DNA of 33,298 bases from Chitinophagaceae bacterium. GTDB lineage: Bacteria > Bacteroidota > Bacteroidia > Chitinophagales > Chitinophagaceae. Numbering within the stretch: position 1 is the first letter of the stretch; each line of letters starts with the position of its first letter. Below the pieces are notes generated by a model. That model saw nothing but the letters and a program-made list of their open reading frames with translations. It was not told where the DNA came from and made no database searches. Made by a program: the position numbers and the translations under genes. Shown piece after piece: positions 1 through 33,298 of this stretch. The DNA is taken from positions 1 through 33,298 of the forward strand of contig JAQBNK010000097.1 of assembly GCA_028288595.1 (NCBI GenBank). The letters run 5' to 3'.

Positions 1-1
1 A

Positions 2-646
2 ACTCTTTTAGTTCTTTTAGCCATGGTTGCAGCAACCAATGGTTACTCCCAGTCAAAACTCCAGGATGGTACCCAGGTAGACATCATTACTACAGAAGCA
101 GTGTCTTCCAAAACAGCCAAAGAAGGCGACCAGATCGTTTTCCAGTTTGCCGATGATATCGTTGTAGATGGCAGGATCGTATTAAAAGGCGGCTCTGTTG
201 TAAAAGGACAAATTACCGTGGCTTCCCGTGCAAAAATGCTGGGCACTGCCGGTAAGCTCGATTTTATCTTAGACTACGGTAAAGCAGTAGACGGCACCAA
301 TGTTCGTTTAAGAGCCGCCAAATCTTTTAAAGGAAAAGATAAAAGTGTAGGCGTGTTAGCTGCCGGTGCTTTTGTGTTCGCTCCCCTTTTACTGATAAAA
401 GGAAAAGAGATCACTATCGAAAAAGGACAGCGCTTCCATGTTTATGTAGACAGGGATTATGTGATCCATGCTACAGAAGACGAAATGTCTATGGACAGGA
501 GCACAACCACAATCCCTGATAAAAAAATAGCAGAAGCCGGAAGCATGGCCGATGAGATCAAAAAATTAAAAGCTTTGTACGATGCAGGCGCATTAAGCAA
601 AGATGAATTTGACGCCGCTAAGAAAAAAGCGTTGGCGAGAAATTAG
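2..646 (+). CDS. Secreted SHOCT-domain protein, 5' end outside window
   Basis: The gene is open from the first bases of the window. The codons before the internal ATG at 23 read TLLVLLAMVAATNGYSQ, the hydrophobic core and Ala-rich cleavage region of a signal peptide, so the true start lies upstream and 23 is not the start. The mature part (about 160 residues) is beta-rich with repeated Gly/Val/Lys segments, a hydrophobic stretch (AAGAFVFAPLLLIKG) in the middle, and no catalytic motif I recognise. The last 33 residues (DEIKKLKALYDAGALSKDEF and what follows) match the SHOCT short C-terminal domain, a helical module thought to mediate oligomerisation. A hairpin terminator follows at 697. The SHOCT call is good; the function of the main domain is unknown. 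It acts outside the cytoplasmic membrane if the signal peptide is real. Confidence 0.75.
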   Translation, partial: TLLVLLAMVAATNGYSQSKLQDGTQVDIITTEAVSSKTAKEGDQIVFQFADDIVVDGRIVLKGGSVVKGQITVASRAKMLGTAGKLDFILDYGKAVDGTNVRLRAAKSFKGKDKSVGVLAAGAFVFAPLLLIKGKEITIEKGQRFHVYVDRDYVIHATEDEMSMDRSTTTIPDKKIAEAGSMADEIKKLKALYDAGALSKDEFDAAKKKALARN

Positions 647-657
647 ATTTGTTTTCT

Positions 658-761
658 GTATATAGGTATATGGTATATAGGTCAGTACCTGACAACAAGA
701 GAAGCATATCGCTTCTCTTTTGTTCTTTGTATATAGGTATATAACGTATATACCTATATAC
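658..761. repeat. TATATAGGTATA repeats with a perfect palindrome
   Basis: The 14-mer GTATATAGGTATAT occurs at 658-671, with a partial copy following to 682. A further copy forms the left arm of a perfect inverted repeat at 729-761 (15-bp arms, 3-nt loop ACG). Another copy of the 14-mer lies about 3 kb away at 3746-3759. The terminator at 697 sits between the first copy and the palindrome. The short reading frame on the minus strand through this block (rich in Tyr/Ile/Pro) is a translation of the repeat and not a supported gene. Confidence 0.8.
697..724 (+). terminator. Intrinsic terminator after SHOCT gene
   Basis: A perfect 9-bp stem (AAGAGAAGC / GCTTCTCTT) with a 5-nt loop ends in a T-rich run (TTTTGTTCTTT). 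It lies about 50 bp after the stop of the SHOCT gene. Confidence 0.75.
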
Positions 762-798
762 GACCCTTATAAATTCTTGTTCAATATTCTCGTATTCG

Positions 799-1239
799 CT
801 AATGGTCAGCACCGGGCGCATCAGCGATTTTTTCATAAGTTTCTTCCGTACCATCAGCGGCGATCATGCCATAGTATAATATAAGCCGGGTGTCTTTTAT
901 TTTTATAAACTGCTTATCGTTATGATTGGAGAACATGATGCGATCCATAATAGTAACCCTATCATAGAAAGTATCTTTCATTATTGAATAGCTTCCCTGG
1001 TCATTAACTTTTTGCTGCTCAAAGTGTTTGAAAGCAGAATCAGAAAACTCGTATACATATCCATTGCCCGGGGCGAAATCACCAGGCGCCCTGAAGCCAC
1101 CATTGATGTGCCGCAGCTCCCACACGCCTCTAAGTATACCAGGTGTAACAGTTGCAGACACAGCCTTTTGTTTTTTTCCGCAGCTTTCAAAACTGAACAG
1201 GCTGAAGAGTAGAAGGGATAACAGGATCGAATATTTCAT
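799..1239 (-). CDS. Small lipoprotein, possibly lipocalin-like
   Basis: A 146-residue protein starting MKYSILLSLLLFSLFSFESC, a lipoprotein signal peptide with the lipobox cysteine at residue 20, so it is probably anchored in a membrane facing the periplasm or outside. I chose the ATG at 1239 because the signal peptide starts there; the in-frame extension upstream adds only unlikely residues. The mature part (GVWELRHINGG..., a conserved-looking GYVYEF strand, then alternating short strands) resembles small lipocalin-like proteins of Bacteroidota that open with a 'W.L' motif, but this is only a fold-level guess. It is divergent from the nucleotidyltransferase-HEPN gene. No function can be assigned. 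Confidence 0.7.
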   Translation of the reverse strand: MKYSILLSLLLFSLFSFESCGKKQKAVSATVTPGILRGVWELRHINGGFRAPGDFAPGNGYVYEFSDSAFKHFEQQKVNDQGSYSIMKDTFYDRVTIMDRIMFSNHNDKQFIKIKDTRLILYYGMIAADGTEETYEKIADAPGADH

Positions 1240-1372
1240 CTGGTAATTTAGATAATTGAGTGCAGGATAAATAATACGTGGCATCAATTGCGGTTAATTG
1301 TTCGGGTAATTAGTTGAAATTCGTATCAACCAATTCTTTAATTTTCGATCTTCCACCTTCGATCTTCGATTT

Positions 1373-2236
1373 ATGAAAACAACCTTGTCTCATTTACCTC
1401 AACAAAAGCAGGAAGAGATTGCTGCCATCACCGAAACACTGCGGCTGATGACAGAACCCGAGATGATCATTCTCTTTGGCTCTTACAGCCGCGGAGACTG
1501 GCAGGAGGATGTTTATATTGAAGACAACATTACTTATTCTTACAACAGCGATTTTGATCTGTTAGTAGTGGTGAAGGATGAAAAGAAAGCAGCCTACAAG
1601 GAAAGAAAGATCTTACACAAACTGCGCAGCCACCTGCACCACGAGCTGCCCGTGCAGGTAATTGTACATGGTATAGATTACCTGAACAAACAACTGGAAG
1701 AGGGGCAATATTTCTTTACCGATATTATGAAGGAAGGAACCATGCTCTTCGATACGCACATGTACACACTCGCAGAACCAAAAGAATTATCTGCAAAGCA
1801 AAGAGCGAATATTTCGCAGATGTATTTTGATAAGTGGTTTGCTGATGCTGTGAAGTTTTTTGAAGGGGTTGAATTTTATATGGATAAAGAGTATTTATCT
1901 CAGGCTGCATTTTTACTTCATCAAACCACTGAAAGGTTTTTGAATACCGTAGGATTAGTATTTACACACTATAGACCGAAGACACACGACTTAGTGATCC
2001 TTTATAAAGCGGCGTGTTTACATGATGAGCGGTTTAAAATTGCTTTTCCTTTGAGGGATGAAGAAGAAAGAAGATTGTTTAAGATTTTAAACGCCGCTTA
2101 TATTGATAGCAGGTATAAACTGAATTACTCAGTTACAAGAGATGACCTTGAATATTTAAGTGAGCGGGTTGAAGTGCTGAGAGAAATTACGGAGGTTGTT
2201 TGTGGGGAGAAGATTGAGGGGATAACAAACAAATAA
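1373..2236 (+). CDS. Fused nucleotidyltransferase (MNT) and HEPN protein
   Basis: A 287-residue two-domain protein. Residues about 15-105 are a minimal nucleotidyltransferase: GSYSRG at 36-41, then an insert of about 18 residues, then the metal-binding pair SDFD at 59-62. The usual third acidic residue is not obvious; the strand expected to carry it reads VQVIV (94-98). Residues about 150-280 are a HEPN domain with LLHQTTERFL and a KTHDL motif. In MntA-HepT toxin-antitoxin pairs these domains are separate proteins: HEPN is an RNase toxin and MNT blocks it by AMP transfer. Fused forms are common in Bacteroidota and mostly uncharacterised. Whether this one is a self-contained toxin-antitoxin, a defence protein or a metabolic enzyme cannot be read from sequence. 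It stands alone, divergent from the lipoprotein gene. Confidence 0.88.
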   Translation: MKTTLSHLPQQKQEEIAAITETLRLMTEPEMIILFGSYSRGDWQEDVYIEDNITYSYNSDFDLLVVVKDEKKAAYKERKILHKLRSHLHHELPVQVIVHGIDYLNKQLEEGQYFFTDIMKEGTMLFDTHMYTLAEPKELSAKQRANISQMYFDKWFADAVKFFEGVEFYMDKEYLSQAAFLLHQTTERFLNTVGLVFTHYRPKTHDLVILYKAACLHDERFKIAFPLRDEEERRLFKILNAAYIDSRYKLNYSVTRDDLEYLSERVEVLREITEVVCGEKIEGITNK

Positions 2237-2281
2237 AAATTTCTTGAATCTAATGTTGTTATTATAGTAAGTATAAGAAAT

Positions 2282-2884
2282 ATGACTTCAATAAAACGAA
2301 ACCCATTTAAGATAACATTACTTGTTATTGCAACATTCACTTTTTTAAACTGTACTGCTCAGGTAAAAGGAAAATATAAATATTGGTCTGAAACGAACCC
2401 TTTGATCCCGAACGATTTTAATGATATGGTAACGACAGATTCGATGGGTGAGGTGACAGCGTATAGTAGTATTTATTTGGGATGCAGAGAAAGGGTTGAT
2501 CAAGAATCAAACAAAATTTTTATAACTGTGACCAATGGCTGAATATTCTTTATCATTTATAAAAAGAAAATTGTTTGATGCGGCCACTCTGATGCGTGTG
2601 GTAAGCCATGAACAATTACATTTCGATCTTGCGGAAACATTTGCTAGGAACTTCGTTATTAGTTGCAAAGAGACATAAAGTTTGGAAAAGATTATAAAAC
2701 TGAATTAAGCTCACTTTTTAATGCGATGTTAAGGGAGGAACAAAGAGCACAAGAACAATTTGATAAAGAATCAAATTTTGGATGGGACACGACTGTGCAA
2801 CAAACATGGGAGGCCAAAGTCAAAAGTATTTTGCAAAAAACAGCTCAATATAGCTCCAAAACTTTTTCATTTATTCTCAACTAA
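2282..2884 (+). pseudogene. DUF922-like HExxH lipoprotein gene with two frameshifts
   Basis: Three consecutive pieces in different frames make one recognisable protein of about 200 residues. Piece 1 (2282-2542) has a signal peptide ending LNCTAQ and the WSETNPLIPNDFND start typical of DUF922. Piece 2 (2535-2678) has the core motif SHEQLHFDLAETFAR, containing the HExxH-like HEQLH. Piece 3 (from about 2663 to 2884) has the C-terminal EQFDKESNFGWDTTVQQTWE. Removing one G near 2537-2538 and adding one T near 2662-2664 restores a single frame; the two changes cancel, so the total length stays a multiple of three. DUF922 proteins are secreted putative metalloproteases. This is either a recent pseudogene or two homopolymer sequencing errors. 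The DUF922 assignment rests on motif memory. Confidence 0.72.
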
Positions 2885-2959
2885 ACTCATTCTCGTTTTC
2901 TAATTGTGCAAGTTTAGCAGGTTACTTTTAATTCTTGCCTGTATTAACAAAAAAGGGCC

Positions 2960-3256
2960 ATGAACGTTTTTCAGTTACATACCCGTTCGTTCATTTTACT
3001 TGCTTTCAATTATGTATGCTGGATTTTTTCTTTATTTATTGTCTTGCACAGAACCAGATGGCAACAGTCCGGCTGTGACTTTACCATCAAGATCCTTCCA
3101 CTTTTTTTGTTACCAATGATCATAATAAGTTCAGTGTTATTCATAATAAAAGCACTCAAGAGTAAAGAGCCGCTGACCACAGATTATTTTATTTTCACCG
3201 GGCTTGTTCTTTTGCCAATGGTAATCTCTGTTGGGATAATGATGTTTTTAATTTGA
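2960..3256 (+). CDS. Small three-helix membrane protein, unknown function
   Basis: A 98-residue protein with three hydrophobic segments: about residues 9-29 (FILLAFNYVCWIFSLFIVL), 45-64 (ILPLFLLPMIIISSVLFII) and 76-98 (FIFTGLVLLPMVISVGIMMF). The first loop (HRTRWQQSG) is basic. It resembles no family I recognise. The ATG is preceded by AAAAAAGGGCC, a weak ribosome site. No clear terminator follows; the repeat-rich intergenic region begins a few bases after the stop. Confidence 0.5.
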   Translation: MNVFQLHTRSFILLAFNYVCWIFSLFIVLHRTRWQQSGCDFTIKILPLFLLPMIIISSVLFIIKALKSKEPLTTDYFIFTGLVLLPMVISVGIMMFLI

Positions 3257-3930
3257 AAGGTTGCTCTGCGAAGTTTAAGGGCAGGTGCCGGCTGAGTTAA
3301 GGGTGCCTGGTAAAGTTTAGGGTGCTGGGCGAAGTTTTTAACTTCGCCCCATCTAAAAGAAGTTTCCAACTTCACTCTTAAAGCCTGCCACCCTAATTCA
3401 ACTACCCATCAACCTTAATTGCATTTAGCTGGAAGCATAATTCATTTCACCTGCAGGTATAATTGTATTTGTCCTAAGGGATAATTGAATGGGGTAAGGA
3501 GGTGGGCCATTTATGTCCCAGGGCTAATCGAATTAAGCTCCGGGCATAATTGTATTTCCTTTTTAGGGCGGTGGTATTTGGGTAAAAGCATAATTCTATT
3601 AACCTCGCAGGTAAGCCAGCTTATGTTTGGGGTGGGGAGGGGTACCCCGGAGGTCCCACCTGTCAGCGAAGTTTGCACCTGCAGGGTGCAACCACCAGGC
3701 ACTTCATTCTACATTGCAGCCACCAGCTCAACACTGTGTATTTATGTATATAGGTATATAAGGCCTCTATGTATCATGTATCCCTGCATTATGAATCTCT
3801 ATGTGCTTATGTGGTAAAAAAATACCTTCCCTAATAGAATTTTACTATTTTGTCCACCACACCTACAGCAACACTCTAAGAAACTACAGCCGGGCACAGC
3901 TATTACCTCACCACTTTAACCCTTTTTTAC
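3257..3930. other. 674-bp non-coding region, repeat-rich
   Basis: No convincing gene is present: the longest frame, on the plus strand at 3485-3817, has Trp/Cys-rich composition and runs across repeats. The region holds a hairpin with 10-bp arms (GGGCGAAGTT / AACTTCGCCC, 3327-3349), the 22-bp periodic array at about 3394-3611, a hairpin with arms TTGCACC / GGTGCAA at 3673-3691, and one copy of GTATATAGGTATAT at 3746. The motif GCGAAGTTT recurs near 3268, 3329 and 3667. The promoter of the downstream SGNH-MBOAT pair should lie in the last 150 bp. Confidence 0.7.
3394..3611. repeat. Degenerate tandem repeat, 22-bp period
   Basis: Related cores of the type TAATTGNATT start at 3394, 3416, 3438, 3460, 3482, 3525, 3547 and 3591. 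Weaker units fall at the expected positions near 3503 and 3569 (CGGTGGTATTT). Five consecutive spacings are exactly 22 bp or an even fraction of the gap. Each unit has an A/T-rich 10-11 bp core followed by an 11-12 bp C/G-richer half with CCTG or GGG. A weaker 19-23 bp rhythm seems to extend upstream to about 3269 (units containing GAAGTTT, TTAAGGG, AAAGTTTAGGG). The units touch each other, so there are no CRISPR-like spacers, and a 22-bp period cannot be a protein repeat. Confidence 0.7.
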
Positions 3931-4962
3931 ATGACAACAAGCAACCTTACCAAAGCAGGTATCCTTGCCATTATTCTTGTATTATTTAGTGTCACTTCCT
4001 GGGAAATCTACCTCCGCAGTAAAATGGCTGTGAGCGATTTTGATGATAGCCCTGGACTATGGGCCAATTTGCGCCGGCAGGTTTATCAGCCCAAAGAAAA
4101 AGCCACTGCATTTATCGGCTCTTCCCGGATCAAATTCGATCTGGATCAATCCGCATGGCAATCACTCACCGGCGATCAGCCCCTGCAGTTAGCCATTGAA
4201 GGCGCTACTCCCATCCCTGTATTAAAAGATCTTGCTGCAGACAAAAACTTTAAAGGCAAACTGGTAATAGATGTAACCGAGATACTGTTCTTTAGTAATG
4301 CGCCGCCATTTGTTTCGGAGCCTAACAAGAACATCAAATTCTATAAGGACCAAACGCCATCTGAACATTTTAGCTTTATGGTGAACAGGGTTACGGAGAG
4401 TAACCTCTATTTTCTTGACAAAGGAAATTATTCGCTCAATGCGCTGCTGGATAAAATGGAAATACCCAGTCGCAAAGGCGTATTTGTTTTCCCTGTATTT
4501 CCCCCGGATTTTGACAGAACCAGTTTTACAAGACAGTCTTCAATGACGGATCGTTTTTTACAGGATACACTTCAGCAAAACCAGGTGAGAGCGATATGGA
4601 AATACCTTGGTGATAATATGAGGGAGCCGCCGCCATCAGGAGAAAACCTCACTGCATTTTTTCACATGGTAAAAGATTGTACAGACAAAATAAAAGCAAG
4701 AGGCGGTGAAGTGATCTTTACAAGAACGCCATCCAGCGGTCCTTTTTTAATGGGTGAAAAACAAGGTTTCCCGAGGGAGAAATATTGGGACCAGTTACTT
4801 GCAGTAACAGGTTGCCAGGGAATTTATTTTGAAGACTATCCTTCAACGGCGCATTTTCAATGCCCTGAATTTTCTCACCTTTCTCCTCCTGATGCAAAAA
4901 AATATACTACTGAACTGGTGAAGCAATTGCAGGAAAAAGGATGGAAGTTTTCTAAGTCTTAA
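3931..4962 (+). CDS. Membrane-anchored SGNH-like protein paired with MBOAT
   Basis: A 343-residue protein with one N-terminal membrane segment (residues about 9-26, AGILAIILVLFSVTSWEIYL) and a long extracytoplasmic domain. FIGSSRIKFD at 62-70 fits SGNH block I, with S64 or S65 as nucleophile candidate. The C-terminal EFSHLSPPDAKKY (313 onward) fits block V with H316, but the usual DxxH aspartate is a glutamate (E313). Such proteins resemble AlgJ/AlgX, DltD and similar partners that work with an MBOAT protein to move acyl groups onto an extracellular polymer. The MBOAT gene follows 22 bp later on the same strand, so the two are probably co-transcribed. The acceptor polymer is unknown; no polysaccharide synthase is in the window. 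Confidence 0.75.
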   Translation: MTTSNLTKAGILAIILVLFSVTSWEIYLRSKMAVSDFDDSPGLWANLRRQVYQPKEKATAFIGSSRIKFDLDQSAWQSLTGDQPLQLAIEGATPIPVLKDLAADKNFKGKLVIDVTEILFFSNAPPFVSEPNKNIKFYKDQTPSEHFSFMVNRVTESNLYFLDKGNYSLNALLDKMEIPSRKGVFVFPVFPPDFDRTSFTRQSSMTDRFLQDTLQQNQVRAIWKYLGDNMREPPPSGENLTAFFHMVKDCTDKIKARGGEVIFTRTPSSGPFLMGEKQGFPREKYWDQLLAVTGCQGIYFEDYPSTAHFQCPEFSHLSPPDAKKYTTELVKQLQEKGWKFSKS

Positions 4963-4984
4963 CAACCCTCATAAACTAACAACC

Positions 4985-6478
4985 ATGCTATTTAACTCAT
5001 ATACTTTTATCGTATTCTTTATAGTTATGCTGGTGTTGCATAACTGGATGCCTTTTAACTGGAAAACAAAAAAGGTTAACCTGCTTATCGCCAGTTATAT
5101 TTTTTATGCAGCCTGGAACCCGCCTTTTATTTTGCTCTTATGGCTATCTACCGTGGTGGATTATTTTGTAGGCAGGTCTTTATACTTACAGGAAAACATG
5201 ACGAAGCGAAGATTGCTACTGGTAGTGAGCCTTATTGGTAACCTGGGCATGCTTTGCTTTTTTAAATACGGCGGCTTCCTGCTTGAAAATTTTGTGACAC
5301 TATGCAATGCTGTTGGCTTTAATTTTCACCCGGCAAAACCGAACATTATATTACCTGCGGGTATTTCTTTTTATACGTTCACTACACTCTGTTATACCAT
5401 TGATATGTATAAGAAGAAGAGCAAACCTGTTAAGTCGCTCCTGGATTTCTCTTTGTTTGTAACCTTCTTCCCGCACCTTGTTGCAGGACCGATAGTAAGA
5501 CCACCGCAACTGGTACCGCAGTTTGAAACCGAAAGAAAAGTTACACGCCAGCAACTTAACCAGGGATTGCTGCTGCTTACCCTTGGTATGTTTATGAAAG
5601 TAGTGCTGGCAGATGGAATGTTATCGTCAACTGCCGATACCATATTCAGTGCACCCATGCGCTTGCAAACACTGGATGCATGGATGGGCGTGCTTGCTTT
5701 TAGCGGACAGATATTTTTTGACTTTGCAGGATATTCCAGTTGCGCAATAGGCGTTGCTTTATGTCTTGGATTTGTGTTGCCTGAAAACTTCCGCTATCCT
5801 TATGCGGCACTTGGCTTTTCAGACTTTTGGAAAAGATGGCACATTACACTTTCTGCATGGCTGAGAGATTACCTCTACATTCCTCTGGGCGGAAACAGGA
5901 AAGGTGAAATCATGACGTATGTTAATTTAATGATCACCATGTTGCTGGGTGGTTTATGGCACGGCGCTTCCTGGACGTTCGTAGTGTGGGGCGCATTGCA
6001 TGGAAGTTATTTATGTATTGAAAGATTGCTGAGAGGAAAAGCGGTTGATAAACCACAGGGCACTTTGGAAGAAGCCCTGGAGCCTCCTGTAGCAATAACG
6101 GTAGCCTCTTTTGCACCGGCCTTTCTCCGCAGCCGCAGCGTGAATAAATTCATGCTTGCTTTACTCACTTTTTTCCTGGTGAATGTTACCTGGGTATTCT
6201 TCAGATCACCTGACTTTACTACCGCATGGCGATTGCTCGGCTCAATGTTCAGGAACAGGCCCGATGGCGTGATGTTGTTGTCTGCACTGAGTATTTTAAA
6301 AGTATCGGTGATAACAATAGGCATGGTAGGTTGTCACTGGATGATGCGCAATACCAAGGTAACTGTTGTAGCAGCAAAAATACCGTGGTGGTTGTTAGGT
6401 ATTATCTGGGCGGCAATGCTGGGTTTATTACTGTTAAGCCAGGATAGCAGCAATTCATTTATCTATTTTCAGTTTTGA
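4985..6478 (+). CDS. MBOAT family O-acyltransferase (AlgI-like)
   Basis: A 497-residue polytopic membrane protein of the AlgI/DltB branch of MBOAT, about the usual length of 470-520. Hallmarks: FFPHLVAGPIVRP around residue 160; FWKRWHITLSAWLRDYLYIP with H286; and GGLWHGASWTFVVWGALHG with H326, the conserved catalytic histidine. About ten or more hydrophobic helices are visible. The family transfers an acyl group (often acetyl) from a cytoplasmic donor across the membrane, here presumably to the SGNH-like partner encoded just upstream. By analogy with alginate or cell-wall O-acetylation it modifies an envelope or exported glycan. The substrate cannot be told from the sequence. No clear terminator is seen after the stop. 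Confidence 0.93.
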   Translation: MLFNSYTFIVFFIVMLVLHNWMPFNWKTKKVNLLIASYIFYAAWNPPFILLLWLSTVVDYFVGRSLYLQENMTKRRLLLVVSLIGNLGMLCFFKYGGFLLENFVTLCNAVGFNFHPAKPNIILPAGISFYTFTTLCYTIDMYKKKSKPVKSLLDFSLFVTFFPHLVAGPIVRPPQLVPQFETERKVTRQQLNQGLLLLTLGMFMKVVLADGMLSSTADTIFSAPMRLQTLDAWMGVLAFSGQIFFDFAGYSSCAIGVALCLGFVLPENFRYPYAALGFSDFWKRWHITLSAWLRDYLYIPLGGNRKGEIMTYVNLMITMLLGGLWHGASWTFVVWGALHGSYLCIERLLRGKAVDKPQGTLEEALEPPVAITVASFAPAFLRSRSVNKFMLALLTFFLVNVTWVFFRSPDFTTAWRLLGSMFRNRPDGVMLLSALSILKVSVITIGMVGCHWMMRNTKVTVVAAKIPWWLLGIIWAAMLGLLLLSQDSSNSFIYFQF

Positions 6479-6644
6479 GAAAATAAATGCGAGTATCCGC
6501 AAGATGCTTTTCATTTTTCTTTGAATTGATTTTTAAAGTATTGTTTTTTTATATCGCACCTGCAGCACGCAGGCGGCGGGTGACAATGCGATGTGGCTAT
6601 CGCTCCTGTGTAGCAGTGTGCAGGTATGATAAAACATTCAGCTC

Positions 6645-6652
6645 TATCTTTG
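6645..6652 (+). promoter_or_regulatory. Bacteroidota -7 box for the SDR gene
   Basis: TATCTTTG matches the Bacteroidota consensus TAnnTTTG exactly and lies 27 bp before the ATG at 6680, giving a short leader. No good -33 TTG element is seen at the usual spacing. Confidence 0.5.
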
Positions 6653-6679
6653 TGCCTGTCAAAAAAGTAAAAGCACAAT

Positions 6680-7405
6680 ATGAAATTATCCGGCAATAAA
6701 ATTCTCATTACAGGCGGTGCAAGTGGTATCGGGCTGGGATTAACAGAAAGATTTATACAGGAAAATAATACAGTAATTATTTGCGGAAGACGTGAGTCTG
6801 CATTGAAAGAAGCAGCGGAAAAATTTCCCTCCCTCATAACAAAAGTCTGTGATCTTTCTGTTGAAGCCGAACGCATCGAACTTTTTGAATGGGTATCAGC
6901 CAATCATAGTGATCTCAATGTGCTGGTAAATAATGCCGGGATACAACAGTGGATGAACATCAGTAACGATGATTTTTATGAGCGTGCAAAAACAGAGATC
7001 GTTACAAATGTGGAAGCGCCCATTCATTTAACATCACTGTTCATTAATTTAAAATCACTAACGACCATCATGAATGTAACCTCGGGTTTGTCTTTTACGC
7101 CCATGACAAAAGCGCCGGTTTATTCTGCGACAAAAGCATTCTTCCATTCATTCACATTATCCGCACGCCACCTGCTGAAACAAAAGAATATTGAAGTCAT
7201 CGAAATTATTCCGCCCGCACTTAATACTGATTTGGGCGGAAAAGGTTTGCATGATACAGCGCCACCGGTAAGTGATTTCATAGCATCCATATTCGAACAA
7301 CTAAAACAGGGAAAAACTGAACTGACCTTCGGTTTCAGCGAGGCAATGACAAAAGCTGGTCCGGAAGAATTGAAGAATGCGTTTAGTAGGATGAATCCGC
7401 AATAA
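6680..7405 (+). CDS. Short-chain dehydrogenase/reductase, DltE-like
   Basis: A 241-residue classical SDR. The NAD(P) loop TGGASGIG is at 11-18, NNAG at 84-87, the catalytic Ser at S135 (NVTSG) and YSATK with Y148 and K152. The arginines after the second strand (CGRRES) suggest NADP(H) preference. After the catalytic helix it carries IIPPALNTDLGGKGLHD, typical of the DltE-like subgroup, whose substrates are undefined. The name DltE comes from an association with the dlt operon in some Gram-positives; here an MBOAT gene lies about 200 bp upstream, but a separate promoter-like box at 6645 suggests independent transcription. Cytoplasmic oxidoreductase; substrate unknown. Confidence 0.9.
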   Translation: MKLSGNKILITGGASGIGLGLTERFIQENNTVIICGRRESALKEAAEKFPSLITKVCDLSVEAERIELFEWVSANHSDLNVLVNNAGIQQWMNISNDDFYERAKTEIVTNVEAPIHLTSLFINLKSLTTIMNVTSGLSFTPMTKAPVYSATKAFFHSFTLSARHLLKQKNIEVIEIIPPALNTDLGGKGLHDTAPPVSDFIASIFEQLKQGKTELTFGFSEAMTKAGPEELKNAFSRMNPQ

Positions 7406-7423
7406 TTATTAATTACTAATTAA

Positions 7424-7702
7424 TCATCCCTCATAGTTCTTATAAAATATTTTAAAGTTCTCATCAGGGTCAAGCGCAACAGTGTATTCAATCCTGTACC
7501 AGTTGAACCCGTTCAATAATATTTCATCTTTCTTCAGCACTTCTTTTTCATCAGGGTTTTTTAGCACAACAGCCTTTCCTTTAACGGACTCAACCCTATA
7601 AACGCCATCGAAATCTTTATAGCTTTTGGGTTCCTTAAATGCGAAGCCTATTGTTGCACCGGCTTCAAACTGGCTCACGTCTTCAATTAATGCGTATGTC
7701 AT
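7424..7702 (-). CDS. Small hypothetical protein (92 aa)
   Basis: The protein starts MTYALIEDVSQFEAGATIGF and is mainly beta-strand and charged, with no signal peptide or membrane segment, so it is probably cytoplasmic. I chose the ATG at 7702 over a TTG three codons upstream. Lys/Asp/Glu-rich strands (VYRVESVKGKAVVLKNPDEK) suggest a small SH3-like or OB-like barrel, but I do not recognise a family. It lies 57 bp after the other small minus-strand gene (7760-7981), and the pair may be co-transcribed. Confidence 0.6.
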   Translation of the reverse strand: MTYALIEDVSQFEAGATIGFAFKEPKSYKDFDGVYRVESVKGKAVVLKNPDEKEVLKKDEILLNGFNWYRIEYTVALDPDENFKIFYKNYEG

Positions 7703-7759
7703 AAATAGCAAGTTAAAAACTTGTGTTTATGGGCGCAGGGTTGCAGAGAAAGTATATAC

Positions 7760-7981
7760 TTACTCTTTGGGCAATAAAATATTTTTTCTTGAAGGAATAA
7801 CCATGCTCTCATCTTCACTTAAGAATACCCAGAATTCATATAAGGCGAATATATCACCGGGAGTTTTTGGTTTATCCATGCCGTCGCCATTGCGCAGGTA
7901 AGGACCTAATAGCTCACCATTGTGTTTCAATTCATTTAATTTTTGCTCGTGTGTTAATTCTTTAAACTCTTCAATGGTCAT
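7760..7981 (-). CDS. Small hypothetical protein (73 aa)
   Basis: The 73-residue product starts MTIEEFKELTHEQKLNELKH, a predicted amphipathic helix, followed by GELLGPYLRNGD and a strand-rich end (IFALYEFWVFLSEDESMVIP). No signal peptide or membrane segment. Similar small proteins of unknown function occur in Chitinophagaceae, but I cannot name the family. It is upstream of, and co-directional with, the 7424-7702 gene. The 178 bp between it and the tricorn-like protease hold the divergent promoters; I see no clear motif there. Confidence 0.6.
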   Translation of the reverse strand: MTIEEFKELTHEQKLNELKHNGELLGPYLRNGDGMDKPKTPGDIFALYEFWVFLSEDESMVIPSRKNILLPKE

Positions 7982-8159
7982 TTTCCTGTATTTAGTAGAT
8001 TAAAAAGGGTAAATATCATGCCGCAAAGTTGCAGAAAAAATTTCAACGCCGGAGCGGGAAGTTTACCAGTTCGAACTGCAATTAAAAGTCAGCCGGAACC
8101 TGCTGCCCGGCTCGTAATAATTTGCTTATCTTAACGATTCTCTAAACCAAAACTGTTGT

Positions 8160-11100
8160 ATGAAAAAAATTGCCTTTCTGCTTGCACTCATTATTACAGG
8201 CATGCAGAGCATCGCACAAATAGATGCAAGACTGTTTCGCTATCCCGACGTTTCTGCGACACAGATCGCATTTGTATACGGAGGCGACGTGTGGATCGTT
8301 CCTAAAACCGGTGGCACGGCTAATCGGCTTACTTCATCAGCCGGTGAAGAATCATTCCCGCGTTTTTCTCCTGATGGAAAAAAACTTGCGTTTTCTGCAG
8401 TCTACGACGGCAATACCGATGTATACACGATGCCTGTTACAGGCGGTGTTCCTATGCGCCTCACCTGGAATGCAGGCGCAGACAGGGTGATAGACTGGCA
8501 CCCCGATGGCAAACGCATTCTTTTCGCCTCCGGTCGTGAAAGCGGTACACCTGCCTTCAGACAACTTTATCTTGTAAAAGAAACAGGAGGGTTACCCGAT
8601 AAGCTTCCGGTGCCTTATGGGGAACTGGCTTCTTTTTCACCAGACGGGCATAACATCGCTTACGTAACTAAGATCACAGAAAATTATCCGTTCAAACGTA
8701 TTCGCAGCGGGCTGGCTTCTGATGTATACCTTTTTAACCTCGATAATAAAACCGCAGAGAATATTACAAAAAGCGACGCGACAGAAGGCAAACCGGTATG
8801 GGTGAAAAACAAAGTGTATTATGTTTCTGACGGAGGAACTAATAAGCGGCGTAATATCTGGGTATACGATACCAACAAAAAAACAAAAGAGCAGATCACG
8901 TCTTTCGGCGATGCAGATATTAATCACATGACTGCAGGTCCGGATGATCTTGTATTTGAAGCAGGCGGAAGATTGTACCTGATGAATCTTGCTAACAATA
9001 AATACAATGAAGTAAATATTAATGTAGTGGCCGATATGTCTACACTGATGCCACACACCGTGAATGTAGGTAATAACATCACGAACTATGATCTTTCTCC
9101 TGATGCAAAACGTTCGGTATTTGAAGCGAGGGGTGACCTCTTCAGCATACCTGCAGAAAATGGCGTGATCATCAACTTAACTAACACCAGTGGCGCATGG
9201 GAAAGATATCCTGCATGGTCACCCAACGGAAGATGGCTGGCTTACTGGAGTGATGAAGGTGGCGAATACGAAATATGGATGCGTGACAATGCAAACAACA
9301 CCGCTAAAAAAATTACTTCTTTCGGCAGGGGAATGGGCTGGAATTTATTCTGGTCGCCCGACAGTAAAAAGATTGGCTTTATTAATGACCTGCAGGAAAT
9401 AAAAATTCTTACCACGGCCACTAATGCGATAGAAACGATAGATAAAACAACTTCACTTTCTTATAATGGACTGCAGGGATTTAAATTGAGCTGGTCACCT
9501 GATTCAAAATGGCTCACGTATAATAAAAGCGTTGCCAATCATAATGAGGCGATCTATCTCTATAGTTTCGATAAGAAAAAAGTTTACCAGGCTACATCAG
9601 GTTTTTATAATGATGACTACCCTGCTTTCGATGCCACAGGGAAATATATTTTGTTTACAACTAACAGGAATCTTTCACCAGTTTACAGCAGTTTAGACAA
9701 TACCTATATTTATCCTAACTCCACACAGTTGGCTGTTGCGACACTGGATCCTGCTACACCCTCTATGCTGTATCCTAAAAATGATGATATTAAAATTGAT
9801 ACATCATCCGCGTCGAAACCTGCCACACCAGACACTACAAAAAAAGTAAAACCTGCGGCGGCAGAACCCAACATCCAGGCTGAAACAATAGAAAAAAGAG
9901 TGGAAGTTTTACCGGCGACAGCGGGCAATCTCGGCTTAGTTACTGCCATTGATGGTAAACTGCTTTACATGCGTTATGCTAATTCTGGAGCAGGACAGGC
10001 ACCGGCATCGCTTAATTATTATGATATAGAAACAAGAACAGAAAAAACCATTCTCGCCGGCGTGCAGGGATTTTCGCTTTCACATGATGGCAAAAATTTG
10101 CTGGTGCGTACTCCGCAAGGATTCAGCATTATTAAACCAGCCGCTGATCAGCGCCCGGATAAAATGCTGCGTACCGCAGAAATGGAAACGATCGTTCATC
10201 CTAAAGAAGAATGGACACAAATATTTAATGACACCTGGAGAAGCTACCGTGATTTTTTCTATGATCCGAATATGCACCAGGTCGACTGGAATGCGATGCG
10301 CAAGCAATACAGTGCATTACTGGATAACGCGATCACAAGATGGGACGTAAATAACATCATGCAGGAAATGGCATCAGAACTAAGTGCTGGCCATACTTAC
10401 GTTTCAGGTGGCGATCTTGAAATACCAAGAACCCGTGTGCATGGTTTTCTCGGTATCGATTGGGCACTTGATAATAATGCTTACCAGGTGAAACGCATTG
10501 TTCATCCTGCAGCATGGGATAATGAAGTGCGTTCACCATTGGAAGCAACAGGAGTTAATATCAAAGAAGGCGATTACATTTTATCTGTGAACGGACGTAC
10601 ACTGGATACCAACCTGGACCCTTACGCCATGTTCGAAGGGCTTTCTGGAAAAGCAGTTGCATTGCGTGTGAACAGTAAACCTGTTTTAGAAGGTGCAAGA
10701 GAAGTGATCGTTAAAACACTCACACCGCAACAGGAAGGAAGACTGCGTAATCTTGAATGGATAGAGAGCAACAGAAAAAAAGTAGAAGAACTTTCTAACG
10801 GAGATATCGGTTATATGTATATGCCGAATACCGGTGGCGACGGACAAACAGAATTGATGCGCCAGTTCTATGCGCAGATAGATAAAAAAGGATTCATCAT
10901 CGATGAACGTTTTAATGCGGGTGGACAATTAGGTGACCGCTTTCTTGAAATGTTGAATCGCCCGGCTGTATATAATATTGCATGGCGCAATGCGGGCATT
11001 ACACAGTCACCGCAAAAAGGAAACGATGCGCCGAAAGTAATGCTCATCAACGGTTGGGCAGGTTCGGGTGGTGATGCTTTTCCCTGGGGATTTCAGCAAA

Positions 11101-11420
11101 TGAAAATGGGACCGATCGTAGGAGAAAGAACACTTGGAATATTAGTAGGACCTGCAACGGGCCATCAACTCATGGATGGCGGTGGTATCACTGTTCCTGA
11201 CGGAAGATTATTTGGTGCTGATGGAAAATGGTTTGCTGAAGGTTACGGTATAAAACCAGAAATAGAAATCTGGGATGATCCTGCACAACTTGCAAAAGGC
11301 AACGATCCGCAACTAATAAGAGCAGTACAGGAAGCAATGAAACTGGTGAAGGATAAACCAAGGATATTATACCCGAGGCCAAAGTTTGAAGACAGGAGTG
11401 CGAAGGGAGGGATGGAGTGA
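8160..11420 (+). CDS. Tricorn-like S41 protease, secreted (copy 1)
   Basis: A 1086-residue protein with signal peptide MKKIAFLLALIITGMQSIAQ, so exported. Residues about 25-330 and 330-560 carry repeats of the WD/TolB type (FSPDGKKLAF, WSPNGRWLAYWSD, WSPDSKKIGF), the two beta-propellers of tricorn. A linker rich in Pro/Lys/Thr/Ala (about 540-585) follows. The C-terminal third has the tricorn C1 helices with H745 (SAGHTYV), a PDZ domain (about 760-850) and the S41 core with INGWAGSGGDAFPWGF. S969 is the probable nucleophile and H745 the probable base by alignment with tricorn S965 and H746. Family role: peptide degradation, here probably periplasmic. A strong terminator follows at 11468. A paralogue of nearly the same length lies at 23962. 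Confidence 0.93.
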   Translation: MKKIAFLLALIITGMQSIAQIDARLFRYPDVSATQIAFVYGGDVWIVPKTGGTANRLTSSAGEESFPRFSPDGKKLAFSAVYDGNTDVYTMPVTGGVPMRLTWNAGADRVIDWHPDGKRILFASGRESGTPAFRQLYLVKETGGLPDKLPVPYGELASFSPDGHNIAYVTKITENYPFKRIRSGLASDVYLFNLDNKTAENITKSDATEGKPVWVKNKVYYVSDGGTNKRRNIWVYDTNKKTKEQITSFGDADINHMTAGPDDLVFEAGGRLYLMNLANNKYNEVNINVVADMSTLMPHTVNVGNNITNYDLSPDAKRSVFEARGDLFSIPAENGVIINLTNTSGAWERYPAWSPNGRWLAYWSDEGGEYEIWMRDNANNTAKKITSFGRGMGWNLFWSPDSKKIGFINDLQEIKILTTATNAIETIDKTTSLSYNGLQGFKLSWSPDSKWLTYNKSVANHNEAIYLYSFDKKKVYQATSGFYNDDYPAFDATGKYILFTTNRNLSPVYSSLDNTYIYPNSTQLAVATLDPATPSMLYPKNDDIKIDTSSASKPATPDTTKKVKPAAAEPNIQAETIEKRVEVLPATAGNLGLVTAIDGKLLYMRYANSGAGQAPASLNYYDIETRTEKTILAGVQGFSLSHDGKNLLVRTPQGFSIIKPAADQRPDKMLRTAEMETIVHPKEEWTQIFNDTWRSYRDFFYDPNMHQVDWNAMRKQYSALLDNAITRWDVNNIMQEMASELSAGHTYVSGGDLEIPRTRVHGFLGIDWALDNNAYQVKRIVHPAAWDNEVRSPLEATGVNIKEGDYILSVNGRTLDTNLDPYAMFEGLSGKAVALRVNSKPVLEGAREVIVKTLTPQQEGRLRNLEWIESNRKKVEELSNGDIGYMYMPNTGGDGQTELMRQFYAQIDKKGFIIDERFNAGGQLGDRFLEMLNRPAVYNIAWRNAGITQSPQKGNDAPKVMLINGWAGSGGDAFPWGFQQMKMGPIVGERTLGILVGPATGHQLMDGGGITVPDGRLFGADGKWFAEGYGIKPEIEIWDDPAQLAKGNDPQLIRAVQEAMKLVKDKPRILYPRPKFEDRSAKGGME

Positions 11421-11467
11421 ATTATGAATTATGAGTGATGAATGTTTGATGTTCGGGAAGTTAGATT

Positions 11468-11520
11468 AAGGAACAATAAGTATTGATATAAGTTTCAATA
11501 TTTATTGTTCCTTATTTTAT
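11468..11520 (+). terminator. Strong intrinsic terminator after protease copy 1
   Basis: An inverted repeat of about 19-20 bp (AAGGAACAATAAGTATTGA pairing with TCAATATTTATTGTTCCTT, one G-T pair) with a 6-7 nt loop, followed by ATTTTATTTG. Confidence 0.75.
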
Positions 11521-11612
11521 TTGTAGTAATCAGGACCTTAGTTCTATGTTGGTTTTTTGCCTGCTTCGTTTTGGTATAATTGGTGATGGAGCATACTATA
11601 AATTAGAAAATT

Positions 11613-12038
11613 ATGTTTGATCAAATTTTAGGGATGGTGAAGGAGCACATCGGAAATAATCCGCAGGTAAAATCAGCCATACCACCAGGCAAGGAAGACG
11701 CAGTGCATCATGAAATTGCAACGCAGGTAACGAAAGGTTTAGCCGCAGAAGCAGGGCAGCAGGGCGGAGTTGGCGGTATGCTTTCTAAACTTCAAAATGC
11801 CGCCACATCCGGCAGTCCGGTAGTCAATGCGATTGAAGGAGGTTTAGTGGCAACGCTTGGGAGTAAGTTTGGCTTACCACCAATGGCAACAGGAGCAATA
11901 GCTGCAGCATTACCTGGGTTATTGCAGAAGTTTGCACATAGGGCCTATGATCCTAATGACCACAGTATAACGCACGATGGAATCTCTGATGCGTTCTCCA
12001 AAATTACCGGCAGCCTCGGTAGTATGTTTAACAAGTAA
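11613..12038 (+). CDS. Gly/Ala-rich DUF937-like protein
   Basis: A 141-residue protein without a signal peptide. It has MFDQILGMVKEHI at the start, a Gly-rich middle (QQGGVGGMLSKLQNA), a hydrophobic helix (ATGAIAAALPGLLQKF) and a C-terminal end of the GSLGSMF type. This is the composition of DUF937/YidB-like proteins: helical, low complexity and of unknown role. First gene of a probable three-gene unit: 28 bp separate it from the BON lipoprotein, then 12 bp to the SH3b protein. The BON and SH3b neighbours point to an envelope or stress role, but this is inference from context. Confidence 0.65.
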   Translation: MFDQILGMVKEHIGNNPQVKSAIPPGKEDAVHHEIATQVTKGLAAEAGQQGGVGGMLSKLQNAATSGSPVVNAIEGGLVATLGSKFGLPPMATGAIAAALPGLLQKFAHRAYDPNDHSITHDGISDAFSKITGSLGSMFNK

Positions 12039-12066
12039 AAAGGATTTTATTTATAAAGTGAATCTT

Positions 12067-12399
12067 ATGAAACAATTTATTTACCTGCTACTGGCAGTAT
12101 GTATAACGGGAACTCAACTTAGTTCCTGTAAAGGAAAAGATGCAGGCACCAATAAAGATACTACTACCGTTTCCCAGGATACTTCAACTCCTGCACCGGT
12201 AGTAATAGCACCGGATACTACACTAAATAATAGTGTAAGAGATGCAACAAAAGATTACCCGGGTGTAAATGCATCAGTTAATAATGGAGAGGTTACTCTT
12301 ACGGGAAAAATAAAACGAGAGCGTTTACCGAAACTGATGGAATCTATCCAGGCGTCTCACCCGAAAAAAGTAAATAATAATTTAACGATTGAACCATAG
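12067..12399 (+). CDS. BON-domain lipoprotein
   Basis: A 110-residue lipoprotein. I start it at 12067, where MKQFIYLLLAVCITGTQLSSC gives a lipoprotein signal with the lipobox Cys; the longer in-frame extension overlaps the upstream gene and lacks such a signal. A Thr/Asp-rich linker is followed by a BON domain (about residues 57-108): SVRDATKDYPGVNASVNNGE, then VTLTGKI, then KKVNNNLTIEP. BON domains (as in OsmY) are thought to bind phospholipid surfaces and occur in envelope-stress proteins. It lies between the DUF937-like gene and the SH3b gene. Confidence 0.8.
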   Translation: MKQFIYLLLAVCITGTQLSSCKGKDAGTNKDTTTVSQDTSTPAPVVIAPDTTLNNSVRDATKDYPGVNASVNNGEVTLTGKIKRERLPKLMESIQASHPKKVNNNLTIEP

Positions 12400-12411
12400 G
12401 AGAAACAGTAT

Positions 12412-12828
12412 ATGGCTTTACAGGAAAAATATGCAGAATTAATAACTGCTGCGAAAACATCGGGTGTGCAGAATCTGCAGGTAAGAGAACAAAATAATGT
12501 TTTATACATCGATGGTAGTGCACCGAGCGGAGCAACAAAAGATAATCTATGGAGTATATATAATAAGATAGATCCCGATTTCAGGGGAGGTGATCTTGGT
12601 TTGAATGTAAATGTATCGACAGCAACTGGAAGCAAGGCGAAGGTTACAACAGAATCTTCCAATCTGAATGTCAGGAAGGGTCCAGGCACTGACCAGCCGA
12701 TTGCAGGAAAGGTTGCGCATAATGACATGGTAACTGTACTTAATCAAACCAACAGTCAATGGTGGCTTATCAAAACAGATAAAGGAGTAGAGGGTTATGT
12801 GTATGCGCAATACTTAACGCCTGCTTAG
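12412..12828 (+). CDS. SH3b-domain protein with BON-like N terminus
   Basis: A 138-residue protein. Residues about 1-65 (KYAELITAAKTSGVQNLQVR, VLYIDGSAPSG, DLGLNVNV) look like a BON/LysM-associated domain. Residues about 75-137 are a bacterial SH3 domain: SSNLNVRKGPGTDQPIAGKV, then WWLIKTDKGVEGYVYAQYL. SH3b domains usually bind cell-wall or peptide ligands in the periplasm, yet no signal peptide is visible, so export is unexplained. A good ribosome site (AGGAG, 11 bp before the ATG) supports the start at 12412. Last gene of the trio; a palindrome at 12863 follows. Confidence 0.78.
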   Translation: MALQEKYAELITAAKTSGVQNLQVREQNNVLYIDGSAPSGATKDNLWSIYNKIDPDFRGGDLGLNVNVSTATGSKAKVTTESSNLNVRKGPGTDQPIAGKVAHNDMVTVLNQTNSQWWLIKTDKGVEGYVYAQYLTPA

Positions 12829-12862
12829 TGTTGTAGATTTCCCCTCTATTACCAGTTAAAAT

Positions 12863-12887
12863 TATGGCCGGAAATTTTCCGGCCATA
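12863..12887. terminator. Palindrome between convergent genes
   Basis: TATGGCCGGAAA pairs with TTTCCGGCCATA around one central base. It lies between the end of the SH3b gene and the end of the minus-strand gene at 12928. The T run begins only about 10 bp later on the plus strand, so it may be a bidirectional terminator. Confidence 0.5.
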
Positions 12888-12927
12888 TCGAAGTGGTTTT
12901 TCAATCAATTTTATCAATGTCCTAATT

Positions 12928-13203
12928 TTAGTGAACAACGATTACTCGTGGTCTTCTCCCGTGTCTTCTATGTTTAGAACTCGCCACGCTGCTTACAATT
13001 TTCCCATGCATAGGGCCTCGCGGCGCTACATGTGCAGTTGTGCTAACAACTCTGCCATGATTTACATTACGGCCGATTAAAACCGTTTGGTTAGATTTTC
13101 CATGCCCGTTACCATTACCGTTCCCATGTCCGTTTCCCTTACCCTGGGCATTTGTTACTATGCACATTAATGTAACACAGCTTATCAGGAATAACTTTTT
13201 CAT
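12928..13203 (-). CDS. Small secreted Gly/Asn/His-rich basic protein
   Basis: A 91-residue protein. The start at 13203 gives the signal peptide MKKLFLISCVTLMCIVTNAQ. The mature part begins with a Gly-Asn/Gly-His dipeptide run (GKGNGHGNGNGNGHGKSN), then VLIGRNVNHGRVV and a very basic tail (SSKHRRHGRRPRV). Predicted pI is very high. The His/Gly run could bind metal, and the Arg/Lys tail could bind an anionic polymer or nucleic acid; both are guesses. Convergent with the SH3b gene. I know no named family. Confidence 0.65.
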   Translation of the reverse strand: MKKLFLISCVTLMCIVTNAQGKGNGHGNGNGNGHGKSNQTVLIGRNVNHGRVVSTTAHVAPRGPMHGKIVSSVASSKHRRHGRRPRVIVVH

Positions 13204-13470
13204 AATAACTCTTTCTGTATATGCTTCAATACCCATACCAAGACGTGGTAAAGGGTGTTAAAACGTTGAATATCAATTTTTCGGTAATTGCAGTAAGGCC
13301 TTTTGAGAAAGATATAAAGCCAGATCTTTTGCAGCGATTCTATAGGTTATTGGGGATGTTTTGCAATGATCTGGAATGGATAAAGTTCACGGATCTATCT
13401 AAGTAAATATTTTAATTAGAAAGATGTTACTTTAGTTTGACAACATTTTTTCTCGCAAACCCAATGCACA

Positions 13471-15807
13471 ATGAAATATACAGTCCTTCTATTAGCGGTT
13501 CTTATCTTAATTAAAACTGCTTCTTCACAAAGCACAGCGCCCCGGCTTGGAAAAAATACTATTAAAGAAGTCGTTGCGGCAATGACACTTGAAGAAAAAG
13601 CGAAGCTTGTTGTCGGCAATGGTTTCCGAATGCCCGGTACTCAACCCCAGGGCCCGGTTGTAGGGCAAACGCAGAATAAAGTACCAGGTGCAGCAGGTAC
13701 CAGTTTTGCTATTCCAAGACTGGGCATACCTTCTATAGTCGTAGCGGATGGTCCCGCCGGTTTGAGAATATCTCCTATCCGCAACAAAGATTCTTCTATT
13801 ACTTATTATGCTACGGCATGGCCGGTAGCAACTTTGTTAGCTTCTACCTGGGATCCTGCCCTCGTTAAAAAAGCAGGTGAATCTTTTGGTAATGAAGTGC
13901 ACGACTATGGTGTTGATATCCTGCTGGCACCAGCACTCAACATACACAGGAACCCATTGGGCGGGAGAAACTTTGAATATTATTCAGAAGATCCTTTGAT
14001 CTCCGGAAAAATGACAGCAGCGATTGTAAACGGAATACAAATGAATGGGGTCGGTACATCAATCAAACATTTTGCAGCTAATAACCAGGAGAGTAACCGA
14101 AATTCTGTAAACACTATTTTAAGTGAAAGAGCTTTGAGAGAAATATACCTGAAGGGTTTTGCAATAGCCGTAAAGGAATCTCAGCCATGGACAGTAATGA
14201 GTTCTTATAATAAAATAAACGGTACATATACTTCAGAAAGTTATGAACTGCTTACAACTATTTTAAGAAAGGAATGGGGGTTTAAAGGTTTTGTGATGAC
14301 AGACTGGTTCGGCGGAAAAGATCCCATTGCACAAATGAAAGCCGGTAATGATCTTTTAATGCCTGGCACACCACAGCAGGCAGAAAGAATTATTAGCGCG
14401 GTAACACATGATTCACTTGATATTAAAATACTGGATGAAAATGTGTCCCGCATATTAAATATCATTCTTAAATCGCCCAGCTTTAAAAATTATGCATTTA
14501 CCAATAAACCAGACCTGAAAAAACATGCTGAATTATCAAGGAAAGTTGCTGCAGAAGGCATGGTACTGTTAAAAAATTCAGGAAATACGCTGCCATTTAA
14601 TAATGTCAAAAACATCGCGGCATTCGGAAATACTTCTTATGATATTATTGCCGGTGGTACAGGCAGCGGCGATGTCAATAAGGCTTATACGATATCACTT
14701 GTGCAAGGGTTAAATAATGCCGGTTTTAATGTGGATGAATCTTTAAAGACCAATTACAATAATTATATCATTGATGCTAAAGCAAAAAGGCCAAAGCCAA
14801 GAGGTTTTTTTGATAATCCTAAACCGGTCGCCGAAATGCTTTTTGATTCGCAGTTACTTTCTCAGAAAGCAGCAACGTCTGATGTCGCCCTCATTACGAT
14901 CGGAAGAAATGCCGGGGAAGGTGCGGACCGCAAACTACCCAACGATTTTAATTTATCTGACACTGAAAGAATATTAATTAAAAATGTCGCAGATGCTTTT
15001 CACGCCAGGGGGAAAAAGCTGGTAGTGATATTGAATATAGGAGGAGTGATTGAAGTGGCAAGCTGGCGAAACATGGCTGACGCGATATTACTTTCGTGGC
15101 AACCCGGGCTTGAAGCAGGTAATGCCATAGCAGATATATTAAGCGGTAAAGTAAATCCGTCAGGTAAACTCGCCACTACTTTTCCGGCCAGCTATGCAGA
15201 TGTTCCGTCTGCCAAAAGTTTTCCGGGTAAGGAGTATCCTGAACTCGCCACAGGTACAGGGCTTGCAAGGCAAATGCCCGCGGAAGTAACATACGATGAG
15301 GGAATTTATGTTGGCTACCGCTACTATAAAACTTTTAATATTCAACCTGCTTATGAATTTGGTTATGGTTTATCATACACGCATTTCAATTATGGTAATT
15401 TGAAAATAAGTCAGCCCGTATTTAATGATAAACTAACTGTGCAGGTAACGGTAACAAACAATGGCAGCGTTGCGGGAAAAGAAGTAGTTCAACTTTATAT
15501 CAGCGCACCTGCAGGTAAGTTATATAAACCGGCAACGGAATTAAGGGCATTTGCGAAAACAAGTTTGCTGCAGCCCGGTAAATCTGAAACTGTTTTATTT
15601 ACTATTCATGCTGATGACCTTACCTCATTTTCAACTGCCGATGCTTCATGGATTGCTGAGAAGGGAGTATATACAGTCACAGCCGGTGCTTCAGTAAATG
15701 ATGCAAGACAAACGGCCACGTTCAGATTAGCAAACGATATTGTTGTCGAAAAAGTAAATCGTGTATTAGGTCCTCAAACAACGCTAAACGAGTTAAAGCC
15801 GAGATAA
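13471..15807 (+). CDS. Glycoside hydrolase family 3 beta-glucosidase-like
   Basis: A 778-residue exported protein (signal peptide MKYTVLLLAVLILIKTASSQ). GH3 N-terminal barrel (about 35-340): RLGIPSIVVADGPAGLR, IKHFAANNQESNR, and the nucleophile motif GFVMTDWFGG with D278. GH3 C-terminal alpha/beta domain (about 370-590): GMVLLKNSGNTLPF, and GRNAGEGADRKL with E483 as acid/base candidate. A fibronectin III-like domain (about 665-735) ends the protein, with VTVTNNGSVAGKEVVQLYIS. Three-domain GH3 enzymes of this kind are periplasmic beta-glucosidases or xylosidases. There is no SusC/SusD pair nearby, so it is not in a visible polysaccharide utilisation locus. Exact sugar specificity cannot be told. 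Confidence 0.93.
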   Translation: MKYTVLLLAVLILIKTASSQSTAPRLGKNTIKEVVAAMTLEEKAKLVVGNGFRMPGTQPQGPVVGQTQNKVPGAAGTSFAIPRLGIPSIVVADGPAGLRISPIRNKDSSITYYATAWPVATLLASTWDPALVKKAGESFGNEVHDYGVDILLAPALNIHRNPLGGRNFEYYSEDPLISGKMTAAIVNGIQMNGVGTSIKHFAANNQESNRNSVNTILSERALREIYLKGFAIAVKESQPWTVMSSYNKINGTYTSESYELLTTILRKEWGFKGFVMTDWFGGKDPIAQMKAGNDLLMPGTPQQAERIISAVTHDSLDIKILDENVSRILNIILKSPSFKNYAFTNKPDLKKHAELSRKVAAEGMVLLKNSGNTLPFNNVKNIAAFGNTSYDIIAGGTGSGDVNKAYTISLVQGLNNAGFNVDESLKTNYNNYIIDAKAKRPKPRGFFDNPKPVAEMLFDSQLLSQKAATSDVALITIGRNAGEGADRKLPNDFNLSDTERILIKNVADAFHARGKKLVVILNIGGVIEVASWRNMADAILLSWQPGLEAGNAIADILSGKVNPSGKLATTFPASYADVPSAKSFPGKEYPELATGTGLARQMPAEVTYDEGIYVGYRYYKTFNIQPAYEFGYGLSYTHFNYGNLKISQPVFNDKLTVQVTVTNNGSVAGKEVVQLYISAPAGKLYKPATELRAFAKTSLLQPGKSETVLFTIHADDLTSFSTADASWIAEKGVYTVTAGASVNDARQTATFRLANDIVVEKVNRVLGPQTTLNELKPR

Positions 15808-15869
15808 AAATCTATATCAATATAATAAAACAATTCTCGTGAAAGTAAAAGTGGTCACAAGCTTTTACT

Positions 15870-16714
15870 CTATTGACTTTCCCTGTCTGTTGTGCGGTTA
15901 AGTGTATAACTGAAGTTTTCATTGCCAACAAGTAAATTACCTTCTTCATCTGTGAAGAATAAAAAGTTGTCATCTCCCCTAAGCAAATAAATGACAGCGT
16001 TTTCGTTTTCAGTATCAAGTTTGTAAATGGTTCTGCCGTTTTTGCGGATAATCTGCCACCTGCCTTTCGTCATGGTTTCTTTCTTATAAGCTCTTCCACC
16101 TTTAAGATAATAAGAAGGTTGCCCGGTAACAGAGTCCGTGTATAAAATAATATACCATTTCATTTTATCACAGGCAGGTCCTTTATCCTGCTGCATCATC
16201 TTGGCTAATTCCGCACAGGGCGTTCTTCCCTGGAACACCATCATCTTAGCAGGTAAATTTTGTGGAGTCGGCGGATAAAATTCACCATCCTTCACCGGAG
16301 CATTATTATTAAGAACATAACTGTAGCCGCCATTTCCTGTCAGCATCTTTTTATTCTGATCGGTTAAATAAACCAGGTTTGAATTTATTTCGAGCAGGTA
16401 AAAAAATTTGTTTCCCTGCTGTAGCTGATAATAATTCTCCTGTTTAGTTAATGTGCCAGACAACGAAATATGTTTATCATTAATAAACCCATTTGTCGAA
16501 GCTTTTGAAATTCCGTAACGGCAATCCAGATCATAACTATTTGATTTAATCGCCAGGGTCCACTTTATAAAATCAACTGAGTCTGTAAACGAAATGCCAG
16601 GAAAGCCCGCACCTCATTATCAGCAGGTGTGCTTCCTTTATAGAGAATCTCCGTCGCAGTGGCGCTTTGGAAGATTATTATGATAAACGCAAAAAGAAAG
16701 GAGAAGGATTTCAT
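15870..16714 (-). pseudogene. Secreted protein with duplicated domain, one frameshift
   Basis: The ATG at 16714 begins a signal peptide (MKSFSFLFAFIIIIFQSATA) and reads ILYKGSTPADNEVRAFL before shifting out of frame near 16597. The next frame continues GISFTDSVDFIKWTL to the stop at 15870, about 280 residues in total. Adding one base in the CC run at 16596-16597 restores VRAFLGISFTDSVDF, a smooth join. The protein has an internal duplication: LTGNGGYSYVLNN in the first half and LVGNENFSYTLNR in the second, each after a strand pattern LVYLTDQNKK / FLFFTDEEGN. Similar duplicated proteins of Bacteroidota resemble the NlpE-type beta-barrel fold, but the function is unknown. Broken gene or sequencing error. 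Confidence 0.75.
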
Positions 16715-16990
16715 TTTTTTTACAAACTAATCATGAATGCAGAAATTTAAAAGAGATTTTGACGTATTGCTTTATTTACCGGATAAAAGGTTATTAATCT
16801 TACCGGGCAGGAAGATGTTTCCTCTGAGAAAAGAATTTTAGCCACACGAGTCGGTTGTTGCAATGCTCATTTAGGAGTTTACTCATACTGATTATCAATC
16901 ATTATCGCTTTGCTTCTTAAATTGTCCTGTTCTTAGGTCCTCGATTGTTGTACTTATGTAAAACACATTTAATCATTAAAAACACAACAG

Positions 16991-17332
16991 ATGAAAGATT
17001 TCTTATTGGTATTCAGAGCAGATTATAATTCGATGCCTAAGGGCTCTCCTGAAGAAGGACAGGCTATCATGAAGCAGTGGATGGACTGGATAGGCGGTAT
17101 TGCCGCACAAAATAAATTAAAAGACAAAGGAAACGCCTTGCGTTCGGGTGGAAAAGTGGTTAGTGCCGGTAATGTTATTACTGATGGACCCTATACCGAA
17201 ATTAAAGAACTGATCGGCGGGTACACCGTTGTAAAAGCAGAATCGCTGGACGAGGCTGCTGAACTGGCTAAGGGATGCCCTATACTTTCTGCAGGCGGAA
17301 ATGTAGAAGTTAGGGAGATCAACCCGATGTAA
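16991..17332 (+). CDS. DGPF/YCII-family protein 1
   Basis: A 113-residue protein of the YCII-related (DGPF) family: MKDFLLVFRADYN, a central VITDGPYTEIKE motif, GGYTVVKAESLDEAAELAKG and a C-terminal VEVREI. The fold is a ferredoxin-like dimer with a pocket. Proteins of this family are typically encoded beside ECF42-type sigma factors, as here. First of three genes; 67 bp separate it from the second copy. Biochemical function unknown in general. Confidence 0.9.
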   Translation: MKDFLLVFRADYNSMPKGSPEEGQAIMKQWMDWIGGIAAQNKLKDKGNALRSGGKVVSAGNVITDGPYTEIKELIGGYTVVKAESLDEAAELAKGCPILSAGGNVEVREINPM

Positions 17333-17399
17333 AGGTTCGTCTAAGACATTTCTCTTGCTTTTATTTTAAACAGATTTATTAACAGTAAAGTTTAGAAAG

Positions 17400-17753
17400 A
17401 TGGATGAGTTCATTTTAATTTTCAGGCATGAAGACGGAAGCAAAATAGCTTCACCTGAACAAATGCAGGTATGGATGCAACAGACTATGGACTGGATAGC
17501 TGGCATCAGTGCGCAAAACAAATTTGTTAGCGGTACAGGTCTGCCATTTGAAAATGCACGTGTGGTAAAACCTAAAGGCGTGGTTACAGATGGCCCTTTT
17601 GGTGAAATAAAAGAGACCATCGGCGGATTTATTACAGTAAAAGCTGATTCTGTTGATGAAGCAGTTGAATTTGCAAAAGGGTGCCCTGTTTTGCTGGGTG
17701 ATGGTAATAGTGTTGAAGTGCGCAAGATCGCCAAAGGAGACGGCGTGCATTAA
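17400..17753 (+). CDS. DGPF/YCII-family protein 2
   Basis: A 117-residue paralogue of the preceding gene, with the same order of elements: MDEFILIFRHEDG, VVTDGPFGEIKE, GGFITVKADSVDEAVEFAKG and VEVRKI. The shared layout suggests tandem duplication followed by divergence. A strong hairpin (17760) lies between its stop and the start of the sigma factor gene. Confidence 0.9.
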   Translation: MDEFILIFRHEDGSKIASPEQMQVWMQQTMDWIAGISAQNKFVSGTGLPFENARVVKPKGVVTDGPFGEIKETIGGFITVKADSVDEAVEFAKGCPVLLGDGNSVEVRKIAKGDGVH

Positions 17754-17759
17754 AAACCT

Positions 17760-17790
17760 AAAGCCTTTGTAGTTTTACAAAGGCTTTTAT
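17760..17790 (+). terminator. Hairpin between DGPF gene and ECF42 start
   Basis: Perfect 12-bp stem AAAGCCTTTGTA / TACAAAGGCTTT with a 4-nt loop, followed by TATTT. It has the form of an intrinsic terminator but ends only about 5 bp before the sigma factor ATG at 17793, so the ribosome site of that gene falls inside the stem. It may cut transcription after the DGPF genes, lower sigma factor translation, or both. Confidence 0.75.
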
Positions 17791-17792
17791 TT

Positions 17793-19037
17793 ATGGAACA
17801 ACCGCAATTAATACCGCATTTATTTAGAACCGAGTACAGCAAAATAACGGCAGTATTATGTAAGTTCTTCGGCGCAGACCGGATAGAAATTGCGGAAGAT
17901 ATAGCAAGCGATACTTTTTTAACCGCGGCACAAACCTGGGCCATGAAAGGCGTCCCCCAAAATCCTGTTGCCTGGCTATATCATGTAGCGCAGAATAAAG
18001 CAAAAAACTATTTGAAGAGGGATGCGCTTTTCGAAAATAAAATTTCTTCTGAATTAAAACGGAGCGGTCAGGCTTTCGACGAGTTTGAAGTTGATCTTTC
18101 ACCACAAAACATTAGCGATAGCCAACTTCAGATGATGTTTGCTATTTGTCATCCTGCTATTTCTGCAGAGGCCCAAATTGGTTTATCGCTTCGCATACTT
18201 TGCGGTTTTGGAATTGAGGAAATAGCAGATGCATTTCTTACAAATAAAGAAACGATCAACAAACGCTTGCAGCGGGCAAAACAAAAATTAAGAGAAGAAA
18301 AAATTAAAATTGAATTTCCCGGATTGCCTGAAATTGATGAACGGTTAACTGCAGTGTTAACGACGATCTACCTGCTTTTTAATGAAGGGTATTATTCTGT
18401 TAGCAGCGATCAGACATTTCGAAAAGAACTTTGCCTTGAAGCGATGAGGCTGTGTTACCTACTGATAGAAAATGAATTTACCAACAGGCCGCAGGTGAAC
18501 GCATTATTATCACTCATGTGTTTTCATGCTTCAAGGTTCGAGGCAAGAATGGATAAGAACGGCGAATTGATTTTATATAACGAACAGGATTCCGAACTGT
18601 GGAACAAGGAATTAATTGATAAAGGAAAATATTTTTTGAATTGTGCATCAACGGGGCAAACCTTATCGAGGTATCATCTCGAAGCTGCTATCGCATACTG
18701 GAATACGCACCAAGCAGACTCCAAAGAAAAATGGGAAAATATTTTACAGCTTTATAACCAATTGCTGCAACTTGAATATTCACCGATAGCAGCCCTGAAC
18801 CGAACCTATGCATTTTCAAAAGCAAATGGAAGAAAAGAAGCCATCATAGAAGCAGAGAAACTTAAACTGGATGAAAATCATTTTTATTTTGCTTTGCTGG
18901 GAGAGCTTTATACGGGCATCGATAACAGTAAAGCGAAAGAAAATATAGAGAAAGCATTTGTGCTGGCTAAAACGCGTTCCGATAAACTTATCATTCAAAG
19001 AAAGCTTAACCATCTCATTTCAGGGATATCAATATAA
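17793..19037 (+). CDS. ECF42-type RNA polymerase sigma factor
   Basis: A 414-residue protein, much longer than a plain ECF sigma factor of about 180. Sigma-2 covers about residues 8-75 (AEDIASDTFLTAAQTW, NPVAWLYHVAQNKAKNYLKR); sigma-4 covers about 115-165 (LSLRILCGFGIEEIADAFLT, NKRLQRAKQKLREEK). The remaining 230 residues are the TPR-like C-terminal extension (LTTIYLLFNEGYYS, ALNRTYAFSKANGRKEA). This architecture and the adjacent DGPF genes define the ECF42 group, which has no anti-sigma factor; the extension is thought to control activity. Targets are probably the DGPF genes themselves. Convergent with the GroES-like gene. Confidence 0.92.
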   Translation: MEQPQLIPHLFRTEYSKITAVLCKFFGADRIEIAEDIASDTFLTAAQTWAMKGVPQNPVAWLYHVAQNKAKNYLKRDALFENKISSELKRSGQAFDEFEVDLSPQNISDSQLQMMFAICHPAISAEAQIGLSLRILCGFGIEEIADAFLTNKETINKRLQRAKQKLREEKIKIEFPGLPEIDERLTAVLTTIYLLFNEGYYSVSSDQTFRKELCLEAMRLCYLLIENEFTNRPQVNALLSLMCFHASRFEARMDKNGELILYNEQDSELWNKELIDKGKYFLNCASTGQTLSRYHLEAAIAYWNTHQADSKEKWENILQLYNQLLQLEYSPIAALNRTYAFSKANGRKEAIIEAEKLKLDENHFYFALLGELYTGIDNSKAKENIEKAFVLAKTRSDKLIIQRKLNHLISGISI

Positions 19038-19094
19038 AATGCAGGATAGTGATCTTCAGAAAGAGAAGGCAGTGGTAAACTTTAAGTAGCCTGC

Positions 19095-19466
19095 TTAAAA
19101 ATCCTCATCTCTTTCCAACATTAGAATAGCGCCTTGAGGAACGATGAAATATTTTTCACCTTCATACATTACTTCCGTTGCGCCGCTCACTAAAAAAATG
19201 GCTAGGTCACCCTCTTTAGCTTGTAACGGAATATATTTAACCTGCTCTTCTTCGGGCTTCCAGCTTTCATTTTCAACCGGCATAGGTATGGCATAACCGG
19301 GTCCTGCTTTAATAATAATTCCCTGTTGCACTTTTTCTCTTTCCTGGATCCCGGGAGGCAGGTATAAACCAGTGTTTGTTCTCTCATCAGGTTTTGATGG
19401 ACGTATTAATACCCGGTCGCCTATCACTATCAATTTCTTTAATTTATTATCCGGTGTTAACAGCAT
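19095..19466 (-). CDS. GroES-like (Cpn10 fold) protein
   Basis: A 123-residue protein containing the Cpn10 core: VIGDRVLIRPSKPDERTNTG, LYLPPGIQEREKVQQG, and near the end YFIVPQGAILMLERDEDF. It is longer than canonical GroES (about 95 residues), with an insert around residues 60-85 (MPVENESWKPEEEQVKYIPL). There is no groEL beside it, so it is probably a second, divergent Cpn10-like protein found in Bacteroidota and not the housekeeping co-chaperonin. A clear -7 box lies 20 bp upstream. Confidence 0.82.
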   Translation of the reverse strand: MLLTPDNKLKKLIVIGDRVLIRPSKPDERTNTGLYLPPGIQEREKVQQGIIIKAGPGYAIPMPVENESWKPEEEQVKYIPLQAKEGDLAIFLVSGATEVMYEGEKYFIVPQGAILMLERDEDF

Positions 19467-19485
19467 GGTATATCGACTTTGGCAG

Positions 19486-19493
19486 CAAATTTA
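19486..19493 (-). promoter_or_regulatory. Bacteroidota -7 box for the GroES-like gene
   Basis: On the minus strand the sequence reads TAAATTTGCTGCC, an exact TAnnTTTG match, 20 bp before the ATG at 19466. The same TAAATTTGCTGC string precedes ftsX. Confidence 0.55.
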
Positions 19494-19595
19494 TGGTGGA
19501 TGGTCGCTTTTAGCGGGTATTTATCATATGGAAATTGTTTCTTACATAAACCGTAATAATAATGAAGAGTTTGTTTAACAAAACATTACACGTTA

Positions 19596-19627
19596 TTTGC
19601 TCTGGCACGGTAAATGATTTATATTTA
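19596..19627 (+). promoter_or_regulatory. Possible promoter of the response regulator gene
   Basis: TTTG at 19596-19599, a 20-bp gap, then TATATTTA (7 of 8 matches to TAnnTTTG) at 19620-19627, about 22 bp before the ATG at 19650. Confidence 0.4.
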
Positions 19628-19649
19628 TTTGCATTTAAACCAGTTAATT

Positions 19650-20345
19650 ATGGAAGGTAAAAAGTATAAAATTCTATTATGCGAGGATGATCAGAACCTG
19701 GGGATGGTATTGAAAAATTATTTAGAATTGAATGATTACGACGTTATCCTGGAACGGGATGGCCGGCTTGGATTGGCAGCCTTTCAAAGGGAAAAATTTG
19801 ACATCTGTCTACTCGATGTAATGATGCCGAACATGGATGGATTTACCCTTGCTGAAGAAGTAAGGGATATAGACCCTGATGTTCCTTTATTCTTTTTAAG
19901 TGCGAAGACGATGAAAGAAGACATCATCCAGGGATATAAACTGGGAGCAGATGATTATATTACCAAGCCCTTTGACAGTGAAGTGTTGCTTCATAAGATA
20001 AAAGCGATCTTAAAACGTAATGAGGAATTAAATCGGGAAAGCGAGAATATCGAGTTCGATATGGGGAAATATCATTTTAATCCCAAGCTGCGTGAATTGA
20101 TCGTAAATGGCAAAACCCAAACACTTTCGCCTAAAGAGAATGAACTTTTAAAAATGCTGGCTGAACATAAGAATGATCTGCTGCCACGGGAAAGAGCTTT
20201 AAAAAAGATATGGGGCAGCGACACTTATTTTAACGGCAGAAGCATGGATGTGTATATTGCCAAATTAAGAAAATACTTAAGAGAAGATCCTGATATTGAG
20301 ATCGTTAATATTCATGGAAACGGGTTCAGGCTGGTAGCGCCTTAA
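19650..20345 (+). CDS. OmpR-family response regulator, orphan
   Basis: A 231-residue two-domain regulator. I start at 19650 (MEGKKYKILLCEDDQ) because the in-frame upstream extension covers the promoter-like boxes. Receiver domain 1-125: acidic cluster EDD at 12-14, phosphoacceptor D56 in LLDVMMPNMDG, S84, and K106 in TKPF. The winged-helix OmpR DNA-binding domain spans about 130-229 (LSPKENELLKML, GRSMDVYIAKLRKYL, IHGNGFRLV). It resembles the RprY-type regulators of Bacteroidota. No histidine kinase gene is adjacent, so its partner is elsewhere. A terminator-like inverted repeat follows at 20363. Confidence 0.92.
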   Translation: MEGKKYKILLCEDDQNLGMVLKNYLELNDYDVILERDGRLGLAAFQREKFDICLLDVMMPNMDGFTLAEEVRDIDPDVPLFFLSAKTMKEDIIQGYKLGADDYITKPFDSEVLLHKIKAILKRNEELNRESENIEFDMGKYHFNPKLRELIVNGKTQTLSPKENELLKMLAEHKNDLLPRERALKKIWGSDTYFNGRSMDVYIAKLRKYLREDPDIEIVNIHGNGFRLVAP

Positions 20346-20362
20346 ACAGATATTTTTTTGAA

Positions 20363-20425
20363 AACCGCGGAGACGCAAAGTCGCAGAGTTTATCCTTCGG
20401 CTTTTGCATCTCCGCGGTTATTTTA
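20363..20425 (+). terminator. Long inverted repeat after the response regulator
   Basis: AACCGCGGAGACGCAAAG pairs with CTTTTGCATCTCCGCGGTT (one G-T pair, one bulged base) around a 20-nt loop, then ATTTTATAG. The GGAGACGCAAAGTCGCAGAG text resembles a kind of intergenic repeat found in many Bacteroidota. Likely both a repeat copy and a terminator. Confidence 0.55.
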
Positions 20426-20493
20426 TAGTACTTCTTTTGTTAATTAACTATAGAATCCACTTCAATTCCGGAGAATTATAGAATTTTGTAAAC

Positions 20494-20757
20494 ATGAAAA
20501 GAATGATCATGTCAATATCAGCCATATTAGGAGCAACCTTCGGGTTTTTGTTCCTGGGAATTGTTAACTGGTTGTTCAACCTGCACATGAGCTTTGGTCA
20601 TGTACTTGGTTATGGTGCGGCAGGTGGATTCGTTGCCGGAATTTTCTTAAGTTATTTTGTCATCATGATGATAATGCGATGGGTGAAAAGAAAAATTCAA
20701 CGGACGATAACTTCATTCCCCATCACCCGAATATTTAATACGCTGCGAAGATTTTAA
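20494..20757 (+). CDS. Small two-helix membrane protein
   Basis: The 87-residue product has two hydrophobic segments ([20 protein letters not shown] and [20 protein letters not shown]) joined by a short loop with NLHMSFGH, and a basic C-terminal tail ([10 protein letters not shown]). No family recognised. The stop codon shares the palindrome TTAA with the ruvB stop on the other strand. Confidence 0.55.
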
Positions 20758-21779
20758 AATAGAGAAGTGTTGTCTCCACGCGGTGTTTTTCCTAAATGTG
20801 TATAGGCTTTTTCAGTGGCTTCCCGTCCACGCGGTGTTCTTTTTAAAAATCCCTCTTGTATCAAAAACGGTTCGTATACTTCTTCCAGTGTGCCCGCTTC
20901 TTCTCCTACCGCGGTAGCAATTGTATTTAACCCGACTGGTCCGCCTTTAAATTTTTCAATTATAGTTGCGAGTATACGGTTATCCATTTCATCCAGTCCG
21001 TGCTCATCAACATTCAAAGCTTTAAGCGCATGCTGTGTAATACCCATATCTATTTGACCATCGTTAAGCACCTGTGCAAAATCCCTTACTCTTCTTAAAA
21101 GTCCGTTTGCAATTCTTGGTGTACCGCGGCTTCTTCGTGCAATTTCAAAAGCAGCCTCAGTGCTGATCTCAACATTTAAAATGGAAGCGCTTCGTTCAAC
21201 AATTTTTTGAAGGACTTGTGCATCATAATATTCAAGTCTTGATTTAATTCCGAAACGTGAAAGCAATGGTGCTGATAATAAACCGCTTCTTGTTGTAGCG
21301 CCGACTAATGTAAAAGGATTAAGACTGATCTGAATACTTCTTGCATTGGGCCCGGAATCGATCATGATATCGATCCGGTAATCTTCCATGGCTGCATACA
21401 AATATTCCTCAACCACAGTGCTTAAGCGATGTATCTCATCAATAAATAAAACATCATTAGGCTGCAGGTTTGTGAGTAATCCTGCAAGGTCTCCCGGTTT
21501 TTCTATAACAGGGCCCGAGGTTTCTTTGATATTTACGCCCAGTTCATTCGCAACGATGCGGCTTAGTGTTGTTTTACCAAGCCCTGGTGGCCCATGAAAT
21601 AAAACATGATCAAGCGCCTCGCCACGAATTTTAGCAGCTTTTATAAAGATGATCAGATTCTCTATCAATTGCGGTTGCCCCGAAAATTCATCTATTACCT
21701 GCGGACGTATTTTATTTTCGAATTCCTTATCTGCGGAGGTGAGCTCATTATTTTCAACAGGCAGGTTGGGATTAGACAT
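20754..21779 (-). CDS. ruvB: Holliday junction DNA helicase RuvB
   Basis: A 341-residue AAA+ ATPase, of normal length. Walker A GPPGLGKT at 63-70, Walker [10 protein letters not shown] with D114/E115, the sensor region [20 protein letters not shown], and the C-terminal winged helix ending [18 protein letters not shown]. RuvB drives branch migration of Holliday junctions with RuvA; RuvC then resolves them. No ruvA or ruvC is in the window, as is common in Bacteroidota, where the ruv genes are dispersed. I start at 21779 ([12 protein letters not shown]), the point where the usual N terminus begins; a 12-residue in-frame extension upstream is unlikely. Confidence 0.97.
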
Positions 21780-21885
21780 ACTGTAAAAATAGTGAAGAGG
21801 CGAAGAAAATGGCAAGAAATAAATTGAATTGAATTGCTTGTTGCAATTAGATTTTCAATTTATTACTTTGGATAAAAAAGCTAAT

Positions 21886-22548
21886 ATGAATGATAAAGAA
21901 TCTAAGATCGGAGTAATTGGTTCAGGTATCGTTGGACGTGTTTTGGCCAGCGCCTTTATAAAAGAAGGGTATGATGTAATGCTGGGAACAAGAGATGTAA
22001 CTAAAGCAGAGGCAGTTACATGGCAGCAGCAAAATGAAAAAGGTAAATTGGGAACATTTAGTGAGACTGCGGCTTTTGGCGGAATCATTATTCTTGCAAC
22101 GAAAGGAACCGTGGTTAAGAGTGCAATAGAAATAGCGGGCATAAATAATTTTAGTGATAAGATCATAATTGACACCACAAATCCTATTGCGGATAAACCG
22201 CCGGTTAATGGTGTGTTGCAATATTTTACTTCGCTTGATAATTCATTAATGGAGCAGGTGCAAACTGCACTTCCGCAGGCAAAGGTGGTGAAGGCCTTTA
22301 ACTCTGTCGGTAATGCACTTATGTATAAACCACAATTGCCTGGCGGAAAGCCGACTATGTTTATTTGCGGGAATGATGATGGTGCAAAAGAAACAGTAAA
22401 AGAAATATTAGAAACCTTTGGATGGGAAGTTGAAGATCTGGGCAAGGCTGAAGCTGCCAGGGCGATTGAGCCATTATGTATACTGTGGTGTATACCAGGG
22501 TTTATCAACAATACCTGGATGCATGCCTTAAAATTATTGAAAGCTTAA
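21886..22548 (+). CDS. F420-type NAD(P)-binding oxidoreductase
   Basis: A 220-residue protein with the Rossmann loop IGSGIVGRVLA at residues 11-21 and LGTRDVTKAEA at the end of the second strand, where the Thr/Arg pair suggests NADP binding. Next come IIILATKG and DTTNPIADKPPVNG, typical of the NADP-dependent F420 oxidoreductase domain (PF03807 type). Bacteroidota generally lack F420, so the substrate here is probably another compound. I start at 21886 because the upstream in-frame residues are poor. It runs divergently from ruvB with about 105 bp between. Confidence 0.85.
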   Translation: MNDKESKIGVIGSGIVGRVLASAFIKEGYDVMLGTRDVTKAEAVTWQQQNEKGKLGTFSETAAFGGIIILATKGTVVKSAIEIAGINNFSDKIIIDTTNPIADKPPVNGVLQYFTSLDNSLMEQVQTALPQAKVVKAFNSVGNALMYKPQLPGGKPTMFICGNDDGAKETVKEILETFGWEVEDLGKAEAARAIEPLCILWCIPGFINNTWMHALKLLKA

Positions 22549-22592
22549 TTTTTATTTTCGAACGATAAGTTTATTTTCGGGATGAATATTTT

Positions 22593-23222
22593 ATGAAAAA
22601 CTTAATCGATCCCAAGCTTAGGGAAAAGGGAATGTCATATTCTCAATACAGTGATTTGCTTAAATCGCTAATGGAAAAAGGCCAGACAACTGGCCAGGAC
22701 CAATCTGTTGATATATTAAAATATGCGAAGCAGAATGTGAAGCGGATGGAAAAATTATTTTCCGAAATTGAGATATTACCTGAAGTAGAATCTATCATTC
22801 AACACGTATCTGTACCACAAACATGGTTCGTCTTAACTGAAGGATGGTGCGGAGATGCTGCGCAGATAATGCCGGTTATAAATACAATGGCCCGGGCTAA
22901 TAACAGCATAGAAATTAAAATTCTCCTGAGAGATGAAAATCTTTTTCTGATGGACATGTACCTGCAGGAAGGAAAGCGCAGTATTCCTAAATTAATTGCT
23001 GTTGAAAAAAGGTCATCTACGGAGTTATTCAGCTGGGGGCCACGTCCACTTGAACTGCAGGTATTACTCGATGATTGGGTTAGCAGTCAATTAAGTTTTG
23101 AAGAAATGAATACGAGATTGCATGCCTGGTATGATGATGATAAAACCATGAGTATTCAACGTGAAATTGCTGAGCTCCTGGAAAAAGTCCTGGTGCAGGA
23201 TGAAAGCACCTGCTGCAATTAA
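22593..23222 (+). CDS. Thioredoxin-like protein with WCGD motif
   Basis: A 209-residue thioredoxin-fold protein without signal peptide. The active-site position reads GWCGDAAQ (C86, D88) in place of CxxC, followed by the cis-proline loop SIPKLI with P132. With only one cysteine there it cannot be a normal dithiol oxidoreductase. The C terminus ends ESTCCN, adding a vicinal Cys pair. Such WCGD proteins are common in Bacteroidota; their role is unknown. It lies 44 bp after the NAD(P)-binding gene and may be co-transcribed. Its stop shares TTAA with the M23 gene on the other strand. Confidence 0.85.
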   Translation: MKNLIDPKLREKGMSYSQYSDLLKSLMEKGQTTGQDQSVDILKYAKQNVKRMEKLFSEIEILPEVESIIQHVSVPQTWFVLTEGWCGDAAQIMPVINTMARANNSIEIKILLRDENLFLMDMYLQEGKRSIPKLIAVEKRSSTELFSWGPRPLELQVLLDDWVSSQLSFEEMNTRLHAWYDDDKTMSIQREIAELLEKVLVQDESTCCN

Positions 23223-23917
23223 TTATTTGCCAGTCGTATCATATCCAGTATTATATCCGGGTTAGGACAATTAACTGCATATTTTTCTTTTTCTGAAAAT
23301 TTACAGACACCCGGATAATCACCGGTATTTCCTTCCATATCAGTTATGATTTGAAAATGCAGATGAGGTGGCCAGTGACCATTTTCAGCTGGTATTCCAA
23401 AATGCGCAATTAATTCTCCGGCTGAAATTTCTTTTCCTGTATAAATAGTTTCAATATCTTTTAATGACAAGTGGCCATATAACGTATGAAAAACATGTTG
23501 TTCAATTTGGTGTTGTAATATGATCGTGGCTCCATAATCTCCAAACTGATTATTAAAGGCAAAGCTGTGAATGATACCCGGTAAAGGCGTAAATATTTCC
23601 GTGCGTGCCTGGCCCCAGATATCAATTCCAAGATGCACCCGTCTTGGTTCTTCGCCATCTGCACCACTGAAAACTTTGCTCCTGCCATAAACCGTGCGAT
23701 GTTCAAGATAACCCCCAATTCCAAACCTCGCATTGCTCTTATTCAGTTTCTCATTTATATATAAACTAAAGTGCGTCGTGTTATCGATAATTTCGCCGGT
23801 TAATTCTTTATTTGACGCTGTGAAATCCAATAACAGCAACTTATCTTTAGCTCTGTCAAATTTTATGACGGGATGAAAATTGTTATGTAGTTTTTTTAAA
23901 ATTGCCTCTGTATTCAC
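23219..23917 (-). CDS. M23 (LytM) family peptidase
   Basis: A 232-residue protein from the GTG at 23917. Any upstream ATG would lie inside the divergent protease gene, so I prefer the GTG (MNTEAILKKLHNN). The M23 core spans about residues 90-200: HLGIDIWG with H95 and D99, then YGHLS with H149, then HWPPHLHFQI with H185 and H187. These are the expected zinc ligands and catalytic histidines, so activity is likely. No signal peptide is visible, unusual for a peptidoglycan endopeptidase; it may act in the cytoplasm or on a non-wall substrate. A minus-strand -7 box lies about 25 bp upstream. Confidence 0.82.
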   Translation of the reverse strand: MNTEAILKKLHNNFHPVIKFDRAKDKLLLLDFTASNKELTGEIIDNTTHFSLYINEKLNKSNARFGIGGYLEHRTVYGRSKVFSGADGEEPRRVHLGIDIWGQARTEIFTPLPGIIHSFAFNNQFGDYGATIILQHQIEQHVFHTLYGHLSLKDIETIYTGKEISAGELIAHFGIPAENGHWPPHLHFQIITDMEGNTGDYPGVCKFSEKEKYAVNCPNPDIILDMIRLANN

Positions 23918-23941
23918 CCTGAATATTTTTATTCTAATTTT

Positions 23942-23949
23942 CAAAACTA
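23942..23949 (-). promoter_or_regulatory. -7 box upstream of the M23 gene
   Basis: On the minus strand the sequence reads TAGTTTTG, an exact TAnnTTTG match, about 25 bp before the GTG start at 23917. It supports that start. The divergent gap is only 44 bp, so promoters of the two genes overlap. No -33 TTG is seen at the normal spacing. Confidence 0.4.
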
Positions 23950-23961
23950 AATGTTTCTGCA

Positions 23962-26900
23962 ATGAAAAAATGCCTGCTGGTTCTTGTGACATTATTTTGT
24001 GCCGCAAGTTCTTTTGCGCAAACAAATGCGCTCTGGTTGCGTTATCCTGCTATTTCTCCTGATGGAAAAACGATCGTCTTCGGTTACAAAGGAGATATTT
24101 ATCGGGTAGATGCAAATGGCGGAACCGCCGTGCCCCTAACCATTCACGAAGCACAGGATATGATGCCAGTGTGGAGTCACGATGGAAAATCAATCGCTTT
24201 CGCCAGTGACCGTTATGGCAATTTTGATGTGTTTGTAATGCCTGCCTCAGGTGGTATTCCGGCAAGAGTGAGTTTTAACAGCGCTAACGATTATCCTTAT
24301 GATTTTTCTCCCGATAACAAACAGGTAGTTTTCGGCAGCGGCAGAAATGCTCCCGCAAATAGTGTTAGATTTCCGAATCGCGGTTTATTCCTGAATCTTT
24401 ATTCTGTACCTGTTACCGGTGGGCGTGCTGTTCTTGTTAGCGCCGCAGGTATGGAAAATGCACACTTCAGTAAAAATGGTTCTCAAATAATTTTCCAGGA
24501 CAGAAAAGGATATGAAGATGCCTGGCGCAAACATCACACCTCTGCGGTAACACGCGACATATGGGTATACGATGTAAAAAATAAAACCTACAAACAGGTT
24601 TCTTCTTACGAAGGTGAAGACCGCGAACCATTATTTGCAGATGACAGCCACGCATATTTCCTGAGCGAAAAAGGCGGTATCTCTCAAAATTTATTTAAGA
24701 CTTCACTAACGAATTCTTCAGACACAAAACAACTTACAAGTTTTAAAGAACATCCCGTTCGGCATTTATCTAAAGCAGATGATAATACATTATGCTTTAC
24801 TTATAATGGTGAGATCTATACCATGAAAGAAGGTGGTTCACCAAAAAAAGTAAATGTCCAGGTATTTAATGATGGTCGTGCAGGTGTCGAAAAGATATTA
24901 CCCGTAAATGGTGGCGTTACAGAATTTTCTTTAAGCCCGAATGGAAAAGAAATTGCTTTTGTAACACGAGGCGAAATATTTGTAAGCAGCGTGGAAGGTT
25001 CACAAACAAAACGCATTACTAATACACCGCAGCAGGAACGTATGATCCAATGGAGTCCTGACGGACGTTCCATTATTTATTCTGCTGAAAGAAATGATAG
25101 CTGGGATATTTATACATCTACTATCTCAAGAAAAGATGAACCCTACTTTTTTGCTTCAACAGTTTTAAAAGAAGAACCACTGATCGCTACTGCTGCTGAA
25201 GAATATCTCCCTAAATATTCTCCTGATGGAAAAGAAGTGGCTTACTGGGAAAACAGGAATATTTTAAAAGTATATAATGTTGCTTCAAAGCAATCAAGAA
25301 CATTGATTCCTTCGGGCCATAATTATAGTTATGCGGACGGTGATATCGATTTTGAGTGGAGTCCCGATGGGAAATATTTATTAGCTAATGACGAATATTT
25401 TGGGTTTGGTGGCAGTCATGCAGGATTGATAAAAGCTGATGGCACAGGAGGAATTATTCACCCGATCAACAGTGGCTTTGGTGAAGGTGGTTTAAAATGG
25501 GCGTTGAATGGTAAAGCAATTACGTGGACGAATAACCGCGAAGGAAGAAGATCACTTGCTTTCCAGGGCAACCGTGAAGTTGATATTTATGCTTTGTTCT
25601 TCGACCAGGATACTTATGATCGTTATAAATTAAGTAAAGATGAATATGCGTTGCTGAAAGAGAAAGAAGATAAAATGAAGACCGATAAACCTGCAATGGA
25701 TTCAGCAGCAAAAAAAGCAGGTGAAAAAAGAGATTCAGCGATAAAAAAGTGGATGCCTGATCTCAGTAATCTGGATGATCGGAAAATGCGCCTGTCTATC
25801 AACAGTGCATCTATCAGCGATTATGCAGTAACCCCTGATGGCAGTAAGGTTTATTATCTCGCTGCTTTTGAAAAAGGGTTTGATCTGTGGGTAACTGAGC
25901 CCCGCACAAGAGAAACTAAAATTCTGGCAAAACTCGGCGGTGGTGGAAGCGGTATTGAAATGAGCAAAGACGGTAAAAGTGTTTTTGTAACCAATCGCGG
26001 CTCCCTGGTGAAAATAGATGAAACAGGAAAACTAACTCCTATCTCTATCAACGGGGAAATGATCTTAAACAGTGCTGCAGAAAGACAATACATATTCGAT
26101 CACGCATGGCGGCAGGTAAAAGAAAAATTTTATGACCCTACTATTCGTAACATTGACTGGAAAATGTATAAAGAAAATTATGCGAAGTTCTTACCGCATG
26201 TTTCTAACAACTATGATTTCCAGGAGCTGTTAAGTGAGATGCTCGGTGAATTGAACGGCTCACACACGGGCGGACGATACTCTCCTCAAAACCCGATGGC
26301 GGATAACACTGCTACGCTGGGTGTTTTGTATGATGAAACATTTACCGGCAATGGTTTGAAAATCGGCGAAGTGATTGCAGGCGGTCCTCTAGACAGAGCC
26401 AGCAGTAAGGTACATACAGGCAATATCATTGAAAAAATAAATGGTGAAACGATCGCAGATAATGGTGACTGGAATAGTTTGCTCAATCGTAAAACAGGTG
26501 AGAATACATTGATCAGTGTATATGATCCTTCAACCGGAACTCGCTGGGAAGAAATCGTAAAACCAATTACCGGAGGGGAAGAGAATGCACTGCTGTATAA
26601 ACGCTGGGTAAAAAAGATGAGTGAAATGACCGATAAATTAAGCGGCGGTAAAGTTGGGTATGTTCATGTGCAGGGAATGAATGATGGGAGCTATCGCACC
26701 GTGGTGGATGAAGTGATGGGTAAAAATCGTGATAAGCAGGCTCTAATAGTTGATACACGTTTCAATGGCGGCGGATGGTTGCATAACGATCTCAACACTT
26801 TCTTAAGCGGTAAATCATATTTACAATTCGCACCGCAAGGACACTTAGTAAATGCGAACGAACCTATGGACCGCTGGACCAAACCAAGTGTTGTATTAAT

Positions 26901-27225
26901 GAGTGAAAGCAATTATAGTGACGCCTTTATTTTTCCATACGTGTACAAACAAAATGGAATTGGTAAACTGGTCGGTATGCCTGTAGCAGGAACAGGTACA
27001 GCAGTGTGGTGGGAAACGCAAATTGATCCAACCATTGTTTTTGGTATTCCTATGATCGCAACGATTGGTAAAGAAGGAAGGCCAACAGAGAATCTGCAGG
27101 TGGAACCTGATATCAGGGTGCCATTACCTTACGAAGATTTTCTTTCAGGCAGAGATCCTCAGCTGGAAGCTGCAGTAAAGGAAATGCTGAAAGAAATAAA
27201 TAAAACCCAGACCGCACAGAAATAA
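23962..27225 (+). CDS. Tricorn-like S41 protease, secreted (copy 2)
   Basis: A 1087-residue exported protein (signal peptide MKKCLLVLVTLFCAASSFAQ). The N-terminal half holds WD/TolB-like propeller repeats (ISPDGKTIVFGYKGD, WSHDGKSIAFASD, WSPDGRSIIYSAE, WSPDGKYLLAND). A charged Lys/Asp/Glu-rich linker spans about 560-600. The C-terminal part has tricorn C1 with H768 (LNGSHTGG), a PDZ domain (about 790-860) and the S41 core VVLMSESNYSDAFIFPYVY with S986 as probable nucleophile. The pocket differs from copy 1 (YSDAF against GSGGDAF), so substrates probably differ. Its start is 44 bp from the divergent M23 gene. A terminator follows at 27244. Confidence 0.93.
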   Translation: MKKCLLVLVTLFCAASSFAQTNALWLRYPAISPDGKTIVFGYKGDIYRVDANGGTAVPLTIHEAQDMMPVWSHDGKSIAFASDRYGNFDVFVMPASGGIPARVSFNSANDYPYDFSPDNKQVVFGSGRNAPANSVRFPNRGLFLNLYSVPVTGGRAVLVSAAGMENAHFSKNGSQIIFQDRKGYEDAWRKHHTSAVTRDIWVYDVKNKTYKQVSSYEGEDREPLFADDSHAYFLSEKGGISQNLFKTSLTNSSDTKQLTSFKEHPVRHLSKADDNTLCFTYNGEIYTMKEGGSPKKVNVQVFNDGRAGVEKILPVNGGVTEFSLSPNGKEIAFVTRGEIFVSSVEGSQTKRITNTPQQERMIQWSPDGRSIIYSAERNDSWDIYTSTISRKDEPYFFASTVLKEEPLIATAAEEYLPKYSPDGKEVAYWENRNILKVYNVASKQSRTLIPSGHNYSYADGDIDFEWSPDGKYLLANDEYFGFGGSHAGLIKADGTGGIIHPINSGFGEGGLKWALNGKAITWTNNREGRRSLAFQGNREVDIYALFFDQDTYDRYKLSKDEYALLKEKEDKMKTDKPAMDSAAKKAGEKRDSAIKKWMPDLSNLDDRKMRLSINSASISDYAVTPDGSKVYYLAAFEKGFDLWVTEPRTRETKILAKLGGGGSGIEMSKDGKSVFVTNRGSLVKIDETGKLTPISINGEMILNSAAERQYIFDHAWRQVKEKFYDPTIRNIDWKMYKENYAKFLPHVSNNYDFQELLSEMLGELNGSHTGGRYSPQNPMADNTATLGVLYDETFTGNGLKIGEVIAGGPLDRASSKVHTGNIIEKINGETIADNGDWNSLLNRKTGENTLISVYDPSTGTRWEEIVKPITGGEENALLYKRWVKKMSEMTDKLSGGKVGYVHVQGMNDGSYRTVVDEVMGKNRDKQALIVDTRFNGGGWLHNDLNTFLSGKSYLQFAPQGHLVNANEPMDRWTKPSVVLMSESNYSDAFIFPYVYKQNGIGKLVGMPVAGTGTAVWWETQIDPTIVFGIPMIATIGKEGRPTENLQVEPDIRVPLPYEDFLSGRDPQLEAAVKEMLKEINKTQTAQK

Positions 27226-27243
27226 AATAATTTCCTGTTTTAT

Positions 27244-27274
27244 AAAGTCCTGCATTTATTGCGGGACTTTTTTT
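27244..27274 (+). terminator. Intrinsic terminator after protease copy 2
   Basis: AAAGTCCTGC pairs with GCGGGACTTT (one G-T pair), 7-nt loop, then a T run (TTTTTTT). Confidence 0.9.
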
Positions 27275-27380
27275 GTCCAGGCGCTATAACTTTAATTAGC
27301 TTCATAGCCCTCGCACACTTGTACTTCAGTTCTTTATTGAGCTTTCGCACCAATTTTATAAACCTTTAACTGGAATTTGT

Positions 27381-27420
27381 AACTTCAAACAAGAAACTTC
27401 AAACAAGAAACTTCAAACTT
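27381..27420. repeat. 14-bp tandem repeat, about 2.9 copies
   Basis: The unit AACTTCAAACAAGA occurs twice exactly and a third time in part, ending 16 bp before the EamA gene start. It is a simple tandem repeat of the kind common between Bacteroidota genes. Confidence 0.85.
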
Positions 27421-27436
27421 AAACTCAGACTTCCTC

Positions 27437-27850
27437 ATGTGGTGGATATACGCTTTACTTTCTGCTTTGTTTGCCGCGCTTGTTGCCATATTCGCAAAAT
27501 TGGGAATGAAGGGCGTTGACTCGGATCTTGCTACAGCTATAAGAACTGTTGTTATAATTATTCTTGCATGGGCCATTGCTTACTCGAGAGGGGTAACACA
27601 TAATATATATGCGCTCACAAAACAGAACTGGATATTTCTTGTTTTGTCAGGACTTGCAACTGGACTCTCATGGATATTTTATTTCCGGGCATTGAAGCTG
27701 GGAAAAGTTGCACAGGTTGCGCCTGTTGATAAGTTAAGTGTAGCGCTTGCAATTGTTTTGTCTGTCGTTTTTTTAGGAGAAGCACTTACCTGGAAAACTG
27801 CAATCGGAGCCGGGATGATTATTGCAGGAACGATAGTGCTGATATTGTGA
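27437..27850 (+). CDS. Single-domain EamA transporter
   Basis: A 137-residue membrane protein with about five hydrophobic segments and one EamA (DMT) domain: LSALFAALVAIFAKLGMKGV, SGLATGLSWIFYFRALKLGK, and VDKLSVALAIVLSVVFLGEA near the end. Most EamA transporters have two such domains in about 300 residues, so this short form probably dimerises. The motif FRALKLGKVAQVAPVDKLS is typical of the family. The substrate is unknown. A palindrome begins exactly at the stop codon. Confidence 0.88.
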   Translation: MWWIYALLSALFAALVAIFAKLGMKGVDSDLATAIRTVVIIILAWAIAYSRGVTHNIYALTKQNWIFLVLSGLATGLSWIFYFRALKLGKVAQVAPVDKLSVALAIVLSVVFLGEALTWKTAIGAGMIIAGTIVLIL

Positions 27851-27883
27851 GATATTCCATATCTCCCCAGATATGAAATATCT
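27850..27883. repeat. REP-like palindrome, left copy
   Basis: AGATATTCCATATCT pairs with AGATATGAAATATCT (14 of 15) around a CCCC loop. The first base is the last base of the EamA stop codon. A near-identical palindrome lies at 28341 on the other side of the transposase remnant. Confidence 0.8.
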
Positions 27884-27945
27884 TTAAATGACTTTAGAAT
27901 TTAATGCCCTCAATGAAGTGTTTATAAAAACAAACACTTTATGTC

Positions 27946-28392
27946 ATGGTGAGGATAAAAAAGTGCAATAAGCAAACTATCGCTCTGAAAGAAGGTAATC
28001 AAGTTTTAACCGATGCATCGGAGATCGTAAGTGAATCATTCAGGCGATTCTTTTTATCATACGCTAAATCAATTAAAGTTCAGGAAAATCGAACAGGAAG
28101 TCTTTTTGAGAAAAACTTTAGGCGTAAGCAAATAAACACTGATGAATATTTTACGACGGTTATAAATTATATCCATCAGAACCCTGTTAAACATAATTTA
28201 ATAAGAGATTTCCGGGATTATCCTTATAGTTCTTTTGCAAGAATAATGAATGAAAGCAAGGGCAAGCTGATGAAGGATGAGGTTATAAAATGGTTTGGAG
28301 GAAAGCAGCGATATCTTGATTTTCATTTACAAACTCCTATAGATATTCCATATCTACCAGATATGGAATATCCGGCTACACCACCACATTAA
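27946..28392 (+). pseudogene. RAYT-type (Y1) transposase remnant
   Basis: A 148-codon frame with the C-terminal half of a REP-associated tyrosine transposase: SFRRFFLSYAKSIKVQENR, TGSLFEKNFRRKQI, VINYIHQNPVKHNL, YPYSSFARIM, and KDEVIKWFGGKQRYLDFHLQ. The N-terminal part with the HxH metal site is absent. The space back to the EamA stop, about 95 bp, is too small for it and holds another palindrome (27916-27939). The last codons (TPIDIPYLPDMEYP) run through the right REP-like palindrome, and the end overlaps the leuS 3' end. The gene is probably inactive. The domain assignment is firm, the exact boundaries are not. Confidence 0.82.
28341..28372. repeat. REP-like palindrome, right copy
   Basis: AGATATTCCATATCT with the matching arm AGATATGGAATATC, 3-nt loop. 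The left arm is identical in all 15 bases to the left copy at 27850. It lies inside the frame of the transposase remnant, a few bases before the leuS stop on the other strand. Confidence 0.8.
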
Positions 28393-31129
28393 TCATTCGC
28401 CCCTTTACAAAAATAAATTTCTTAACCGTCTTTCCTTCCAGCCACTTATTTACCGTTTCATTGGCTAACACTATTTCCTGCACCTGTTGTTCTGTTGCAT
28501 CCAAAGCAATTTGCAGTGTGGTTCTCGTTTTGCCATTAATGCTTACAGGATATTCTTTGCTGCTCTCTACAACATATTGCTGTTCAAACTTAGGATAGGC
28601 AGCATCCAATATAGAAGATTCATTTCCTAAAACATGCCATAGTTCTTCACTTATGTGAGGGGCATACGGAGTTAATAAGATCAATAAAGATCCCAGTATT
28701 TCTTTTTTATGACAGTTCAGATCTGTAAGGTCATTTACACAAACCATGAAAGCGCTTACGGCAGTATTAAAGCTAAACCGCTCTGTATCGTCCGCGATCT
28801 TTTTAATTGTTCTATGTAAAATTTTTAATTCATCTGCAGTTGCTTTTTCTTCATTCCAGGCTTTTCCTTTTTGTTCATCAAAAAATAAACGCCAGAGTTT
28901 TTTAAGAAAACGATGAACGCCTTCAATTCCTTTTGTATCCCAGGGTTTACTTTGATCTACCGGACCCAAAAACATTTCATACATGCGAAATGTATCTGCT
29001 CCGTAACGCGAAACCAGTTCATCGGGGTTAACCGTGTTGAATTTACTCTTGCTCATTTTCTCCACTTCCACTCCGCAGATGTATTTTCCATTCTCTAAAA
29101 TAAATTTTGCATCAGCATATTCATTGTTGCGCCATTTCTTAAAAGCTTGAATATTTAATTCCACGCCATCAACAATATTGACATCAACATGTAAACTGTC
29201 TGTTTCATATTCAGAGATTAATCCTGCTGAAACATATTTATTCGTTCCTTTTATACGGTACACAAACCTGGAGCTTCCCTGTATCATTCCCTGGTTCAGC
29301 AACTTTTTAAACGGTTCATCATGACCAATTAAATCAAGATCGAATAAACACTTCGTCCACATGCGGCTATATAATAAGTGTCCAACTGCATGCTCTGTCC
29401 CGCCGATGTACAGATCAACCTGGTTCCAATAATCTGAAGCTTTGCGATCGCAAAACTCATTATCATTATGCGGATCCATGTAACGCAAAAAATACCAGGA
29501 AGAACCTGCATATCCAGGCATCGTATTAGTTTCTAAATGTTTGGCTGTCCACTCCGGGATGTTGGCTAATGGTCCTTCGCCTTCGGGTCCGGGCTTATAG
29601 CTTTCAACATGTGGAAGTTCAAGCGGCAATTCTTTTTCATTTAAAGGATATGCGATCCCGTTTTCCCATTTTACAGGAAACGGTTCGCCCCAATAACGCT
29701 GGCGGCTGAAAGAGGCATCACGCATTTTATAATTCACTTTGCGTTTGCCGATTTTCATTTCTTCCAGCTTGTTGATTACAATCTCAATTGCATCACGCAT
29801 TAAAGTGCCGTTCAGGAAATCGCTGTTTTCTAGTTTTGCATCTTTTGTTGCATTTGCTTCGTCGCCATTATAATAACTGCCAATAATATTGGTGATAGGA
29901 ATATTATAATATTTCGCAAATTTATGATCCCGTTCGTCGCCGCATGGTACGCCCATGATGGCGCCTGTACCATAGCCGGCTAAAACATATTCTGATATCC
30001 ATACAGGAATTTCCCTGCCGTTAAAAGGATTGACCGCAAAAGCGCCGGTAAAAACACCGCTGATCTTTTTCTCTGCCATCCGCTCTCTTTCACTCCTGCT
30101 TTTTACATAAGCGATATAATCTTCTACAGGTTTCTTTTGTTCAGGCGTTGTAATTTTTTCGATAAGATCATGCTCGGGGGCAACAACCATAAAGTCAACT
30201 CCGAAAATCGTATCAGGTCTTGTTGTATAAACCGTTATTTTGAATTTTGAATTTTGAATTTTGAATTCCATCTCCGCTCCATAACTTTTCCCAATCCAGT
30301 TACCCTGCATTTCTTTCATGGCATCGCTGAATTCAACAGTGTCTAATCCTTGCAATAAACGATCAGCATATTCTGTGATTCGTAGATACCATTGGCGCAA
30401 TTTCTTTTTCTCTACCGGGTAACCACCTCTTTCGCTTACACCATTTATTACTTCATCATTTGCCAGAACAGTTCCTAACGCTTCGCACCAGTTCACTTCA
30501 CCATAACCGCAATAAGCAATGCGGTAATTCATTAAAATATCCTGTTGTTGTTTTTCGCTGAATGATTTCCATTCTGCAGCAGAAAAATTCATGGAGATAT
30601 CACCCGGGCATTCGTGATTAATATTTCCCTCCTGTTCAAAAACAGCGACAAGGGATTCAATGCTTTCTGCTTTTTGTGTCTTGCGGTTATAAAAGCTTTT
30701 GAAGAGTTTCAGAAATATCCATTGTGTCCATTTATAATACGAAGGGGCAGACGTTCTTACTTCGCGGCTCCAGTCGAAACTAAAGCCGATATTATCTAAC
30801 TGCTTTCTAAATGTATTAATATTTTTTTCCGTACTTACAGCTGGATGAACGCCATGCTCGATTGCGTACTGTTCTGCGGGCAAACCGAAAGCATCATAAC
30901 CCATTGGATGCAATACATTAAACCCTTTCAGCCTTTTAAACCGGGCGAAAATATCTGAAGCAATGTAACCTAAAGGATGCCCCACATGCAAACCGGCGCC
31001 GCTGGGATAGGGGAACATATCAAGGACATAATATTTTGGCTTGTCAGAATTGTTGCTGACCTTATATGCATTTGTCTCCTGCCAGCGTTGCTGCCATTTC
31101 TTTTCTATATCGCGAAAATTGTATTCCAT
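28376..31129 (-). CDS. leuS: Leucyl-tRNA synthetase
   Basis: A 917-residue class Ia synthetase that charges tRNA-Leu. I start at 31129 (MEYNFRDIEKKWQQRW), the usual LeuRS N terminus; a 16-residue extension upstream is repeat-derived. HIGH-type motif HVGH at 48-51 (PSGAGLHVGHPLGY), KMSKS at about 691-695, and the editing domain with TTRPDTIFGVDF and GTGAIMGVPCGDERD. The editing domain contains a 7-bp tandem repeat that adds the segment KIQNSKFK (about residues 288-298). Its 3' end overlaps the transposase remnant. A -7-like box sits only 3 bp before the ATG, too close to be trusted. Confidence 0.97.
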   Translation of the reverse strand: MEYNFRDIEKKWQQRWQETNAYKVSNNSDKPKYYVLDMFPYPSGAGLHVGHPLGYIASDIFARFKRLKGFNVLHPMGYDAFGLPAEQYAIEHGVHPAVSTEKNINTFRKQLDNIGFSFDWSREVRTSAPSYYKWTQWIFLKLFKSFYNRKTQKAESIESLVAVFEQEGNINHECPGDISMNFSAAEWKSFSEKQQQDILMNYRIAYCGYGEVNWCEALGTVLANDEVINGVSERGGYPVEKKKLRQWYLRITEYADRLLQGLDTVEFSDAMKEMQGNWIGKSYGAEMEFKIQNSKFKITVYTTRPDTIFGVDFMVVAPEHDLIEKITTPEQKKPVEDYIAYVKSRSERERMAEKKISGVFTGAFAVNPFNGREIPVWISEYVLAGYGTGAIMGVPCGDERDHKFAKYYNIPITNIIGSYYNGDEANATKDAKLENSDFLNGTLMRDAIEIVINKLEEMKIGKRKVNYKMRDASFSRQRYWGEPFPVKWENGIAYPLNEKELPLELPHVESYKPGPEGEGPLANIPEWTAKHLETNTMPGYAGSSWYFLRYMDPHNDNEFCDRKASDYWNQVDLYIGGTEHAVGHLLYSRMWTKCLFDLDLIGHDEPFKKLLNQGMIQGSSRFVYRIKGTNKYVSAGLISEYETDSLHVDVNIVDGVELNIQAFKKWRNNEYADAKFILENGKYICGVEVEKMSKSKFNTVNPDELVSRYGADTFRMYEMFLGPVDQSKPWDTKGIEGVHRFLKKLWRLFFDEQKGKAWNEEKATADELKILHRTIKKIADDTERFSFNTAVSAFMVCVNDLTDLNCHKKEILGSLLILLTPYAPHISEELWHVLGNESSILDAAYPKFEQQYVVESSKEYPVSINGKTRTTLQIALDATEQQVQEIVLANETVNKWLEGKTVKKFIFVKGRMINVVV
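30238..30267. repeat. 7-bp tandem repeat inside leuS
   Basis: GAATTTT (plus strand) is repeated about 4.3 times without error. On the coding strand the unit is AAAATTC; three units make 21 bp, so the reading frame is kept and reads EFKIQNSKFKI. It lies between GAEME and ITVYTTRPDT of the editing domain. Confidence 0.9.
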
Positions 31130-31146
31130 TATCAAAATTATTATTT

Positions 31147-31220
31147 GCCACAAAGACACAAAGGCACGAAGTCTCACGAAGTTTTCTTTGTGTCTCTTTG
31201 TGTCTTCGTGTCTTTGTGGC
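31147..31220. repeat. CACAAAG-type imperfect palindrome
   Basis: The left arm starts GCCACAAAGACACAAAGG and the right arm ends TCTTCGTGTCTTTGTGGC; about 35 bp on each side pair with several G/A mismatches in a repeating pattern. CACAAAGACACAAAG elements are widespread between genes in many bacteria. Confidence 0.8.
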
Positions 31221-31396
31221 TAAGTTCAGTAAAGAACAGGAACCTCAAGGGTGCGACGCAACAAAAGCTCAGTAAAGTTCTGCTGCTGGTCACATAAAAA
31301 AATCATTGGGCTGAAGTGACTGCCGGGGACAGACCAGCTTCATAAACAATCGTTAAGAGTGAGTGCAAATGTAAGTTTTTAAGCAGTTAAAAACCC

Positions 31397-31404
31397 TAAA
31401 TTTG
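31397..31404 (+). promoter_or_regulatory. Bacteroidota -7 box for ftsX
   Basis: TAAATTTG matches TAnnTTTG exactly, 26 bp before the ATG at 31431. The following GCTGC makes it identical over 12 bases to the box before the GroES-like gene. Confidence 0.6.
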
Positions 31405-31430
31405 CTGCTTACGAACCTTAAATCAATACC

Positions 31431-32306
31431 ATGGCGCAATTTGGAAAAGCCGCTGCCCGCCGCAGCAAACCCAGTTACATCTATAGCATCGTTGGCGTTG
31501 CGCTCGTACTGCTGATACTGGGCATAATGGGATGGTTCTTTCTGAATTTCAGGCAGGTGGGTAATTCTTTTAAAGAGGACATTCGTATCAGCGCTTACAT
31601 CCGCACGTTGAACAAAGATTCTATTGCACAGGTACAGCATTATATTTCTTCGCAACCGTGGGCAAGAGATGTGAAATTTATTAATAAGGAATCTGCAAAA
31701 GACCTGTGGAATAAAGAAAATAACGAGGACTGGTCCAAGATCCTTGATTATAATCCCCTGCCGGAAAGCATTGATTTTTATGCGAAGGCTGAATATGTAA
31801 ATCCCGATAGCCTGAATAAGATTTCGTCTGACCTGATGAACCGTTATGGCAACCAGATCAATGATCTTCAGTATCCGAAATCACTGGTGTCGAGTTTAAA
31901 TGAAAGAGCATCGAAAATTGGGCTGATCTTTCTTGTGATCGCGGTTATTCTTTGTGTGATCGTGATCTTTAGTATTGATAATACGATCAGGCTGGCCATG
32001 TTCAGTAACCGTTTTTTAATTAAGACGATGCAAATGGTGGGGGCTACCCGCGGCTTTATTTCTAAACCGATGGATGGAAGGGCGGTGATCAATGGATTGA
32101 TAAGCGCCGTGATTGCAATCGTTATTTTATTCACGTTAATGCAGTGGGCAGAGAGCCAGTTTCCACAATTGAAAGCGATCCGCAATAATAATCTTACGTT
32201 TATTTTATTTGGCGGGCTGATACTGATTGGCGTAATAATTTCGCTTTTCAGTACACATAGAAGTGTGATCAAGTATTTGAAAATGTCGCTGGATGACCTT
32301 TATTAG
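31431..32306 (+). CDS. ftsX: Cell division protein FtsX
   Basis: A 291-residue ABC-type permease. Transmembrane helix 1 is at about 18-40 (YSIVGVALVLLILGIMGWFF), then a periplasmic domain of about 120 residues, then three helices: ASKIGLIFLVIAVILCVIVI, LISAVIAIVILFTLMQW and LTFILFGGLILIGVIISLFS. The segment MVGATRGFI is the conserved cytoplasmic coupling region that contacts FtsE. FtsEX controls peptidoglycan hydrolases at division. No ftsE is beside it, common in Bacteroidota, where ftsE and ftsX are often apart. The next gene (DUF3098) begins 88 bp later, after a palindromic spacer. Confidence 0.94.
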   Translation: MAQFGKAAARRSKPSYIYSIVGVALVLLILGIMGWFFLNFRQVGNSFKEDIRISAYIRTLNKDSIAQVQHYISSQPWARDVKFINKESAKDLWNKENNEDWSKILDYNPLPESIDFYAKAEYVNPDSLNKISSDLMNRYGNQINDLQYPKSLVSSLNERASKIGLIFLVIAVILCVIVIFSIDNTIRLAMFSNRFLIKTMQMVGATRGFISKPMDGRAVINGLISAVIAIVILFTLMQWAESQFPQLKAIRNNNLTFILFGGLILIGVIISLFSTHRSVIKYLKMSLDDLY

Positions 32307-32360
32307 TTGGCGGATGACGGTTGATAGTTGGCGCCAACCGCCAACAATCAACTGCCAACA
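32306..32360. repeat. Palindromic spacer between ftsX and DUF3098 gene
   Basis: GTTGGCGG pairs with CCGCCAAC (32306-32313 and 32338-32345), GTTGAT pairs with ATCAAC, and GTTGGCGCCAAC is a self-complementary 12-mer inside. It is probably a common intergenic repeat; it is too weak to call a terminator because no T run follows. Confidence 0.55.
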
Positions 32361-32394
32361 AATTTCCTATCTTTCAACCTTCAAAACAACTACA

Positions 32395-32661
32395 ATGGCC
32401 GAGATAAAAAAGACCGAAGTTAAAAAATTGATCAACCCGCTTTTTACCAGGGATAATTATACGTGGATGGCTATAGGAGCTGCTATTATAATCATAGGTA
32501 TGTTCCTGTTAAGCGGCGGTAAAAATGAGAACCCCAACCAGTTCGATTATAAAGTAGTGTACAGCACTACCCGTGTTACGGTTGCACCAATATTAATATT
32601 ACTCGGGCTTGTTGTTGAGATATATGCCATTTTTAAAAGACCGAAAAAAGTAACGGTTTAA
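32395..32661 (+). CDS. DUF3098 membrane protein
   Basis: An 88-residue protein starting MAEIKKTEVKKLINPLFTRD; the ATG at 32395 is preferred over a longer in-frame extension that runs through the palindromic spacer. Two membrane helices (WMAIGAAIIIIGMFLLSG and RVTVAPILILLGLVVEIYAI) are separated by YKVVYSTTRV, and the tail is basic (KRPKKVTV). This is the pattern of DUF3098, a Bacteroidota family typically placed between ftsX and uppP. It has no known function; the context suggests the cell envelope. A terminator follows at 32740. Confidence 0.88.
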   Translation: MAEIKKTEVKKLINPLFTRDNYTWMAIGAAIIIIGMFLLSGGKNENPNQFDYKVVYSTTRVTVAPILILLGLVVEIYAIFKRPKKVTV

Positions 32662-32739
32662 ATATTTCTGATTTAGGGATTTTGAGGGCGAATGAAATCT
32701 CAAAATCAAAAATTCCTAAATCATTTATCTTATTTTGTG

Positions 32740-32770
32740 AAGCGATGGATATTCCGTCGCTTTTCTTTTT
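32740..32770 (+). terminator. Intrinsic terminator before uppP
   Basis: AAGCGATGGA pairs with TCCGTCGCTT (one G-T pair), 3-nt loop, then TTCTTTTTAAAA. It ends about 17 bp before the uppP ATG. An imperfect inverted repeat (TGATTTAGG...CCTAAATCA, 32669-32723) lies just upstream. Confidence 0.75.
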
Positions 32771-32786
32771 AAAATAAAACCAGCCA

Positions 32787-33298
32787 ATGACTATTGTTGA
32801 ATCTATTATTATCGCAATCGTAGAAGGTATAACTGAGTTTTTACCGGTTTCTTCTACGGGCCACATGATCATCACCAGCTCTTTGCTGGGAATTGAAAAA
32901 GATGCGTTTACTAAATTATTCGAGATCGCTATTCAGTTAGGTGCCATTCTTTCTGTGGTTGTATTGTATTATAAAAAATTCTTCAGGTTTGATCGCTGGC
33001 AGTTTTATGTAAAGCTGATCATAGCTGTTATTCCAGCGCTTTTACTTGGCGCTTTATTTTCTGATAAGATCGATGCCTTACTTGAAAGTCCGCTTACAGT
33101 TGCTATTAGTTTATTTGCCGGAGGAATTGTTTTGCTTTTTGTTGACAAGCTTTTCAAGCGTAACACAATTGATACGGAAGAGAGAATTTCTTACGGAAAG
33201 GCCTTCATTATTGGCATATGGCAGTGCCTTGCAATGATACCGGGTGTCAGCCGCAGTGCAGCGAGTATTATTGGCGGAATGCAACAAAAATTAACGAG
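32787..33298 (+). CDS. uppP: Undecaprenyl-diphosphatase UppP, 3' end outside window
   Basis: The first 170 codons of a polytopic membrane protein. [18 protein letters not shown] at 13-30 holds the conserved (E/Q)xxxE and SSTGH residues, and [10 protein letters not shown] (152-161) carries the catalytic Arg (R156). UppP recycles the lipid carrier of cell-wall synthesis by removing a phosphate from undecaprenyl diphosphate, and gives bacitracin resistance when overproduced. The start at 32787 follows a short A-rich leader. It lies after ftsX and the DUF3098 gene, but the terminator at 32740 suggests that its own promoter contributes. Confidence 0.96.

Follow-up and report, generated by a model that had tools for sequence, protein, structure and literature searches.

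A worn 22-bp tandem array in two copies in a Chitinophagaceae genome: a possible lineage-specific dispersed minisatellite with AT-rich cores

We describe a non-coding tandem array of worn 22-bp units, present in two copies in the genome of a Chitinophagaceae bacterium. This array is best read as a new, lineage-specific example of the dispersed intergenic minisatellite, a broad type of element that the phylum is known to have. The window, that is, the whole stretch of 33,298 nucleotides analysed here, lies on contig C128 of a 4.14-Mb genome in 190 contigs. The element takes up 229 bp of it (3394-3622) and consists of nine 22-bp units, one odd 21-bp unit and a short tail, with AT-rich cores of the type TAATTSNATT recurring every 22 bp with a single 1-bp slip.

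Results

Periodicity and limits of the array

All the core starts listed in the original prediction (3394, 3416, 3438, 3460, 3482, 3525, 3547 and 3591) were confirmed, and the period that it had proposed held against shuffled controls, as none of 2000 dinucleotide shuffles reached the lag-22 identity of 0.467 found for 3380-3611, either at lag 22 or at any lag from 10 to 60. The corresponding value for 3394-3622 was 0.454 (0/1000 shuffles), and lag 44 was as strong as lag 22 within these limits. Autocorrelation over 210-bp stretches and lags 10-40 also gave lag 22 the highest per-lag maximum in the window (0.481, the next lags reaching 0.405). The 22-bp period thus stands, but its phase is not wholly steady, because the step from 3482 to 3525 measures 43 bp and is made up of a 22-bp step and the 21-bp odd unit. 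It is likely that no gene crosses the array, as had been proposed, and a coding role is unlikely, since each of the six frames contains 2-10 stops inside each copy; a mechanically called ORF with a TTG start (3485-3817) overlaps the array.

The looser rhythm that had been traced back to 3269 did not survive: in 3257-3393 the lag-22 identity was 0.304, a value reached by 96 of 1000 shuffles, the best lags were 42, 41, 19 and 28, and TRF reported a period of 19 for 3284-3337. Homology to the second copy ends at about 3389-3394, and the DNA upstream of the element is a different repeat. It includes hairpin sequences such as GGGCGAAGTT-TTT-AACTTCGCCC at 3327-3349, part of which recurs at C90:22331-22387 (L037) with 88% identity over 57 bp. 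REP-like hairpins flank the array on both sides, at 3266-3390 and 3664-3712 (GGGCGAAGTT...AACTTCGCCC, GAAGTTTCCAACTTC and GCACC-GCAGGGTGC). The genome also has one Y1 transposase gene, at C162, and a link between this gene and the hairpins would be a guess.

A second copy in the same genome

One other array was found in the genome, at C124:12803-13031, and it shares the start, the tail and the odd 21-bp unit of the element. MAFFT aligned 3388-3624 to this copy without gaps. Identity per 22 bp between the copies was 10-18 inside the element and 6-9 outside both ends, so the limits of the element are sharp and the flanks are unrelated. The features of the window copy, with their counterparts, are as follows.

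3394-3622, + strand: the element, aligned without gaps to C124:12803-13031 (L027:7804-8032), 154/229 identical
3394-3503, + strand: units 1-5, 22 bp each (3394, 3416, 3438, 3460, 3482), one to one with units 1-5 of the second copy; 17, 17, 17, 16 and 18/22 identical
3504-3524, + strand: odd 21-bp unit, beginning GGGCCATTTAT, the cause of the 1-bp phase shift; also present in the second copy, 14/21 identical, with the first 11 bases all identical
3525-3568, + strand: units 7-8, best paired with units 9-10 of the second copy; 17 and 18/22 identical
3569-3612, + strand: units 9-10, an extra pair, similar to units 2-3 of the second copy, in which unit 9 has lost its core (3574-3604 against L027:7831-7862, 27/32, one gap)
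3613-3622, + strand: tail, AAGCCAGC in the window and TTAGCCATC in C124; end of the shared sequence, from the alignment and the drop in identity at 3620

When all units were compared with all others, units 1-5 and the odd unit of the window paired with units 1-5 and the odd unit of C124, and window units 7-8 with C124 units 9-10; two units were left over in each copy. Besides the match of the window extra pair to C124 units 2-3, C124 12948-12984 matches window units 3-5 (29/37). From these pairings we infer that the copies probably differ by whole unit pairs, each a gain of 44 bp, which agrees with the strong signal at lag 44. Almost as natural as this reading is the straight alignment without gaps, and when gaps are made cheap a global alignment opens them in several places. 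The lack of small insertions and deletions is claimed for the eight paired units only.

The window copy lies between genes for two proteins that match no Pfam family, of 98 and 343 aa, and the gene of the 343-aa protein is followed by that of an MBOAT acyltransferase. The C124 copy lies between the genes of a thioredoxin-like protein and of a rhodanese with a heavy-metal-binding domain. The genes on either side of both copies are on the + strand, and no gene family common to the neighbours of both copies was identified. Farther away in the window, 1373-2236 encodes a single protein with a nucleotidyltransferase and a HEPN domain, both familiar from MNT-HEPN toxin-antitoxin pairs.

Conservation and symmetry of the cores

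The original prediction had also proposed an array for a DNA-binding protein, with sites about two helix turns apart, and this idea gained some support, as the cores are better conserved than the spacers. Between the copies, 61/70 core positions (1-10 of the unit) and 59/84 spacer positions were identical over the 22-bp units that pair (p = 0.018), a comparison based on seven unit pairs; the straight alignment of nine units gave 72/90 against 62/108 (p = 0.0008). Base composition does not account for the better-kept cores, because the difference is also found at A/T sites alone: counting A/T bases in both copies, 104/114 agree in the cores and 54/78 in the spacers, and taking either copy as reference 52/59 or 52/55 agree in the core against 27/39 in the spacer (p = 0.035 and 0.001). 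In an operator array the sites are expected to be better conserved than the intervening DNA, as is the case here. Conservation among the 18 units was also uneven by position (0/5000 permutations), a result that is partly circular because the units were laid on their cores.

The symmetry of the element is present but weak. Column permutation shows the unit profile to be symmetric about positions 6 (the S) and 17 (p = 0.003), and complement flip, the stricter control, gives p = 0.033, while an approximate consensus typed by hand showed none (12/22, p = 0.71). The likeness of each copy to its own reverse complement was matched by 2/200 and 1/200 shuffles, and model R2 matched the second copy on the minus strand (E = 7.5e-11).

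The same units can be explained as a functionless relic, namely a minisatellite or MITE-like repeat in decay after a single copying event, the better-kept cores being due to chance or to mutation. We regard this as a serious second candidate that falls short of an even chance. It is favoured by the heavy wear of the units, whose mean identity within the copies is 11.5 and 11.7 of 22, and disfavoured by the advantage of the cores over the spacers. Nor do the ends of the copies speak for a MITE-like origin: the best terminal inverted matches are 6 and 5 bp (equalled by 243/500 and 369/500 shuffles), and neither copy has a target site duplication beyond chance (213/500 and 181/500 shuffles).

Search for further copies

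Within the genome, the places found besides the two arrays were four short blastn matches and five single places with the two-core pattern, all inspected, and eight places matching model R1 (E <= 10), five of them inspected; none of those inspected was an array. The original prediction had left recurrence in related genomes to be checked, and the samples of relatives, family, order and class, which overlap, yielded no further genome that carries the element; searches across more than 40 genomes used stricter filters. Among 146 other genomes of relatives, blastn gave five short matches (E <= 0.01), all inspected and none an array. In the family, R1 gave six matches in 393 other genomes (E <= 0.001), all inspected and none an evident array; two of these six had lag 22 as top lag (0.40 and 0.417 over 120 bp), the sequence in question having been selected by the model itself. 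In the order, R2 gave one match in 395 other genomes (2.8e-4), with top lag 22 at an identity of 0.364, and in the class nothing was found with R1 at 1e-4 in 394 other genomes. Plasmids and phages gave no match to the element, and the pattern of the odd unit occurred in ten viral contigs, all inspected and none with an array, and in none of the genome_contigs set. This restriction to one lineage in the genome samples is a further point for the relic.

The synteny comparison covered 78 other genomes, none of them marked as the same genus. The gene of the 343-aa protein had matches in 2/78, neither with an array within 600 bp upstream, and the thioredoxin-like gene of C124 in 4/78; the flanking genes are too rare in relatives for a comparison with empty sites.

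Bending, RNA and mobile elements

Three other explanations were weighed. AT cores about two helix turns apart could form intrinsically curved DNA of phased A/T tracts, as had been suggested, but predicted curvature does not support this: in a wedge model (with assumed wedge angles) 302/500 and 362/500 shuffles equalled or exceeded the curvature of the two copies, and so did 63% of the 229-bp stretches in the window. We consider it the least probable of the explanations.

A structured or repeat-bearing non-coding RNA is hardly more credible. The C124 copy folds somewhat better than its shuffles, at a marginal level (z -1.76, 5/200), but the window copy does not (z -0.03, 88/200), the two copies are predicted to fold differently, and at gathering score the window has no match to any Rfam family.

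Iterons, centromeres and transposase-site arrays are direct repeats about two helix turns apart, and a 22-bp period is usual for arrays bound by Rep, Par or transposase proteins. The element resembles them in this spacing and could be such an array (iterons, a centromere or a transposon end) of an integrated mobile element; unlike them, it has no rep, par or transposase family among its scanned neighbours (15 window and 4 C124 proteins, Pfam scan) and, as stated above, it has no plasmid or phage match, which makes this origin very unlikely.

In 3200-3950, sigma-70-like promoters and terminators were about as frequent as in shuffles (2 promoter-like sites and 1 terminator site, where shuffles gave 1.7 and 1.0). 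The Bacteroidota-type -33/-7 pair, scanned with an assumed motif, was absent from both intergenic regions, its sole part match being a lone -7-like TATGTTTG at 3622. No binder or promoter for the array was identified.

Similar repeats elsewhere

A three-core pattern matched 58 loci with 38 distinct units in the genome_contigs set, 55 of them outside ORFs of at least 120 aa, and among the matches listed most were near-perfect tandem repeats with other spacers; the four matches in viral contigs were simple 11- or 22-bp repeats. That so many unrelated 22- or 11-bp TAATT-core tandem repeats exist also favours a relic. Nearest in design among the matches listed are arrays of a Lentisphaeraceae MAG (L082, L101, L134), which like the element have a 22-bp period, a TAATTSAATTA core and spacers with CC...GG halves (CCCTWAGGG), with a best R1 score of 39 bits. 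Unlike the element, they belong to another phylum and have near-identical units and other flanks. The likeness is partly selected, because the search pattern demanded the core, and it probably reflects convergence.

In the Lentisphaeraceae MAG G1052 (C51, C88, C198, C199, C215) several arrays have 22-bp units in which AT palindromes alternate with GC palindromes; the core is fixed and the spacer array-specific, and some of these arrays lie between similar GC-rich flanks. At least eight loci of a Thiotrichaceae MAG (L077, L096, L097, L109, L115, L120, L126, L131) carry a 22-bp tandem unit that is palindromic, GGAATTAATTCC TTGGAGTAC. Inverted ends, TTTTGGAGTACGG, are present at several of them, and the repeat has the look of a MITE that encloses a minisatellite.

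There was no sign of a general preference for 22 bp, lag 22 occurring in 3 of 28 non-coding arrays outside the matched arrays of the 58 loci, or of a general palindromic design, as 5 of the 38 distinct units were symmetric at p < 0.05. Among the 25 non-coding arrays in 390,612 bases of the own genome, lag 22 was found twice, the element included (the C124 copy was scored under lag 44), and lag 14 was the commonest (8/25; 18/26 in G054 and 0/5 in G004). The commonest non-coding arrays in the sampled stretches are worn 7-bp tandem repeats with this lag, such as those at 30237-30267, 27381-27433 and 11418-11443 of the window, at L152:9540 and at L170, L173 and L176 of G054.

Discussion

Tandem repeats within MITEs are already known in Bacteroidota, a fact that lends the relic some weight (PMC4596501). 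BrickBuilt of Porphyromonas gingivalis is a 23-nt tandem repeat inside a MITE, with 19 intergenic copies and IS5-like ends, both of which are kept in only 4 of the 19 (PMC4596501). The element shares with BrickBuilt the phylum, the intergenic location in several genomic places, the limited host range, imperfect tandem units of about two helix turns (22-23 nt) without separate spacers, and a unit with one conserved and one less conserved half. It differs in having two copies instead of many dispersed ones, a 22-bp unit, far more worn units and no detected leader, IS5-like inverted ends or target duplication. Because inverted ends and many copies are lacking, we do not file it as a BrickBuilt-type MITE; by its features it looks like a dispersed minisatellite comparable to BrickBuilt.

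The reading that we tentatively rank first, short of an even chance, is that of a non-coding minisatellite, dispersed and specific to its lineage, in which the AT cores are sites for a protein; the binding of the cores by a protein carries this same tentative grade. The array would have grown by tandem duplication, often two units per step, and would then have been copied once, to the second genomic place. Each TAATTSNATT core, weakly two-fold symmetric about S, would be the site of a DNA-binding protein, and as 22 bp is about two turns, some eight or nine sites would lie on nearly one helix face and could influence a promoter nearby or the local packing of the DNA. The periodicity, the second copy with its shared limits and odd unit, the advantage of core over spacer, the uneven positional conservation, the symmetry of the profile and the likeness to the reverse complement argue for protein sites. 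This reading is weakened because two copies, with none in the sampled relatives, would be odd for the sites of a regulator, because the symmetry is weak, the core advantage comes from seven unit pairs and the unevenness is partly circular, and because no binder, promoter or common neighbour gene family was identified. A bolder version, in which selection holds the register of helically phased TAATTSNATT sites that load a DNA-binding protein of the lineage as an ordered row along the intergenic DNA, the odd GGGCCATTTAT unit being a fixed landmark, seems improbable to us.

Should the cores be protein sites, both copies would be a ready bait for a DNA-binding protein of this lineage. If they are not, the pair would be a small worked example of a lineage-specific minisatellite that was copied to a second place and is ageing, apparently by two-unit steps.
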